DNA of 64,000 bases from contig JAJVII010000012.1 in the NCBI GenBank assembly GCA_022072085.1, positions 1 to 64,000 of the forward strand, read 5' to 3'. The notes beneath the pieces were generated by a model that worked only from the letters and a program-made list of their open reading frames with translations, was not told where the DNA came from and made no database searches. The stretch comes from Phycisphaerae bacterium. GTDB taxonomy: Bacteria > Planctomycetota > Phycisphaerae > JAJVII01. The translations under genes were made by a program, and so were the position numbers. The stretch's first letter is position 1. Each line of letters begins with the position of its first letter. Of this stretch, positions 1 to 64,000 are shown in pieces.

Positions 1-586
1 AGTCGCCGGCGCGGGCCTTGGCGCGGGCTGCCGCCAGCGCGCCGCGCTGCCCGGCCGAGAGCGGATCCTCCAGATCGGTGGCCGGCGGGGCCTGGGCCGG
101 TCGGCCGATCAGGTCGGCGGCCTCCTCCAGCGTCTTGCGGACGTCGGCCGGCGACGGCGGGCCACGGCGGATGTCCTCGCCGAGCAGCGCGTCGGCCTTG
201 CGGGCGCGGGCGATCAGGTCGCGCGCCTGATCGGCCAGGCGGCGGTCCAGCCGGTCGATGCGGCTGCGGATGGCCGGGACGTTGGCGGCGTCGGGGTCGG
301 CTGCCAGCGTCGCGCGATACCAGCAGACGGCCGCCAGGTCGCACCCGCCGCGCTCCTCAGCCAGCGCCAACGCGTAAAGCGGCAGGTGCGACCGCGGCGC
401 GGCGTGATGGGCCGCCAGGAACTGCTCGCGGGCCCGGTCCCAGTCCTCGCGATCGGCGGCCGCGGTCCCCGCGTCCATCGCCGCGACCGAGTCAGCCGGC
501 AGCGTCGCGTCCGGCGCCGGCGGCGGCGCGGCGCAGCCTCCAACCAACAGCCCGATCGCCGCGATCAGCCACCGCGTCCGTTTCAT
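1..586 (-). CDS. Partial lipoprotein, TPR-like helical repeats
   Basis: The reading frame starts at ATG 586 and is still open at base 1, so the C-terminus is outside the window; 195 codons are visible. The start MKRTRWLIAAIGLLVGGC is a classical lipoprotein signal with lipobox VGGC and Cys18 as the lipidated residue. The rest is Ala/Arg/Asp-rich and helical, with a TPR-like stretch (about residues 40-95: work load, Leu/Tyr/Ala packing positions), which suggests a protein-protein contact role at a membrane face. The ATG overlaps the TGA of the upstream gene as ATGA, so the two are probably translationally coupled. No enzymatic motif is seen. Function unknown. Confidence 0.75.
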   Translation of the reverse strand, partial: MKRTRWLIAAIGLLVGGCAAPPPAPDATLPADSVAAMDAGTAAADREDWDRAREQFLAAHHAAPRSHLPLYALALAEERGGCDLAAVCWYRATLAADPDAANVPAIRSRIDRLDRRLADQARDLIARARKADALLGEDIRRGPPSPADVRKTLEEAADLIGRPAQAPPATDLEDPLSAGQRGALAAARAKARAGD

Positions 587-2088
587 GGCCCGCCCTCCCC
601 TGTCCGCGGCTGGGCCCAGGCGGGCTCGGACTTGCGGCGGTTGCGCTCGGCGATCAATTCCTCGTGCAGCCGCTTCAGGGCCCGCTGGGCGTCGAGCTGC
701 CCGCCGGGGCGGTCCATCGCGTCGATGATCCGGCCCATCTGCATCCGTGCAACGTTCCAGCGCATCGCCTCGTAGCTGTAGTCGGTGAGGAAAGTCGCCA
801 GCTTCAGAGCGGCCGGTCCGTGCTGGAGCAACTCGTCGGTTTCGTGCAACTCCGAGAGGAAGCCATAGGCGGCCTGGAGGGCGTCGCGGGCGGACTTGAT
901 GCGGGCCTCGCGGTCGGCAGGTCCGGTGGCGACGTCCCACGCGATCTTGGCCAGATCGCCCTGGGCCTTGAGGATCGCCTCGCGCACCTTCATCGCCCGG
1001 TCCGCGGTGATCGGATCCAGCCGGTCCATCCGCGCCAGCATCGCCTCGGGCATCGCGCCCAGGGCCGTCTCGGCGCCGGTCAGGATCGCGTCGCGCTGGG
1101 CGTCCTGCGACTCCTCCAGCCAGGCCTTCAGCTCGCTGTCGGCGCGGGAGAAGTCCGCGCCCATGCGGGCCAGCAGTTCCTGCGTGCGGCCGATTCGCCG
1201 GTCGAGCTGGGCATCGCTCATCGCGCGGATGTGCCGGCCGCGCTGGGCCGACTTCTCGTCCAGGGCATAGGTCAACGGCCGATCGCCCGTGACGCCCCTG
1301 CGGACGGGAGGACGGTAGAGCGACGCGTCCAGCGATTTGAAGTCCAGGCCCCGCGACGCGGGCGCCGGCTTGCCCAGCGCCGCCGCGGCCGACGACAGCG
1401 ACGCGGCGATCTTCTCGGTCGCGTCGTCGCGTTTCACGGCCGTCTCGGCCAGCTTCAGGTTCTCGCGGGCGACGTCGTTGTCCGGGTCGAGCCGGACGGC
1501 TGAGCGGAACCGGGCCAGCCCCTCGCGGTGATGCCCGGCGTTGAACAGCTCCGAACCCTCGTTGGTGTCGACGAACGACTGGATGCGGTCGATCTGGCGG
1601 CGGGCGGCCGAGTCGAACCAGTTGATCTCGACGGCGCGGCGGAAGGCGGCCAGGGCCTCCTGCCACTTCTTCTGGCCGAGCAGGCAGTTGCCCAGCATCC
1701 GCCAGCCGTCGCTGTCGGGCCAATCCAGGAGGGCGGCGGCCTTGCGGAAGTAGGGCTCGGCGGCGGCGTAGTTGCCGGCGTTGTAGAGATCGACGCCCTG
1801 GTTGTAGGCGACGATGCCCGGGTCGGGCTGCCAGGTCGGCCCGCCGTCGCCGCCGCCGTTCGTGCCGCCGGTGCGAGGCTCGCGCGGTTCGGGGCGCTGA
1901 CGCTGGTTGTCCGGGTTGTACGGGCAGTGGGCTTCGTGGTATCGGCGAAGGGCCTGGACGCGGGCCTCGTCGCCCGGCCCCGCGTTGCCATATTCGCGGC
2001 CGCAGTACGGGCAACTGTCGCCCAGCGACAGGCCGGCCCCCAGCAGCACGACGGCCGCGACGGTCAGGAGCGTATGCCCAGTCTTCAT
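583..2088 (-). CDS. Secreted TPR-repeat protein with a putative CxxC/HxxxC zinc finger
   Basis: 501 residues. ATG 2088 is chosen because it opens a clear signal peptide (MKTGHTLLTVAAVVLLGAG, cleavage near residue 24); the open frame upstream of it has no such character. Directly after the signal comes a Cys26-Pro-Tyr-Cys29 pair and then His51/His54 and Cys55, a spacing that could bind zinc. Residues 95-205 hold TPR motifs (YNQGVDLYNAGNYAAAEPYF, then EALAAFRRAVEIN, then EGLARFRSAVRLDPDN). The C-terminal half is charged and helical, without known motif. It is the first gene of a coupled pair with the lipoprotein that follows. Probably an exported scaffold; the exact role cannot be read from sequence. 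Confidence 0.8.
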   Translation of the reverse strand: MKTGHTLLTVAAVVLLGAGLSLGDSCPYCGREYGNAGPGDEARVQALRRYHEAHCPYNPDNQRQRPEPREPRTGGTNGGGDGGPTWQPDPGIVAYNQGVDLYNAGNYAAAEPYFRKAAALLDWPDSDGWRMLGNCLLGQKKWQEALAAFRRAVEINWFDSAARRQIDRIQSFVDTNEGSELFNAGHHREGLARFRSAVRLDPDNDVARENLKLAETAVKRDDATEKIAASLSSAAAALGKPAPASRGLDFKSLDASLYRPPVRRGVTGDRPLTYALDEKSAQRGRHIRAMSDAQLDRRIGRTQELLARMGADFSRADSELKAWLEESQDAQRDAILTGAETALGAMPEAMLARMDRLDPITADRAMKVREAILKAQGDLAKIAWDVATGPADREARIKSARDALQAAYGFLSELHETDELLQHGPAALKLATFLTDYSYEAMRWNVARMQMGRIIDAMDRPGGQLDAQRALKRLHEELIAERNRRKSEPAWAQPRTGEGGP

Positions 2089-2183
2089 GCGTGCGTCCCG
2101 TGCGAGAGTCCTGCGGATATGATCGGGTGAAACGCGGCCACGGTCCATTCTAGAACACCGCCGGCGGCCGGGGCAAGACAGAC

Positions 2184-2212
2184 TTGCGAGCAGGCTTTGC
2201 TTGGGGTAGCAT
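2184..2212 (+). promoter_or_regulatory. Possible sigma70-type promoter for the epimerase gene
   Basis: TTGCGA at 2184-2189 and TAGCAT at 2207-2212 are separated by 17 bases, in the divergent spacer between the TPR gene and the epimerase gene. The -10 match is moderate. Inferred only. Confidence 0.3.
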
Positions 2213-2266
2213 CGCCCGCTCGCGACATGGAACAACCGGGCTTGAGCCCCATAAGGAGAGCAACGC

Positions 2267-3130
2267 ATGTTCAAGGCGATCAACTACTGGTTCTTCGACA
2301 CCAGGATGGACGGGTCGGTGTCGATGGAAGAAGCGATGACCACCGCGAAGAAGGCCGGCTTCGAGGGCTTCGAGCCCTGCGTCGGCGGAGGCGGGACGCT
2401 GGGCGTCGACAGCAGCCAGAAGCGATGCAGGGAAATCGCCGCGGCCGCCAAGGCCATCGGCATCAGGATCAGCTCGGTGGCCAGCGGCATGTACTGGGGC
2501 TGCTCGCTCAGTTCGCCCAAGGCCTCGGAGCGCAACAAGGCCGTCAAGATGACCCAGAAGATGCTCCAGGTGACCCAGTGGCTGGGCGCCAAGCACCTGC
2601 TGGTTGTGCCGGCCAACGTCGGGGCAGACTTCACGGGCATCGAGCCGGTCCCCTACGACGTGGCCTACAAGAACGCCCTGGCGTCGATGAAGCAGGTCGC
2701 CAGGACCGCCGAGAAACTCGGCGTCGTCGCCTGCGTCGAGAACGTCTGGAACAAGTTCCTCTACTCGCCGCTGGAGTTCAAGCAGTTCGTCAAGGCCATC
2801 GGCAGCCGGTCGGTCGGCGTCTACTACGACCCGGCCAACACCGTGCTGGTCGGCTACCCGGAGCACTGGATCCCGCTGCTGGGCTCGATGATCAAGCGGG
2901 TCCACATCAAGGACTTCGACCGGGCCAACCCGACCTTCCCGCCGGGCTTCAACGTCGCGTTCGGCAAGGGCAGCGTGAACTGGGCCGGCGTGGTCGCGGG
3001 CCTCAAGAAGATCAAGTATGCCGGTCCGCTGACGGCCGAGTACATCCCGCCGCACCCGCCCTACGAGGGCAACACCGTCGCCGTCGCCAAGCGCGTCAAA
3101 GCCGACATCGACAAGACGCTGAAGATCTGA
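2267..3130 (+). CDS. Sugar phosphate isomerase/epimerase, xylose-isomerase-like TIM barrel
   Basis: 287 residues, the usual size for AP-endonuclease-2/xylose-isomerase-like TIM-barrel sugar epimerases. Start ATG 2267 follows AAGGAG at a good distance. Barrel-strand motifs with metal-binding residues are visible: VACVENVWNKF (Glu), GVYYDPANTV (Asp), RVHIKDFDR (His, Asp) and a terminal LTAEYIPP (Glu). This Glu-Asp-His-Glu set is what such enzymes use for the divalent metal that drives keto-sugar epimerization. It resembles hexulose-6-phosphate/tagatose epimerases but the substrate cannot be fixed. Nearby FAH-family and Gfo/Idh genes suggest sugar or sugar-acid catabolism. Cytosolic: no signal peptide. 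Confidence 0.85.
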   Translation: MFKAINYWFFDTRMDGSVSMEEAMTTAKKAGFEGFEPCVGGGGTLGVDSSQKRCREIAAAAKAIGIRISSVASGMYWGCSLSSPKASERNKAVKMTQKMLQVTQWLGAKHLLVVPANVGADFTGIEPVPYDVAYKNALASMKQVARTAEKLGVVACVENVWNKFLYSPLEFKQFVKAIGSRSVGVYYDPANTVLVGYPEHWIPLLGSMIKRVHIKDFDRANPTFPPGFNVAFGKGSVNWAGVVAGLKKIKYAGPLTAEYIPPHPPYEGNTVAVAKRVKADIDKTLKI

Positions 3131-3154
3131 CCGTCGGCTGTTCCCCGCGAAACC

Positions 3155-3186
3155 AAACGCCCAGGGAAGACTCTCCCTGGGCGTTT
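3155..3186. terminator. Bidirectional intrinsic terminator
   Basis: A perfect 13-bp stem (3155-3167 with 3174-3186) around a 6-base loop lies between two convergent genes. On the plus strand it ends in a TTTCC run and on the minus strand in TTTGGTTT, so it can serve both the epimerase gene and the Asp-box gene. Confidence 0.8.
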
Positions 3187-3214
3187 CCATTTCTGCTTGG
3201 GGATACCCGGCGGT

Positions 3215-5191
3215 TCACTTCAGCGGCAGGCGGATGAACTTGATCCAGTCCTGTGGCGGGCCCCAGGCGAGGGGGACGAAGTCGCGGGGGGCGACCGGCG
3301 GCACGGCAATGCCGAGGCGCGGCTTCTTGTCCGGCAAAGTCTCCTCGGCCAGGCAGGCCGGCGCGGACCACTGGCCCTCGGCTGACCGCATCGACCACCA
3401 GAGCGACACCTTCTGCCCGTCCACGCGCGTCCAGAAGCAGAGCACGCGGTCGCCGCCGACCGAGAGCACGCCGCCGTCGCCGGCAGCCGGGTCGGACGGG
3501 CCGTCCTCGACCCACTTCTCGCCGTCCAGCCGAAGCACCTTGCCCATCCCCGCCCTGTTCCCGCCGAAGACCAGGAAGATCGTGCGGTCGCCCAGCGTGA
3601 CGGCCGACCGCGGGAAGCCCTGGCCGATGGGTTTGGGCTCGCCCCACCGCTTGCCGTCAAAGACGCGCCAGACGGCCTTGGGATGCCACGTGTTGGTGTA
3701 GAGGCAGGCGGGCTGGTCGCCGTATCGGGCCAGCTCGAAACTGCCGGCGGAGTAGTAGCTGTCGATGCGGCCGGCCGCCTGATCGGGCGCCGGCTGGAGG
3801 TCGTCGCCCTTGCCGGTCCAGAGCGTCACGCCGAGACGCTGGGGCCCCTGGCTGTCGTCGCGGTCGATGGGCATCAGGGCGTTGCTGTCGGGGTCGCGCC
3901 AGGTCGCGCCGGCGTCGTCGCTGTAGCGTCCGCGTAGCCAGAGTTTGTTGTCGCGGCCGTCGTTCATCCAGACGGTCCAGATGCGGCCGTCCGGCAGCGG
4001 GAGAATCCGCACGCGGTTCTCCGGGCAGTGGCGACAGTCCACGTCGAGCAGCCGCGGCGGCCCGAGCATCCAGCCCTTGCCGTCGAACGCCGCCCGGCGG
4101 AAGAACATGTTGGAGGGGCTGCCTCCGCCGGCGCAGGCGGCGGTGTAGGCGTAGAACAGATCGTTCCCGTCGCCGACGGCGCAGTGCGAGGGGGCGTTGG
4201 CGTCGTGATAGCAGCGCGTCGGGGCGGCCTGCCCGTCCAGGCCCGCCCAAGTCGCCCCGCCGTCGCTGCTGTCCAGCACGTGGACGTAGCCGGCCAGGAA
4301 GCCCAGCAGCAGGTGGTCCTTGTCCGGCGCCACCAGCGCCCGCGAGGCGATGCCACTCAGCCGGTCGTAGCCGGTCTTGCCCAGCCTGGCTGCTTCGAGC
4401 GTGCCCGCCTGGCCGGGCGCGACCGGACCGGCCGCCGGTGTGAAGTCGGCCGGGGGCTTGCGCGGCGTCGGCGTCGAATCCGGCAGCGCGACCGGCCTGG
4501 GGAACGGCGACTTGTCCTGCAACAGGTCCAGCTTGCCGCCGTCGGAAGCGCCGGGCTTGAGCAGCCGCAGGTTGTCGATCCGCAGTTCGCCGTCGGCGTC
4601 CAGGCGGATGAAGTAGATGTAGATGTTGGCCATCCGGGCCGGGTTGAACTGCCGCCCGACCAGGGCCGTGCCGTCGGGCTGGAGAATGCGAAGCTCCCGG
4701 GCCGCATCGGCCAGGTCGAATTCGAGCGTGACCCATTTGCCGTTGGGCAGATCGTACTGGCGGCGCATCGCCGGCTGGCAGATGTCGTCCTCCAGTTCGA
4801 CGCGGATAACGCCGCCGGTGGCCGACTTCACGTCGACGCGGAAGCGGTCGTAGGCCGACCAGTCGCGCGGCATGATCTTGTCGAACCAGCCGAACGTCAT
4901 GAACGTCGTGTTTATGCGGATGACGCGGTACTGCTGGTGCGGGTCGCGGAGGTACTGGGCGCTGACCTTGGCCACATAGGCCAAGCTGCCCTCGGTCACA
5001 TCGCCGCCGAGGAAGGAGTACTTGCGGTATTGCCCCGCCTGCCAGCCGAGCGCGCCGTCGGGCTCTTCCCTGGCCCCCAGCTTGATCGCGTCGGCCTTCT
5101 CGAAGCCGGTCAGCGTCAGCACGCCGTCGTCGGCGCGGAGCGGGACAGCCAGGAGCAGGATTGCCACCGTGGCTTTGGTGATGTGCTTCAT
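3215..5191 (-). CDS. Exported protein with BNR/Asp-box (sialidase-like) repeats
   Basis: 658 residues. ATG 5191 follows GGGAGG, and MKHITKATVAILLLAVPLRA is a signal peptide. Residues about 25-210 look like a beta-sandwich of carbohydrate-binding type (alternating hydrophobic strands, WVTLEFDLAD, LRIDNLRLLKPG). The C-terminal half is propeller-like with two Asp boxes, SSDGGATW near residue 309 and SDDAGATW near 426, the hallmark loops of sialidase/BNR propellers. The arginine triad of true sialidases could not be assigned, so enzymatic activity is uncertain. It is the downstream partner of the FAH gene (51-base gap). Possibly an outer or periplasmic glycan-binding or hydrolysing protein. Confidence 0.75.
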   Translation of the reverse strand: MKHITKATVAILLLAVPLRADDGVLTLTGFEKADAIKLGAREEPDGALGWQAGQYRKYSFLGGDVTEGSLAYVAKVSAQYLRDPHQQYRVIRINTTFMTFGWFDKIMPRDWSAYDRFRVDVKSATGGVIRVELEDDICQPAMRRQYDLPNGKWVTLEFDLADAARELRILQPDGTALVGRQFNPARMANIYIYFIRLDADGELRIDNLRLLKPGASDGGKLDLLQDKSPFPRPVALPDSTPTPRKPPADFTPAAGPVAPGQAGTLEAARLGKTGYDRLSGIASRALVAPDKDHLLLGFLAGYVHVLDSSDGGATWAGLDGQAAPTRCYHDANAPSHCAVGDGNDLFYAYTAACAGGGSPSNMFFRRAAFDGKGWMLGPPRLLDVDCRHCPENRVRILPLPDGRIWTVWMNDGRDNKLWLRGRYSDDAGATWRDPDSNALMPIDRDDSQGPQRLGVTLWTGKGDDLQPAPDQAAGRIDSYYSAGSFELARYGDQPACLYTNTWHPKAVWRVFDGKRWGEPKPIGQGFPRSAVTLGDRTIFLVFGGNRAGMGKVLRLDGEKWVEDGPSDPAAGDGGVLSVGGDRVLCFWTRVDGQKVSLWWSMRSAEGQWSAPACLAEETLPDKKPRLGIAVPPVAPRDFVPLAWGPPQDWIKFIRLPLK

Positions 5192-5242
5192 GGCGCCTCC
5201 CGATAGGCCTTCTACCCCCTCAACCCGGCGCCGGCCCAGCCG

Positions 5243-6043
5243 TCATGTTGATTTCACGGGGTTGTTCAATTGGCCGATGCCTTCGACCTCGACGGTGCAG
5301 ACGTCGCCGGGGCAGAGGAAACGCGGCGGTTTGCGCTTCGCGCCCACGCCGGCGGGCGTGCCGGTCATGATGCAGGTGCCGGCCGCCAGCGTGAACTGCC
5401 GCGAGAGGTAACTGACCAGGAACGCCGGCGGGAAGATCATCTGGGACGTCCGCCCGTCCTGCATCGTCTGGCCGTTGAGCAGGAATCGAACCGCAAGATC
5501 CGACGGGTCCAGTTCGGTCTCGATCCACGGACCCAGCGGGCAGAAGGTGTCGAAGCTCTTGGCCCGCATCCACTGCTTGTCGATCTTCCACTGACAGTCT
5601 CGGGCCGACACGTCGTTGCCGCAGGTGCAGCCCAGCACGTAGTCCATCGCTTCGCGCTCGGCGACGTTGCGGCAGGATCGGCCGATGACCAGCACCAGTT
5701 CCGCCTCGTAGTCCACTTCGTCGGGGGCCTCGGCCGGCAGAACGATCGCGTCGTCCGGGCCGACGATCGACGTGGTCAGCTTGGCGAATGCAAGCGGGTG
5801 GTCGGGGATTTCGCCGCCGAGATTGCCGGCCACCTCATGCACGTGCTCGGCGTAGTTCTTGCCGATGGCGATGACGTTGGGCGGATCGACCGGCGCGAGC
5901 ACGCGGGCGACGTCGGCCGGTTCGTCGGTCGGCTTGAACTTCGGCGAGAAGGGACAGGCCTCGGCCCGGCGGACGCCGCCGTCGGTTGAGCGGATGCCGT
6001 AATGGACCTTGCCCTCGCGATCGCGGTAACGGACGATCTGCAT
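5243..6043 (-). CDS. Fumarylacetoacetate hydrolase (FAH) family protein
   Basis: 266 residues. The core NVIAIGKNYAEHVHE, then VDYEAELVLVIG with metal ligands Glu113 and Glu115, and GNDVSARD with Asp144, is the FAH-family signature; the C-terminal TGTPAGVG loop is also typical. Family members bind Mg2+ or Mn2+ and hydrolyse, hydrate or decarboxylate acylpyruvate-type acids. In this neighbourhood (sugar epimerase, Gfo/Idh) a role in degrading a 2,4-diketo or 2-keto-3-deoxy sugar acid is more likely than tyrosine catabolism, but this is inference. ATG 6043 follows AAAGGG at six bases. Confidence 0.88.
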   Translation of the reverse strand: MQIVRYRDREGKVHYGIRSTDGGVRRAEACPFSPKFKPTDEPADVARVLAPVDPPNVIAIGKNYAEHVHEVAGNLGGEIPDHPLAFAKLTTSIVGPDDAIVLPAEAPDEVDYEAELVLVIGRSCRNVAEREAMDYVLGCTCGNDVSARDCQWKIDKQWMRAKSFDTFCPLGPWIETELDPSDLAVRFLLNGQTMQDGRTSQMIFPPAFLVSYLSRQFTLAAGTCIMTGTPAGVGAKRKPPRFLCPGDVCTVEVEGIGQLNNPVKST

Positions 6044-6068
6044 GGCTGCCCTTTCGGTGCGTGGAGCA

Positions 6069-6097
6069 TTGTCTTGCGTGACAGAAGTTACTATAAC
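6069..6097 (+). promoter_or_regulatory. Candidate sigma70 promoter upstream of heptad hairpin A
   Basis: TTGTCT (6069-6074), a 17-base spacer and TATAAC (6092-6097) make the best promoter match in this divergent spacer. A start near base 6104 would place heptad hairpin A entirely in the 5' leader of the Gfo/Idh gene. Confidence 0.4.
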
Positions 6098-6116
6098 ATC
6101 GGGCGGAAGGAAAGCA

Positions 6117-6232
6117 GGGACCAGGGGCTAGGGGCTAGAGGTCAGAGGCTAGTGGAAGACAGGCGTGACAGCCGCTTCTTCACTAGCCTCTGACCTCTAG
6201 CCTCTAGTCTCTGCCCCCTGACCTCTGGCCCC
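6117..6232. repeat. Heptad hairpin A (GAGGYYA-type words)
   Basis: Left arm 6117-6158 is six tandem 7-base words (GGGGCTA, GAGGTCA and variants, the last GTGGAAG). Right arm 6184-6232, read on the minus strand, is seven such words (GAGGCTA, GAGACTA, GGGGCCA and variants). A 22-bp segment pairs perfectly (6133-6154 with 6181-6202) around a 26-base loop; further out the pairing has mismatches but the 7-base phase holds. The element lies between divergent genes, 11 bases before the AAGGAG site of the Gfo/Idh gene. Confidence 0.9.
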
Positions 6233-6256
6233 CAACGTCACACAAGGAGACCTCAC

Positions 6257-7285
6257 ATGGTTCGCGTCGGCATCGTCGGGTTGGGATTCATGGGGACGGC
6301 CCACTTCGGTTACTACTCCGCCAACCCCAAGGCCAGGATCGTCGCCCTGTGCGACCGCATCCAGGCCCGCCGCGAGGGCGACTTCTCCGGCGTCGGCGGC
6401 AACCTGTCGGCCTCGGGCGGCAAGGGCGTGGACCTGAGCAAGATCGCCAGCTACGCCAAGCCCGAGCAACTCATCGCCGACCCCAACGTCGACCTGGTCG
6501 ACATCTGCCTGCCGACCGACCTGCACGCGAAGTACGCCGTGCTCGCCCTCAAGGCCGGCAAGCACGTCATCAACGAGAAGCCGATGGCCCTGACCGTCGC
6601 CGACTGCGACAAGGTCGCCGCCGTCGCCGCCCGCGCCAAGGGCGCCTACATGGTCGCCCAGTGCATCCGCTTCTGGCCGCAGTATGCGGTGGCCAGGCAG
6701 ATCGTCGCCAGCGGCCGGCTCGGACCGCTCAAGACGATCTTCCTGGAGCGGCTGGCCCCCACGCCGCGCTACAGCACCCAGCAGTGGCTCCTGAACGCCA
6801 AGCGCAGCGGCGGCGCCGCCTTCGACCTGCACGTCCACGACGTGGATTACGCCAACTACCTGGCCGGCGTGCCCACGCACGTGTCGGCCGTCGGTTACAA
6901 AGGCGAGAGCGGCGGGTTCGACCACGTCACTGCGACGCTGGTCTACCCCAAGGGCGTGGTCGCGACCGTCCGCGGCGGGTGGACCTATCCCGACAAGTGG
7001 TCGTTCGAGATGGCCTTCACCATCGAGTGCGCCAAGGGCACGATCCACTGGCGAATGACCAGCGGGCAGCCGATGACCGTCATCACCAACAACAAGGTCG
7101 AAACGCCCAAGGTCGCCAGCAGCGACGGCTGGGCCGAGGAACTGAAGTACCTGGTCAACTGCATCGAGAAGAAGCAGAAGCCGACCGTGGTGACTGCCAG
7201 GACCAGCCGCGACGCCATCCGCACCGTCGTCGCCGAGGTCAGGAGCGCCGCCGCCAACGGCAAGGTCGTCACGCTGGGCAGGTAA
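6257..7285 (+). CDS. Gfo/Idh/MocA family oxidoreductase
   Basis: 342 residues. N-terminal Rossmann fold with GIVGLGFMG (residues 5-13), the family EKP motif at 107-109 (NEKPMALT) whose Lys acts in catalysis or substrate binding, and the GGAAFDLHVHDVDY segment that carries the family His/Asp pair. These enzymes oxidise sugars or inositols with NAD(P). ATG 6257 follows AAGGAG at seven bases, and the gene ends at a strong terminator. The substrate is not readable. Cytosolic, no signal peptide. Confidence 0.9.
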   Translation: MVRVGIVGLGFMGTAHFGYYSANPKARIVALCDRIQARREGDFSGVGGNLSASGGKGVDLSKIASYAKPEQLIADPNVDLVDICLPTDLHAKYAVLALKAGKHVINEKPMALTVADCDKVAAVAARAKGAYMVAQCIRFWPQYAVARQIVASGRLGPLKTIFLERLAPTPRYSTQQWLLNAKRSGGAAFDLHVHDVDYANYLAGVPTHVSAVGYKGESGGFDHVTATLVYPKGVVATVRGGWTYPDKWSFEMAFTIECAKGTIHWRMTSGQPMTVITNNKVETPKVASSDGWAEELKYLVNCIEKKQKPTVVTARTSRDAIRTVVAEVRSAAANGKVVTLGR

Positions 7286-7310
7286 CGAACAACTGGATGC
7301 CCATAGAAGA

Positions 7311-7344
7311 GGCCGCCGGGCTTTCAACCGCCCGGCGGCCTTTG
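7311..7344 (+). terminator. Intrinsic terminator after the Gfo/Idh gene
   Basis: An 11-bp perfect GC stem (7311-7321 with 7330-7340), an 8-base loop, then TTTGT. It lies between convergent genes. Confidence 0.8.
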
Positions 7345-7359
7345 TCCATGCCTGCGGGA

Positions 7360-9690
7360 TCAGTTGTCCTTCCACGCCGCCAGCTTTTCTGCCATGGCCG
7401 ACTTCAGCCAGTCAATCGGCTCCTTCGCGGCGGCCCGTTCCATCACCGGCCGGGCCGCGGCGTCGTTCAGGCGGATCAGCGCCTCGAACGCCGCCTGACG
7501 AATCGCCTCGTCGCGGCTGGCCAGGTGCCGGCGGATCGGCGGGGCCGCTGACTTGACGCCGCAGGCCGCCAGGGCGGCCAGGACGTACGGCCGCGGGTAG
7601 TCGCCTCCGCGGTCCAGCGCCGCCAGCAGGGCCTCGGCGGCCGCCGGGTCGCCGATGCCGCCAAGTGCGACGGCTGCCAGTTCCATCGAGTCCGGATCGC
7701 CGGCATTGACCGCGGCGTTCATGATCTCGACCAGCGGCCCGACCGCCTCCTTTCCGCCGAAGATGCCCAGGGCCCGGATGTAGGCCCATCGGCCCGCCAG
7801 CCCCTTGGTCGTCCGCCAGCCCGGTTCCATCAGCGGGATCGCCTCGCGCAGGCCCAGCCGGGCGACCACCATGGCCGAGAAGCCCCGGAAGGATTCTTTG
7901 TCCTGCACGGCGGCCGGCTTGTCGTCCGGCACGTCATAGCGGATCTCGGGCGAGCCCTTCACCACCGCCAGCGCTACCGGGCGGCATATCGCCGGGTCCA
8001 GCGCCCACAGCGTCTGGATCGCATAGGTGCGCAGCCGCATGTCCTTCGTCTCGTTGAGCACCAGGTCGCGGACAGCCGGCGCCGCTGTTTCCGCCCCCAG
8101 CACGCGCAACGCGGCCAGCGCGTTGTATCGCTCCTTGCGGTCGGAGAGTTGCCCGATGTAGTCGGCAGCCGGTGCCATCTCTTTCGGCGGGCAGTCCCTG
8201 CTTATGATGTCCACGGTCGCGAAGGCCGCGTCGAACGGACCATCGTTGGCGGCCGGGCCGGTGTGCTCCAGCACTGTCACCGCCCGCTCGCCCTCAGCCG
8301 GGACGTTCTCATAGGTCAGCTTCGTGCAGGTGACGTCTTCCCACCGCCGCCCGGCGCACACGATCGTGTAGTCGGCTGGGGCTTTGTTCACCCGCGTCAC
8401 ATTCCGCTGGGCCCTGCCGGCGGCGTCCAGCCATTCGCACGTCATCTTCAGCGCCCGGCCGGCCGGGATGTCGGCGGCAACGTGGATGCGGTTGGTCCCC
8501 GGCATCAATGTTGGCAGGGCGAAGATGTTGTCCTGGAGCTGTGCCGTCCAGACGACCGAGTCGACACGCGTGCCCGGCGTGGTCTCCAGTTTCACCCAGG
8601 CCTCGTAACGGCCCCGCAGGGAAACCGTATCCTGCGGGCACAGGTTGACAGCCGTCGTGCCGTCGCGGGCCGGACCGACGGCCTCGCTCTGATGCAGGAG
8701 CTTCCAACTGTTGCCGCCGTCGATCGACAGCGAGAGCCTGAAGGTGTCCTTCTCCGCGGCCCGGCGGAAGCGGAGAAACCATTGCGAATCGGCGACAACG
8801 GCCGGGAATGTCCGGTGGAAGACCAGTCCGCCGCCGTCGGCCGGCGTCCCGTCAGCGGGCGTCAGCAGGAATCGGTCTTCGCTGCTGCCGGCGTGAATGA
8901 CGTAGGGCCCGTGCTCGAAACTGGTCAGGCCCTTGAGCCCGCCGAAGTTGTCGACCCAGAGGTTGGGCGGGCGCTTTTCTGAATAGGGCTGACCCCAGGC
9001 GCTGACGTGAAGGCCGCCGGGCGAGACGGAGATGTCGGCCAGCGGCGCGGGCGTCGTGGCGTGCGGGCAGGCGACCCAGCCCCAGTAGGCGAAGTCCCAG
9101 TCGATGTGGTTGCGTGGCGTGCGGCTGGGCCACTGGTAGAGCGAGAAGTCCCACATCAGGTCGTCCGGCGAGACGATCCGCGAGCCGTCGCGGGTGTAGG
9201 CGAACCAGCCCTCGGAGGTGTCCAGCGTGTGCCAGCGGGTCTGTCCGTCGTCGTCGCGCCACTCGGCCAGCACGACGGTGTGGCCGTTGAAGAAGCACTT
9301 GGTCGCCCGGTGGCCCATCGCCCGCCAGACCAGCTCGTAGACCCGCGAAAGCCCGTCGCACCAGTGGGCCGCGTAGACATTGAGAATCTTAATCGCGTCG
9401 TCGTGGATCTTGACGGTCCTGCCGTCCGGGCCGGGTTCCTCGGGGATGTGGCCGTTGGTGGAGGTGGAGAGGTGGCGGATCCACCGCCACACGGCCAGGG
9501 CCTTGTCGGTGTCGGTCTTTGCGTTCTCCAGGCGGCAGGCGTCCAGGCCGAACTGCCGCAGATCCCGCGCGTCCGGCCAGCGGTCGCAGGTGACGCGAAC
9601 GCCGGTGATGGCCGACGCCGGCCGGTCTCCGGCGGCCAGGACATGGGCGCCGAACAGCAGGGCGATCGCGGATACAAGCAGCAGTTTCAT
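7360..9690 (-). CDS. Exported transglutaminase-like protein with C-terminal HEAT repeats
   Basis: 776 residues. MKLLLVSAIALLFGAHVLAA is a signal peptide; ATG 9690 follows AAGGGAG. Residues 55-165 form a transglutaminase/papain-like core with the triad Cys111 (AAHWCDGLSRV), His137 (FNGHTVV) and Asp157 (HTLDTSEGW). The middle third is beta-rich. Residues about 510-770 are HEAT/PBS-lyase-like helical pairs (AAEALLAALDRGGD, KEAVGPLVEIMN, AAPPIRRHLASRDEAIRQAA). Such a combination suggests peptide or protein cleavage or crosslinking in the periplasm, guided by a helical repeat platform; no substrate is suggested by the neighbours. Last gene of a group with the M20 and kelch genes. Confidence 0.8.
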   Translation of the reverse strand: MKLLLVSAIALLFGAHVLAAGDRPASAITGVRVTCDRWPDARDLRQFGLDACRLENAKTDTDKALAVWRWIRHLSTSTNGHIPEEPGPDGRTVKIHDDAIKILNVYAAHWCDGLSRVYELVWRAMGHRATKCFFNGHTVVLAEWRDDDGQTRWHTLDTSEGWFAYTRDGSRIVSPDDLMWDFSLYQWPSRTPRNHIDWDFAYWGWVACPHATTPAPLADISVSPGGLHVSAWGQPYSEKRPPNLWVDNFGGLKGLTSFEHGPYVIHAGSSEDRFLLTPADGTPADGGGLVFHRTFPAVVADSQWFLRFRRAAEKDTFRLSLSIDGGNSWKLLHQSEAVGPARDGTTAVNLCPQDTVSLRGRYEAWVKLETTPGTRVDSVVWTAQLQDNIFALPTLMPGTNRIHVAADIPAGRALKMTCEWLDAAGRAQRNVTRVNKAPADYTIVCAGRRWEDVTCTKLTYENVPAEGERAVTVLEHTGPAANDGPFDAAFATVDIISRDCPPKEMAPAADYIGQLSDRKERYNALAALRVLGAETAAPAVRDLVLNETKDMRLRTYAIQTLWALDPAICRPVALAVVKGSPEIRYDVPDDKPAAVQDKESFRGFSAMVVARLGLREAIPLMEPGWRTTKGLAGRWAYIRALGIFGGKEAVGPLVEIMNAAVNAGDPDSMELAAVALGGIGDPAAAEALLAALDRGGDYPRPYVLAALAACGVKSAAPPIRRHLASRDEAIRQAAFEALIRLNDAAARPVMERAAAKEPIDWLKSAMAEKLAAWKDN

Positions 9691-9724
9691 GTCGCATACT
9701 CCCTTGTCGCAAGCGGTAGTGTGG

Positions 9725-11005
9725 CTACTTCGGCATGCTCATCGCCAGGGCCGCATAGAAGCGGGCGGCTGCCCGGATCGACGGGATATCCACATACTCG
9801 TCGTCGCCGTGGGCATTCTTGCCGCTGACGCCGTACATCACCGTCGGCACGCCGCCGTCACGGCTGAGCCAGTGCATGTCGGTGAAACCGCCGGTCATGC
9901 GGAAGCGGACGGGCTTGCCGACCAACTGCCGCAGCACCTTGCGAGCCAGCCGGGCGTGCGGATGGTCCGGGGCGATCGTGCCCGGGTCCACGCGCATCAG
10001 TTCGTCGATCCGGACCTTGAACGTCCCGTCGCGGCGGCAGACGTCGCGCAGGCAGCTGACGATCTCGGCCTTGGCAGCCGGGATGCTCTCCTCGGGGTTG
10101 ATGCGGCGGTCGATGGAGAAGACGAAGCGGTCGGGGATGGTGTTCACCTTGCCCGCCCCACCGCCGATCAGCCCGCCGGGCATGAGCGTCGGGCCCTTGG
10201 GAGTTCCGCTGCTGGTCGCCAGCCGCGTCCTGCGACCGGCCAGTTCGACGGCCAACTCGTCCAGCGCCGCCAGCAGCATGCGGCCTTTGCCCAGGGCGCT
10301 GACGCCGTTGGCAGGGTTGGACGCGTGGGCCGCCCGACCGAGCACGGTCACCAGCAGCCAGAGCACACCGCGATGGGCGTAGCCGATGCGATCGCCCGAC
10401 GCCCCTTCCAGCAGGACGGCGGCGTCCGGCCGGATCGCCCCGCTGTGGACCAGCCAGCCGAGTCCCGCGTGGCCGCCGGTCTCCTCGTCGGGCGTGAAGC
10501 TCAGCTCGATGTTCCACGGCGGCGTGACGCGGGCCTGCCGCATCGCCTGAATGGCGAAGACCGCAGCCGCGTCGGCGGCCTTCATGTCGCTGCTGCCGCG
10601 GGCGTAGAGCCGCCGGCCGCGCTCGGCCGCCTTGAACGGGTCGCGCGTCCAGCCCCCGGTCGGCGGCACGACGTCGTAGTGGCCGGTCATGTGCAGGGTC
10701 CGCGCAGCCCCCACGTCCCAACGGGCGATCAGGCTCGGCCGCGGATATCGCCCGCCGTGCTCGGGCACGAGGCGCTTCAGCTCGGCCTTGGGCACGTTGA
10801 CGACCCGCGTGGTCAGGCCGACGGCTTCCAGTTTCGCCTTCAGCGCCGCGACGCAGCGGCCGTAGTTCCGGCCCGGCGGGTTGACCGTGTCGATCGCGCA
10901 CAGGTCGGCGGTGAAGCGGACCATGGCCGGCACGAGCCGGTCGATCCGACGAAGCACTCCATCAACCGCCGGGGGCAAGGGGGCTGCACGCTTGCTGCGA
11001 GACAT
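9725..11005 (-). CDS. M20 family metallopeptidase/amidohydrolase (ArgE/DapE/ACY1-like)
   Basis: 426 residues. ATG 11005 is preferred over one 18 bases upstream because AAAGGAG lies eight bases before it. All metal ligands are present: His and Asp in TGHYDVVPP, Asp in RGSSDMKAADA, the Glu pair in PDEETGGHAG, and a C-terminal His in SGKNAHGDDEY. The family removes acyl or aminoacyl groups from amino acids or short peptides using two zinc or cobalt ions. No signal peptide, so probably cytosolic. Substrate unknown. Confidence 0.88.
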   Translation of the reverse strand: MSRSKRAAPLPPAVDGVLRRIDRLVPAMVRFTADLCAIDTVNPPGRNYGRCVAALKAKLEAVGLTTRVVNVPKAELKRLVPEHGGRYPRPSLIARWDVGAARTLHMTGHYDVVPPTGGWTRDPFKAAERGRRLYARGSSDMKAADAAAVFAIQAMRQARVTPPWNIELSFTPDEETGGHAGLGWLVHSGAIRPDAAVLLEGASGDRIGYAHRGVLWLLVTVLGRAAHASNPANGVSALGKGRMLLAALDELAVELAGRRTRLATSSGTPKGPTLMPGGLIGGGAGKVNTIPDRFVFSIDRRINPEESIPAAKAEIVSCLRDVCRRDGTFKVRIDELMRVDPGTIAPDHPHARLARKVLRQLVGKPVRFRMTGGFTDMHWLSRDGGVPTVMYGVSGKNAHGDDEYVDIPSIRAAARFYAALAMSMPK

Positions 11006-11065
11006 CAAACGGCTCCTTTCCAACGGGTGCGGAACGTCACGCGGGGTACTTCGGGCCGACCGCCG

Positions 11066-13357
11066 TCACTTGGCCAGCGCCGCCGCGTCCAGGCGGAACG
11101 CCAGCGGGGCGATCGGGCCCTCGAACTGCTGCGGCCACAGCAGCAGCGACAGCTTGTGAACCGGGTCATACAGCAGGGCGCACTCGTGGACAGCCTGCGA
11201 GTGCGGGGTCTTGATGTCCGGCGTCACCCAGCGGTTCTCGGCGCAGTGGTAGACGTGCGTCCAGTGCTCGTCGTCCTTGTCGGTCGGCCCGTAGGCCAGC
11301 ACCGCGTCGGCGTCGGGCACGTAGACCGCCTCGCGCGAGACGACGCCGCCGTCGGCCGGCGACGGATTGCGGACCCACTTGCCGTCGGCGAAACCGAAGA
11401 ACCACAGCTCCGGCTTGCCGCTCTTGCTGTCGCCGCTGAGGAAGATCAGCCGATCCCGCTTGCTGTCGTAGACCATCGTCATGTGCTCACGCTGGAACGG
11501 CCGATCGCTGTTGGCGATCTTGATCTCGTCCCAGCCGAAGGTCTCGGGCTTGCCGGCCTCGCCGGTGAAACGATAGAGCCGCCCGCTGTTGCCCCACGTG
11601 TCCCGGGCGTCGTGCTGGTAGACGACCACGCCGGTGGGGGTGTCGATGGCGATCGGCGAGACCGACCCGCCGCCCGGGAACGGCTGGGGGACCAGCCGAT
11701 CCAGCCACGCCCGTTTCACCGGGTCATAGATCCAGGTCCACTTGATTACCTTGCCCGCGTCGCGGTCGAACCAGTCCGATCCGCCGGCGTCGGTGAAGAC
11801 GCCCACGTGCCGAACGCGATCATAAGCGCAGGTGTGCCGCATGTGGCGGGCCCAGGGCTGATTGAAGAACGTTCGGCCGGCCGGTCGGCGGGCCCACTGC
11901 CCGAAAGGGTCGGGCGTGTAGGCCGCGTCACGGTCGATGTTCCAGCGGTTGGTCGCGACGTCGTAGAACGCCATGTCTGTGCCCTGATAGCCGCTGTGTC
12001 CGCCGCCCCACTTCATCGCCACGCCGCGGTCGCCGTCGAAGATGGCCGTCCCCCACGTTCGGCCATTGGTCGTCCGCGGCGGCTTGAGGTCCACCCACTG
12101 ATTCGCGGGCAGCTTGGCCAGTTCCGCTGCCGTCTTCTCGGGTTCCGGCGCAGGCGCCTGGCTGTACCACGCCACGGTCCGGTCGGCCTTGAGCCCGAAC
12201 GTCCCCTGCGGCACGCCGCCGAACTTTGCGGCCTCCGGCGAGTCCGCTGCCACGCGCATCGCAGGGTCGTAGGCGAACCGCCAGGTCCGCCGGTTGTGAC
12301 GGTTCAGGTCGCACGCGACCAGGATCGCCTCGTCGCTGCCGGGCAACGCCTCGGCCGAGAGCCAGTCGGCCCGCGGGGCGGTCGCGTTCACAGGCGACCA
12401 GGCGTCGGCCGACACGTCGTAGACCCACACCTGGTTGGCCAGTTTCTGGGCCTTCTGCCAGTCGGCCCAGACGCGTCCGCCGATCAGCAGAACCAGGCCC
12501 GACTTGGGCAGGTAGGTCATCGCGTGACAGCTTCGCGGCGGGGGCGAAACCTTCGGTTGCCGCTGCTGCCACTCGTGCCTGGCCGGGTCGAAGACCCACG
12601 TGTCGGCCAGGCCGCGATCCTGGCCGTCGCCGCCGAAGAGCACCATCAGCTTGTCCCGGCTGTCGTAGACCAGGCGGCTGTTGCAGCGCGGCGGCGGCTC
12701 GACCTTCAGGTCCAGCTTCTTCCACGTGTCGTTGGTGCAGTCCAGCGCCCAGGTGTGAGGCCGGCCATCGGGGGCGTCAACTCCTCCGCCGCCGAACAGG
12801 ATCGCCTGGCGGCCAACCGGGTCGTAGCACATCGCCCCCCACAGCAGCAGGGCTGGCGGCTGGGCCTTGTCGCCCACGTCATGGATCAGCTTCCACTCGC
12901 ACTTGGCCGGGTCGTAGCTGAAAGTCATCGAGCCGACATAGAAGAGCACCCGCTGATTCGCCTGGTCCCAGCAGCACTGGTAGAAGCTGGAATTGGGCCT
13001 GGGCAGCCTGATCCCGTCTCGCTCGTAGAAGCTCGCGGTCGGGGAGCATATCTCCCAGTCGCCCCATTCCTTGTATTGGCCGGCCCACTTGTCGGCCACC
13101 GCAGCCGGCAGCGCGTCGATCCACTTGCCCTGCTCGACGGGAAAGTGCATCGTCTCGGCGGCGGTCATCCTGATCCCGTGCACGCGAGTGCCCCAACTCA
13201 CCAGGGCGTTGATCGTGGGCGCATAGATCACCTGGCTGAAGGGATGCCCGCCGGTGTCCTGCGAGAGCGGCCTGAACGGGCCGGGGGCCTCGTCGGCGCC
13301 GGCGGCGGCGTTGGCGAGGATCAGCAACCCGAATCCGAGGATCGACAATCTGCGCAT
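11066..13357 (-). CDS. Exported kelch-repeat beta-propeller protein
   Basis: 763 residues. ATG 13357 follows AGGAGG at six bases and opens the signal peptide MRRLSILGFGLLILANAAAG. Many kelch-like blades are seen, with the pattern MxYDP or LVYDSRDKLMVLFGGDG followed by DTWVFD and a W some 10 residues on (for example near residues 190-300, and again in the second half with NGRTWGTAIFDGDRG and MTMVYDSKRDRLIFLSGD). No catalytic site is seen. It may bind polysaccharide or protein at the cell surface. It heads the minus-strand group that continues with M20 and transglutaminase-like genes. Confidence 0.8.
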   Translation of the reverse strand: MRRLSILGFGLLILANAAAGADEAPGPFRPLSQDTGGHPFSQVIYAPTINALVSWGTRVHGIRMTAAETMHFPVEQGKWIDALPAAVADKWAGQYKEWGDWEICSPTASFYERDGIRLPRPNSSFYQCCWDQANQRVLFYVGSMTFSYDPAKCEWKLIHDVGDKAQPPALLLWGAMCYDPVGRQAILFGGGGVDAPDGRPHTWALDCTNDTWKKLDLKVEPPPRCNSRLVYDSRDKLMVLFGGDGQDRGLADTWVFDPARHEWQQRQPKVSPPPRSCHAMTYLPKSGLVLLIGGRVWADWQKAQKLANQVWVYDVSADAWSPVNATAPRADWLSAEALPGSDEAILVACDLNRHNRRTWRFAYDPAMRVAADSPEAAKFGGVPQGTFGLKADRTVAWYSQAPAPEPEKTAAELAKLPANQWVDLKPPRTTNGRTWGTAIFDGDRGVAMKWGGGHSGYQGTDMAFYDVATNRWNIDRDAAYTPDPFGQWARRPAGRTFFNQPWARHMRHTCAYDRVRHVGVFTDAGGSDWFDRDAGKVIKWTWIYDPVKRAWLDRLVPQPFPGGGSVSPIAIDTPTGVVVYQHDARDTWGNSGRLYRFTGEAGKPETFGWDEIKIANSDRPFQREHMTMVYDSKRDRLIFLSGDSKSGKPELWFFGFADGKWVRNPSPADGGVVSREAVYVPDADAVLAYGPTDKDDEHWTHVYHCAENRWVTPDIKTPHSQAVHECALLYDPVHKLSLLLWPQQFEGPIAPLAFRLDAAALAK

Positions 13358-13464
13358 GGCGACCTCCTGCACGTTGGCATCCCGTTGCGGCTTGCGTTAA
13401 CATTCCATGTTAGATTCCTGCTGGGGATTGGCAACCCTGCAACGCCTTCAGGCGGGGAGCGGCC

Positions 13465-15834
13465 ATGGCTCGATTCGCCTGCATCGGTCTGATCTCACTG
13501 GCTGTCTGCCTGCCTGCGCTGGGCGCCCCGCCGGCCAAACCGGCCACCTGGCGCGAGCAGCCGCTGAACGACGAGCTCGTGGACCAGACGATCCAGCGGG
13601 CGCTGGAGTACCTCTGGAAGGCCCGCAACGCCGACGGCAACTGGGAGTCGCTCACCGAAGCCGAGTATGCCAGGCAGATCAAGGACGTGAAGATTTCCGA
13701 CCAGCCCAACAACCCCGCGACCCAGTACGGCGGCCGAACCGCCCTGGTGCTGCTGGCGATGCTCAAGTGCGGCGTGAGCCCGGAGGATCCGCGATTCGAC
13801 AAGCCGCTGAAATGGCTGGCCGACCTGCGGCTCGAACGGACCTACGCGCGGGGCCTGCGGGCGGCGCTGCTGTCCAACCTCGGCCGATCCGGCGAGGGCT
13901 ACCGCCGCGTCATGGAGGACGACAAGGAGTGGCTGCTGGCAGCGATGCACTCGGACGGAACCTACGGCTACTGGAAGCCCCGGAATCAGCGGGCGCCGGC
14001 CAAGCCGCCGTCCGGACCGGCGACGTTCAGCAAGGAAACCACGGCGACGATGTTCAGCGATCTGTCCAACACGCAGTACGGGATCCTGGGCGTCTGGCAG
14101 CTCAACGACGCGGGCATCGAGATTCCGCAGAAGTACTGGCAGTATGTTCAGCACGGCTACCTTTCGCTCCAGCACAAGGACGGCGGCTGGAGCTACAGCG
14201 GCGGCCGACCCGATGATGTCAGTTACCAGAGCATGACCCTGGGCGGACTGGCCAGCCTGTTCATCGTCTGGGACAAGTACTACGCCGCCAACTGCGACCG
14301 GCAGCCCGACGCCAACCTCGTCCGCTCCGTCGATCGCGGACTGGACTGGCTGGGCAGGAATTTCTACCCCGCCGCCAACACCGGCCGACCCGACCCGCGC
14401 TGGTTCGTCCTCTACACCCTCTACGGCGTCGAGCGCGTCGGCGTGGCCAGCGGACTGAAATATTTCGGCGTCCACAACTGGTGGGACGAGTCGGCACGCT
14501 ACATCCTGCGTGCCCAACAGGCCGACGGGAGCTGGCCGGCGGCCCACACCGAGGCCCCTGCCCCGGTCAGCACCGCCTGGGCCCTGCTGTTTCTCTCCTA
14601 TGGCCGGGCGCCAGTGATCTTCAACAAGCTGGCTTACGGCGACGTGTCGCAGTGGAACAGCCGCCCGCGCGACCTGGCCCGACTGACCACGTGGATGCAC
14701 AAGACCTACGAGCAACTGTTCAACTGGCAGATCATGCCGATCGGCCGCCCTGTCAGCGAGCTGCTGGAGGCGCCGATCCTGCTGATGAGCGGGCAGAACC
14801 ACTTCGAACTGGACGCCGAGCAGAAGGAGAAGCTCAGGCAGTACATCCTCGGCGGCGGACTGCTGCTGGGCGAGGCGGCCGGCGGCAGCCACAACTTCAC
14901 CGTCGACTTCTACAAGCTCGTCCACGACCTCTTCCCCGACCTGGAGCTGACGCCCCTGCCGGCCGACCATCCGCTCTACACCGTCCAGTACCAGCTTGGC
15001 GAGCAGGCCAACGCCCTGCCCAAGCTCGTCGCCCTCACCAACGGCATCCGCATCCTCGTGCTCTTTTCGCCGTCCGATCTGGGCTGCACCTGGCAGCGCC
15101 ACGACATCAACCGCGGGCTGCCGATCTTCCAACTCGGCGGCAACCTGATGCAATACGTCTCCGACCGCGGCACGGGCCTGGTCGGCCGCGGCGGTTCCTA
15201 CATGGTCGCCGACAAGGGCAACAAACCGGCGGCGTCGGTGACGATCGGCCGGCTGATGTGGGGCAGCCGCTGGCAGTGCGACCCCGAGCCCAACGCCTGG
15301 CGGCGCGTTGACGTCGTCTGCCGCAACGCCAACCTCGCCTCGGTCGCCGCGCAGGAAACCGATCTGGCCCAGCCGCTTGACGCCAAGGCCGTCCCCATCC
15401 TCCACGTCACCGGCGTCGGCCCGCTGACGCTCAACGACGCCCAGAAGGCCAACCTCAGGAAGTACGTCGCCGACGGCGGGCTGCTGCTGGCTGACGCCGC
15501 GGGCGGCGGCGATGAGTTCGTCAACAGCTTCAGCAAGGTCGTCGCCGAATTCGTCGGCCAGCCGGTGCCGCTGATCCCCCCCTTCGCCGATCAGGTCGGC
15601 GAAGGCGGCAAGGTGCGGATGCGGCACATGGACAAGCTGCCCCGCGTCACGCGGCCGCTCAACGTCCTGGGCTGCCGCACCAGCGACGGCAAGTGGCAGG
15701 TGCTCCTCGTGCCCTGCGATCTGACCGCGGCGCTGGCCGGCTTCCCGAGCCTCCAGGCCAGCGGCCTGACCACGGAGTCAGCCGACTCGTTCATCGCCGC
15801 CCTGCTCAAGTGGCGCGGCCTCCAGGCCAACTGA
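13465..15834 (+). CDS. Squalene-cyclase-like toroid with two DUF4159-like domains (copy 1)
   Basis: 789 residues with signal peptide (MARFACIGLISLAVCLPALG); GGGGAG lies five bases before ATG 13465. Residues about 35-400 are alpha/alpha-toroid repeats of the prenyltransferase/squalene-cyclase type (ALEYLWKARNADGNWE, LSLQHKDGGWSY, ILRAQQADGSWPA). Two similar domains follow, starting APILLMSGQNHFELDAEQ (near residue 435) and VPILHVTGVGPLTLNDAQ (near 640), each with a GGGLLL-type turn, as in DUF4159 proteins. The catalytic DXDD motif of real cyclases is not evident. A paralog of the same layout lies at 44374-46719. Probably periplasmic. Function unknown. Confidence 0.8.
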   Translation: MARFACIGLISLAVCLPALGAPPAKPATWREQPLNDELVDQTIQRALEYLWKARNADGNWESLTEAEYARQIKDVKISDQPNNPATQYGGRTALVLLAMLKCGVSPEDPRFDKPLKWLADLRLERTYARGLRAALLSNLGRSGEGYRRVMEDDKEWLLAAMHSDGTYGYWKPRNQRAPAKPPSGPATFSKETTATMFSDLSNTQYGILGVWQLNDAGIEIPQKYWQYVQHGYLSLQHKDGGWSYSGGRPDDVSYQSMTLGGLASLFIVWDKYYAANCDRQPDANLVRSVDRGLDWLGRNFYPAANTGRPDPRWFVLYTLYGVERVGVASGLKYFGVHNWWDESARYILRAQQADGSWPAAHTEAPAPVSTAWALLFLSYGRAPVIFNKLAYGDVSQWNSRPRDLARLTTWMHKTYEQLFNWQIMPIGRPVSELLEAPILLMSGQNHFELDAEQKEKLRQYILGGGLLLGEAAGGSHNFTVDFYKLVHDLFPDLELTPLPADHPLYTVQYQLGEQANALPKLVALTNGIRILVLFSPSDLGCTWQRHDINRGLPIFQLGGNLMQYVSDRGTGLVGRGGSYMVADKGNKPAASVTIGRLMWGSRWQCDPEPNAWRRVDVVCRNANLASVAAQETDLAQPLDAKAVPILHVTGVGPLTLNDAQKANLRKYVADGGLLLADAAGGGDEFVNSFSKVVAEFVGQPVPLIPPFADQVGEGGKVRMRHMDKLPRVTRPLNVLGCRTSDGKWQVLLVPCDLTAALAGFPSLQASGLTTESADSFIAALLKWRGLQAN

Positions 15835-15967
15835 CGCGCGGTTCCATCGCGCCTTCTTTCGCCAGGCTCGGAATCGAGGATTCCGGGGTCTTCCCCGACC
15901 GTTGCAAACGGTCTCACGATGTCATAGAAACAGGCGTCGCCCGGCGGTCGTCGGGCCCGGAGACGTC

Positions 15968-17401
15968 ATGGCCGACCCCTCATCCTTCCTCGCGTTCGAT
16001 CTGGGCGCCAGCAGCGGGCGGGCGATGCTCGGCCGGCTCGCCGACGGTCGCCTGACGCTGGCTGAGGCCCATCGCTTCGCCAACGGCCCGATCGACGCCC
16101 CCGGGCCCATGCGCTGGAACCTCGGGCGGCTGGAGCGGGAGATCGCCCGCGGGCTGGAGGTCGCCCGGTCGCGGGCAGGCCGACTTGCCGCCGTCGGCGT
16201 CGACACCTGGGGCGTCGACTACGTGCTGCTCGGCCGCGGCGGTCAGGCGGTCGAACAGCCCTACCACTACCGCGACCATCGCACCGAGGGCGTCTGCGAC
16301 CGCGTCTGCGCCCGCGTCGGGCGCGAGCGGATCTTCGGCTGCACGGGCATCCAGTTCATGCCCTTCAACACCATCTTCCAACTCGCCGCCCACGACCCGG
16401 ACGTCCTGGCCCGGGCCGAGCGGATGCTGCTGATGGCCGACTACCTGGCGACGCGCCTGGGCGGCAGGCCCGTCGGCGAAGTCACGCTGGCCAGCACGAC
16501 CCAACTGCTCGACCCGCGGACGCGCCGCTGGGCCGACAGCCTGATCGCCGAGCTGGGCCTGCCGCGGGCGATCTTCCCGCCGCTCGTCGAGGCCGGCACG
16601 GTCGTCGGCGACTGCGGCGGGTCAGCCGTCGTCGCAACCGCCCACCACGACACGGGCGCCGCCGTCGCGGGCACGCCCGGCGCGGGCGACGACTGGGCGT
16701 TCCTCTCCTCGGGCACCTGGTCGATCCTGGGCCTGGAGCTGCGCGAGCCGGTCCTGACGCCCGAGGCTCTGGCTGCCAACGTCAGCAACGAACTGGGCGT
16801 CAACGGGACGGTGCGGCTGCTCAAGAACATCGCCGGCCTGTGGCCGCTCCAGGAGTGCCGCCGCCACTGGGCCGCCGCCGGCGACGACCGCGGCTGGGAC
16901 GAACTGGTCGCGCTGGCCGAGGCGGCGCCGCCGCTGGCCGGCGTGATCGACCCGGACGACGCCCGGTTCCTGGCCCCCGACGACATGCCGGCCGCCATCG
17001 CCGCCGCCTGCCGCGACGGCGGCCAGCCGCCGCCTTCGAGCATCGGGGCGACGGTTCGGCTGATCCTCGAATCGCTGGCCCTCAAGACGCGCTACACGCT
17101 GGAGCTGCTCCAGCGCGTGACCGGCAAGCCGATCCGCACGATCCACCTGATCGGCGGCGGCGTGCGGAACCGACTGCTCTGCCAGTGGACCGCCGACGCG
17201 ACCGGCTGCCGCGTGCTGGCCGGGCCGGTCGAAGCGACCGCGACGGGCAACCTGCTGGCCCAGGCGGTGGGCGTCGGGGCGATCGCCGGCTGGGCCGACG
17301 CCCGGGCGATCGTCCGCGCGTCGTTCGAGTTGGCCGACTACGACCCGCGCCCCTCGCGGGCGTGGCAGGACGCCTACGGAAGACTGTGCGACTTGATCTG
17401 A
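15968..17401 (+). CDS. rhaB: Rhamnulokinase
   Basis: 477 residues, the usual length. FGGY-kinase fold with N-terminal phosphate loop FLAFDLGASSGRAM, then VDTWGVDYVLLG, FMPFNTIFQLAAH, ASTTQLLDP and the ATP site SSGTWSILGLE, followed by KNIAGLWPLQECRRHW: together these are specific to RhaB rather than xylulo- or glycerol kinase. It phosphorylates L-rhamnulose to L-rhamnulose 1-phosphate with ATP in the cytosol. ATG 15968 follows GGAGA at five bases; an open frame upstream has no site. L-rhamnose isomerase follows after 14 bases, so the two are co-transcribed. The aldolase RhaD, a transporter and a regulator are not in the window. Confidence 0.92.
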   Translation: MADPSSFLAFDLGASSGRAMLGRLADGRLTLAEAHRFANGPIDAPGPMRWNLGRLEREIARGLEVARSRAGRLAAVGVDTWGVDYVLLGRGGQAVEQPYHYRDHRTEGVCDRVCARVGRERIFGCTGIQFMPFNTIFQLAAHDPDVLARAERMLLMADYLATRLGGRPVGEVTLASTTQLLDPRTRRWADSLIAELGLPRAIFPPLVEAGTVVGDCGGSAVVATAHHDTGAAVAGTPGAGDDWAFLSSGTWSILGLELREPVLTPEALAANVSNELGVNGTVRLLKNIAGLWPLQECRRHWAAAGDDRGWDELVALAEAAPPLAGVIDPDDARFLAPDDMPAAIAAACRDGGQPPPSSIGATVRLILESLALKTRYTLELLQRVTGKPIRTIHLIGGGVRNRLLCQWTADATGCRVLAGPVEATATGNLLAQAVGVGAIAGWADARAIVRASFELADYDPRPSRAWQDAYGRLCDLI

Positions 17402-17415
17402 AAACGGAGACGATC

Positions 17416-18630
17416 ATGAGCGACTGGAAGAAGCGATTGGCCGACCGCGGCGTGGACGTTGACGCCGTCAAGACGCAACTGAAGCGGTTCACCATTGAGA
17501 CGCCGAGCTGGGGTTACGCCCAGACGGGCACGCGGTTCGGCAAGTTCCTCCACCCCGCCGCCGCGAAGACCTTCGAGCACAAGGTCCAGGACGCCGCGGA
17601 GGTTCACAAGCTGACCGGCATCACGCCGGGCATGGCCGTTCACGTTCTCTGGGACTTCCCCACGGGCTTCGAACCGGCGGTGGTCAAGCAGTGCGCCAAG
17701 CACGGCCTGCGGATCGGGGCGATCAATCCCAACGTCTTCCAGGACCAGGCTTACAAGTTCGGCAGCTTCGCCTCGCCCGACGCCGCCGCCCGCAAGCAGG
17801 CCGTCGCCCACTGCATCGACTCGGTCGCCATCGGCCGACAGGCCGGCAGCAATCTGCTCAGTCTCTGGTTCGCCGACGGGACCAACTTCCCCGGCCAGGA
17901 CGACTTGGCCCGCCGCAAGCGGGCAATGGCCGCCGGCCTGCGTCAGGTCCACGACGCCCTGCCCGAGTCGATGACGATGCTTGTGGAATACAAGCCCTTC
18001 GAGCCGGCGTTCTACACGACCGACATCCAGGACTGGGGCATGGCCGTCCTTCTGGCCCGGCAGGCGGGCCCGCGGGCCAAGGTTCTCGTGGACACCGGCC
18101 ATCACCTGCCCGGCTGCAACATCGAGCAGATCGTCGCGATCCTGCTGGATGAGGGGATGCTGGGCGGGTTCCACTTCAACGACCGCAAGTACGCCGACGA
18201 CGATCTGACCGCCGGCAGCATCGCGCCGTATCAGCTCTTCCTGATCTTCGACCAGATCGCCGCCGCCCGCGCCGCCGGCAATCCCAACGCCGACGCCGTC
18301 GCCTACATGATCGACCAGTCGCACAATCTCAAGCCCAAGGTCGAGGCCATGGTGCAGACCGTCTGCACGATCCAGTCGCTCTACGCCAAGGCCCTGCTGG
18401 TGGACCGCAAGACGCTGGCCAAGGCCCAGGCTGCGGGCGACATCGTGCTGGCGGAGGAAACGCTGCGCGCGGCGTTCTTCACCGAGGTGGGGGAACTGCT
18501 GGGCGAGGTCCGCAGCGAGATGGGCGCCGCCCCCGACCCGCTTGTTGAACTGCGACGGTCGAAGTACATCGACCGCCGCGCCGCCGAACGCCGCGCCGAC
18601 CAGGCCGACGCCGGCGGCAGCTACGCCTGA
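17416..18630 (+). CDS. rhaI: L-rhamnose isomerase, RhaI (Pseudomonas stutzeri) type
   Basis: 404 residues. It converts L-rhamnose to L-rhamnulose in the cytosol, the step before RhaB. The metal site of a TIM-barrel aldose isomerase is visible: Glu in LVEYKPFEPAFY, Asp in LVDTGHHLPGCN, His and two Asp in GGFHFNDRKYADDD, and Asp in YMIDQSHNLKPK. The sequence is of the RhaI/YulE class, not the E. coli RhaA class. ATG 17416 follows GGAG. The coding frame is open far upstream inside rhaB, but the short gap and the site support this start. The stop is 19 bases from the stop of the convergent GYF-like gene. Confidence 0.88.
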   Translation: MSDWKKRLADRGVDVDAVKTQLKRFTIETPSWGYAQTGTRFGKFLHPAAAKTFEHKVQDAAEVHKLTGITPGMAVHVLWDFPTGFEPAVVKQCAKHGLRIGAINPNVFQDQAYKFGSFASPDAAARKQAVAHCIDSVAIGRQAGSNLLSLWFADGTNFPGQDDLARRKRAMAAGLRQVHDALPESMTMLVEYKPFEPAFYTTDIQDWGMAVLLARQAGPRAKVLVDTGHHLPGCNIEQIVAILLDEGMLGGFHFNDRKYADDDLTAGSIAPYQLFLIFDQIAAARAAGNPNADAVAYMIDQSHNLKPKVEAMVQTVCTIQSLYAKALLVDRKTLAKAQAAGDIVLAEETLRAAFFTEVGELLGEVRSEMGAAPDPLVELRRSKYIDRRAAERRADQADAGGSYA

Positions 18631-18649
18631 TACGCGTGGCGGGCCTGCG

Positions 18650-19255
18650 TCAATTCAGGACACGCGGCGATCTGATGCCGCCGCTCTCGCGGATCGCCGC
18701 CAGCAGGCCGGGCACCTGTGACGCCATGACGCAGACCGGGTTGCGGCCGTGACGCAGGCGCGTCTGGGCGTCGATCAGACGCCGCCTGGCCCACTTGACC
18801 AGCTCTCCGGTCTCCAGCGGCCCATACTCGCCGTGGGCGGTGACCACGAACCAGTCTTCCCGGTCGGCCGGCGGTATCGGGTCGGCTGACCGAGCCCGGG
18901 CAGCGTCGCCTTCGCGTTCAGCCTTGGCCCGTGCGGCGCAGAGCCCCGGCACGTCGCGGGCAACCACCTGCACGCTGGTCGCCGCGCAGCGCAGGATGGT
19001 GTCCGGGCCGATCGCCCCGTCGTTGACGGCCTGGACGACCTGGGCGCAGGAGAAGGGCCCGGTCCATCGTCCGTCACCCGTGGAGGCGTACCAGCTCGGG
19101 CGGCTGGAGACGTCGGCGGCCTGGGGCGGGTGAGCAACGGGCCTGGGGAATTCGATGGTGAAAAACTTGCCGCATCCCGGGCAGCGCACGCCAAATCTCA
19201 GCGCCAACCGGGATGCCTTGACCGTTCGACGACATACCGGACAACTGATGTTCAT
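18650..19255 (-). CDS. Zinc-ribbon protein with two GYF_2-like domains
   Basis: 201 residues if it starts at ATG 19255, chosen because it opens a neat zinc ribbon (SCPVC at residues 4-8 and CPGC about 20 residues on); the frame is open further upstream but there it is Arg/Ser/Thr-rich and unlike protein. Two similar modules follow, SWYASTGDGRWTGPFSCAQV and DWFVVTAHGEYGPLETGELV, each with the W-x-GP-F/L-x8-L pattern of GYF_2 domains and each ending in a VPGL segment. GYF_2 domains in bacteria usually occur in membrane or regulatory proteins and bind partners. No membrane segment is seen. Role unknown. Confidence 0.7.
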   Translation of the reverse strand: MNISCPVCRRTVKASRLALRFGVRCPGCGKFFTIEFPRPVAHPPQAADVSSRPSWYASTGDGRWTGPFSCAQVVQAVNDGAIGPDTILRCAATSVQVVARDVPGLCAARAKAEREGDAARARSADPIPPADREDWFVVTAHGEYGPLETGELVKWARRRLIDAQTRLRHGRNPVCVMASQVPGLLAAIRESGGIRSPRVLN

Positions 19256-19379
19256 GATGGTGTCCCCCGCCCCAGTGTCGATGACGTGCGCAAAGGTACC
19301 CATAGCACGAGTGCGAGACGTGGGCAAATGCACGACCGTACGTATTTCGCCTACGCAGACGCAACTGCCGGGAGTCGTG

Positions 19380-20999
19380 CTACTTGTCGGTCGCAGGAAT
19401 TTGCGAAGTGTCTTCTGTCGCTTTGGGCGCGGGTGCGGCGCCTTCGTCAGAGTCCGGCTGGGTCGTTGGCGCAAGTGACTTGGGGAAGTGCCGCAACACG
19501 TTGGTGCCGCAGCGCGCCCCGCCGCCGCCGCGGTGCAGGCTGTCCCAGCCGTTGACGAAGTCCACCACCGCCCCCTGCTCGGCCATCCGCCGCTCCGCTG
19601 CGTCCCGGAGCGCATCGCTGTCGTCATCGGCGGGGTCCGTCCGCGGGCCGAACGGCTGAAGCACGACGGCAGTCCCGTTGAGGTTGACCAGGTTGACCGC
19701 GTTGGGCGTCAGCCACCAGACCTCGTTGCCCTGCCCGTCGTCGGCTGCCAGCACGGGCAGCCGGATCACGTCCCGGCGGCGGATCCCGCCGACGCCGGCC
19801 CGCACCGTCGCGACGATCCCGTCCGGGCCATCGATGCGATCGGCCAATCGCCGGGCAGCGGCGGCCAGTTCGGTGTCCTCGGCCAGTTCGCCCGCAGCCA
19901 CGACAGCCGGCACCGACTCGCCACCGCCGTCGCGCCAGAACTGCGTGCCCTCGACCAGCAGGTAGCGGGTCGTCGCGTCGGGCGGCTCGTACCAGGTCTC
20001 CTGGCTGTCGCAGCGGTCGTCCATGATGCCCGAAACGGCCGCCACCACGCCATGCCCGCGCCGTACCGGGTCGCGCAGGTCCCAGACCTTGTCGATGACC
20101 AGCCGGTGGGCCTCGACGCGGGCGATGCGGGCGACCTGCCCCCCGCCCGCGCCCGACCACAGCCGCACGTAGCGCCAGCTCGCACCCGATGACTTGAAGT
20201 CGCGGCCGCGGTCCTCGAGGGAATCCTCGCCGCCGCCGGTCGCCTGGCCGGCCAACTCGCGGCTGCCGGTCTGGTAGAACACGGCCCGCTGCGCGGGCGT
20301 CTTGCGGATCAGCTCCAGGGCCCCTATCGGGTCGGCAACGACCAGCCGGTATCCCGGCGGCAGCGCGCTGGGCACGAAGGCGACGATCTCGTCGACGTGG
20401 CCGACGCGCAGCCAGTCGGTGTCCAGTTCGATCAGCCCGCCGTCGGGGCCCGTCTGGAGCCGCTGGCGCCGGAAGTACCGCGCGAGGTGGGGCGACATGT
20501 GTCGGCCGACGATGATCCGGCCCATCGGGTTGGCCGACGTCGGAGGGGAGACGACCACGTCGCCGCCGGCGTCGAAGCGGTTCCAGCCGCGGAAGGCAAG
20601 CGGATCGGCGTCGATCACCTTCGTGCCGCTGTCGGGGAACTGCTCGCGGGCGAAATCGTGCAGGGGCTCGCCGGCGGGCATGAGCAGCACGGCCGGCTGG
20701 CCGTCGACCCAGCCGAAGACCCACGCGTCGCGGGCCCATGCGTAGATCGCCCCGATGCCCAGCTTGCCCTCGCGGTCGATCTGCGGGATGTGAACGATGC
20801 TGTCGGGCTGGAGGTCGCCGAGGTTCTCCAGCGACTCGACCCACGCCTCCATCGACGTCGCGCAAACCATCGCCACCGGACCGAACGGCGGAGAGACGAC
20901 GAAAGGATGGGCCGGCGGACGGTCGCACCCGGCCGCCAGCAGCACCGGCAGGAGGATCGACAGCGCGAGTCCGAGTCTCGATAGCCGATGCCGCATCAC
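19380..20999 (-). CDS. Protein-arginine deiminase (PAD, PF03068-type) lipoprotein
   Basis: 539 residues from GTG 20999 (AGGAGA nine bases before); ATG 20996 is also possible. The signal ends in LAAGC, so Cys25 is probably lipidated and the protein faces the periplasm or surface. The sequence matches the catalytic domain of vertebrate PADs along its length: WARDAWVFGW (Asp91, equivalent to PAD4 Asp350), VVSPPTSANPMGRIIVG, DTDWLRVGHVDEIVAFVP (His201 and Asp203, equivalent to His471 and Asp473), LQPFGP, and ARCGTNV (Cys497, equivalent to Cys645). All four catalytic residues are kept. PADs turn protein arginine into citrulline in a calcium-dependent way. The N-terminal PAD immunoglobulin-like domains are absent, and the stretch between His201 and Cys497 is longer than in PAD4. 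Substrate unknown. Confidence 0.88.
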   Translation of the reverse strand: MMRHRLSRLGLALSILLPVLLAAGCDRPPAHPFVVSPPFGPVAMVCATSMEAWVESLENLGDLQPDSIVHIPQIDREGKLGIGAIYAWARDAWVFGWVDGQPAVLLMPAGEPLHDFAREQFPDSGTKVIDADPLAFRGWNRFDAGGDVVVSPPTSANPMGRIIVGRHMSPHLARYFRRQRLQTGPDGGLIELDTDWLRVGHVDEIVAFVPSALPPGYRLVVADPIGALELIRKTPAQRAVFYQTGSRELAGQATGGGEDSLEDRGRDFKSSGASWRYVRLWSGAGGGQVARIARVEAHRLVIDKVWDLRDPVRRGHGVVAAVSGIMDDRCDSQETWYEPPDATTRYLLVEGTQFWRDGGGESVPAVVAAGELAEDTELAAAARRLADRIDGPDGIVATVRAGVGGIRRRDVIRLPVLAADDGQGNEVWWLTPNAVNLVNLNGTAVVLQPFGPRTDPADDDSDALRDAAERRMAEQGAVVDFVNGWDSLHRGGGGARCGTNVLRHFPKSLAPTTQPDSDEGAAPAPKATEDTSQIPATDK

Positions 21000-21319
21000 A
21001 GCCGCGTTCTCCTGATCCCGGGACGCCGACGCCGGGGCAGGCGAGCCCCGAGATCGGGAATGCGACTATTATCCCCGCGCGGTGTCGGATTGGGAATCCC
21101 CGACCGTCTCCGGCCCGTCCGGGAATCTCTTGCCGGGCGGAGGAAACGGCAGTACGATTGAAGCAACGGCCGATCGGTTGCAGGCCGGGCCGTTTCATTT
21201 CGCACTGCACGGCCGGCGTCTCGGCGCCGCGGGTTGCGAACGCATTCTCCGCAACCGGGCGCAGCCGGCCAACCCGAACGCTCGACATCCTTGATCTGAC
21301 ATCCTGATCGGAGCACGCC
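21000..21319. other. Divergent spacer between the PAD lipoprotein and the CARDB/PKD protein
   Basis: This 320-base gap must hold both promoters. Only modest inverted repeats are seen, such as a 7-bp stem (21232-21238 with 21250-21256). No convincing -35/-10 pair, riboswitch or small gene was recognised. Confidence 0.5.
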
Positions 21320-24300
21320 ATGTCCACCCCCCTCGCCGCCCGGCGCTGGATCGCCATTCTCGGTTTCCTGGCCGCCCTGTTGACGATGGCCCGGGTCAGC
21401 GCGGCCGAGCAGCGGACCGTCGTCGTCGGCCCGCTGACGTTCGAGTCGTCGCAGAAGCTGCTGGAGTTCCTGCCCACGGTGGACGTCGGGACGCACAAGG
21501 CGTTCCCCAACTGCCACGAGGACGGCTGGGTGTTCACGCAGTTCCCGCTGGTGCAGTTCAAGCTGCGGCTGTTCCTGAGCCCGGGCTACATGCTGTCGCA
21601 CCACGAGGCCTTCCTTCAGGCCAGCTACGACGACGCGAACATCCGCCCGGGCGGGACGCTGCCGGTGACGTTCCGGCTTCAGCCGGCCGGGACGGGGTCG
21701 TACCTGCGCAGCGGGGCTGGGGCGATCTGCGAAGCCAAGTGGCGGATCGGCGTGAGCCTCGGCGGGTTCGGCGTGTGGATCGAGAACGACATCCCCTACC
21801 TTCCCAACTTCAACTGCGGCTACCAGGCCCACGTCGGCGGCTACACGACGCCGATGCCCAACGGGAAATACACCGTCGGCGCCAAGAGCGACCTGGGCGA
21901 CGAGATTCCGATCACGCTCTACGACGTCGCGGGCAAGGGGGAACTTCAGCTCGTGCTCCAGCCGGGCCTTTTCTTCGCGCTGCGGTTCAAGGACATGACC
22001 GCCCGCGTCGCGGTCAGCGGGGCCGAGTCGATCAGCAGCGGCGGCACGGCCGTGCCCGTCGGTCAGCCGACGACGCTGGTCCACGACAACCAGACCGGGC
22101 ACACGTTCAACGTGACGCTGCCGGCCGACCTGCGGGAGCTGTCGGACTTCCGGATCGTGCTGACCGGCATCGACTATCAGGACGACGTGAAGATTTCGCC
22201 AACGATGGGCTTCGCCCTGGGCGTGAAGGTGGAGCTCGGGGCGTCCTCCGGCAACGGCGAGCAGGCCGACGAGGACGAGACCGAGGGCGGCGGCGAGCCC
22301 CCCGACGGTGAAGACAACGACCTGGAGGAGGAAAAGGACGAGAGCGAGATCAGCGGCCAGAAGGTGGACTTCGGCAAGGTCACGATCAGTTGGGGGGAGA
22401 TCGGCTACACAACCCCCTCCTACGTCTGGGACATGGGCAGCGGCCCGCTGGGCAACCTGTTCACGCTCGGCTGGAACCTGCCGCTGAACAGGCCGGACAC
22501 CGAGGTTCCCATCGCGATCCCGCCAATGCCCGACCTGATGATCCCGTCGGCGACGATCGCCAACGACAACCGCACGCTGACCTCCAGCGTCGAGGTCGAC
22601 AACCAGGGCAGCGCCGACGCCGGGGCGTTCCAGGTCAAGTGGATCCTTGAGAAGTCCGACGGGTCGACCGTCGCGGGCGTGCCCAGCCCGCTCTGGACGC
22701 AGGCGGTCAACTCGCTGGCCGCCGGCGACTGCGTGACGCTGAGCAAGAGCCTCACGCTGGCCGCCGACCTGCCGCTGGGCTCTTACCGTCTGCGTGTGCA
22801 GGCCGACACCGCCGGGTCTGGCGCGTGGCATCAGGTGGTCGAGCAGTGCGAGGTGAACAACGAGGCCCAGGCGACGCTCAGCTCGACGCTGGACCTCGGG
22901 GCGACGCTGGGGGCCGACTGTCTGTTCCGCCAGCAGGCCTGCGCCGCCGGCGACGCGGCGCCCGCCTCGCAGCGCATGCCCGGGCGGCGCTACTGGATCA
23001 AGGCCGCGGTCACGCGGCGGGCCGCCGACATCGCCGCCCCGATGGTCCCGGTCGAGGTGTGGGCCCAGCGGCACCGGTGCCCCATCGCGGTCCAGGGTGT
23101 GGGCGACAACGCCAACTACGGCGGCGAGTATTACGGGCCCAGCGTGCTGATCGCCCGGCGGGTCGTCGCCCTGGGCATGGCCACCAGCGCGTCGGTCGTC
23201 GTGCCCTGGGATCTGCCGGCCCGCGAGGACGCCAACTGGGAGATCCGCGTCAAGGTCGATCCGCAGGGCCAGGTCACCCAGTGGCTGCCCGGCGGGCAGG
23301 ACGCAACCGCCAACGACCTGGCCTGGGCGTGGCGGCGGTTCGAGCGGCCGCGATTCTTCGTCAACGGGATGGGCGCCCGCCCGGGCCCGGGCGTCGCCGA
23401 CGCCGACTGGACCATCGGCTCGCAGACGACCTACTACGCGCGGGTCCGCAACTCGTCGGACACCGCCGCCACGGGCGTGCCCGTGCAACTGTTCGTCGCC
23501 GGGCGGATGGTCAGCGAAACGACGCTGGACATCGCCCCCTGGACCGACGGCGAGATCACATTCACGCGGCCGTTCAGCCGCGACGACCTGTTCCGCGACT
23601 TCGACCTGGGCGGGGGCATGGTCTTCCCGCGCGTCTTTGTGCGCGCGGTGATCGATCCGCGCGACGAAGTCGAGGACCAGAACGACGGGCTGACCAACGC
23701 CGATCAGCGTTACATCGACGCTCCGCCGATCGGCGACCTGGAGGCCGAACTCAGCCTGCCCTCCGAGCCCGCCTACGCCGGCGAGGCCCAGGCCGTCCGC
23801 GTCGGCGCGGGCAACGCCTATCGCCAGAGCTTCCCGGCCGGGGCGCTGGGCAAGGTGGGCGCGTCGGCCCACGCGCTGGTCGGCGAGACCGAGCAGCACC
23901 AGGAGCAGCAGGTCGCCCAGGGCCAGATCGACCAGACCCCGCCCGGGCAGTACCTTGCCCACACCTCGACAAACTGGGGCGTGACGACCACCTGGTACAC
24001 GTGGGAGCACGTCCGCGCCTACCTGCCGGCGGTCCAGTGGGTTCCGCAGGCCTCGGGGCTCCACCTGTTCACGGCCCACCTGACGGTCCCGGTCGCGCCC
24101 GCCTGGGCCAACAGCCCCGAGCGCGACAAGTACATCAGCGACCTGAACTCCTTCGACAACGGCGTGGTGCGGACGTTCTACGTCGGCCTGCCGCGGCCCG
24201 ACCTTCAGGTAGCGCGGGTCTACGCCGCCCGGATGCCCAGCCGCGGCGACCTGGCCGACCTGCGGCGGCTCTCCGGCCGAATCGCCGAGTCGCTGGCCGG

Positions 24301-26764
24301 CGGCCGACGCGCCGACGCCCTGCTGGCTGAGGACACCGGCCGAGCCTACGCCGGCGCCCCGGTGACCATCGCTGTGGACGTGATCAACCCCCCGCCGTCG
24401 GCCGACTACCCCCCGGTCGCCGCGCTCAACGTCCGAGTCAACCTCTACGCGGTCTACCAGCCGGAGTGGAAGAAGCACCGCGTCCTGGCCGACATCAGCC
24501 GAAAGTGGTCGCAGCTCGAAACGCAGTTGCCCGGGCTCGGCAGGCCGATCCGCCAGTTCGCCCTTTACGTCTCCGAACGCGATCGCCCGACCACCGGGCG
24601 GCTGCTCGTGCCCACGCCCATCTCGATCACCACGCCCCGGGCGGCGCACCAGTTCACGCGCCCGGCTGCGGGCAGCTTTCGGCCGACGACGGGGGGCCGC
24701 CTGCCGCTGAACCGCCCCGACGCCGCGGAACTGGCCTCCAAGACCGCGCTGGATCTGCTGCACGAGTTCAACCAGGCCCAGACCGAGGTCCTGCTGGTCG
24801 GCACGCAGGTGCTGCCGCGCGTCGAAGCCGGCGCGGTGGCGACGTTCCAGTGGCGCCCGCCGCACGGCGGCGACTGGCTGCTGTCGGCCGTGGTCGATCC
24901 GGGCGACGAAATCTTCGAGCGCGACGAGCAGAACAACTCGGCCGACATGCTGCTGGACGCCCGTCCGACACCGCACTACTTCGCCAACACCCCGCCGCAC
25001 GCGGTGCTGGGCGTGCGGGTCGGCCGCGGCGTTCGGCGGAGCGAATTCGTCGAGTCGGTCCTCGCCCAGCGGGCCGGCGACGAGCCCAAGGCCCCCAAGA
25101 CGCCCGACAGCTACCCCGTCGACCGCGAGGTCGGCAGGATGTGGGATGCCCTGGACGCGGCGGCCGCCAAGCGGTTCGCCGCCCTGCCCGCCCTGTCAGC
25201 CAGGCGGACGATCACCATCCGCCAGGGCCAGACCTTCACGCTCGTCGGCCAGCGGACCGTGGACCGCGAGCACGACGTGGCCGGCTACTGGTGGTCCGGC
25301 CCGAGCCTGAGCGAGGTCACCACCGAGCCCTGCCTCGTCGTCGACACCAGCCTGCCCGGGCAGGAGCTGGGGCCGGGCACGCACGTGTTCTGGCTGACGG
25401 CGACCGACTCAGCCGGCCTCTACGGGCGCGACTGCGCGTTCGTCACGGTGGTCAAGGGCGGGTCCAACGCCGCAAACCTGGCGCCCGCGGGGGTGCAGAT
25501 GCTGCCCGCGGGGCCCATCGCCGGGCAACTGACCAGCCTGCACGTCGCGGTCGTCAACGACGGCGGCGGGGCGACGGGCAAGGCGTTCGCGGTGCAGGTC
25601 TTCGACGGGCAGACTCGGCTGGGCGAGGTCACCTGCCCCGCCGGCCTGGCCGCCGGCGACGTCGCCGAGATTTCCCTGCCCGACGCCTGGACGCCGACGG
25701 CCGGGCTGCACGCCCTGCGCGTCGTCGTGGACCCGGGCCATCAGGTGGCGGAGTCCAGCGAGTCCGACAACACGATGGCGCTGGCGCTGCGCGTGACCGA
25801 CAACGCCCCGCCGGTGGCCGACCTGGGGAGCGCGGAGTTCACCGTGCAGGCCGGGCACGGGCTGTTCCTGGACGCCTACCGCTCCTACGACCCCGACGGC
25901 AGGCTGACGCGCTACGACTGGTTCGTGAACAACCGGCTGGAGAACGGCGTGCACGGGCGGCGGTTCCGCTACGTCGCTCCCAATCGGGCGGGCGACGTGA
26001 AGGTCAAGCTGGTCGTCGCCGACAACGGCACGCCGCCGCGGCCGAGCGCCGCGTTCGAGGCCGTCATCCACGTCGTCAAGGACCGCAACCGCGAGCCGGT
26101 CGTGCAGTTGCCCAGCCACCTGATCGTCACGCGCGGGCGGCAGATCACCATCCCGGCGGTCGGCTGCTACGACGGCGACGGGAAGATCAGCAGCTACCAG
26201 TGGAAGGTGAAGGGGCTGGAGGCCCGCGAGGACAAGGGGCACGCCTTCGTGATCGACACCGCCAAGGCCAAGACCGGCGTCTACGAGGTGAAGCTGGAGA
26301 TCGCCGACAACCGAGGCGCCACCGCGTCGGGCAGCACGATGCTCTATGTCGTCGACGAGCCCAACCGGGCGCCGGTGCTGGACATTGCGCCCAACGTGAT
26401 CGCCGTCCGCGGCGAGAAGGTGACGCTGGACGCCTCGCACAGCCGCGACGTGGACGGCACGATCGCCGACTACCTCTGGATCGTGCCGCCCACCGCCCAG
26501 GTCGCCGCCGGGCCGAAGTTCGTCCTGGACACCGCGACGCTGAAGGTCGGCCTCCACCTGGTCATCCTCGCGGTCAGCGACAACGACGGGGCGACGACCA
26601 CTCGGCCGATCGCCGTGACCGTCCTGCCGCTCAAGGGCCAGCCGCTCCAGAGCGACACCGGCTACGATCCGAGCAAGCCGCTGAACAAGCAGCAGCTTCA
26701 GCAGATCGACGGCAACCCGCCGACGGACAAGCCGAAGCGACGCACGGACGAATCGCCGAAATGA
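21320..26764 (+). CDS. Giant exported protein with CARDB and PKD domains
   Basis: 1814 residues. A signal peptide covers roughly residues 1-28 (IAILGFLAALLTMARVSA). An acidic stretch near residues 313-345 is rich in Glu, Asp and Gly. CARDB-type beta sandwiches are seen near 404-527, in the middle third (with the ending DPGDEIFERDEQNNSAD) and near 1384-1493 (DPGHQVAESSESDNT). The C-terminus holds three PKD-like domains (about 1496-1773), each with a YDPDG, YDGDG or DVDGT turn. There is no C-terminal membrane anchor or sorting signal; the tail is Lys/Pro-rich. Such proteins are adhesive or structural and sit on the cell surface. It is divergent from the PAD lipoprotein, and its stop lies five bases before heptad hairpin B. 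Confidence 0.85.
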   Translation: MSTPLAARRWIAILGFLAALLTMARVSAAEQRTVVVGPLTFESSQKLLEFLPTVDVGTHKAFPNCHEDGWVFTQFPLVQFKLRLFLSPGYMLSHHEAFLQASYDDANIRPGGTLPVTFRLQPAGTGSYLRSGAGAICEAKWRIGVSLGGFGVWIENDIPYLPNFNCGYQAHVGGYTTPMPNGKYTVGAKSDLGDEIPITLYDVAGKGELQLVLQPGLFFALRFKDMTARVAVSGAESISSGGTAVPVGQPTTLVHDNQTGHTFNVTLPADLRELSDFRIVLTGIDYQDDVKISPTMGFALGVKVELGASSGNGEQADEDETEGGGEPPDGEDNDLEEEKDESEISGQKVDFGKVTISWGEIGYTTPSYVWDMGSGPLGNLFTLGWNLPLNRPDTEVPIAIPPMPDLMIPSATIANDNRTLTSSVEVDNQGSADAGAFQVKWILEKSDGSTVAGVPSPLWTQAVNSLAAGDCVTLSKSLTLAADLPLGSYRLRVQADTAGSGAWHQVVEQCEVNNEAQATLSSTLDLGATLGADCLFRQQACAAGDAAPASQRMPGRRYWIKAAVTRRAADIAAPMVPVEVWAQRHRCPIAVQGVGDNANYGGEYYGPSVLIARRVVALGMATSASVVVPWDLPAREDANWEIRVKVDPQGQVTQWLPGGQDATANDLAWAWRRFERPRFFVNGMGARPGPGVADADWTIGSQTTYYARVRNSSDTAATGVPVQLFVAGRMVSETTLDIAPWTDGEITFTRPFSRDDLFRDFDLGGGMVFPRVFVRAVIDPRDEVEDQNDGLTNADQRYIDAPPIGDLEAELSLPSEPAYAGEAQAVRVGAGNAYRQSFPAGALGKVGASAHALVGETEQHQEQQVAQGQIDQTPPGQYLAHTSTNWGVTTTWYTWEHVRAYLPAVQWVPQASGLHLFTAHLTVPVAPAWANSPERDKYISDLNSFDNGVVRTFYVGLPRPDLQVARVYAARMPSRGDLADLRRLSGRIAESLAGGRRADALLAEDTGRAYAGAPVTIAVDVINPPPSADYPPVAALNVRVNLYAVYQPEWKKHRVLADISRKWSQLETQLPGLGRPIRQFALYVSERDRPTTGRLLVPTPISITTPRAAHQFTRPAAGSFRPTTGGRLPLNRPDAAELASKTALDLLHEFNQAQTEVLLVGTQVLPRVEAGAVATFQWRPPHGGDWLLSAVVDPGDEIFERDEQNNSADMLLDARPTPHYFANTPPHAVLGVRVGRGVRRSEFVESVLAQRAGDEPKAPKTPDSYPVDREVGRMWDALDAAAAKRFAALPALSARRTITIRQGQTFTLVGQRTVDREHDVAGYWWSGPSLSEVTTEPCLVVDTSLPGQELGPGTHVFWLTATDSAGLYGRDCAFVTVVKGGSNAANLAPAGVQMLPAGPIAGQLTSLHVAVVNDGGGATGKAFAVQVFDGQTRLGEVTCPAGLAAGDVAEISLPDAWTPTAGLHALRVVVDPGHQVAESSESDNTMALALRVTDNAPPVADLGSAEFTVQAGHGLFLDAYRSYDPDGRLTRYDWFVNNRLENGVHGRRFRYVAPNRAGDVKVKLVVADNGTPPRPSAAFEAVIHVVKDRNREPVVQLPSHLIVTRGRQITIPAVGCYDGDGKISSYQWKVKGLEAREDKGHAFVIDTAKAKTGVYEVKLEIADNRGATASGSTMLYVVDEPNRAPVLDIAPNVIAVRGEKVTLDASHSRDVDGTIADYLWIVPPTAQVAAGPKFVLDTATLKVGLHLVILAVSDNDGATTTRPIAVTVLPLKGQPLQSDTGYDPSKPLNKQQLQQIDGNPPTDKPKRRTDESPK

Positions 26765-26768
26765 GGGA

Positions 26769-26867
26769 AATTGAGAATTGGTGATTGCAGATTGTAGATT
26801 GCGGATTGAAGAGGGGCCCACCGGCAGCCTTCTTTAATCTCCAATCTGCAATCTTCAATCTGAAATC
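26769..26867. repeat. Heptad hairpin B (GATTNNA-type words)
   Basis: Left arm 26769-26810 is six tandem 7-base words (AATTGAG, then GATTGCA, GATTGTA and similar). Right arm 26833-26867, read on the minus strand, is five words (GATTTCA, GATTGAA, GATTGGA and similar). The loop is 26811-26832. It is AT-rich in a GC-rich genome and fills the gap between the stop of the CARDB/PKD gene and the stop of the convergent ATPase gene, so it is at the 3' end of both transcripts. Confidence 0.9.
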
Positions 26868-26882
26868 CCCCCCGCCCGGTCG

Positions 26883-27626
26883 CTAGTGCGTCTCGCCCTC
26901 GATCGTGCCGAAGCTGATGTCCAGTTCGTCGCGGCCCTTGATGTCGGTGATCTTCCCGTCCACCAGGTAGACGACGCGGTTGGAGGCGGCCAGCATCTTG
27001 TGGTCGTGCGTCGCGCTGATGATCGTCACGCCCAGGTCGTTCTTGAGCCCCTCGAGCATGCGGATGATCTCCTCGCCGGTCTTGAGGTCCAGGTTGCCGG
27101 TAGGCTCGTCGGCCAGGATGATGGCCGGATCGTTCGCGAGCGAACGGGCGATGGCGACGCGCTGCTGCTGGCCGCCGGACAGTTCGCCGGGCCGGTGGTC
27201 GTAGCGTTTGTCCAGCCCGACGCGGTCGAGCAGCTCGCAGGCCTTGGCGTAGGCGGGCCCGTCGTCCATGCCCGAGAAGACCATCGGCAGCATGACGTTC
27301 TCAGCCGCCGACATCACGCCGATCAGGTTGAACGTCTGGAAGATGTAGCCGATGCGGTGGCAGCGGAGGTAGGCGATCTGCTCCTGGTCCAGGTCGCTCA
27401 TGCGGGCGCCGTCGATGTAGACCTCGCCCTCGGTCGGCCGATCGAGCCCCCCGACGATGTTGAACAGCGTGCTCTTGCCGCTGCCGGACGGGCCCATGAT
27501 GCTGAGGTACTCGCCGCGGTAAATGTCCAGGTCCACGCCGGCCAGCGCCCAGACCTTCTCCTCGCCCATGCGGTAGAGCCGCTTGACCTGACGGGCGGAC
27601 ACGATGACGTCCCGTGATTCGCTCAA
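26883..27626 (-). CDS. ABC transporter ATPase, LolD/MacB type (1)
   Basis: 247 residues from TTG 27626, which has GGGAG nine bases upstream. The frame also opens at 27671, but that extension would be the translation of heptad hairpin D. Walker [10 protein letters not shown], signature [15 protein letters not shown], Walker [13 protein letters not shown] and switch His in SATHDHKM are all intact. This is the family that powers FtsX-like permeases such as LolCDE or MacB, which extract or export lipoproteins, peptides or drugs without a classical channel. Last gene of the eight-gene minus-strand operon; its permease partner is either the small FtsX gene or the large M28-like/FtsX fusion. Confidence 0.9.
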
Positions 27627-27640
27627 ACCCGTCTGCTCCC

Positions 27641-27738
27641 AATGCGGAATGCGGAGTGCGGAATGCGGCATTCAGGGCGTGCGGGCCGCAGCCGGTCTTC
27701 GCCTCTGATTCCGCACTTCGAATTCCGCATTCCGAATT
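27641..27738. repeat. Heptad hairpin D (AATGCGG-type words)
   Basis: Left arm 27641-27675 has five 7-base words, three of them AATGCGG, one AGTGCGG, the last CATTCAG. Right arm 27704-27738, read on the minus strand, has five words (AATTCGG, AATGCGG, AGTGCGG and similar). The loop is about 28 bases. It fits exactly between the stop codon of ATPase 2 (four bases away) and the ribosome-binding site of ATPase 1. Confidence 0.9.
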
Positions 27739-27742
27739 TCCT

Positions 27743-28537
27743 TCAGTGGTCCGCGCCGATCTTGCCTTCCTCGATCTGAATCTCTTCGCGGTTCTGGATC
27801 CTCGCCACCAGGCCGTCGCGGATCCACGCGATGCGATCGCTGACGGCCAGCATCTTGTGGTCGTGCGTCGCGCTGATGATCGTCACGCCCTCCTCGCGGT
27901 TGAGGCGGCGGATCAACTCGATGATGTCGCGGCCGGTCTTGGCGTCCAGGTTGCCGGTGGGCTCGTCAGCCAGGATGATCGTCGGGTCGTTGGCCAGCGC
28001 CCGGGCGCAGGCGATGCGCTGCTGCTGGCCGCCGGACATCTGCGTCGGCTTGTGCAGAATACGGTGGCCGAGACCGACCTTCTTGAGCAGTTCGGCCGCC
28101 TTGTCCTGGGCGTCGGCCTGCGGCATGCCGGCGAAGAGCATCGGCAGCATCACGTTGTCCAGGGCGCTGGCGACCGGGATCAGGTTGAACGTCTGGAAGA
28201 TGTAGCCGATCTTGTGGCAGCGCAGCCAGGCCAGCTCGAAGTTGTCCAGCGCCGCGATGTTCACCTCGTCGATGAAGACCTGCCCGGCGTTGGGTTTGTC
28301 CAGCCCGCCGATCATGTTGAACAGCGTGCTCTTGCCGCTGCCCGAAGGGCCCATGATCGAGACATACTCGCCGCGGCGGACTGAGAAGTCCACGCCGGCC
28401 AGGGCGTGCACCGCGTGCTCGCCGCGCCAGTAGGTCTTGCGGACGCCGACGGCCCGCACGATGTGGGCGGCCGCCAGGACGCTGGCGTCGCGGGCGCTGT
28501 CGCCGGCGGCCGGGATGTCAGCCGACTGTTCGACCAT
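27743..28537 (-). CDS. ABC transporter ATPase, LolD/MacB type (2)
   Basis: 264 residues from ATG 28537, which follows GAGG at five bases; the longer open frame upstream runs through another gene and is rejected. Walker [10 protein letters not shown], signature MSGGQQQRIACARAL, Walker [13 protein letters not shown] and switch SATHDHKM are intact. It is clearly a paralog of ATPase 1, which follows it, but has a longer N-terminus (about 30 residues before RAVGVRKTYW). Two ATPases in one operon with two FtsX-like proteins suggest either two exporters or one heteromeric one. Cytosolic side of the inner membrane. Confidence 0.92.
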   Translation of the reverse strand: MVEQSADIPAAGDSARDASVLAAAHIVRAVGVRKTYWRGEHAVHALAGVDFSVRRGEYVSIMGPSGSGKSTLFNMIGGLDKPNAGQVFIDEVNIAALDNFELAWLRCHKIGYIFQTFNLIPVASALDNVMLPMLFAGMPQADAQDKAAELLKKVGLGHRILHKPTQMSGGQQQRIACARALANDPTIILADEPTGNLDAKTGRDIIELIRRLNREEGVTIISATHDHKMLAVSDRIAWIRDGLVARIQNREEIQIEEGKIGADH

Positions 28538-28553
28538 CGAAACCTCGAAAATC

Positions 28554-28628
28554 GCGGTCCGCGGCTGGTCGTCAGCGGCCTGTTGCAGACCCTCAACCCC
28601 GAGCCACAAGCCGCTGACCACTAACCAC
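28554..28628. repeat. Heptad hairpin F (GYGGNYN-type words)
   Basis: Left arm 28554-28581 has four 7-base words (GCGGTCC, GCGGCTG, GTCGTCA, GCGGCCT). Right arm 28601-28628, read on the minus strand, has GTGGTTA, GTGGTCA, GCGGCTT, GTGGCTC. This is the most degenerate of the seven, but the 7-base phase is kept in both arms. It lies between the stop of the FtsX permease (seven bases off) and the start of ATPase 2. Confidence 0.75.
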
Positions 28629-28635
28629 TTCTTCC

Positions 28636-29286
28636 TCACACTTCCGACCGCATCGCATCGACCGGCTGCATGCGGGCCGCCCGCCAGGCCGGGTAGAGCG
28701 CCCCGGCGATGGTCAGCAGAACGCCGATCAGCAGGCAGATGCCGACGAATCGCAGAATCTCCAGCCCGGGGATGTACCGCGCCGACGCGAACGTGTAGCG
28801 GGCCAGCCCCTCGATCACCGCCAGCAGTACGCCCACCACGATGCCGATGACCGTGCCGGCGATGCCCTGGAACGTGCTCTCCAGCAGGAACAGCTTGATG
28901 ATGAATGAGTCCAGCGCCCCCAGACACTTCATCGTGCCGATCTCGGCGAACCGCTCGGTCACGCTCATCAGCATCGCGTTGAGGATGCCGACGAAGGCGA
29001 TCAGCAGCGCCAGGCCGACCATCCACCAGGTCGTCGCCGAGCTGTTCTCGGCGGCGGCCCCCAGGGCCCCGCTCTTTCGCAGCTGCTCCAGCAGCCGCTG
29101 GGGCGCGCCCGATTGCACGCCGCGGGCGATCGCGTCCGAGCAGAGCACGTACGTCAGGAACGCCAGCGCCAGGATGATCCCGCTGGTCACCAGCATCGAC
29201 CGCCACCAGCGCACGCGGATGTTCCGCCAGGCGATCTTGATCGCCTTGCGCATCGGCAGCTTCACCTGGCGCTGCATTTCGCTCAT
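28636..29286 (-). CDS. FtsX/MacB-like ABC permease, short form
   Basis: 216 residues from ATG 29286. One membrane segment near the N-terminus (MLVTSGIILALAFLTYVLC), a short external part of about 45 residues, then three segments (WWMVGLALLIAFVGILNAML, GIAGTVIGIVVGVLLAVIEG, FVGICLLIGVLLTIAGALYP). The cytosolic loop RFAEIGTMKCLGALDSFI is the ATPase-contact motif of the FtsX family, and the C-terminal AARMQPVDAMRSE is typical. The periplasmic domain is much smaller than the 200 or more residues of MacB or LolC, so substrate binding may lie in another subunit, for instance the M28-like/FtsX fusion upstream in the operon. Confidence 0.85.
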   Translation of the reverse strand: MSEMQRQVKLPMRKAIKIAWRNIRVRWWRSMLVTSGIILALAFLTYVLCSDAIARGVQSGAPQRLLEQLRKSGALGAAAENSSATTWWMVGLALLIAFVGILNAMLMSVTERFAEIGTMKCLGALDSFIIKLFLLESTFQGIAGTVIGIVVGVLLAVIEGLARYTFASARYIPGLEILRFVGICLLIGVLLTIAGALYPAWRAARMQPVDAMRSEV

Positions 29287-29319
29287 GCTTGCTTCCCGTC
29301 GTCTAAGACCCACGAACAC

Positions 29320-29394
29320 GGGGCCGGGGGTCGGGGATCAGGGGTCGGGGGGCGGATTCTCCCTACCGAGCCCCGATCCCCGATCCCTGACCCC
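29320..29394. repeat. Heptad hairpin E (GGGGTCR-type words)
   Basis: Left arm 29320-29354 has five 7-base words (GGGGCCG, GGGGTCG, GGGATCA and similar). Right arm 29367-29394, read on the minus strand, has GGGGTCA, GGGATCG twice and GGGCTCG. The loop is about 12 bases. The right arm is translated as the last ten or so codons of the PqqD-like gene, and the TAG stop (29363-29365) is at the loop edge. Confidence 0.9.
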
Positions 29395-29761
29395 CTCGTT
29401 CCAACTCCATCACGATCAGGCCCCGCCCCATCATCGTCCGCAGGAACGTCGCCACCGCGTGCTCAGCCGACGCGAGGTCCAGGCTGTGCCCGCCGGCGAA
29501 CTGACTCACCAGCCGCTTCACGCTCGTGCGGCCATCGCAGGCGTCGTAGACCTCCACGCCCATCCGGTCCAGCCCGAACGTCCGCTCGATCATGCCGCCC
29601 CCGCCGATCAGCCGCATCCATCGCGGCTTGGGAGCCATCAGCGTGATCAGCGCCCCGCCGTTCTCACGCTCGGTGCGCCGGACGATGGGCGACTTTCGCG
29701 GGCGGGCCGACATGGCCGCTTCGCGCGACAGCCGCGGCTTCCTGCCCCGTCGCAACGCCAC
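29363..29761 (-). CDS. PqqD-like (RiPP recognition element type) protein
   Basis: 132 residues if it starts at GTG 29761, ten bases after GGAGG; GTG 29767 would overlap the previous stop as GTGA. The C-terminal two thirds fit the PqqD fold: LDRMGVEVYDACDGRTSVKR, then LASAEHAVATFLRTMMGRGLI, the pattern L-D-x-x-G-x-x-V/I-x-x-x-x-D-G-x-x-x-V and a winged-helix end. In known systems PqqD domains bind a peptide precursor and present it to a radical SAM enzyme, but none is encoded here. The tail after VMELERG is encoded by heptad hairpin E, so it is Gly/Arg-rich and probably not part of the fold. Coupled to the gene before it. Confidence 0.7.
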   Translation of the reverse strand: MALRRGRKPRLSREAAMSARPRKSPIVRRTERENGGALITLMAPKPRWMRLIGGGGMIERTFGLDRMGVEVYDACDGRTSVKRLVSQFAGGHSLDLASAEHAVATFLRTMMGRGLIVMELERGGQGSGIGAR

Positions 29762-29763
29762 GC

Positions 29764-30771
29764 TCACCTCGCCTCCGGTTCGCCCGGGCCGCGGTCCCAA
29801 TTCATCGCGGCGATCGCCTCGCGGACCGCGTCCTCGTCCCAGCCGCCGGGGCTGTCCAGCTCAGCCAGCAGCAGCCGGTCCAACTCGGCGTCGTGAGCGA
29901 CCGCCGCCACGTTCCGCCGCCGCGCGATCCAGTGCATCGGATACCCGAACTGCTTGTACGAGTACCTTATCACGCCCGGCAGCGATCGGCCGAGCGACTC
30001 GAACTCGCACGGCTCGCCGTCCGGCGGGCCGGCCCGGCGACGCCGCTCGCGGAACGGCATATAGCCGACCCATCGGCCCAGCTCGCGCCGGGACAGCGAC
30101 AGCTCAGCCGGGAAGAGCTGCTGGAGCGCCATCACGCGGCCGCCCGACGCCAGCCGCAGCGAGATGCGCCCCGGGAACAGCTCGCGGCCGACCAGTTCCA
30201 GGCCCGGCGGCGAACGGAAGCTCGCCCCGTAGACCGCCCAGACGCCCGGTTCGTCCGCGGCCGCCGAACCCAGTGAGGGCAGCAGCAGGTCTTCGGCCGT
30301 CCGGGCGACCGACCGGTCGTCCGTGACGTTGAAGACCAGCTCCAGGACCAGCCGGGCCCGCGGCGACCAGCCGTACCACAGCGCCGCCTTGTTGCCGTCA
30401 GCCGACGCGACCCGCGGCGCCCAGGCCGCCAACGGAAAGTCGTCCGTCCGCGGCGTCTGCTCCTGAGGGACAGCCGCCGACGCGTCGGAGGCCAGCCGCG
30501 TGCGGATCCAGGCGTGCGGGTCGAAGTTCTCGGCCTGCATCCGCCGCCACTTCACCTGGAGCACCATCGCTTCGTCGGCGCCCAGGTATATCCGTCCGCC
30601 CCGGCTGTCGCCCTCGATCTTCACCGGGCGCCATCGCGGCGGGATCCGCATCCGCCAACTGCCCCAGGCCAGCCAGGGAGATCTTGGATTCGAGATTTCA
30701 GATTGCGGATTTTCGGAACGCCGGCCGTCGGTTGGGGCGTCATCGCATCCCATGTCCTGGCCGGAGAGCAT
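29764..30771 (-). CDS. Hypothetical protein; N-terminus encoded by heptad hairpin C
   Basis: 335 residues from ATG 30771, which has GAGGA six to eight bases before it; a TTG at 30783 and an internal ATG at 30651 are alternatives. The first 33 or so codons lie in the loop and one arm of heptad hairpin C and read SENPQSEISNPRS, which is not conserved-looking. The likely native fold begins at WGSWRMRIPPRWRPVKIEGD. The rest is mixed alpha/beta with a WYGWSPRARLVLELVFNV strand pair and a Trp/Arg-rich end. No signal peptide, membrane segment or known motif. Its coupling to the PqqD-like gene (GTGA overlap or close to it) suggests the two proteins act together. Function unknown. Confidence 0.65.
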   Translation of the reverse strand: MLSGQDMGCDDAPTDGRRSENPQSEISNPRSPWLAWGSWRMRIPPRWRPVKIEGDSRGGRIYLGADEAMVLQVKWRRMQAENFDPHAWIRTRLASDASAAVPQEQTPRTDDFPLAAWAPRVASADGNKAALWYGWSPRARLVLELVFNVTDDRSVARTAEDLLLPSLGSAAADEPGVWAVYGASFRSPPGLELVGRELFPGRISLRLASGGRVMALQQLFPAELSLSRRELGRWVGYMPFRERRRRAGPPDGEPCEFESLGRSLPGVIRYSYKQFGYPMHWIARRRNVAAVAHDAELDRLLLAELDSPGGWDEDAVREAIAAMNWDRGPGEPEAR

Positions 30772-30813
30772 TTCTTTCCTCAATCCAAAATCTGCAATCT
30801 CAAATCCGAAATC
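30680..30813. repeat. Heptad hairpin C (GATTNNN-type words)
   Basis: Left arm 30680-30714 has five 7-base words (GATCTTG, GATTCGA, GATTTCA and similar). Right arm 30779-30813, read on the minus strand, has five (GATTTCG, GATTTGA, GATTGCA and similar, ending GATTGAG). The loop, 30715-30778, is the longest of the seven and holds the start codon of the following gene; the last right-arm word supplies its GAGGA ribosome-binding site. Confidence 0.9.
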
Positions 30814-30818
30814 AGGAC

Positions 30819-30855
30819 CTCTGAAAGACCCCTGGGAGAGGGGGTTCTTTCAGAG
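30819..30855 (-). terminator. Hairpin after the OPT-like gene
   Basis: A 14-bp stem with one bulged base (30819-30832 with 30841-30855) around an 8-base loop lies nine bases after the OPT-like stop on the minus strand. There is no T run behind it, so it may be a processing or stability hairpin, or a weak terminator, rather than a full stop. It directly abuts heptad hairpin C. Confidence 0.5.
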
Positions 30856-30863
30856 TTCCGCAT

Positions 30864-32876
30864 CTAAACCGGCAGCTTGATCACGCTCTTGCTCATGAAC
30901 ACGATGCCCAGGCTCAGCATCGTGATCAGTCCCACGCCGGCGGTGAAGCCGGCGGCGAACACAATTCTATAGCGGGCCCAATTCTCGCCGAAGCGTCTCC
31001 TGAATACAAAACGCCCAAGCACGGCCCCGATAAACATGGGGATGATTGCGTGTGGCGCCGACTTGTCCAGGCCTCGAACGATGCCGTAGACGAGGAAGAT
31101 CGGCAGGCCGAATCGACTGAGGATGGCGTAGAGCCCCAGCGCGACGACGAGCCCCGCGCCCAGGTAGGCCGGGGTGAAGGCCTCCTTGAACGGCGAGGCG
31201 GCCTCGCCGGGCAATGTCGCGGAATACAGCAGCCCCTGCTGGTAGGCGCGCAGCTCCCAGAATTCGTTGGCGTAGGGGAACATCTCGCTGGGCACCGGGG
31301 CGATGGACCAGATGAACTGGCTGAACACGACCGTGCCCAGCAGCATGACCGGCAGGATGAGCAGTTCGGCCTTGACCAGCGAGTTGATCTTCGTGCCGGT
31401 CAGTTCGGTGGTACGGAAGAACTGGGCCTGGCGGGCGTAATCGTGGAACGGGATCGGGGCGAACCAGACCGAGGCCCCCTTGTAGCCGGAGAGGATGAAG
31501 GTCGCCTCGCGGACGAAGGGAACCTGGACCTGCTGGCCGACGATGCCTTCCATCCGCGTCGAGACGTAGCTGATGACCGGCGTGTAGACGAAGCCGTAGA
31601 ACGCCAGCAGCCAGAGCGGGAAGTAGGTGCGGACGCCGTCGACCTCCGCCGGCAGCGGGCGGACGTGGTTGATCAGCAGGTAGCCCAGCAGGATGTACGT
31701 GCTGGTGGACAGCAGGTAGATGCCCAGGGCGACCCAGAGCGGGAAGTCGCCGCGGCCCTTTGGAGGGTGAAACAGCTTGCCCCAGTCGATGCGCTGGCGG
31801 ATGGCGCCGCTCTCGTCGGCCTGCTTCTGGGCCTTGCGGAAATTCTGGAACAGGTGCAGGAAGCCGATCAGCGCGATCGCCAGCGCCAGGCCCAGGCCGA
31901 AGCTGAAGTAGAAGTCCATCATGTTGGCCTGGATGGTCTGGATGCCGCCGATGCCGGGCTCCCAGTTCTTGAGGATCCCGAAGTGGTAGAGGATCGGGTT
32001 GGCGGTCATGTTGATCAGCAGGCCGATGAACGCCCCGACCATCGCCCAGTACGGCAGGACCATGCCGGTGACCACGAAAGTCAGGTCGAAGCTGATGAGC
32101 ATGGGCACCGCAGGCAGGATGCCGTCGGTGAAGTCGGTCAGGTCGACGAAGGGCAGCGGCAGGATCTTCACCGACTCGCTGAAGACGGCGCCGGTGATGT
32201 TGGGGATGGCCAGGTAGATCGCGCCGAAGGCCATGCCGGCCATTCCGCCGATGCTGAACGTCCGCCACCGCCAACTGTCCTGCTGGTTGGAGGCGTCGGC
32301 CAGCGCGGTCATGCCCATCGCCGAGACCGGGGCCATCGGGAAAGGCAGTTCCTCGACGTCGCTGGTCAGGCGGAACATGACGTAGCCCAGCCCGAAGTGG
32401 TCCAGCCGCGTGATCGCCTGGAGCAGGACGATCAGGCCGATGGGGACCAGCCAGGCGCTCATGAGGAAGCTGCGCTGGGCCAGGACGTGCGGGTCGCTGG
32501 GGGCATACCACGAGGGGATGAATTCGGTGACGCCCAGCTTCTGCATCATCTCGGACTGGACGATGAACTGCCGCCAGAGCAGTCCGCCGTCGGACTGGAT
32601 GACCGCCCCGCACATGTAGAACAGGACGAAGATCTCCGGGCGCTTCAGCTTGGTGAAGGCCCGCCGGGCGACCTCGACATAGAGGATGACCGTGACCCAC
32701 TGGGCGGCGGGTCCCATCTCGATGCCGGCGACGAGCTGCATGTAGAGCTGGGCGGGCGTCATCAGCAGGCCCACGAAGAAGGCCATGACGATGCTCCGCC
32801 AGCCGGTGCCGTCCTCGAACGAATCGGGACGCTGCATCAGCTCGCGAAATTCCTGGAATTCCTTGTCCTCACGCAT
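30864..32876 (-). CDS. OPT/DUF6785-like multi-pass transporter
   Basis: 670 residues from ATG 32876 (GAGAG seven bases before). About 14-16 hydrophobic segments are seen, for example SIVMAFFVGLLMTPAQLYMQ, AWLVPIGLIVLLQAI and LFAFYGFVYTPVISYV-type stretches. The segment GYVMFRLTSDVEELPFPMAP is of the kind found in OPT (oligopeptide transporter) superfamily proteins. A charged cytosolic loop lies near residues 340-370. OPT proteins import peptides or metal chelates, but substrate prediction is not possible here. It lies in the middle of the eight-gene operon with a second, distantly similar transporter at 38194-40203. Confidence 0.75.
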   Translation of the reverse strand: MREDKEFQEFRELMQRPDSFEDGTGWRSIVMAFFVGLLMTPAQLYMQLVAGIEMGPAAQWVTVILYVEVARRAFTKLKRPEIFVLFYMCGAVIQSDGGLLWRQFIVQSEMMQKLGVTEFIPSWYAPSDPHVLAQRSFLMSAWLVPIGLIVLLQAITRLDHFGLGYVMFRLTSDVEELPFPMAPVSAMGMTALADASNQQDSWRWRTFSIGGMAGMAFGAIYLAIPNITGAVFSESVKILPLPFVDLTDFTDGILPAVPMLISFDLTFVVTGMVLPYWAMVGAFIGLLINMTANPILYHFGILKNWEPGIGGIQTIQANMMDFYFSFGLGLALAIALIGFLHLFQNFRKAQKQADESGAIRQRIDWGKLFHPPKGRGDFPLWVALGIYLLSTSTYILLGYLLINHVRPLPAEVDGVRTYFPLWLLAFYGFVYTPVISYVSTRMEGIVGQQVQVPFVREATFILSGYKGASVWFAPIPFHDYARQAQFFRTTELTGTKINSLVKAELLILPVMLLGTVVFSQFIWSIAPVPSEMFPYANEFWELRAYQQGLLYSATLPGEAASPFKEAFTPAYLGAGLVVALGLYAILSRFGLPIFLVYGIVRGLDKSAPHAIIPMFIGAVLGRFVFRRRFGENWARYRIVFAAGFTAGVGLITMLSLGIVFMSKSVIKLPV

Positions 32877-32945
32877 TCGCAACTCTCGGCGCGGGTCGGA
32901 CGTCGCCGCTCCCGCGATTCAACGGATCAAGTCAGGACCGAACGT

Positions 32946-35900
32946 TCACATCCCGGGCGTCGTCGGCGGGACCGGCAGCGGGCCGGACGCGCCGACCTGG
33001 TTCAGCCACTCGGTCCCCTGGGCGATGTATTCCAGAATCCGCGCGGTCTTGAGCTTGCGCCAGCCCAGCAACTGGCGGCGCAGGTCGCCCAGGAACACGC
33101 GGTTGAGCTTCCACCAGCTCGATACCTGGCCGGCCCCGCGGCGCAGCTCCACGTCGATCTCCAGCACGTTCTCCTCGGCCGTTCGGCGGATCGTCAGCCG
33201 AACGTCCTGCCGGACGCCCAGGTCATAGGGCGCCAGCCAGACCGTCGCCTCGATGCCCAGCAGGCCGGTCGCGTCGGAGGGGAACAGCCGCAAGTTGTCG
33301 GTCGAGAAGTGCCCGATGCTGCCCTCACGGTGAGCCTCCATGTAGTCGTGCAGGAACATGACCACGCCGTTGGCCGTCTGGCCGGTCACGGTGAACGGCA
33401 GCGAGTCGCGGATGACGTCGTCGACCGGGTCGGGGACGCGCCACTTCATCTGCTCGCTGGGGGCGGCCACCTTGCCGGCCAGGATCGCCGGCACGATCGC
33501 CGAGAGCACCACGACCACCATCACCAGCAGCATGGTCCAGATGGCCTGCGTGCCGGAATAGTTCAGCGTGATCCCGCCCAGCCAGCCGAAGTGGCTCAGC
33601 GCGGTCGCGGCCCCCTGCCCCACGACGTAGCCGAAGATGGCCCCCATCAGTCCGTAGGTCATCGCCTCGGCCACGAACAGCACGCCGACGTGCAGCGGCG
33701 CCAGGCCCAGGCTGGTGTAGATGTGGATCTCGCGTTTGCGCTCGGCGATCGAGTTGAGCATCGTGTTGAAGATGATCAGCCCGGCGATCACCAGCATGAT
33801 GAACATGCTCTTGGGAGCCTGGGGCGTCAGGCCGGTCGCCGCGACGACCTTCACGCCCTCGCTGCCGGCGTAGTAGATCGGGAACGCCAGCCGCGACGCC
33901 AGGTCGGTCGCCATCGTCTTGGCCTGTTCCGGGCCGGGCGCCGTCACCGCGATCGCCCGCAGGCTGGCGCCCGGCAGTTCGCGGACCACGTCGGCCGGCA
34001 GGATGATGACCTGGTCGCTGCCCAGGCGCTTGAGGTTCACGCTGGGCTCGAGGCCCTGCCCGGTCGCCAGTTCCTCGGAAAGCTGCTCGATGTCCTGGCT
34101 GGCCAGCAGTTGCTGCTGCTCCTGCGGCAGGGCCGAGTAGTTGGTCGGCAGGATGCTCTCGCCGGTCATGTCGCGAACCTGCTCGTCGAACTGGCGGACG
34201 TCGTAGACGCCCTGGAGCACGCGCTGGGCGCCGGCGACGAAGACGGTTTGCCCGACCTCGACCTGGAGTTGCTCAGCCACCGGGGCCGCCAGCAGGCAGC
34301 CGCCCTCAGCCGAGAACCGGTCCCAGGCGGCGGCGCCGACGACGCTGCGGATCGCGGTGGTCTCCCGCTCGCGCCCGTCCAGTCCGACAGCCCCCAGGAG
34401 CGACACCGGCGGGATGTCCAGCCGCGGGTTGCGGACGTGCAGCTTCCACTGCGGCTGCTGGGCGTTGACCAGCCAGTAGCGGGGCACGGTGCACGACTCG
34501 CCCATGACGACGCGCAGGTAGGCCAGCGACTCGGAGGGCATCTGGCGGTCCTGCGGCTGGCGGATGAACAGGCCGGTGAAGGGCGCCGCGGAATCGAGGC
34601 TCAGTTCCTTCTGGTCGCTGTAGCTGGAGACCGAGGTGAAGCAGAGCAGCGCGAAGGTGATCAGCACGACCGTGCTGCCGGTCAGCAGGGTCCGCACCTT
34701 GCGTTTGCGCATGTTGGCGATGCCCAGGCGCAGGGCGCTGACGGCCAGCCCGCCGCGCGACGTGCGGGCGCCGGCCGCCTCGGCCCGTCCGCTGCGTATC
34801 TCCTCCATCTGGACGCGGAACTTCTGGTAGACGATCGACATGACCATCAGGCTCATGAAGATGATGCCGAAGGCCATGATGATCATCAGCGGCTGGCTGC
34901 TGATGCGGAACGCCGGGTGGAAGCTCCACAGGATCGCGGTCATGATCGCGAAGATGACCGCGATGCCGCCGAGCTGGCGGTAGATGTACGGGCTGGCGAT
35001 CAGCAGCCGCTCCATCGCGAACGAGAACGGCACCAGCGCCAGCAGCAGGAAGATGGCCGCCCGCACGACGTCGTTGGCCGTCTTCTGGATCGCCTGGTAG
35101 GCCCGCACCTCGTCGGACATGGCCCCGGTGACGGACTTGTAGAGCGCCCCGCCGTCGTCGCGCTTCATCGCGGCATCGATCTTGTGGAACTGCTCCGCGG
35201 TCCGGCCGCGCAGGTCGTCGACCACCTTCATGACGATGCCCGCGCGGCGGTACTTCTCAACGCGGATCGCGTCGAGGTTGTAGAAGTCCAGCACGCCCTG
35301 GTAGAGCGGCGAGCGCGTCAGTCGCTGGTCCAGGGCAAACCCCTCCATTGCCTCGCGCGTGCTCTTGCCTCTGGCCTTCTCGGGCGTGTCGACGTTGAGC
35401 AGGGCCATGCGGTTCTGCGTCGCCCCGGCCCGCAGGATGAGCTGCCAGCGGATGTCCGGGTCCAGCAGCGCGGAGAATTGTCCGCCGGTCAGCCCGTAGT
35501 TCATCCGCTGCGGCTTGCCGCCGCGCTCGGCGTCCTGGAGCGTCGCCTGCGGAAGCTGGATGAGGAACCGCGGATCGAACAGCCCCACCAGCGACACCTC
35601 GCGGCAGGTGAAGACCACCGCCCGGCGCGGCGTCGTCTTTCCCGTGGTCACGTTCAGGTCCAGCCGCACGCCCTTGCCCACGCGGTTCATGTCCACGCCG
35701 CGGCGGATCGACCCGTCGTTCTCGTCCAGTTGCCAGGCCTGGAGCAGGTGGGCCGCCCGCTGGCTGTAGACGTGCCCGGGAAGGTAGTCGAAGTAGAACT
35801 GCCCGTCGGTCCCGGTCCGCACGAACTCCAGCGTCCGCACGCCCTCGACCCGCGGACGCGAAGCGAACGAGACGCTTCCGCCGCGCGTGCTGCCCAGAAC

Positions 35901-38132
35901 CAGAGTCGCGAGGTAGTCGGGCATCGGCAGCCGGGCCACCGGTTCGCCGGGCGCCTGATCCACGATCGAACCGCGGGCCCGCATCCAGTTGGGCACGACG
36001 TTGGCCTGCGGCGAAAACTTCGGGGCGTCCCCGTCGACCAGCCGCTCGATCAGGATCCGCGTCGCGTCGATCTGCGGGCCCAGGCGGTCCCAGTCCAGCG
36101 CTCCGAAGCGGTCCTGCGGCGTGTCCACGCGCCGCCGCACCGCGTCCAGCGTCGCCCAGGTCGTCGCCCGGATTCCGAAGCTGCGGGCCGGCGCCGTGAT
36201 GTTCGCGCAACTGCCCACCGTGAACGAATCGACCGAGTCGCCCTGCCCCGCGACGGGCATCAGGTCCACCGCCAGGGCCAGACGCCCCGGCCAGAACAGC
36301 CCGCGCGAGTCGGCCTTGCCGTCGCGGAGGTTCGCCTTGATCTCCTTCTCCCGGTTGTTCACCGCCAGCAGCCAGCGGGCGAAGTCGCCGCCGCTGCTGG
36401 TCTCGTTGATCTTCAGCAGGTCGCCCTGGAATCGCGGACCGGCCGCCAGCCCGCCGTCGGACAGGTCCAGCCCCAGCAGGAAGGCGATCGGCGTGTCGTA
36501 GAAAGGCCCGTCCCCTTCGCGTTTGTCCGGGTCCACGAAGGGAATGCCCAGGGCGTCAAGCATCTCCTCGCGGAGCCGCCCGTCGCTGCGGCGGACTTCC
36601 CTGCGTCGCTCCTGCTCGGCCAGTTGCCCGCGGATCCGGGCGACCGCCCGGCCCCAGGTCGCCCGGGCCTTGTCCTTGACGCTCTGTCTGTCGTAGGTGC
36701 GGCTGCCCAGCAGCATCAACTGGGCGGCGTAGTAGTCCTGCTTCTCGGCCTCCAGGACGGCGACTTCCTTCTCCAGCGCGTCGCGCTGCGGACCGGCTTC
36801 CAGGCCGAACCGCCGCACCCGCCGAGGCTCCAGTTCGGCGTCCACCTTGACGACCTGCCAGGCGACCTCGTCCTTGACGTAGCGCTGAAGCTCGGCGTAC
36901 TTTGAACTGCCCAGCCTGCGGTTGCTCCCGTCGGCTGGGCTGCCGCCCTTGAGCAGTTCGTCCAGCAACTGGGCGTGCTCGCGGTAGGTCTTCTCCTGCT
37001 CCTCGTCCTCCTCCTGGCAGACCCGCGTCTGCTTGGGCGTGTAGCCCAGCGCCCCCAGCATGTGCCGCGGGCCCAGCAGGTTGATCCCGTAGGCGTCGGC
37101 GAACGCAAAGAGCATCGGCCGCGAAAGCCGGTCAGCCGCGAAATGCCGCAACAGACCCAGCGCCGCAGCCGCGTCGACCGCCGCATCCGCGCCCGGCGCC
37201 AGGTCCGGCACAATGCTCATCGCGTCGATGGGCGCGACCACGGCGATCGCCGGTTTCGGCCTGGTTCCGGCCCGCGCCGGCAGCAGGGCGTAGAGATTCG
37301 TGGCCCGCGCCGTCGCCCAGTCCGCGCGGCAGACCACCGTGCCTTCCAGCAGGTCCGCTTCGCGGTCAGGATCGCCCGGCTGGGTCCGCGGCGCGGGCCG
37401 GTCCGTCTGCGTCGTGGCGGCCTGCAACGGCCGAAGTCGGCTGGCCTTCAGGGCCTCAGCCAGCGGGCTGTCGGACGGGATGTAGAATCGCGGCACGTAG
37501 ATCGGCAGCCGCGACAGGTGGCTGTGGGCGTCGGCGACGCTCTCGTCGGGCGAGCCGAGCAGGAGAATGGCCGTGGCCCCGGCGTTCCAGACCGTCTCCC
37601 AGTTGCCCCCGCCGGTCATGTTCATCACGGCGATCCGTCCGCGCAGGCTGCGGGCGGGCAATTCGGCGTGGTTGCCCTCGCCGACGTAGATCAGCCTGCC
37701 GTGGATGCCTGCCGGGCCGGTAACGTCCAGCCGCACCGACGCCGGCCAGATCGGATAGATCGGCGCGCTGCGCGGACCGCCGGGCCCATCGACCGTCAGA
37801 CGCGCCTCGCGGGTGCGCGGAACCACGACGTCGAAGCTCTGCTCCCAGACGCGGACGCCGGGGACGGCCCGCAGCTCGTCGGCCAGCCGCTGGACCGCCT
37901 CGTCGTGTCCGGGCGAACCGACCAGACGCGACGGCGCCTGGCAGAGCCACTGCGTGTCGCGTCGCACGCCGGCGACCAGATCGCTGACCGGTTCAGGCTG
38001 CGCGGTCGCGGGCAGGTCGTCGGCGGCCAGCCGGGACGCGGAGCCCGTGCAGACGCCCAGCCCGAACAGCCAGGCGGCCGCGCCCAGCAGGACGCGAAGC
38101 AGGACCGGATTTGCCGTCGATCCGCGAGCCAT
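32946..38132 (-). CDS. M28-peptidase-like domain fused to FtsX-like permease
   Basis: 1728 residues. Residues 1-37 are a signal/anchor. Residues about 60-270 contain a PA-like insert (YVGEGNHAELPARSLRGRIAVMNM) and about 290-370 an M28-like alpha/beta core (KPAIAVVAPIDAMSIVP, GADAAVDAAAALGLLRHF, RPMLFAFADAYGINLLGPRHM). The M28 zinc ligands are mostly lost: HxD became PID and the Glu pair became DAYG, so peptidase activity is unlikely. A long charged middle part follows. Membrane segments lie near residues 1024, 1068, 1090, 1145, 1444, 1480 and 1530; the last three with the loop LNSIAERKREIHIYTSLGL are the FtsX/MacB permease module. It probably partners one of the operon's ATPases. Start ATG 38132. 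Confidence 0.8.
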   Translation of the reverse strand: MARGSTANPVLLRVLLGAAAWLFGLGVCTGSASRLAADDLPATAQPEPVSDLVAGVRRDTQWLCQAPSRLVGSPGHDEAVQRLADELRAVPGVRVWEQSFDVVVPRTREARLTVDGPGGPRSAPIYPIWPASVRLDVTGPAGIHGRLIYVGEGNHAELPARSLRGRIAVMNMTGGGNWETVWNAGATAILLLGSPDESVADAHSHLSRLPIYVPRFYIPSDSPLAEALKASRLRPLQAATTQTDRPAPRTQPGDPDREADLLEGTVVCRADWATARATNLYALLPARAGTRPKPAIAVVAPIDAMSIVPDLAPGADAAVDAAAALGLLRHFAADRLSRPMLFAFADAYGINLLGPRHMLGALGYTPKQTRVCQEEDEEQEKTYREHAQLLDELLKGGSPADGSNRRLGSSKYAELQRYVKDEVAWQVVKVDAELEPRRVRRFGLEAGPQRDALEKEVAVLEAEKQDYYAAQLMLLGSRTYDRQSVKDKARATWGRAVARIRGQLAEQERRREVRRSDGRLREEMLDALGIPFVDPDKREGDGPFYDTPIAFLLGLDLSDGGLAAGPRFQGDLLKINETSSGGDFARWLLAVNNREKEIKANLRDGKADSRGLFWPGRLALAVDLMPVAGQGDSVDSFTVGSCANITAPARSFGIRATTWATLDAVRRRVDTPQDRFGALDWDRLGPQIDATRILIERLVDGDAPKFSPQANVVPNWMRARGSIVDQAPGEPVARLPMPDYLATLVLGSTRGGSVSFASRPRVEGVRTLEFVRTGTDGQFYFDYLPGHVYSQRAAHLLQAWQLDENDGSIRRGVDMNRVGKGVRLDLNVTTGKTTPRRAVVFTCREVSLVGLFDPRFLIQLPQATLQDAERGGKPQRMNYGLTGGQFSALLDPDIRWQLILRAGATQNRMALLNVDTPEKARGKSTREAMEGFALDQRLTRSPLYQGVLDFYNLDAIRVEKYRRAGIVMKVVDDLRGRTAEQFHKIDAAMKRDDGGALYKSVTGAMSDEVRAYQAIQKTANDVVRAAIFLLLALVPFSFAMERLLIASPYIYRQLGGIAVIFAIMTAILWSFHPAFRISSQPLMIIMAFGIIFMSLMVMSIVYQKFRVQMEEIRSGRAEAAGARTSRGGLAVSALRLGIANMRKRKVRTLLTGSTVVLITFALLCFTSVSSYSDQKELSLDSAAPFTGLFIRQPQDRQMPSESLAYLRVVMGESCTVPRYWLVNAQQPQWKLHVRNPRLDIPPVSLLGAVGLDGRERETTAIRSVVGAAAWDRFSAEGGCLLAAPVAEQLQVEVGQTVFVAGAQRVLQGVYDVRQFDEQVRDMTGESILPTNYSALPQEQQQLLASQDIEQLSEELATGQGLEPSVNLKRLGSDQVIILPADVVRELPGASLRAIAVTAPGPEQAKTMATDLASRLAFPIYYAGSEGVKVVAATGLTPQAPKSMFIMLVIAGLIIFNTMLNSIAERKREIHIYTSLGLAPLHVGVLFVAEAMTYGLMGAIFGYVVGQGAATALSHFGWLGGITLNYSGTQAIWTMLLVMVVVVLSAIVPAILAGKVAAPSEQMKWRVPDPVDDVIRDSLPFTVTGQTANGVVMFLHDYMEAHREGSIGHFSTDNLRLFPSDATGLLGIEATVWLAPYDLGVRQDVRLTIRRTAEENVLEIDVELRRGAGQVSSWWKLNRVFLGDLRRQLLGWRKLKTARILEYIAQGTEWLNQVGASGPLPVPPTTPGM

Positions 38133-38193
38133 GATTCCGCTTGAAACTCCCGTTGCCGCGTTCGCGTCGTCCCGCCCGCATGGGCCGGGGCAA

Positions 38194-40203
38194 TCAGGTC
38201 GGCGTCACCTGCACCCTGACATAGGGCAGCCCCGGATTGAGCCAGACAAGAATCGCCGGGGTCAGGGCCCAGAAGACCGCCGCCAGCACCTCACCGATAA
38301 TCAACCCCAGGAACACCGGACGGGCTCGTCTATATAACCGAGCCCCGCCGAAACTCACCAGCAGAATCTTGAGCGTCCAGCCGACCATGATGCTCGCCCA
38401 GCCGACGTCGCCGTAGTTGGTGCGTATCAGCAGCAGCCCGATGGGGTGAAGCGGCCAGCGCGGCATCGTCAGGCAGGCCCAGTAGAGCAGCAGCGCCGCG
38501 CCCGCGCCCAGCCCCAGGTGGAGCGAGGCGCTGTGCAGCCCGGGGGAGATTCCGCCGCGATCCAGATCGCTCATGTCGCGATGGGTTTCGTCCAGGCGTT
38601 GCGTGCCCCAGAGATTGATCGGGCTGGAGGCCGTCGGGTCCATCGTCGAGCCGTGGCGGTAGTTGGAGACCAGGTGGGCCATGCCGCTGACGACCACGCC
38701 CAGGACCAGGACGCCCAGGAACAGGTAGCCCAGGCGCAGGCGGTAGCGCGGATCCGCCTGCTCGTCCAGCCCCGTCCCGTGCATCATCATCGCCGCCGGG
38801 TTGACGCGGGAACTCATCGGGAACAGGAACGCGACGACCCCGCCCATCCACAGCGTGATCGGGCTCAGCCACGCCCCGGGAACCAGCCGCATGAAACTGA
38901 CCGGCTCGGCGTACATGCGGATGAAGGGCATGCCGGTCTCGGCGACGACGCGGCTGATAACCAGGCAGATGATGAAAGCGAACCCGACCAGCAGCAGCGA
39001 CCAGACCGGGCTGACGCCGACCCAGCACATCCAGGCGAACATGCCGGCCAGACCGGCCATCAGCAGCCAGGCGGCCTTGCGGTCGCGTCGCTGGGCGGGC
39101 GTGGAGGCCCGCGCGAACATCCCGCCCAGCACGCGGGCCCAGTGCGCCCGCCCGATGAACAGGACCACCAGGGCGATCGCCAGCATCGCGCCGTCGCGGT
39201 GGTCGAGCATCACCGAATCGTCGAAGGGGGGAAAATACGAGTAGCCGATCATCCGATAGACGCCGTAGGCGACCACGGTGAACCAGATCGAGAAGCCCAC
39301 GCGGTTGGGCATGAAGAAGGTGACGCCGACGAGCATGAAGTACACCCGGGCCTTGCGCAGCGAACCAGCCAGGGCGCTCCACGGCGGCTCGTTGAGCAGG
39401 CTGGTCAGGTCCCAGCCGATCGGGATGCGCGGGGCGATGTCGGGGCGATACTGGTTCACGCCGATCAGGAAGTGAACCAGGAAGATGACGGCCGCGGCGA
39501 TCCAGAAGGCCCGGCTGCGGAACAGCGGCGCAAAGAATCGCCCCTCCCCGGGCTCCTCGATCATCGACCGCTCGACGGTCAGCAGCGGGAAGGCCAGCCG
39601 CTCGTTCAGCCGCCACTGAGGCGTGACGATCATCGCCAGCCCCAGCATCATGACCCAGGAGGCGATCAGGAACGCCCCCCAACTGACCGCCGGACCGACC
39701 CATGCCGACCAGGGGATCGGCGCGCCCGCCGGCAGCTCGGTGATGAAGGCCTCAGCCGCCGGCGCCGGCTGGCCGTACTGCATCGGCCCGGGGAACAGGC
39801 CCGGCGGCAGGTTCATCTTGTGGTAGCGGGCGGCCAGGTCGCGGCTGGCGCCCACCTGGCGGGTGACGCTGGCCAGCGTGTAGGGCAACTGGCGCAGCAG
39901 CCCCTGGCCGGGCACGACGCTGGCCACCAGCAGCACGCCGAAGATGATCGCCAGTTGCCAACTCCGCAGCGCCGACCGCGGCGCCAGCCGGTGCAGCACC
40001 GGGTTGACCCCGGCCACCAGCACCAGCATCAGGAACATCGCCAGCACCGGCAGGTAGCTGTCGGAGACGAAGGAGTTGTTCAGGACGAAGTTGTTGTAGG
40101 GAGCGAACAGCCAGATCGCCAGCGAGCCGGCCAGGCCGATCAGCACGGCGACGAGCACTCGCGCCGCGGTCCGATTCTCGCGCTGGTCAGGTTCGATCCG
40201 CAT
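38194..40203 (-). CDS. DUF6785/DUF6784-type (OPT-like) membrane transporter
   Basis: 669 residues, first gene of the eight-gene minus-strand operon. About 14 membrane segments are seen (VLVAVLIGLAGSLAIWLFAP, YLPVLAMFLMLVLVAGVNPV, MMLGLAMIVTPQW and others). The motifs VISRVVAETGMPFIRMYAEP, RWPLHPIGLLLIRTNYGD and LLVSFGGARLYRRARPVFLG are those of the large planctomycete DUF6785/DUF6784 family, which is related to OPT transporters. No substrate is known for the family. No strong ribosome-binding site precedes ATG 40203. Confidence 0.82.
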   Translation of the reverse strand: MRIEPDQRENRTAARVLVAVLIGLAGSLAIWLFAPYNNFVLNNSFVSDSYLPVLAMFLMLVLVAGVNPVLHRLAPRSALRSWQLAIIFGVLLVASVVPGQGLLRQLPYTLASVTRQVGASRDLAARYHKMNLPPGLFPGPMQYGQPAPAAEAFITELPAGAPIPWSAWVGPAVSWGAFLIASWVMMLGLAMIVTPQWRLNERLAFPLLTVERSMIEEPGEGRFFAPLFRSRAFWIAAAVIFLVHFLIGVNQYRPDIAPRIPIGWDLTSLLNEPPWSALAGSLRKARVYFMLVGVTFFMPNRVGFSIWFTVVAYGVYRMIGYSYFPPFDDSVMLDHRDGAMLAIALVVLFIGRAHWARVLGGMFARASTPAQRRDRKAAWLLMAGLAGMFAWMCWVGVSPVWSLLLVGFAFIICLVISRVVAETGMPFIRMYAEPVSFMRLVPGAWLSPITLWMGGVVAFLFPMSSRVNPAAMMMHGTGLDEQADPRYRLRLGYLFLGVLVLGVVVSGMAHLVSNYRHGSTMDPTASSPINLWGTQRLDETHRDMSDLDRGGISPGLHSASLHLGLGAGAALLLYWACLTMPRWPLHPIGLLLIRTNYGDVGWASIMVGWTLKILLVSFGGARLYRRARPVFLGLIIGEVLAAVFWALTPAILVWLNPGLPYVRVQVTPT

Positions 40204-40325
40204 GGCCTGTGGGGAACCCTCGAGGGCTGGAGTCGCGTCCCGACAAGTCCCGTCCCGATGCGTCGGCCATCAGAATAGTGAGATGCCCGCGTTCGTCAAC
40301 CGATTTCGCCGCGCAGTACAAGAAA

Positions 40326-40349
40326 CCGGCCCGCCGGGCGGCGGGCCGG
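40326..40349 (-). terminator. Intrinsic terminator, minus strand
   Basis: A 10-bp stem (40326-40335 with 40340-40349) with a GGGC/GCCC tetraloop is followed on the minus strand by TTTCTTGT. A second perfect 10-bp hairpin (40351-40360 with 40368-40377) lies just before it. Together they end the 40403-40999 transcript. Confidence 0.7.
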
Positions 40350-40402
40350 GCCCGGGCGGCTGCACCTGCCGCCCGGGTACTGCTGAAGCACGCCTCGTCC
40401 GG

Positions 40403-40999
40403 TCACCGGCGCGTTCCCGTCCCGGGCGCGGCGGCGGGCTGACCGGTCGGCGGGGCGGTGGTCAGCTCCACCTTCTCGATCTCCAGGGCGTGCAGCCCGT
40501 CGCGATCGATCAGGCGGCCGCTCATCCGCACCTGCTTGCCGATCCAGCCGCGGGCCGTCGCGAACGCGTCGTGATGGTCGGCCGAGAACGTCAACAGGTA
40601 GACGCCCTGATACAGGCCGCCGGGCGGATCGACCGCCGTCTTCGCCAGGGCCGGGCCCTGGACGTTGGGCGTCAGGCCGATGGGCCCGTCGAACGCCGGC
40701 GCCGCCGGTTCATTCGGGGCCGCCTTGGGCGTGGGCGCCGGGGCAGGCGCGGCCATGGGGTCGATCGCCGCTGCCACCGGCGCAGGCGCCGCCGGCTGGC
40801 TGAGGTAGTCGCACAGGTTCACGATCGTCCCCTCGATCGTCCGCGTCGGCGCCGGAACGTCGAGCATCCGGGCCGCTTGGCCGGGCGCCTTGTCGCGGGC
40901 CCGGGCCGCTGACATCCACGAACCCAGCCCCCCAGCCAGCACGAACAGGCCGCCCGACACGGCCAGCACCAACGCCGCTCTTGCGTGTCGCGGTTTCAT
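40403..40999 (-). CDS. Small exported or membrane-anchored protein
   Basis: 198 residues from ATG 40999, seven bases after AAGGAGA; the open frame upstream is Arg-rich and rejected. An N-terminal hydrophobic stretch (AALVLAVSGGLFVLAGGLG) is a signal anchor. After a Pro/Ala-rich linker (about residues 75-110) there is a compact beta domain with YQGVYLLTFSADHH, GKQVRMSGRLIDRDGLHALE and IEKVELT, an OB-fold-like pattern as in nucleic-acid or metal-tolerance small domains. The opening IEGTIVNLCDYLS suggests the same domain begins before the linker. Function unknown. Confidence 0.65.
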   Translation of the reverse strand: MKPRHARAALVLAVSGGLFVLAGGLGSWMSAARARDKAPGQAARMLDVPAPTRTIEGTIVNLCDYLSQPAAPAPVAAAIDPMAAPAPAPTPKAAPNEPAAPAFDGPIGLTPNVQGPALAKTAVDPPGGLYQGVYLLTFSADHHDAFATARGWIGKQVRMSGRLIDRDGLHALEIEKVELTTAPPTGQPAAAPGTGTRR

Positions 41000-41171
41000 G
41001 GTCTCTCTCCTTCGGGCCTTTGCCGACAGGCGGCGTCGCACCCGCGCCGGCCGGACCGGCTCCGAGAATGACCCTCCACTTGTCCGCCCCGCCCGAACCG
41101 CCGGACGGGGCCGGGAGAACGCCGATCCTCCCGCCATCAGCTATCCATGCCCCGGGAACCCGGCGGGTCAA

Positions 41172-41211
41172 CGCGGACAAGTCCGCGAAGGGGGATAGGG
41201 GAATCCCCTAT
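41172..41211. other. Two adjacent small perfect hairpins
   Basis: CGCGGAC pairs with GTCCGCG across a 2-base loop (41172-41187), and ATAGGGG pairs with CCCCTAT across a 3-base loop (41195-41211). They lie between the CPBP gene and the 40403-40999 gene, and may end the former or act in the leader of the latter. Confidence 0.45.
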
Positions 41212-41296
41212 TGGCTGTAAGATGCGATAATACAGATGGTTGCGGTCCTGCCGCCACCCGGTTCGATCGCGGCAGGAATGTCGGGCGGGTCACACT

Positions 41297-42001
41297 TCAG
41301 AGGTGATAAAAGTAACTGCCCAGCCCGATGGTAAAGACGAAGTCGCCGTAGAGGCTGTGCTCGATCGCGCTGATGAGCGCCGACCCCGTCCGCTGGTAGG
41401 TTCGGGCGAACAGCAGTCCGCCCAGGAGCGTCAGACCCGGGGCCCAGAGATTCCAGAAGATCAGGTGCATGTAGCTGAACGTAACGGCCGCGAAGCACGC
41501 GAACGCCCATCCGCCGCCGCCCGGCCGCCCGCCCGGCGCCGCCAGCAGGTCCGGCCCGCCGTAGCGATGAAACAGGAAGCTGCGGTAGATCAGCGTTTGC
41601 GGCCAGACCGACAGCAGCGGGTAGAGCACCAGCACCATCGCAAAGAGCCCCGGCCGGGCGCGGGCGAAACTGAACAGCACGCCCGGCTCCAGCCGCCACA
41701 CGACGACCCCCAGCAGGCCGGCCAGCACGGCGAACCGCAGCAGCATCGGCGTCAGTTCGCGCCGCAGATCGGCCAGCGACTTGAAGCGGCGGCGGTCGAA
41801 CGTTGCGTCGCGCCGCAGCAGCCAGAAGCAGACACCCGCCGCCAGCCAGAGGATCGGGAACAGCGGGACGCGCCGCCCGTGCATCGCCACCGCCAACGCC
41901 CGCACGCCCACGGGGACGGCCACGAACAGACAGCAGTATTCAAGGGCGAGAAGGAGGCGGCGACGGGAGGGCGTCGGCGAAACTGGCACGGGGCTTCTCA
42001 A
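41297..42001 (-). CDS. CPBP-type intramembrane protein with altered motif 1
   Basis: 234 residues, about six membrane segments. The layout is that of CPBP (CAAX/bacteriocin-processing) intramembrane proteases: motif 1 WPQTLIYRSFLFHRYG (residues 133-148), motif 2 FSYMH (175-179) and motif 3 EHSLYGD (214-220). In active members motif 1 is EExxxR or QExxxR; here it is Gln135-Thr136 with Arg140, so the key glutamate is missing and activity is doubtful. It follows the acyltransferase-GNAT gene by 13 bases and is probably co-expressed with it. Confidence 0.75.
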   Translation of the reverse strand: MRSPVPVSPTPSRRRLLLALEYCCLFVAVPVGVRALAVAMHGRRVPLFPILWLAAGVCFWLLRRDATFDRRRFKSLADLRRELTPMLLRFAVLAGLLGVVVWRLEPGVLFSFARARPGLFAMVLVLYPLLSVWPQTLIYRSFLFHRYGGPDLLAAPGGRPGGGGWAFACFAAVTFSYMHLIFWNLWAPGLTLLGGLLFARTYQRTGSALISAIEHSLYGDFVFTIGLGSYFYHL

Positions 42002-42014
42002 CGGTTGAGGACGT

Positions 42015-43841
42015 TCATCGCGCGGCGCCGGCAGCCGAGACGCCGTGACGGGCCAGGAACTCGTCGGTCCCTTCGCCCAGGTACTTCCGGAGCACCCGCC
42101 GGTCCACCAGCGTCAGGTCGATCAGCATCAGCGCGTCCAGCACGTCCCCGAACTGCGGGTCGATGTTGAAGCCGATCAGGCGGCCGTTCAGCTTGAGGTA
42201 CTGCCGCAGCAGCACGGGCATGCTCCGCCGGTCCGACTCGAGCTGGCGGATCAGGTCGTCCACCTCGTCCAGGTCGCGGACGACCATCGAAAGCTGCCCC
42301 GGCGAGAAGTCCCGCAGCGGCGTCGCGTGCGGCGGGTGCTTGGGCCGGACCAGCCGGGCCATGTCGCCCAGGAAGCGGTTCTGCCGCAGGAACTGCATCA
42401 GCAGGCAGCGGCTCATGGAGCTGTAGTCGTTGGACACGCTGACCGGTCCGAGCAGCATGCGATATCGCGGGTTGGCCACGACGTAGTGCCCGATGCCCTT
42501 CCACAGCAGCATCAGCGCCGCGTACGATTTCTGGTAATCCGGAGTCACGAACGATCGGCCCAGCTCCAGCGCCGGGTCGAGCTGCCGCAGCAGCCGGCTC
42601 TTGAAGTCGAACAGCGTGCTGGTGTAGAGCCCGCTCTTGCCCTCGCCGGCGAGAATCTCGTCGGTCGCCCCCAGGCGATAGGCCCCGACCACGCGGCCGA
42701 CGCTGCGGTCCCACACGAACAGGTGCAGGTAGGTCTGGTCGAACCGGTCCAGGTCGATGCTGCGACCCGTGCCCTCGCCGACCGCGCGGAACGCCAGCTC
42801 GCGCAGGCGGCCGATCTCCCGCAGCAGGTTGGGAATCTGCTCGGCCCGCGCCCGCCAGACGTCCATCGTGCCGTTGGCCACCAGCAGTTGGGACGGGTCC
42901 AGCCGCTCCAGCTCCTCCGCCAGCAGCGCCGGGTCCACCGGGTCGACCACCGGCTCCTCGTTGCGCCCCGTCGGGCCGACGTGGGCGGCGGACGACTCGC
43001 TGGACCGGCTGCGAAGCAGGTGCGTCCGCACTCGCAGGTAGCCGATCAGTTCCTCCGGGTCATCCATCGCCGCCAGGCGCGTCGCCTCGATCGCATGGCC
43101 GATGTGCACGCCGACGCGCCGCCGCTGCTTGTTGAGCAGTTCGCGTCCGAGCATCATCGTCCGCAGCCGCGGGTGGACCAGCCCCATAAGTTGGAAGGCC
43201 AGGCTGTTTCGTCCCTCGAAGAACACCGGCAGCACCGGCGCCCCGGTCCGCTGGATGATCCGCCCGACGCTGGCGTGCCAAGGCGGGTCGGTCACGCCCA
43301 GCCGACCGAGACGGGCGTGGGCCACCTCGCCGGCCGGGAAGATCGCCAGCGCTCCGCCGTCGGCGACCCAGCGCATCGCCCCCTTGATCCCCGCGATGCT
43401 CCGCCGGGTCGATTCCCTGCCCCCGAACGGATCGACCGGGAAGATCAACTCGCCCAGTTCGGGCATGATCGCCAGCATGAAATTGGCCAGGAAACGGAAC
43501 GGCCGCCCGATCCGCTCGAGCAACTGGCCCAGGATGATCGCCTCCAGCCCGCCGAAGGGGTGGTTGGCGACGATGACCAGCGGGCCGGTCTTGGGGACGG
43601 CCGCCAGGTCGGCCTCGGAGACCTCGACCTGCACGTCCATCATCCGCAGCGTGCGGTCGAAGAAGGAGGCCTCCAGGCCGCAGGTGTTCACGCGCGTGTA
43701 AAGATCGTTCAGTCGGCCGAAGGCGAGAACTTTTTCCACCGCCGGGCGGGTCAGCACGGAAAGCCCCCGGCGGATCGGCCCGCCGCGGGCGCTGGGAAGT
43801 CGGAAGGGGCGAAGCGTCGAGCGTGTTCCGGCGGCCTTCAT
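42015..43841 (-). CDS. Fused PlsC-like acyltransferase and OlsB-like GNAT
   Basis: 608 residues from ATG 43841 (GAGGGG about ten bases before). Residues about 70-280 are a PlsC-type lysophospholipid acyltransferase with catalytic His94 in VANHPFGGLEA, FGGRESTRRS and AIFPAGEVAHAR. Residues about 330-550 match the N-acyltransferase (GNAT-like) domain of ornithine-lipid synthases: WDRSVGRVVGAYRLG, SGLYTSTLFDF, ELGRSFVTPDYQKSYAALMLLWKGIGHYV. This layout is that of bifunctional OlsF-like enzymes, which N-acylate and then O-acylate an amino acid to form an aminolipid. The head group cannot be told from sequence. Membrane-associated, no signal peptide. Confidence 0.82.
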   Translation of the reverse strand: MKAAGTRSTLRPFRLPSARGGPIRRGLSVLTRPAVEKVLAFGRLNDLYTRVNTCGLEASFFDRTLRMMDVQVEVSEADLAAVPKTGPLVIVANHPFGGLEAIILGQLLERIGRPFRFLANFMLAIMPELGELIFPVDPFGGRESTRRSIAGIKGAMRWVADGGALAIFPAGEVAHARLGRLGVTDPPWHASVGRIIQRTGAPVLPVFFEGRNSLAFQLMGLVHPRLRTMMLGRELLNKQRRRVGVHIGHAIEATRLAAMDDPEELIGYLRVRTHLLRSRSSESSAAHVGPTGRNEEPVVDPVDPALLAEELERLDPSQLLVANGTMDVWRARAEQIPNLLREIGRLRELAFRAVGEGTGRSIDLDRFDQTYLHLFVWDRSVGRVVGAYRLGATDEILAGEGKSGLYTSTLFDFKSRLLRQLDPALELGRSFVTPDYQKSYAALMLLWKGIGHYVVANPRYRMLLGPVSVSNDYSSMSRCLLMQFLRQNRFLGDMARLVRPKHPPHATPLRDFSPGQLSMVVRDLDEVDDLIRQLESDRRSMPVLLRQYLKLNGRLIGFNIDPQFGDVLDALMLIDLTLVDRRVLRKYLGEGTDEFLARHGVSAAGAAR

Positions 43842-44373
43842 CGCGGTGCACCCCTCAGCACGAGTCAGCGTTCGGACCAGGTCGGGGGAATCAGCCTGAC
43901 GATCCTTTCGGCGCCAGCAACATAGGTTCCGCGTGTCAGGACCCATTCGGCGGGGCGCTAGGAATCTGTGAAGAAATGCCGACAGCCCTACCGCTTGGGC
44001 CTGGGGCCGGGCCGATCTACAACCCAGTCGCCTGGTCTCCCGACGCCTCCCACCATACCCGCCCGCCGCCGCGCATGCAACGCCCAACCGGATGGTCCGG
44101 CCGTCACGCGCCCCTGCCCCGCCAGGCCGCCTCCTGTCGCCCCGTTCGCCCACAGAACGCAAGACGCCGTCCCGACACCGGCCGCGACAGGCTTGCGGCG
44201 CCTCGGCGGACCCTTCATACTCACGCCATGACGCTGCGACGAGACCTCGCTTCATTGCGTCGGCGGCATGAGGGTGAGGACCTGACGGCCGGCAGCGGGT
44301 ATATTCGATGAGGGCGAGGCGTCGGTCGGCCGATGCGGCGTCGCCCCGACACGTCATTCCTGAGGAGGTCGCC
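43842..44373. other. 532-base divergent spacer
   Basis: It separates the fused acyltransferase gene from the second DUF4159 gene. Short open frames in it are not convincing as genes. It holds the GNAT-start remnant at 44217-44290 and a TATATT box near 44297 that could be a -10 for the DUF4159 gene. No terminator or repeat array was seen. Confidence 0.5.
44217..44290 (+). pseudogene. Degenerate remnant of a GNAT gene 5' end
   Basis: The 18 bases at 44217-44234 are identical to those at 46765-46782, which span the start codon of the intact GNAT gene. After a deletion of about 90 bases the similarity resumes (44249-44290 compared with about 46886-46935), including GAGGACCTG. The remnant has the same ATG context but no usable reading frame. 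The two copies flank the DUF4159 gene. Confidence 0.55.
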
Positions 44374-46719
44374 ATGCCAGCAGTCGCGGCCAAGTTGTTT
44401 GTGCCCTTGGCGATTCTCGCCCTCCTGCCTTGGCCGCACGCCGCGCGGGCCAAGGATGTCGTTCCGCTGACCGACGAAAACGTCGACGCCGCGATCAGGA
44501 AGGGCGTCGACTACATCTGGTCGCTCCAGAACAAGGAGGGGCACTGGGAGCAGATGAGCGACGCCCAATGGAAGGCCCGCAAGTGGGACCCCGCGCGACC
44601 CGGCGTGGACGACATGGTGCGCGGCGGGCGGACGGCGCTGGCCCTGCTGGGCATCATCCACGGCGGGGGAAGCGTGGAGGACGCCCGCTTCAAGAAGGCC
44701 GCCAACTGGCTGGCCGAGCAGGACATTCCCGGCACCTACGCCCTGGCGCTGCGGGCGTCGTTGTGGTCGGCGATCGAGCAGGACGTGCCGGCCGCCCAGG
44801 AACTGCTCCGCAAGGACGCCCTCACGCTCCAGAACGGCATCTGGCCGCACGGCACCTACGGCTACTCGATGCGGCCGGCGGCCACCATGTCCGAGACGCC
44901 CGCCGGCGACTTCTCCAACACGCAGTACGGCATCCTGGGCGTGTGGGCCGGCGCGGAGGGTGGGGTCGAGATCAACCAGAAATACTGGCTGCTGGTGCAG
45001 CAGGGCTATGTCTGGGGCCAGCAGAAGGACGGCGGATGGGGCTACTCGGTGACGCCGGACCACAAGTGGCCCGGCGGCAGGGCAACCTACCCCGGCTCGC
45101 GGGACGGATTGACCCTCGGCGGCATCGCCTCGCTGTTCGTCGTGTGGGACCGCTACTACGCCGCCGGCGCCTGCGACGGCAGAAGGGTCGACGCCGAGTT
45201 GCTGGGCAGCCTGGACGCCGCCATCAAATGGGTCGGCAGCCACTTCAGCCAGCTCAAGAAGACCGGCAAGCTGACTCACTTCGAGCCCTACACGCTCTAC
45301 TGCCTGGAGCGGGCAGGCGTGGCCAGCGGACTGAAATACTTCGGCGACTTCGACTGGTATCGCGAGGCCGCCCAACTCGCCCTGAACGCTCAGCAGGACA
45401 GCGGCGGCTGGGGCACGGGCCATCATTTCCCCGAGTGCGGCACCGCGTGGACGATCATGTTCCTGGCCTACGGACGGGCGCCGGTCGTCTTCAACAAGCT
45501 GGCCTGGGGCAAGCTGGCGGACTGGAACAGCCGCCCGCGCGACCTGGCCAACCTGACGCGCTGGATGGGCCGCACGATCGAGACGAAGTTCAACTGGCAG
45601 ATCATGCCGCTGGACGCCAGCGCGCACGACCTCCAGGACGCCCCGATCCTCTACATCTCCGGGTCGTCCGCGCCCCGGCTGACCGACGAGGAGAAGACCA
45701 AGCTGCGCAACTTCGTCGCCAACGGCGGGACGCTGCTGTTCAGCCCGGACGGCCGCGGCGCGGCGACGTTCGCCCGCGGCGTCGAGGCGCTGGTCCACGA
45801 GCTGTTCGCCGGGCAGGAGCTGGTGCCCGTGCCGGCGGATTCGGCGCTGTTCAACAAGCCCTATGCGATCAAACCGCCGGCGCCGATGAAGGGGCTGAAC
45901 AACGGCATCCGCTGGACGGTGCTGCTGTCCGGCGTCGACCTGGGCTGCCCGTGGCAGCAGTTGCAGGTGGTCAAGGCCAAGCCGCTGTTCGACCTGGCCG
46001 CCAACCTCTACACCTACGTCAGCGACAGCGGACAGCTCAAGGGGCGCGGCCACAGCTACCTGCCGCTGGACGAGGGCAAGAACCCGGGCGCGCCGACGAC
46101 GGTCGGGCGGCTGAAATGGGGCAGCGACCTCCAGTCCGACCCCGAGCCGGCGGCGTGGGCCTTCACCGACGTCCGCCTGCGAAACGCCGGCGAGCCGGGC
46201 GTGAAGGTGCAGGCGACCGACCTGGCGCAGCCGCTGGACCCGGCGGCCGTTCCGATGCTGCACGTCACCGGCGTCGGGCCGATCGTGCTGGACGACAAGG
46301 CCAAGGCGAACCTGAAAGGCTACATCGAAGCCGGCGGGGTGCTGCTGGCCGACGCAGCCGGCGGAGACCAGAAGTTCGCCGAGAGTTTCAGCAGGCTCAT
46401 GGACGGGCTGCTGGGCGAAGGGGCGCTGACGCCCGCGCCGCCGGCCGGCGACCTGATGAAGGCCCTCGCGCCCGCCGGACAGGCGTGGTACCGCCACCGC
46501 TTCGGCCTGCCGCGGGCGCAGCGGCCGATGGAGGCCCTGGTCCACGCGGACCCGGCCGGGCGGGCCAACGTGATCTTCCTGCCCTATGACCTGAGCAGCG
46601 CGATGGTCGGCTACCCGTCGGCCGCGCCGGTGGGCCTGACCCCGCAGTCAGCCGAGGCGGCCGTGTCGGGGCTGCTCAAGTGGCTGCGACAGCACCCGGC
46701 CGGCGCGTCGCCGAAATAG
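44374..46719 (+). CDS. Squalene-cyclase-like toroid with two DUF4159-like domains (copy 2)
   Basis: 781 residues from ATG 44374, six bases after GAGGAGG; the signal peptide is MPAVAAKLFVPLAILALLPW. Layout equals copy 1 (13465-15834): toroid repeats (VDYIWSLQNKEGHWEQ, QGYVWGQQKDGGWGYS, LNAQQDSGGWGTG), then tandem domains starting APILYISGSSAPRLTDEE and VPMLHVTGVGPIVLDDKA. Shared stretches such as FSNTQYGILGVW, NSRPRDLA and FNWQIMP show common ancestry. The toroid may bind a hydrophobic ligand or a peptide; no catalytic Asp motif is evident. Periplasmic by its signal. It is followed by a GNAT and a TPR-like gene. Confidence 0.8.
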   Translation: MPAVAAKLFVPLAILALLPWPHAARAKDVVPLTDENVDAAIRKGVDYIWSLQNKEGHWEQMSDAQWKARKWDPARPGVDDMVRGGRTALALLGIIHGGGSVEDARFKKAANWLAEQDIPGTYALALRASLWSAIEQDVPAAQELLRKDALTLQNGIWPHGTYGYSMRPAATMSETPAGDFSNTQYGILGVWAGAEGGVEINQKYWLLVQQGYVWGQQKDGGWGYSVTPDHKWPGGRATYPGSRDGLTLGGIASLFVVWDRYYAAGACDGRRVDAELLGSLDAAIKWVGSHFSQLKKTGKLTHFEPYTLYCLERAGVASGLKYFGDFDWYREAAQLALNAQQDSGGWGTGHHFPECGTAWTIMFLAYGRAPVVFNKLAWGKLADWNSRPRDLANLTRWMGRTIETKFNWQIMPLDASAHDLQDAPILYISGSSAPRLTDEEKTKLRNFVANGGTLLFSPDGRGAATFARGVEALVHELFAGQELVPVPADSALFNKPYAIKPPAPMKGLNNGIRWTVLLSGVDLGCPWQQLQVVKAKPLFDLAANLYTYVSDSGQLKGRGHSYLPLDEGKNPGAPTTVGRLKWGSDLQSDPEPAAWAFTDVRLRNAGEPGVKVQATDLAQPLDPAAVPMLHVTGVGPIVLDDKAKANLKGYIEAGGVLLADAAGGDQKFAESFSRLMDGLLGEGALTPAPPAGDLMKALAPAGQAWYRHRFGLPRAQRPMEALVHADPAGRANVIFLPYDLSSAMVGYPSAAPVGLTPQSAEAAVSGLLKWLRQHPAGASPK

Positions 46720-46775
46720 GCTCGCAGCCCGCCAGGAACCTTGAAGTTCCCCAGCCGGTCATCGATACTCACGCC

Positions 46776-47318
46776 ATGACGCCGCGAGAAGACGAAACCG
46801 GGCTGCAACTCTGCGAGCCGACGCTGGCGCTGCTGGCTGAGTTCGCGGCGTTCAAGGCCGAGTTCGCGGCCGCGGGCGAGACATCGCTTCACGGCTTCGG
46901 CGGGATGGAGGGGGAGGACCTGGCTGCCGGCGTCGGCCTCTGCCGCGAACAGGCGCACGGCCGCGGCCTGCCCGAGGGCTGGGTGCCGGCCACGACGTTC
47001 TGGCTCCTCCGCGGCCGATCCCGGGTCGTCGGCACGAGCAACATTCGCCACCGCCTGAATGCGTCGCTGGAATACGAGTTCGGCCACATCGGGCTGGCCG
47101 TTCGGCCGTCGCAGCGCAGCCGGGGCGTCGGGACGCGTCTGCTCGCCCTGACGCTGGCGGCCGCCCGGGAGATGGGACTGACGCGGGTCCTGCTCACATG
47201 CGCCAGGCGCAACGTGGCGTCGGCGGCCGTCATCCGCAACAACGGCGGCGTGCTGGAGAACGAGGTCGCGTCGAGCATCGACGGCCAGCCCGTCCAGCGA
47301 TACTGGATCGACCTGTGA
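46776..47318 (+). CDS. GNAT family N-acetyltransferase
   Basis: 180 residues. Acetyl-CoA motif A is VRPSQRSRGVGTRLLALTLA (the R-x-x-G-x-G/A pattern) and motif B follows as LTCARRNVASAAVIRNNGGV, with the family's Asn/Gly positions. Region 25-60 (LHGFGGMEGEDLAAGVG) is a substrate-side segment. It transfers an acetyl group to an amine; the substrate cannot be told. No clear ribosome-binding site precedes ATG 46776. The TPR-like gene starts seven bases after its stop. Confidence 0.88.
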   Translation: MTPREDETGLQLCEPTLALLAEFAAFKAEFAAAGETSLHGFGGMEGEDLAAGVGLCREQAHGRGLPEGWVPATTFWLLRGRSRVVGTSNIRHRLNASLEYEFGHIGLAVRPSQRSRGVGTRLLALTLAAAREMGLTRVLLTCARRNVASAAVIRNNGGVLENEVASSIDGQPVQRYWIDL

Positions 47319-47325
47319 CCCTCGC

Positions 47326-48537
47326 ATGAACCACAGCAACGCGGACATCTCGACGCGCATCGCACAACTGCAAGCGACCTGGAACGCGGCGGAGGCCGGG
47401 GACGTCATCTCCGACCTTACGACGGCCGTCTGGCAGGCGGGCGGGCCGGATGCGCGGACCGACGCACAGGCCGCGGCGCTCCGCGAGCTGCTGGCCTACC
47501 GGCTGGGGCGCGGGGCGACGCTGGAGGACCTCAACCTGCTCTACCGCCTGGAGCAGGGCATCGGGCTACGCGAGCAGGCCCTGTCGGCCGCGCGGCAGGC
47601 GGCCGACCTGGCCGACCGGACCTCCGGCGGAGCGGCAACGATGGACCGCGTCGCGGCGACGTTTCAACTGGCCAAGGCCCTGCTCTACCTCGACAGCAAC
47701 GCCGAGGCCGTGCGGCTGACCGAGGCGGGCCTGGCCCTGGGCGACAAACTGGACGCGCGACAGCCGGGCGACGCCGGGCTGCTGCGGCTGCTGGCCGACC
47801 AGCACTCGCGGCTGGTGATGCGAATGGTCACCGCCGCCGGGCACACCGAGCAAACCGAGCCGCACTTCCAGGCGGCGATCGACCGCTGGCGGCGGGCGCC
47901 CGACCCGGCCGGCCAGGCGGCGGCGCTGGGGCTGCTGGCTGAGGCCCGCGTGTTCCAGGGCTGCTGGCAGCAGGCGGTGGACCTGCTGCGGCGGGCGATG
48001 GCGATCGTCGGCTACCCGCAGCGCACCGACGGGCTGGCCTACGGGTTGTGGGCCGGCGCCAAGGCGATCTGCCGGCTGGGCGACTGGCAGCAGGCGGTGG
48101 CGTGGACGCAGGAGGCGGCGCGGATCAGCCACGCGCTGGGCAACGCCGAGGCCGTGCAGGAGGCCCGGCTGGTGGAGGCGGTTGCGCTGGGGGCGGGCGG
48201 GCGGCTTGAGGAGGCGCTGGCGCTGGCCTCCCAGGTGGCCGCCGACGTCAAGGCGCTGAACATGGGCACGCTGGAGTTGTGGGTGAACATCGAGACGGCG
48301 TGGCTGCGGATGCGTGCTGGCCGCCCGGCCGACCTACCGGCGCTGAGGGCGACCTGCGATCGGCTGGTCTCGACCGGCTACAACCTGCTGGCGGCCGAGG
48401 GGTTCTACGCCCTGGCCCAGGCGACGAAGCGCGCCGGCCAGGAATCTCGCGAGCCGCTGGAGCAGGCGGCCGCGATGTTCCGCCGCCTGGGCATGACCTG
48501 GCACCTGGAGCAGGCGGCCCGCGACGCGCTGCTCTGA
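47326..48537 (+). CDS. TPR-like helical repeat protein
   Basis: 403 residues, all helical, with repeated Ala/Leu-rich pairs at roughly 40-residue spacing (REQALSAARQAADLADR, SNAEAVRLTEAGLALGDKL, CWQQAVDLLRRAMAIVG, DWQQAVAWTQEAARISHALG, RLEEALALASQVAADVKAL). No signal peptide, membrane segment or effector domain. This type of protein usually acts as a cytosolic scaffold or regulator. Co-transcribed with the GNAT gene; its stop abuts the stop of the convergent Gfo/Idh gene (TGATCA). Confidence 0.75.
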   Translation: MNHSNADISTRIAQLQATWNAAEAGDVISDLTTAVWQAGGPDARTDAQAAALRELLAYRLGRGATLEDLNLLYRLEQGIGLREQALSAARQAADLADRTSGGAATMDRVAATFQLAKALLYLDSNAEAVRLTEAGLALGDKLDARQPGDAGLLRLLADQHSRLVMRMVTAAGHTEQTEPHFQAAIDRWRRAPDPAGQAAALGLLAEARVFQGCWQQAVDLLRRAMAIVGYPQRTDGLAYGLWAGAKAICRLGDWQQAVAWTQEAARISHALGNAEAVQEARLVEAVALGAGGRLEEALALASQVAADVKALNMGTLELWVNIETAWLRMRAGRPADLPALRATCDRLVSTGYNLLAAEGFYALAQATKRAGQESREPLEQAAAMFRRLGMTWHLEQAARDALL

Positions 48538-49680
48538 TCACTCCGGATTCACCGCCTCGCGGCGGCCGCTGACGACCGAGCGGGCGAAGGCGTCGGCCAC
48601 CTCGACCGCCGCCAGGATGTCGCCCGGCGTGGCCAGCGTCGGATGGGCCGCCAGAGCCGCGTCGGCCGACCGGCCCCCGCGCACGTCGCCGACGGCCGCG
48701 GCGAACTCGGCCAGCCAGTCCTGCCCCATCTGCCCGCCGTAGCCGGGGACCGCGCGGCTTTCGATCCGCAGCCGCTGGCAGCCGGCGGTCGAGGCGACCT
48801 CCCGGCTGCCGGTCGGACCGGCCGGGCCCGCGCCGCCCTGCGGCTCGCTGACCAGCAGCAGTTCGTCCACATTGCCCTGCCAAGCCGGCGACCAGGACGC
48901 CGCCCCCCGCCGCCCGCGCAGGGCGACGTAGATGTCGCGGGCGCCGGGGTAGCTGGGCGTGATCGCGTAACTGACGTCCAGCGTCGCAATCGCCCCGTCG
49001 TCGAAGGTCAGGACTGCCTGGGCGTTGTCCTCGATGTCGCGATCGGGCTGGCCGACCGGGCCCTGGACGGCGCCGCTGACGGCGACGACCTCGCGGCCGG
49101 TGAGCCAGCGGAACCAGTCGATCCAGTGAACGCCGAGGTTGAACAGCGGCCCGCCGCCCTGGTCGGCGCGGAGCATCCAGCCGGCGTTGTCGCGAAGGTA
49201 GCGCGACGGGTGGCCGGCGTTGAGGCGGCCTTCCATCGCGGTGATCGAGCCCAGTTCGCCGGCGGCGACGGCCTGTTTGATCCGCCGGCTCACCGGGTGG
49301 TTCCGCCAGCAGTAGGGCGAACTGACGACCACCGAGGGGTGGTCCGCGGCGACTTGGGCGATGCGGCGGGCGCCGGCCAGGTCGCCGGCGGCGGGCTTCT
49401 CGACGATGACGTGCTTGCCCGCGGCCGCCGCGGCGGCGACGCACTCGGGCATGTCGCGGTGCGGCAGCCAGATGATCACCGCGTCGATGTCGTCGCGGGC
49501 CAGCAGGTCGCGGTAGTCGGCGTGGGCGTCCAGCTTGAAGTGGGCGTTCTCGGCAGCCAGGAATTCCGCGTCGCCGTCGGCGACGGCCAGCGGACGATAC
49601 TGCGGCAGGTGCGCCCAGAGCGGCCAGTACCAGCGCGGGTGCTGATGGTGCAGTCCGATGATTCCAAGTCCCAACGGCAT
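48538..49680 (-). CDS. Gfo/Idh/MocA family oxidoreductase
   Basis: 380 residues. Start LGIIGLHHQHPRWYWP: the Rossmann loop is GLHHQH rather than GxGxxG, an unusual variant. The EKP motif is present (VIVEKPAAGDL, near residue 100) and the C-terminal domain has GGGPLFNLGVHWIDWFRWLTG, with the family His/Asp. The family reduces or oxidises sugars, inositols or their derivatives with NAD(P). ATG 49680 follows GAGGGA at seven bases. It is divergent from the nucleotide-sugar dehydrogenase gene; a shared pathway is possible but not shown. Confidence 0.85.
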   Translation of the reverse strand: MPLGLGIIGLHHQHPRWYWPLWAHLPQYRPLAVADGDAEFLAAENAHFKLDAHADYRDLLARDDIDAVIIWLPHRDMPECVAAAAAAGKHVIVEKPAAGDLAGARRIAQVAADHPSVVVSSPYCWRNHPVSRRIKQAVAAGELGSITAMEGRLNAGHPSRYLRDNAGWMLRADQGGGPLFNLGVHWIDWFRWLTGREVVAVSGAVQGPVGQPDRDIEDNAQAVLTFDDGAIATLDVSYAITPSYPGARDIYVALRGRRGAASWSPAWQGNVDELLLVSEPQGGAGPAGPTGSREVASTAGCQRLRIESRAVPGYGGQMGQDWLAEFAAAVGDVRGGRSADAALAAHPTLATPGDILAAVEVADAFARSVVSGRREAVNPE

Positions 49681-49882
49681 ATCATTTCCCTCGCAAGATC
49701 GGTATGTTGTCGGCGACCGGGGCCGTCCGCGGACAGGCTACCCGACGGCGGGCAACTTGTCAGCCCCGTTGTGGCGGCGGCCGCGGGTTAAGCCCCTCCG
49801 GTTCGGCTGCCGATAGAAGCTCTGTGTCGGCGGTGCGTCCGCTTCGGGCTCGCCATCGGCGCCTTTGACACGAGGAGACTGC

Positions 49883-51202
49883 ATGGACGCCAAAGCGCTG
49901 GTCAACAAGTTTGAGAACAAGAAGGCCCTGGTGGGCATCATCGGGCTGGGCTACGTCGGCCTGCCCCTGGTCCGCGAGTTCGCCGCCGGCGGACTGGCCG
50001 TGCTGGGCTTCGACATCGACGCCCGCAAGGTCGAGAAGCTGGCTGCCCGCAAGAGCTACATCAAGCACATCCCCGACTCGCTGATCGAGAAGCTGATCGA
50101 CTCGGGCAAGTTCCACGCCACCAGCGACATGGCCCGGCTGAACGAGCCGGACGCGATCCTGATCTGCGTGCCCACGCCGCTGACCCCGTCGCGCGAGCCG
50201 GACCTGGCCTATGTCGAGTCCACCGCCCGCTCGATCGCCAAGGCCCTTCGGCCGGGCCAGCTCGTCGTGCTCGAGAGCACCACCTACCCCGGCACGACCC
50301 GCGAGGTGGTCCTGCCGATCCTCGAAGCCGGCGGCTTGAAGCTTGGCAGGGACTTCCTGCTCGCCTTCAGCCCGGAGCGCGAGGACCCCGGCCGCAAGGA
50401 CCACAGCACGCGGACGATTCCCAAGGTCGTCGGCGGGCTGGACGAGGCGAGCCTGGCGGCCGCGGTCGCCTGCTACAGCCAGGCGGTCGCCAGGGTCGTG
50501 CCGGTGAACTCGGCCGACGTGGCCGAGGCCTGCAAGATTCTGGAGAACGTGTTCCGCTCGGTCAACATCGCCCTGGTCAACGAACTGAAGGTGCTGTTCG
50601 ACAAGATGGGCATCGACGTGTGGGAGGTGATCCGGGCGGCGTCTACCAAGCCGTTCGGGTTCATGCCCTTCTACCCCGGTCCCGGGCTGGGCGGGCACTG
50701 CATCCCGATCGACCCGTTCTACCTGACCTGGAAGGCCCGGCAGTACGAGCAGGCGACGCGGTTCATCGAGCTGGCCGGCGAGATCAACACGGCCATGCCC
50801 GACTACGTCGTCCGCCGCGTGCAGGACGCCCTGAACGACCGGGGCAGGCCGATGAAGGGCTCGCGCGTGCTGGTGCTGGGGCTGGCGTATAAGAGGGACG
50901 TGGACGACGACCGCGAGTCGCCCAGTTTCCACCTGATCGCCAAGCTCCAGGCCAAGGGCTGCGTGGTCAACTACAACGACCCCTACATCCCGCACAGCCG
51001 GCCGGGCCGCGAGCACAACCTGAACCAGAGCAGCGTCGAGCTGACCGACGCCAACCTGGCGTCCTACGACTGCGTGCTGATCGCGACCGACCACAGCGAC
51101 TACGATTACGCCCGGATCGTCAAGTCCTCCAGGCTGGTCGTCGACACCCGCAACGCCACCGCCGCCGTCACCGACGGCCGCGACAGGATCGTCAAGGCGT
51201 AG
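49883..51202 (+). CDS. wbpA: UDP-N-acetylglucosamine 6-dehydrogenase-like enzyme (WbpA type)
   Basis: 439 residues. UDP-glucose/GDP-mannose dehydrogenase family with NAD loop GLGYVGLPLV (residues 21-30), ESTTYPGTTREVV, catalytic Lys in KILENVFRSVNIALVNELK and catalytic Cys273 in GPGLGGHCIPIDPFYL; the last motif and the domain layout fit the WbpA/WecC branch. It oxidises C6 of a UDP-sugar to the uronic acid for cell-surface glycans, in the cytosol. ATG 49883 follows GAGGAG. A DegT aminotransferase 8 kb on and Gfo/Idh enzymes could belong to the same amino-uronate pathway (WbpB/WbpE-like roles); that is inference. Confidence 0.82.
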   Translation: MDAKALVNKFENKKALVGIIGLGYVGLPLVREFAAGGLAVLGFDIDARKVEKLAARKSYIKHIPDSLIEKLIDSGKFHATSDMARLNEPDAILICVPTPLTPSREPDLAYVESTARSIAKALRPGQLVVLESTTYPGTTREVVLPILEAGGLKLGRDFLLAFSPEREDPGRKDHSTRTIPKVVGGLDEASLAAAVACYSQAVARVVPVNSADVAEACKILENVFRSVNIALVNELKVLFDKMGIDVWEVIRAASTKPFGFMPFYPGPGLGGHCIPIDPFYLTWKARQYEQATRFIELAGEINTAMPDYVVRRVQDALNDRGRPMKGSRVLVLGLAYKRDVDDDRESPSFHLIAKLQAKGCVVNYNDPYIPHSRPGREHNLNQSSVELTDANLASYDCVLIATDHSDYDYARIVKSSRLVVDTRNATAAVTDGRDRIVKA

Positions 51203-51225
51203 CGGGCTACCCGCATTCAACCCCG

Positions 51226-51256
51226 CGGGCCGCGGAGCGATTCCGCGGCCCGTTTT
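51226..51256 (+). terminator. Intrinsic terminator after the wbpA-like gene
   Basis: An 11-bp perfect stem (51226-51236 with 51242-51252), a 5-base loop and TTTT. It separates the dehydrogenase transcript from the following genes. Confidence 0.85.
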
Positions 51257-51357
51257 CCTGCGCCGCGATGGGGCTTGCCCGCAGCCGGCGGGAGGATTAG
51301 ACTGTGGCGTTTCGTGGGACCGGCATGGATTGACTGCACCCAGCAAGCGAGGAAGGC

Positions 51358-52362
51358 ATGCCTCAGAAGATTCGCGTCGTCGTCACCGACTACATCGAAA
51401 CCGACCTGGACTGGGAGGCCAAGGAACTGGCCCAGCGAGGCGTGGACTTCGCCTGTTACCAACTCAAGCAGGCGAGCGAGGACGAGGTCATCGCCAAGTG
51501 CCTGGACGCCGACGTCGTCGTCGTCAACATGGTCAAGATGACGCCCCGGGTCATCGCCGCGCTGCCGAAACTGAAGCTGGTGATCCGCCACGGCGCGGGC
51601 TACGACAACGTCGACGTGCCGGCGCTGACGGCCCGCGGCATCGTGCTCGAGTACATCCCCGACTACTGCATGGACGAGGTGGCCGAGCACGCCATTGCCC
51701 TGATGTTCGCCTGCGCCCGCAAGGTCGTCTGGGGCCGCCGCGTGCTGGACGACTCGGTCGCCCGCGGGGAGTGGGACTTCAAACCGATCCAGCCGATGTA
51801 TCGCATCGCCGGACGGACCGTCGGCATCGTCGGCTGCGGGCGCATCGGCAGCCTGGTCTACAAGAAGCTGGAGCACTTCGGCGTCAAGTTCCTGATCTGC
51901 GACCCGTACCTCTCGGAGCGGCGCAGGGAGAATCTGGGCATCCGGACCACCGACCTGAAAACCGTCTGCGAAGGCAGCGACTTCGTGACGGTGCACACGC
52001 CGCTGAACGACGAGACGCGGCACATCATGAACGCCCAGAGCATCGGCTGGATGAAGCCGTCGGCGTTCCTGATCAACACCAGCCGCGGTGGCATGGTCGA
52101 CACCGACGCCCTGGCCGCGGCACTCAAAGCCCGCAGGATCGCCGGGGCGGGCATCGACGTCTACGTCAAGGAGCCGCCCAGGCCCGACTTCCCGCTGCTG
52201 GGGCTGGACAACTGCATCTGCACGCCGCACCTGAGCTGGTACAGCGTGGACGCCGAGCGGACGATCCGCGAGAAGATCCTCCAGGACATCGTCATGTTCC
52301 TGGACGGCACGGGCCCGCGGATCCCCGTGAACCCGGAAGCAGCCAAGAAGAGTGGCAAGTGA
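51358..52362 (+). CDS. D-2-hydroxyacid dehydrogenase (PGDH/CtBP-like)
   Basis: 334 residues. NAD loop TVGIVGCGRIGSLVYKKL near residue 155; catalytic Arg in LINTSRGGMVD, Glu in GIDVYVKEPP and His in CTPHLSWYS, the complete triad of the family. It interconverts a 2-keto acid and a D-2-hydroxy acid using NADH. The length and the segment PDYCMDEVAEHAIAL suggest the CtBP/glycerate-type branch. The last codons and the TGA stop are made from the first two words of heptad hairpin G. ATG 51358 is preceded by GAGGAAGG. Confidence 0.88.
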   Translation: MPQKIRVVVTDYIETDLDWEAKELAQRGVDFACYQLKQASEDEVIAKCLDADVVVVNMVKMTPRVIAALPKLKLVIRHGAGYDNVDVPALTARGIVLEYIPDYCMDEVAEHAIALMFACARKVVWGRRVLDDSVARGEWDFKPIQPMYRIAGRTVGIVGCGRIGSLVYKKLEHFGVKFLICDPYLSERRRENLGIRTTDLKTVCEGSDFVTVHTPLNDETRHIMNAQSIGWMKPSAFLINTSRGGMVDTDALAAALKARRIAGAGIDVYVKEPPRPDFPLLGLDNCICTPHLSWYSVDAERTIREKILQDIVMFLDGTGPRIPVNPEAAKKSGK

Positions 52363-52462
52363 CAAGTTTCAAGCGACGAGTGGAGGACGCCGACCACTCA
52401 CCTCCGTTGCCCCTTCCACTTGAAACTTGAAGCGCGAAACTTGAAACTTGAAACGGGACACT
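52351..52462. repeat. Heptad hairpin G (AGTNNCA-type words)
   Basis: Left arm 52351-52385 has five 7-base words (AGTGGCA, AGTGACA, AGTTTCA and similar). Right arm 52414-52462, read on the minus strand, has seven (AGTGTCC, AGTTTCA, AGTTTCG, AGTGGAA and similar). The loop is about 28 bases. It lies between two plus-strand genes; the TGA of the hydroxyacid dehydrogenase is inside the word AGTGACA. Confidence 0.9.
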
Positions 52463-52502
52463 GAGCCGCACCCAGGACGCATTCTCCTGAAAGAGGTCTG
52501 AC

Positions 52503-53843
52503 ATGCCGACAACCGCCAAGACAACGCCGATCGCTCACGTGGCCGGGCCGCTGCCGGGACCCAAGAGCAAGGCCCTCATCGACCGCTGGCGCAAGGCCGA
52601 GGCCGACACCACCGGCTACCAGGCGTCGGTCGTCTGGGATCGCGCCGCCGGCGTGGTCGTCACCGACGTGGACGGCAACCGCTACATCGACTGGACCAGC
52701 GGCGTGCTGGTGACCAACATCGGCCACTGCCATCCGAAGCTCGTCGCCGCCGTCCGCGACGCCGCCGGCAAGCTCATCAACAACTACGAATGCCCCACGC
52801 CGGCCCGCGTCGTGGCAGCCGAGCGGCTGGTGGCGGCCCTGCCCAACCACCTGGACAAGGTCTTCTTCCTGACCACCGGCAGCGAGGCCACCGAGGCCTG
52901 CGGGCGGATCATGAAGCGCAAGACCGGTTGCTTCGAGATCATCGGCTTCCACGGCGGGTTCCACGGCCGCACCTACACCGCCGCCAGCGTCGGCGGGATG
53001 GCCGGTCCCAAGAAGGGCTACGGCCCATCGATGCCCGGCGTGATCCGCGTCCCCTTCCCCTACCCCTACCGCTCACCCGTCGGCGACGATCCTGCCAAGC
53101 TGATCGATTATTGCATGACGCGGCTGGAGGAAGAGGTCCGCGCCAGCAGCACCGGCTCGCTGGCCGGCATCATGGTCGAGCCCTACCTCGGGGCGGCCGG
53201 GTTCATCTTCCCGCCCGACGGCTACCTGCCTCAGCTGGAGGCCTGGTGCCGCAGCAAGGGCATTCTCTTCACGCTGGACGAGGTGCAGAGCAGCTACGGC
53301 CGCACCGGCAAGATGTGGGCGATGGAATGGGAGAACCTCACGCCCGACCTGGTCGCGATCGGCAAGGGCATCGGCAACGGCGTCCCGACGTCAGCCGTCG
53401 CCGCCCGCTCCGACGTCATCGGCTGCCTGGGCAAGGGCGAACTGAGCAGCACCGTCGGCGGCAACCCGGTCAGCTCGGCGGCCGTCGTCGCGATCCTCGA
53501 CGTGATGGAAGAGGAGAAGCTGGCCGACAACGCCCTGAAGATGGGCGCGTTCATGATGAAGCGGCTGAAGGAGACCCAGCAGAAGAGCCGCCACCTCGGC
53601 GACGTCCGCGGTCGCGGGCTGGTCATGGGGCTGGAACTGGTCCGCGATAAGAAGACCAGGGAGCCGGCCGCCGACCTGACCAAGCGGCTGATCGACACCT
53701 GCGCCGCCAACGGCCTGCTGATCGGCTCGGTGGGCATTTACGGCAACGTCGTTCGCGTCGCCCCGCCGCTGTGCATCACCAAGGACGAGGCCGCCGAGAG
53801 CTGCGACCTGATGGAAAGGTCGCTGCTCCAGCTTGAGAAGTAA
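52503..53843 (+). CDS. Class III PLP-dependent aminotransferase
   Basis: 446 residues. The family features are NIGHCHPKLVAAV, TTGSEATEAC, FHGGFHGRTYTA, the cofactor Asp in FTLDEVQSSYGRTG and the PLP lysine Lys288 in LVAIGKGIGNGVP. It moves an amino group from an omega-amine or ornithine/GABA-like donor to a keto acid. The exact substrate is unclear; similarity to GabT/ArgD types is general. ATG 52503 follows AGAGG. It starts a plus-strand run with an M20 hydrolase, a Gfo/Idh enzyme and a PQQ-propeller protein. Confidence 0.9.
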   Translation: MPTTAKTTPIAHVAGPLPGPKSKALIDRWRKAEADTTGYQASVVWDRAAGVVVTDVDGNRYIDWTSGVLVTNIGHCHPKLVAAVRDAAGKLINNYECPTPARVVAAERLVAALPNHLDKVFFLTTGSEATEACGRIMKRKTGCFEIIGFHGGFHGRTYTAASVGGMAGPKKGYGPSMPGVIRVPFPYPYRSPVGDDPAKLIDYCMTRLEEEVRASSTGSLAGIMVEPYLGAAGFIFPPDGYLPQLEAWCRSKGILFTLDEVQSSYGRTGKMWAMEWENLTPDLVAIGKGIGNGVPTSAVAARSDVIGCLGKGELSSTVGGNPVSSAAVVAILDVMEEEKLADNALKMGAFMMKRLKETQQKSRHLGDVRGRGLVMGLELVRDKKTREPAADLTKRLIDTCAANGLLIGSVGIYGNVVRVAPPLCITKDEAAESCDLMERSLLQLEK

Positions 53844-53862
53844 TTCTGCTCGGGACAATTCA

Positions 53863-55107
53863 ATGAGTATCACGCAGGAACAGATCCGCCAAGCCGTCGC
53901 CGCCTGCCTGCCTGAAGCCCGGCAACTGCTGGCTGACCTGATCGCAACCCCCTCGCTGCCGGGTGCAGAGCAGGCGGCCATGGACCGGGCGGCTGACGCG
54001 TTCGCCGCCATCGCCGAGGTGCAGCGCATCCCGCTGTGCGACGCCCTGCGCGACGACCCGGACTACAGCGACCCGGTCCCCGGCATCACCTACGACGGGC
54101 GAAGCAACGTGCGGGCCGTCCGGCCCGGCGCCGGCGGCGGGCGAAACCTGCTGCTCAACTCCCACCTGGACACCGTCCCCCCCAGCCAGGGCCAGGACGA
54201 CCCCTACAACCCGCGCGTCGTGGACGGCGCGATGGTCGGCCGAGGCGCCTGCGACGCCAAGGGCCAGGTCGCGACGATCTACCTGGCAATGGCGGCGCTG
54301 AAGAAACTGGGCGTCAAGCTCAAGGGCAGCGTCATCGCCCACATCGTCGTCGAGGAGGAGAACGGCGGCAACGGCACGCTGGCGATGGTCCGCCACGGCG
54401 AGCCGGCCGGGGCCGACGGCTGCATTGTCCTGGAGCCGACCGAGTGCCGCATCCTCACCGCCATCCGCGGGGCGGTCTGGTTCCGCGTGACGCTGACCGG
54501 CAAGCCCGGCCACTCCGGCCAGGCCGGCCAGACCCGCTCGGCGCTGGACATGGCCATCCGCGTGGTCGAGATTCTCAAGGGGCTGCACAAGCGGCTGCTG
54601 GCGGCCGGCCGCGGCAACCCGATGTTCGACAGGTTCGAGAACCCCATGCCGCTGACGATCGGCAATTTCCACGCGGGCAACTGGCCCGCGACGGCGGCCG
54701 GGCAGGCCGTGCTCGAAGGCGTGCTGGGCCTGCTGCCCAACACGACCGCCCGCGAGGTGATGGCCGAGATGGAGTCGGCGATCCGCAACGAGGGCGGGCC
54801 GGACATCGCGGCCAACTTCGCCCTGCACTTCATGTATCGCCACGACAGCTCGGTGGTCGCCAACGACCACCCGCTGGTGGCCGCCGTCGCCGGAGCGTGC
54901 AAGGCCGCCGGCGCCGCCGCGACCATCGACGCGATGACCGCCAGTTGCGACGCGTGGCTCTACAACAATCAGCTCGACATCCCGACGCTGGTGTTCGGCG
55001 GCGGGAGCCTGAGCGTCGCCCATTCCAACCGCGAGAAGATGGAGATCGACCAGCTCGCCCGCGCCGCCGAGATCGTCGCCGCCACGGCCGTCGACTGGTG
55101 CGCGTAA
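53863..55107 (+). CDS. M20 family metallopeptidase/deacylase (ArgE/DapE-like)
   Basis: 414 residues. All metal ligands: His and Asp in LLNSHLDTVPP, Asp in GRGACDAKGQVA, the Glu pair in VVEEENGGNG, Glu in VLEPTE, and a C-terminal His in VAHSNREKM. The dimerization lid follows TGKPGHSGQAG. It hydrolyses an N-acyl or amide bond of an amino acid. ATG 53863 has a weak site (GGGAC). Next to the aminotransferase, it may deacylate that enzyme's substrate, an inference from gene order. Confidence 0.87.
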   Translation: MSITQEQIRQAVAACLPEARQLLADLIATPSLPGAEQAAMDRAADAFAAIAEVQRIPLCDALRDDPDYSDPVPGITYDGRSNVRAVRPGAGGGRNLLLNSHLDTVPPSQGQDDPYNPRVVDGAMVGRGACDAKGQVATIYLAMAALKKLGVKLKGSVIAHIVVEEENGGNGTLAMVRHGEPAGADGCIVLEPTECRILTAIRGAVWFRVTLTGKPGHSGQAGQTRSALDMAIRVVEILKGLHKRLLAAGRGNPMFDRFENPMPLTIGNFHAGNWPATAAGQAVLEGVLGLLPNTTAREVMAEMESAIRNEGGPDIAANFALHFMYRHDSSVVANDHPLVAAVAGACKAAGAAATIDAMTASCDAWLYNNQLDIPTLVFGGGSLSVAHSNREKMEIDQLARAAEIVAATAVDWCA

Positions 55108-55155
55108 CCGTTCAGCCGCGAGCGTCAGCGAGCGCGCTCTTGAGGAGTCACCTGC

Positions 55156-56235
55156 ATGCCCACCAACGGTAAAGTCGGATTCGGCCTGCTGGGCGCGGGG
55201 CTGATCGCCCCGTTCCACGCCAACAGCATCAAGGCGTCTGACGGCTGCGAGCTGATCGCGGTCGCCGACCTGGACCCCGCACGCGTCAAGAAGGTGACCG
55301 ACAAGTTCGGCTGCGAAGGCCGCCGCAGCCTGGACGAACTGCTGGACGACGGCCGCATCGACGTGATCTGCGTGCTGACGCCCAACCACCTGCACCGCGA
55401 CGCGACGGTTAAGGCGACCGCTGCGGGCAAGCACGTGCTGGTCGAGAAACCGCCGGCCATGAGCCTGAAGGAAACCGACGAGATGATCGCCGCCGCCCGG
55501 TCCGCCGGCACGCACCTGGGCATCGTGCTCCAGTGCCGCGTCCGCAAACCGATCCTGGCGATGAAGGAGGCCATCGCCTCCGGGCGCTTCGGGCGGCTGC
55601 TGTCGGCCGACGCCTACATGAAGTGGTTCCGCTCGACCGAGTATTACCTCTCCGACGCGTGGCGATCCAGCCGCCGCAGCGGCGCGGGGGTGACCATCCA
55701 GCACGCATTCCACTACATCGACCTGCTCCAGTTCCTCATGGGTCCCGGGGCGGCGGTGCAGGCCCGCATGACCAACCTGATGCACCCCCAGGTGAACCTG
55801 GAGGACACGCTGAACGCCTTCGTCAATTTCGCCAACGGCGCCCAGGGCGTCGTCGTCGCCTCCACCGCGCTGTGGCCGGGCACCGACGTCCGCATCGAGA
55901 TCAACGGCGAGAACGGGACCGCGATCATGACCGGCGAGCGGATGACGACGTGGAAGTTCCGCGACGAGCAGCCCGGCGACGAGGCCGTCCGCCAGCTCGG
56001 CCGCGGCTCGGTCGGAACCGCCGCCGGCGGGCCGGCCGACTTCGACTTCGCCGACCACCAGGTGGTGATTTCGCAGATGGCCCGCTGCGTGCGGGGCGAA
56101 CAGAGCGAGCCGATCATCCCGGCCGCCAGCGCCCGGGCCAGCCTGGAGATCGCCCTGGGCATGTATAAGTCCGCCGCCACAGGCCAGCCCGTCCGGTTGC
56201 CCGTGACCGACGAGGAATCCATCTGGAAGGACTGA
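55156..56235 (+). CDS. Gfo/Idh/MocA family oxidoreductase
   Basis: 359 residues. GFGLLGAGLIAPFH replaces GxGxxG as the nucleotide loop, EKP is present (LVEKPPAMSL, near residue 98), and the second domain carries GAGVTIQHAFHYIDLLQFL, with the family His. The C-terminus is PVRLPVTDEESIW, a common ending in the family. ATG 55156 follows TGAGGAG at eight bases. Probably an NAD(P)-dependent sugar or sugar-acid dehydrogenase. Confidence 0.9.
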   Translation: MPTNGKVGFGLLGAGLIAPFHANSIKASDGCELIAVADLDPARVKKVTDKFGCEGRRSLDELLDDGRIDVICVLTPNHLHRDATVKATAAGKHVLVEKPPAMSLKETDEMIAAARSAGTHLGIVLQCRVRKPILAMKEAIASGRFGRLLSADAYMKWFRSTEYYLSDAWRSSRRSGAGVTIQHAFHYIDLLQFLMGPGAAVQARMTNLMHPQVNLEDTLNAFVNFANGAQGVVVASTALWPGTDVRIEINGENGTAIMTGERMTTWKFRDEQPGDEAVRQLGRGSVGTAAGGPADFDFADHQVVISQMARCVRGEQSEPIIPAASARASLEIALGMYKSAATGQPVRLPVTDEESIWKD

Positions 56236-56283
56236 TCGCGGCGATCGGACGATTCGCCCCGGTTGAAAGCAGGAGAATGCGGC

Positions 56284-59235
56284 ATGAGGCGAGCCTGGAT
56301 CGCATCCGTCGGATTGATCCTGTCAGCGGTCACGGGCCTGTCGGCGGGCGACCCGCCGGCCGGACCATCCAGCTTCGACGCCGGGGCCATCATCAGGGAC
56401 TCAGCCACCGCCAACGGGCTCTGCGTCGGCCTGGGGCTGGATGTGGACGCCGCCGGGGCCCTGGCCTCCGGCAGCCGCCTGTTCGTTCAACTGGTCGCTC
56501 CCGACGACAAGGCGGCGCTGAACTGGCTGAGGACCCTCGACTCGGCCGCCACGCGCGCCGACGTGGGCGTCGTCAGCCATCCCGACAATCCCCTGCCCTA
56601 CGACCGCGACGTGGTGAACCTGCTGATCGTCCGGGGCCAGGCCCACTGCCCGCCGGCGACCGAGGTCCGCCGCGTGCTGGCGCCCGGAGGCGCGGTCGCA
56701 ATCATCGACGGGCCGCCGGGCTTTGCCGCCGACGCCCGGAAGCTGGGACTGGCGCCGCTCGACTCGCCGGCGGCAGCCATGTTCCGCAAGGATCCCCTGC
56801 CGGCCGCCGAGGACTGGGGCTGCATGACCGGCGGCCCGCAACAGGGCAACTCCCTGCCCCGCTCGACCATCGAGCCGACGATGACGCTCCGCTGGCGGGC
56901 CGGCCCGCGCTGGCAGGCGCGCGACTATCACTACGACGCGTTCGCCTGCGGAAGCGGCGTGCTGATCTATCGCGAAATCACCGTCGTCCCCGGCAGCGTC
57001 GATCAGTTCCGGCGGGTGCTTATCGCCCGCGACGCGTACAACGGCCGGGAGTTGTGGCGCCGTGTCAGCCGCCCGGATCCCCGTCCGATGTACGGGTTCA
57101 AGGTCGGGGCGTCGGTCGCCGTCGGTGAAGGTCGCATCTGCGTCGACATGGATGGCGGCCTGCTGGTCCTGGACGCCTTCACGGGCAAGCCGCTGTTCGC
57201 CCCGGAACTGGCCAAGCCGCCCCGGGCCATGACCATCTGCGGGAAGCACCTGGTCTTCACCGGCGACGGATTCCTGGCGGTCAACTCGCTGGCTGACGGC
57301 AAGAAGCTCTGGGACAAGACGCTCAGCGGCAGGATCGTCGCCGCGATCAAGGACGACATGATCTTCGCCCCCGACGCAAGCCGGATCGTCGGCTTCCGGC
57401 TGGCCAGCGGCGAGCAGGCCTGGACCTATGACACCGCCAGGGACAAGCACCCCCAGATCGCCTTCCGCGGAGGGGTCTTCTGCACCGCCTCGGCCGTCCA
57501 CTACACCAAGGCCGACCGGGAGAAGACCTACCTCTTCGCCCTGGAGGCCGAGACCGGCCGGCCGATCTGGGACGCCGAGGCCGACAATCCCAAGACGGTC
57601 TATCCCGACGTAAAGGATATGGAGCCGGGTCTGGGGCTGATCGCCTTCGACGACGAAATCTGGTTCAAGTTCAAGAAGACCGCCCGGCCCAAGCCCGGCT
57701 ACACCGCGACCATGACCTGCATCGACGCCGCCACCGGCCAGATCAAGCGCAGGAACGTGACGCTGGACAACGACTCCACGCACTGCTGGGCCAACAAGGG
57801 CGCGGGCGACTACCTGTTCTACTCCCGCAACCTGTTCCTCAACCGCAGGACGATGGAAGTGACGGCCAACGGCCTGGTGCGATCGATCTGCGCGATCGGG
57901 CACATCCCGGCCGAACGCGAGCTGTTCATGCTGCCGCACAACTGCCGTTGCAGCACGCTGATCCGCGGCGTGCTGGCCATGGGCGCCCCGCAGAAGGCCT
58001 ACGACTTCCGGGACCTGCCCGCGCCGGTCCCGGCCGAGATGGGCGGCCGCCACGCACCGCAGGAGGACTCGCCGGACGACTGGCCGATGTACCGCGGCAC
58101 GCCGCAGCGGTCCTGCGGCGTCCGGTCGGCGATCGGGGCCAGGCTGGAGAAGAAATGGGAATCGCCCGTCGGCTCGGAAACGCTGACGCAGGCCGTCTCG
58201 GCCTATGGCCTGGTCATCCTGGCCGACCGCGAGCGGTCGCACGTCGTGGCCCTGGATGCCGAAAGCGGCGTCACCCGCTGGACGTTCCCGGTCGGCGACG
58301 GCTTGTCTTATCCGCCGACGCTCCACAGGGGACTGTGCCTGCTGGGGACGGCCGGCGGCTGGGTCTGGGCCCTGGACGCCAGGACCGGCCAGCCGGTCTG
58401 GAAGCTGCGGGCCGCGCCGGGGGATTGCCTGATCGGCGGCAACGACCGGTTCGAGTCGCGCTGGCCGGTCGTCGGCGACGTGCTGGTCCAGAACGGCGTG
58501 GGCTACGTGGCCGCCGGGCGGGCGGGCGCCATCGACGGCGGCGTGCAGGTGGTGGCGTTCGACCCGGCCACCGGCAGGGTCGCCTGGCGCCAGGCGTACG
58601 GCGACGCGGTCGCCGCCGACCTGCTGGTCGGCACGCCCGCGGGCAACGGATTCATGATGAATGCCAGACTGCTGACGCCCGCCGACCACAGGCTCGACAG
58701 CCAGAGCGCCGAACTGCCGGGCTGCCTCAACATCGTGCTCCACTCCATCGGAGGCATCGGCACCTACGCGGCGCTGGACGATTACCTCAACAGCAACCAG
58801 CGCCATCAGGTCTCGGCCCGCCGCGAACTGCTGGGCGACCGGCGGATCGCCGGGATCAACGTCGCCTTCAACGACAAGGTGAGCGTCGCGACGCAACTGG
58901 TCCCCGAAAAGGACCCCCGGCTCCGTCTGGCGCCGGCGCAGCGGATCGTCGCGGCCGATGTCCCCAAGAAGACCCGGTGGGATCTGCCCGCGGCGGGCCT
59001 GCACGTGGACGCGATGGCTGTCGCGCCGGGCATGATTTACTGGGTCGGCGGCTCGCCGGTGGACGACCCCCGGGCCGAGTCGGCCCTTCAGGTCTGGTCG
59101 GCTGACGACGGCAAGTGCCTCCAGTCGATCGCCCTGGGCGACCGCCCGATACCCGACGGGCTCTCGATCGCCGGCGGCAGGCTCTTCGTGGTCACGCGCA
59201 GCGGCAAGGTGATCTGCTTCCAGGGCAGGCCATGA
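56284..59235 (+). CDS. Exported PQQ-like beta-propeller with N-terminal methyltransferase-like domain
   Basis: 983 residues from ATG 56284, eight bases after AGGAG; signal peptide MRRAWIASVGLILSAVTGLS. Residues about 30-170 look like a degraded class I SAM methyltransferase: GLCVGLGLDVDAAGALASG, then NLLIVRGQAHCPPATEVRRV and LAPGGAVAIIDGPPGF, without a clear SAM-binding acid. From about residue 200 on there are PQQ-propeller blades (AYNGRELWRRV, SLADGKKLWDKTLSG, LDAESGVTRWTFPVGDG, LDARTGQPVWKLRA). A similar fusion occurs in other planctomycetes, to my knowledge. Quinone binding is not shown; it may be a BamB-like scaffold or a dehydrogenase. Periplasmic. Confidence 0.78.
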   Translation: MRRAWIASVGLILSAVTGLSAGDPPAGPSSFDAGAIIRDSATANGLCVGLGLDVDAAGALASGSRLFVQLVAPDDKAALNWLRTLDSAATRADVGVVSHPDNPLPYDRDVVNLLIVRGQAHCPPATEVRRVLAPGGAVAIIDGPPGFAADARKLGLAPLDSPAAAMFRKDPLPAAEDWGCMTGGPQQGNSLPRSTIEPTMTLRWRAGPRWQARDYHYDAFACGSGVLIYREITVVPGSVDQFRRVLIARDAYNGRELWRRVSRPDPRPMYGFKVGASVAVGEGRICVDMDGGLLVLDAFTGKPLFAPELAKPPRAMTICGKHLVFTGDGFLAVNSLADGKKLWDKTLSGRIVAAIKDDMIFAPDASRIVGFRLASGEQAWTYDTARDKHPQIAFRGGVFCTASAVHYTKADREKTYLFALEAETGRPIWDAEADNPKTVYPDVKDMEPGLGLIAFDDEIWFKFKKTARPKPGYTATMTCIDAATGQIKRRNVTLDNDSTHCWANKGAGDYLFYSRNLFLNRRTMEVTANGLVRSICAIGHIPAERELFMLPHNCRCSTLIRGVLAMGAPQKAYDFRDLPAPVPAEMGGRHAPQEDSPDDWPMYRGTPQRSCGVRSAIGARLEKKWESPVGSETLTQAVSAYGLVILADRERSHVVALDAESGVTRWTFPVGDGLSYPPTLHRGLCLLGTAGGWVWALDARTGQPVWKLRAAPGDCLIGGNDRFESRWPVVGDVLVQNGVGYVAAGRAGAIDGGVQVVAFDPATGRVAWRQAYGDAVAADLLVGTPAGNGFMMNARLLTPADHRLDSQSAELPGCLNIVLHSIGGIGTYAALDDYLNSNQRHQVSARRELLGDRRIAGINVAFNDKVSVATQLVPEKDPRLRLAPAQRIVAADVPKKTRWDLPAAGLHVDAMAVAPGMIYWVGGSPVDDPRAESALQVWSADDGKCLQSIALGDRPIPDGLSIAGGRLFVVTRSGKVICFQGRP

Positions 59236-59260
59236 ATCGACGGGCGGGCGGCCGCCATCG

Positions 59261-60382
59261 CTAACCGAAGAACGCCCGGATCGAAGCGGCGACGTGTTCG
59301 ATCTGCTCGGCCGTCAGTTCCGGGTAGATCGGCAGGGCGAGCACCTCGTCGGCGGCCCGCTCGGCCTGCGGGAAGCTGCCGCGCGGCAGCTTGAGCGACG
59401 CGAAGCAGGCCTGCTCGTGCATCGTCACGGGGTAGTAGATTTCCGTGCCGATGCCCCGCCCAGCCAGGAAGTCCTTCAATTCGTTCCGCCGCGGCACGCG
59501 GATCACGTACTGGTTGTAGATCGACACGTTGCCCGGACGCACGACCGGCCGGGTCGCCGCGTCGCAGCCGGCCAGCAGGGCGTCGTAGCGGGCGGCGTTG
59601 GCCCGGCGATCGGCCGACCACTTGTCCAGGTGCTTGAGCTTGACCAGCAGCCCGGCGGCCTGGAGCGTGTCCAGGCGGAAGTTGCCGCCGACGTAGGCGT
59701 GGTAATACTTCGGGTTCATGCCATGGTTGCGGAACATGGCCAGCCGATCCAGCAGCTCCGCGTCGTTGCTGACGATCATGCCGCCGTCGCCCAGTCCGCC
59801 GAGGTTCTTGGAGGGGAAGAAGCTGAAGCAACCGGCGGTCCCGAAGGCCCCGGCACGCACGCCGCCCTGTTCGGCGCCGATCGCCTGGGCGGCGTCCTCG
59901 ATGACAGCCAGCTTGTGGCGGCGAGCGACCTCCAGGATCGGGCCCATGTCGGCGACCTGGCCGAACAGGTGCACCGGCATGATCGCCCGCGTCCGGCTGG
60001 TGACCGCGTCGGCGACGCGGGCCGAATCTATGTTGAAGGTGTCCGGCTGGATGTCGACGAGGACCGGCTTGGCGCCGACCCGCCAGATGGACCCGACGGT
60101 GGCGAAAAAGGTGAAGGGCGTGGTAATGACCTCGTCGCCCGGGCCCACGCCCAGGGCCATCAGGCTGCAAAGCAGCGCGTCGGTTCCGCTGGAGACGCCC
60201 ACGCCGCCGGCGGCGCCGGAGTAGGCAGCCACCTGCCGCTCCAGCTCCTTGATGGCCGGTCCGCCGATGAACATCTGACTGTCCATGACCGCCTCAACGG
60301 CGGCCATCATCTCGGCTTTGAGCGTCTGGTACTGGGCCTTGAGGTCCAGCAGCGGAACTTTGATGTTCACCTGGGTCGGCAT
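59261..60382 (-). CDS. DegT/DnrJ/EryC1/StrS aminotransferase
   Basis: 373 residues from ATG 60382; TTG 60385 is an alternative. PLP lysine Lys192 is in CFSFFPSKNLGGLGDGG; VIEDAAQAIGA holds the cofactor Asp, and VSSGTDALLCSLMALGV the phosphate contact. It transfers an amino group to a keto nucleotide sugar (WbpE/PglE/ArnB type). It belongs to surface-glycan synthesis and could act after the WbpA-like dehydrogenase. Convergent with the PQQ-propeller gene, 25 bases between stops. Confidence 0.9.
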   Translation of the reverse strand: MPTQVNIKVPLLDLKAQYQTLKAEMMAAVEAVMDSQMFIGGPAIKELERQVAAYSGAAGGVGVSSGTDALLCSLMALGVGPGDEVITTPFTFFATVGSIWRVGAKPVLVDIQPDTFNIDSARVADAVTSRTRAIMPVHLFGQVADMGPILEVARRHKLAVIEDAAQAIGAEQGGVRAGAFGTAGCFSFFPSKNLGGLGDGGMIVSNDAELLDRLAMFRNHGMNPKYYHAYVGGNFRLDTLQAAGLLVKLKHLDKWSADRRANAARYDALLAGCDAATRPVVRPGNVSIYNQYVIRVPRRNELKDFLAGRGIGTEIYYPVTMHEQACFASLKLPRGSFPQAERAADEVLALPIYPELTAEQIEHVAASIRAFFG

Positions 60383-60492
60383 CAAGTCAGATCCTTCGCG
60401 TCGTGAGAGGCATCGGTCACGGTGTCAGGCAACTCCGGGGACGATTGTAGTGATCCCCCGGGCGCGGGCAAGCCTTCGCCGGCCGGTCCCCG

Positions 60493-63141
60493 TCACTTGC
60501 CGGCCGGCGCCGCCTTGGCGACGGCGGCGGCGGTCTCGAACAACCGTTCGGCCAGCCCGTCCCAGCCGGACCGCTCGAACCAGTCGAAGCCCAGCGTGTG
60601 GCCCATGCAGGCGGCGCGAATCCGCCACGCCCGCTCGTCCAGCACCGCCCGGCAGCGCTTGGCCAGGTCGGCGTCCAGCGTGCCGGCCAGCAGGGCCTTC
60701 TCGATGACGATGCGAGCCTCGCAGGTCTGCACGCCCTCGCGGATCTGCTCGAAGCGCTCGGTGGTCACCGCGCCTTGCGGCCCCGGAGCCGCGAGGCACT
60801 CGGTCGCCGAGTCCATGTTGAGCTGGGCCCAGATCGTTTCGGGGTATCGGGCGTTGATGGTCAGCGACCGCTTGGAATTGCCCATAGGCCCGGCCTTCTT
60901 GGGGTCCAGAACCGGCCAGAAATCGACGCCCGTGCGCCCCAGGCCCGCGAAGTTGGCCATCTGGGCGGCCTCGACGGTGAAACGGTGCACGCTCAGCGAG
61001 GTGAGCGGGTAGAGCGGGTTGCGGGTGGCCGGTCCGCCGGCGCGGGGGAAGATGTCGCTGAGCGACTGCCAGCCGTAGTAGTAGCCGCCGGTCGCCCCCC
61101 GGCCCGCCTGTCCGGGCGGGGGAAACAGCCCGACGTAGACCGACGTGTGATACCCCACGGGGATGCCGGCGACCGAGCTGCCGCGGCAATCCTGGTGCGG
61201 GTTCTTGATCCACTTGATTCCGGCGAAGCAGGCCCTGAAGAACTCGGCGGTCGGCTTGGTCGGCCCGCCCCACTCCGAGCTGATGCCGATCATCGCCTTG
61301 TCTTTCAGCCCGCGTTTCTGGAGCCGCTCCAGCACGCCGGCGTAGAGCTGCGTCCAGAGCTTGGCGCCCTCCGGCGAGTCGTAGCGCGGGACCTCGATCA
61401 GCTTCGCTTCGTCCGTGGCCGGATCCCACTGGGTCACCTTCGGCGGCGTGCCTTCCTCGTGCCGCTGGGTCCAGGTGTCCTGGCCGAGGTAGATGTCCCA
61501 CACATAGAGCGCCACGATGTCCAGTTTCATGTACTTCTGGGCCAGGTCGAGATAGCGGTCCATCAGCGTGTAATCGAACTTCCAGCCGTCGCCCTCCTTG
61601 ACCCAGCGGACCAGCGACTGCGAGTTGCCGAAGTTGGTGTGGCAGATGAACGGAATGACGACGTACTTGTTGCCCACCTCGCTCATCAGCTCGAACGACG
61701 GCTCGATCAGCTTCCAGTGCCGCTCCGACCACAGCGGAACCTCGTAGCGAAGAGCCACCGACTCGGGCGATTCGATCAGCCCCATGTGCGTCACGAAGTC
61801 GCGCGGGTCGGGCAGACGCCAGTCGGCCACGTGCAGCCGGACCGGCAGCTCGTACTTGCCGCCGTTGGCGGCCACCGTCAGCGTGCCGGCGTAGTCGCCG
61901 GGCGCGGCGTCGGGGCCGACGCGGACCTTCAGCACGATCGGCTGGATCGCCCCCAGCGACTGCTTGTTGACCACCACCGGCTCGACCCGCGGCGGGGCGG
62001 TCTCCAGCAGCGTGTCCCAGAAGCCGGAGGTGGTCCGGTGGCGCATCGTCATGTCGTCGTCGCGGATCGAATAGAGCACCCGGACGTCCGACGCCGGGAT
62101 CTTCGCCCCGCCCGCCCCGGCCAGGTCGGTCACCTGGGCGCTGACTCCCTCCAGGGCCGCGCCGGAGGAAACCGTGACCTTGCCGACGAACGCGCCGTTG
62201 CGGCAGGCGGCGATCGACACCGGCTCAGGCCCGCCGACGCCGCCGTCCAGCGGGTCGGCGTAGTCCTCCGGCGACGAGCGGTGCAGCACGCTGGTCGTCC
62301 AGACCTGCACGCCGTCGGGCCGGGCGATGTTGGGGGCCACGCCGGCCGACGCCGTCAGCGACAGCCGCACCAGCCCGCAGGTGCTCCAGATCGAATGGTG
62401 GTTGAGGTTCTCCTTGCGCAGTCCCGAGCCGTAATAGGGGGCGCGATGGACCTCGATCGCCAGCACGTTGGTCCCTTTGACCAGGTCGCCGGGGGCGATC
62501 GCCAGCGTGCCGGCGCCGCGGATCCGCTTGGCCAGGTTCTCCTTGTCGCGCAGGACCACGCCGGTGTCGTGGACCGCGTTGCTCATCACGCACTTGCCCG
62601 GGGCGGTCTCGAACGCGTCGACCGGCAGGTCGTCGGCCACCGTGTCGGGCCCCAGTTCCCCGTCGGGCAGGTTCCTGCGGGCGATCTGCCTGCCGTTGAG
62701 GTAGACAACCACGCCGCCTCGGAATTCCAGCGACAGCGTCAGGTTCTTCACCGCCGCCGGGTCGGCCACCGCGAACCGCCCGCGGAGGCACTCGACCGCC
62801 AGGGCCGGTCCGCCCCCGTCGATGAATCCGTAGACCGCGCGATTGTGCGTGCTCACGTGCAGACGACTCCAGCCGGTGTCGTCGAACGCGGTCGCGGCCC
62901 AGCCGGCCGGCGGGGCATCGGTCTGCACCACGAACGAGGGGCCGTAAGCGTCGTTGGGCCCGGGGACGAGCTTGTCGGCCTCTCGCACGACCGGCGTTCG
63001 CCAGACCATGAACGCCCGCCAGCAGGAGCCCTGGTCCAGCACGACGGTCGGACCGGCTGCCGGGTCGTCGGCCGCGAGGGCCGGCACTGTCAGGAGGGCC
63101 ATCAGGCTCACTGCCAACATGAATCGGCGACACATGCGCAT
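60493..63141 (-). CDS. Exported glycoside hydrolase-like protein (GH123/DUF4091-like)
   Basis: 882 residues from ATG 63141, eight bases after GAGGAG; signal peptide MRMCRRFMLAVSLMALLTVPA. N-terminal part (about 25-290) has two beta-sandwich carbohydrate-binding-like domains (FDDTGWSRLHVSTHNR, LEFRGGVVVYLNGRQIARRN). After about residue 330 comes a linker domain and a TIM-barrel-like catalytic region with LTSLSVHRF, ISSEWGGPTKP and WPVLDPKKAG, similar in layout to DUF4091/GH123 enzymes. The catalytic Asp-Glu pair could not be assigned with certainty. Probably degrades a host or environmental glycan outside the cytosol. Confidence 0.7.
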   Translation of the reverse strand: MRMCRRFMLAVSLMALLTVPALAADDPAAGPTVVLDQGSCWRAFMVWRTPVVREADKLVPGPNDAYGPSFVVQTDAPPAGWAATAFDDTGWSRLHVSTHNRAVYGFIDGGGPALAVECLRGRFAVADPAAVKNLTLSLEFRGGVVVYLNGRQIARRNLPDGELGPDTVADDLPVDAFETAPGKCVMSNAVHDTGVVLRDKENLAKRIRGAGTLAIAPGDLVKGTNVLAIEVHRAPYYGSGLRKENLNHHSIWSTCGLVRLSLTASAGVAPNIARPDGVQVWTTSVLHRSSPEDYADPLDGGVGGPEPVSIAACRNGAFVGKVTVSSGAALEGVSAQVTDLAGAGGAKIPASDVRVLYSIRDDDMTMRHRTTSGFWDTLLETAPPRVEPVVVNKQSLGAIQPIVLKVRVGPDAAPGDYAGTLTVAANGGKYELPVRLHVADWRLPDPRDFVTHMGLIESPESVALRYEVPLWSERHWKLIEPSFELMSEVGNKYVVIPFICHTNFGNSQSLVRWVKEGDGWKFDYTLMDRYLDLAQKYMKLDIVALYVWDIYLGQDTWTQRHEEGTPPKVTQWDPATDEAKLIEVPRYDSPEGAKLWTQLYAGVLERLQKRGLKDKAMIGISSEWGGPTKPTAEFFRACFAGIKWIKNPHQDCRGSSVAGIPVGYHTSVYVGLFPPPGQAGRGATGGYYYGWQSLSDIFPRAGGPATRNPLYPLTSLSVHRFTVEAAQMANFAGLGRTGVDFWPVLDPKKAGPMGNSKRSLTINARYPETIWAQLNMDSATECLAAPGPQGAVTTERFEQIREGVQTCEARIVIEKALLAGTLDADLAKRCRAVLDERAWRIRAACMGHTLGFDWFERSGWDGLAERLFETAAAVAKAAPAGK

Positions 63142-63182
63142 GAGAAACTCTCCTCGGAGGGTGCATGAGTTCGGGGTCAGGC

Positions 63183-64000
63183 CTACCTGCCGGCCGGCGA
63201 GCCGCTGCCGGACGGGCCGGGCAGCCAGGTCAGATCGCCCAGCGGCTGGCCGGCAGCGTCGGTGATCTGGGCCACCATCATCCAGGTCGTGAGCCGGTTC
63301 TCGACCTCCAGCAGCAGCCGATTGGCCCCGGCGGCCAGGTGAACCGGCACGACGTCCACCGAGTCGTGGAACCCGCGGCTGGCGGTCGCGCCGCTGATCC
63401 CGTCGTGGACGAGCCGGCCGTTCAACCAGGCGCGGTTGTGGTCGTTGGTGTCCAGCCGAAGCACCGCGTCGCGGGCCCGGTCGCTGTAGAAGTAAGTCAT
63501 CGCGTAAGCCAACTGGTTGCCGTCCTCGCCGAGCCGCCGCCCGAGGTCCACGGCCTGGGCGTTCAGCGCCGACCACTTCACCTCGCCGGCTGCGGTCTTG
63601 ATCGCGTCGCCGTCGGCCGGCTGAACGGTCGCCGGGTCGAAGGGGTGGTTCTTCAGGTCGCGGGGGAAAGGCCCGGCGGTGATCCAGTGATCGACGTAGT
63701 CGGTGCGGACCATCGTGCCCGGCTGGGCGAGGAAGGCATACCTGGCCGTCGTGACCGCGTTGGCGGCCGGGCTGCGGTCGGCAATGCCGCTGACCTGGAG
63801 GATGTACTGCCGGTCGCGCTTCAGCGGCTCGGCCAGCGTCAGGACGACTTCGCGCTGCTGGCCGCGGCCGTCGGCATTCAGCGCCGCGTCCTTGACCTGG
63901 AGCGGCGCAGCGGGCTCGAGCGGAGCCGGTCCTTCCTCGGTGGTGAAGAGCCGGAAACCGCCGGCCTTGATGCTGCCCGGAGCGACCGGCTCGTCGAAGC
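63183..64000 (-). CDS. Partial exported protein with Ig-like and carbohydrate-binding-like modules
   Basis: The frame is open to the window edge, so the N-terminus is missing; about 272 residues of the C-terminus are visible. A Big_5-like domain (VVLTLAEPLKRDRQYILQVS, then GIADRSPAANAV) is followed by a galactose-binding-like sandwich (DHWITAGPFPRDLKNHPFD, then LRLDTNDHNRAWLNGRLVHD, GANRLLLEVENRLTTWMM). The latter pattern is common in planctomycete secreted hydrolases. The gene ends 41 bases before the hydrolase gene at 63141 and is probably co-transcribed with it. Confidence 0.7.
   Translation of the reverse strand, partial: FDEPVAPGSIKAGGFRLFTTEEGPAPLEPAAPLQVKDAALNADGRGQQREVVLTLAEPLKRDRQYILQVSGIADRSPAANAVTTARYAFLAQPGTMVRTDYVDHWITAGPFPRDLKNHPFDPATVQPADGDAIKTAAGEVKWSALNAQAVDLGRRLGEDGNQLAYAMTYFYSDRARDAVLRLDTNDHNRAWLNGRLVHDGISGATASRGFHDSVDVVPVHLAAGANRLLLEVENRLTTWMMVAQITDAAGQPLGDLTWLPGPSGSGSPAGR

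Follow-up and report, generated by a model that had tools for sequence, protein, structure and literature searches.

The window analyzed here, a 64,000-nucleotide stretch of DNA from a Phycisphaerae bacterium (Planctomycetota), carries a gene for a lipoprotein of the peptidylarginine deiminase (PAD) family. Its product, encoded by the open reading frame (ORF) at 19380–20999 on the minus strand and referred to below as the window protein, keeps the complete catalytic tetrad of the family and lacks both the PAD_M domain and all three ligands of the Ca1 calcium site.

Gene, catalytic domain and export signal

The 539-aa ORF, identified as a PAD_C-only lipoprotein gene from the ORF call, Pfam and codon-position GC, starts with GTG, with an ATG one codon downstream. 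A possible ribosome-binding site, AGGAGA, lies upstream (21008–21013, minus strand), and an in-frame stop is found 5′ of the ORF at 21066–21068. The GC content at codon positions 1, 2 and 3 (0.74, 0.51 and 0.90) follows the pattern of a coding gene. Together with the homologues and the selection described below, it rules out a spurious ORF or an artefact; this is a genuine PAD-family gene, and the observation is far above chance. A whole-genome search found it to be the single PAD gene, with no second one. Its neighbors are a gene for a GYF-domain protein, from 18650 onward on the minus strand, and, on the opposite strand, a gene for an 1814-aa CARDB/PKD-repeat protein (21320–26764, plus), which looks exported and is oriented divergently to the PAD gene. 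Nothing beside the PAD gene is conserved among the window and the genomes of its nearest relatives, G381 and G266, so the context yields no substrate.

By its sequence, the window protein is a member of the PAD catalytic-domain family. The Pfam search gave a PF03068 match of 114.6 bits (E 7.2e-33; curated cut-off 25 bits), which falls into two halves, at 20292–20741 (profile 67–228) and 19488–19787 (profile 287–387), both on the minus strand. Apart from PF03068, no Pfam family matched at E up to 1, including the PPAD-type family PF04371. In a phmmer search against PDB sequences, only PADs were matched, the best being PAD2 (E 1.5e-15).

In the alignment, Asp91 (20727–20729), His201 (20397–20399), Asp203 (20391–20393) and the nucleophile Cys497 (19509–19511), all encoded on the minus strand, correspond to Asp350, His471, Asp473 and Cys645 of PAD4, whose residue numbers were verified against the printed PDB sequence. 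These four columns are invariant in all 45 aligned PAD_C domains, a set of bacterial sequences (two from Streptomyces included) and human PAD4. The equivalents of PAD4 Trp347, Val469 and Asn588 are also retained, and the motifs GHVDEIV and CG[TI]N are kept in the window protein and its two relatives despite about 41% identity. The sequence-only reading had proposed the PAD4-like catalytic residues and a PF03068 match as its check, and both are borne out.

Structure prediction is consistent with a PAD fold. Two AlphaFold models of the window protein have low overall confidence (pLDDT 45 and 53), although confidence rises to about 70–90 in the core of each conserved half. The low confidence is due to input alignments limited to distant relatives; the MAFFT alignments A3 and A4 misplaced the Asp91 region, and the trimmed alignment A5 improved little. 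With these low-confidence models, every top match listed by Foldseek was a PAD, with E values down to 6e-14 and query TM scores of only 0.3–0.5 (up to 0.51). Such matches support the fold and do not imply that the four residues meet.

The N-terminus carries a signal peptide with the lipobox LAAGC (20925–20999, minus strand), in which a basic n-region, a hydrophobic core and a lipobox ending in Cys are all present: MRHRLSRLGLALSILLPVLLAAGC. The predicted lipidated residue is Cys25 (20925–20927), followed by Asp26 at position +2. The assignment comes from a simple pattern scan rather than a trained predictor, and the two relatives have a lipobox at the equivalent place (APGC and AQGC), giving a lipobox-type signal in all three proteins. 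The window protein is thus probably exported and membrane-anchored. In E. coli, Asp at +2 favors retention in the inner membrane, a rule not established for this phylum; if it applies, Asp26 would favor an inner-membrane location.

By the same simple pattern scan, about a dozen PAD_M-bearing PADs of the phylum also carry a lipobox-type signal (L014, L019, L023, L025–L030, L032, L033, L035 and L007, the last titled Acidobacteriota), and others have a Sec-like one. The lipoprotein signal ahead of PAD_C noted from the sequence alone therefore stands, but its distinctiveness does not: exported PADs are common in the phylum, and lipid anchoring is not the surprise.

Loss of PAD_M and the calcium ligands

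Ca1 and Ca2 lie in the C-terminal domain and Ca3–Ca5 in the N-terminal part (PMC13023937; PMC5445078). Cummings et al. 2021 (PMC8826395) reported Ca1 and PAD_M as conserved in all PADs. In their account, bacterial and fungal PADs have at least a divergent PAD_M, Ca1 and Ca3 are fully conserved, as are the residues for catalysis and substrate, and calcium is absolutely required.

The window protein departs from this pattern. Neither PAD_M nor PAD_N gave a Pfam match, and in the window protein, G381 and G266b (the proteins of the two relatives) the mature sequence would run from the predicted lipid-anchor Cys directly into PAD_C. In most other aligned PADs, the calcium-binding motif of PAD_M or a match to its Pfam profile lies ahead of PAD_C, some records being truncated or masked there. 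The Ca1 ligands Gln349, Glu353 and Glu411 are replaced by Arg90 (20730–20732), Val94 (20718–20720) and Val149 (20553–20555), all on the minus strand, and by Thr, Ile and Met in G381 and G266b. Among the 45 aligned PADs, only these three proteins lack all three ligands; Gln349 is present in 42, Glu or Gln occupies position 353 in 41, and Glu or Asp occupies position 411 in 38. The substitutions do not depend on the choice of alignment, because the region is anchored without gaps on both sides (WxxDxxxxG and GxxxxxPP).

Further changes are found around the active site. In the same three proteins, Arg precedes the catalytic Cys (Arg496 in the window protein, 19512–19514, minus strand, replacing PAD4 His644), where 41 of the 42 other PADs have His. 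The Ca2 ligands Glu351, Asp369 and Asn373 are replaced by Ala, Leu and Gly, positions that are poorly conserved in other bacterial PADs too. Arg372, in the substrate-side loop of PAD4, is Ala in the window protein.

With PAD_M and Ca1 as the defining features of the calcium-dependent PADI enzymes, the window protein falls outside that group. The actinobacterial, fungal and cyanobacterial PADIs (PMC8826395) share its tetrad and its bacterial PAD_C; however, they are reported to have a PAD_M, if divergent, and conserved Ca1 and Ca3, whereas the window clade has neither PAD_M nor these sites. Human PAD1–4 (PF03068, PF08527 and PAD_N; PAD4, 1WD9) are likewise similar in PAD_C, the tetrad and the surrounding motifs. 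They differ in being three-domain proteins whose calcium sites, as shown in PAD4, are needed for activity; the window protein consists of PAD_C alone behind a lipoprotein signal, carries an insert of about 118 aa and Arg before Cys, and is devoid of Ca1 and Ca2 ligands. The label "vertebrate-type" given in the sequence-only reading is therefore misleading: PAD_N, PAD_M, the Ca1 and Ca2 ligands and Arg372 are missing, and the tree places the protein among bacterial PADs, apart from PAD4. Porphyromonas gingivalis PPAD is a secreted, calcium-independent bacterial peptidylarginine deiminase of a different family from PAD; the window protein, by comparison, matches PF03068 alone in Pfam.

Relatives, insert and descent

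PADs are present in 25 of the 392 genomes drawn from the phylum, and a profile of the window group has matches in 14 of the 397 genomes searched from the class. The nearest relatives, G381 (L043) and G266 (L044), are 41–42% identical to the window protein and belong to one genus of the same phylum but a different class. Only two genomes represent the order of the window bacterium, and the PAD gene is absent from the other one. The G266 genome has two PADs, the PAD_M-bearing L020 (G266:C793) and the calcium-site-less lipoprotein L044 (G266:C152). A literature search combining planctomycete and peptidylarginine deiminase found no paper, within incomplete coverage.

In a tree of PAD4 and bacterial PADs other than cyanobacterial ones, the window protein, G381 and G266b form one clade (support 100/100), which still receives 100 once the calcium-site columns are removed. 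Between the G381 and G266 proteins dN/dS is 0.11–0.21, and this pair is under purifying selection. A phage or viral origin was rejected, as searches of phages and viral contigs turned up no relatives, and the plasmid relatives are distant actinobacterial PADs only. Streptomyces plasmids carry PAD genes (L054 and L055); the PAD of the NBC_00984 plasmid is also without most Ca1 ligands, with Gln kept, Lys at 353 and Gly at 411. Elsewhere, a PAD domain is found C-terminally in very large frames of about 1270–2470 aa (L042, L083, L084 and L086), and that of L084 also contains TSP3 and FG-GAP repeats.

PAD_C of the window protein is interrupted by the insert of about 118 aa (19911–20264, minus strand), which runs from VRLWSGAGGGQVARI to YLLVEGTQFW and is common to seven other PADs of the phylum. 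As a known domain it was rejected, with no match in Pfam or the PDB. Beyond the window clade, the insert is found at the same place in PAD_C in G021, G753 (G753a), G604, G644 and G541. Four of these (G021, G753a, G604 and G644; G541 was excluded) were checked: in contrast to the window clade, they keep Gln349, Glu353, an acidic residue (Glu or Asp) at position 411 and the His that precedes the catalytic Cys, with PAD_M present where the upstream sequence is readable. In L085 (G541), the PAD is split across two overlapping frames, that is, by a frameshift or an assembly error. L045 (G211, 5296–8412) is a divergent PAD with DTPMHADE replacing the usual VGHVDE, and has a separate GGTGSGQVRSV module that resembles part of the insert of the window clade.

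The window clade adjoins these insert-bearing PADs with support of 92/79 and 93/62, and of 78 without the calcium-site columns, a position that is plausible but weak. On that branching order, gain of the insert would have preceded the loss of PAD_M and Ca1.

Possible activity without calcium

We propose that the window protein is catalytically active and deiminates arginine in proteins or peptides independently of calcium, a reading to which the sequence comparisons lead us to give an even chance. It would be a guanidine deiminase of the PAD type with a single domain, exported and held by a lipid anchor, in which Cys497 would attack the guanidinium carbon with His201 as the acid/base, while Asp91 and Asp203 would hold the guanidinium. 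With the calcium-sensing PAD_M and the Ca1 site dropped, the active site would be kept in working shape without calcium. Arg496 is a candidate built-in cation; as a working hypothesis, it may together with the hydrophobic former Ca1 pocket take over the role of the metal. The likely substrate would be arginine in cell-envelope proteins or peptides.

It is also conceivable, though we consider it unlikely, that the window protein is a catalytically dead PAD-fold lipoprotein, in which the loss of PAD_M and Ca1 reflects functional decay and which now binds something, as may be the case for human PAD6, whose calcium-site residues are degenerate. PAD6, a multi-domain oocyte protein of the PAD family, is called inactive in the title of its PDB entry; the parallel is drawn at the family level, not residue by residue. 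The PAD4 triple mutant Q349A/E353A/E411A has 0.1% of wild-type catalytic efficiency (Liu et al. 2017, PMC5445078), so the loss of Ca1 could equally mean lost activity. The window protein naturally lacks exactly those residues and is either dead or has an active site held in another way; several active-site neighbors (R372A and H644R) are altered as well. However, the nucleophile or the His should disappear from a pseudoenzyme, whereas the tetrad and its surrounding motifs persist in three proteins, of which that of the window has diverged by about 60%. This persistence and the purifying selection between the two relatives argue against a loss of activity.

An active, calcium-independent enzyme could instead act on something other than internal arginine, such as free or C-terminal arginine, a lipid that bears arginine, or some other guanidine compound. 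In place of the Arg372/Arg374 loop, the window protein has MPAGEP and its relatives have MPGGGP and MPGEGP, and peptide binding may differ because Arg372 has become Ala; the insert within the catalytic domain could point the same way. We regard such a substrate as rather improbable, given that the equivalents of Trp347, Val469 and Asn588 are retained and that position 374 is variable among other PADs as well (Arg in 27 of 45). Far less probable still is a continued dependence on calcium or another metal through ligands invisible in the alignment, for example within the insert. The insert does contain an acidic stretch, EDSLEDRGRD, but PAD_M is absent, the Ca2 ligands are unconserved, and in all three proteins the side chains at the Ca1 positions are poorly suited to coordinating calcium.

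A broader form of the proposed calcium-independent deiminase, which we hold only tentatively, is an always-on envelope PAD whose catalytic calcium has given way to an arginine in the active site and to hydrophobic packing. Such a protein would represent a further regulatory class, descended from a bacterial PAD that had the insert and was regulated by calcium, through the loss of PAD_M and Ca1.

Calcium is held to be absolute for PAD catalysis, and PAD_M and Ca1 are reported as universal among homologues. With its tetrad kept and both of these lost, the window protein offers a natural test of calcium-free PAD chemistry, which would reveal whether calcium is chemically needed or merely regulatory, and it might be developed into a small citrullinating enzyme that needs no calcium. 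The exported and lipoprotein PADs found across the phylum also bear on arguments over the origin of animal PADs.
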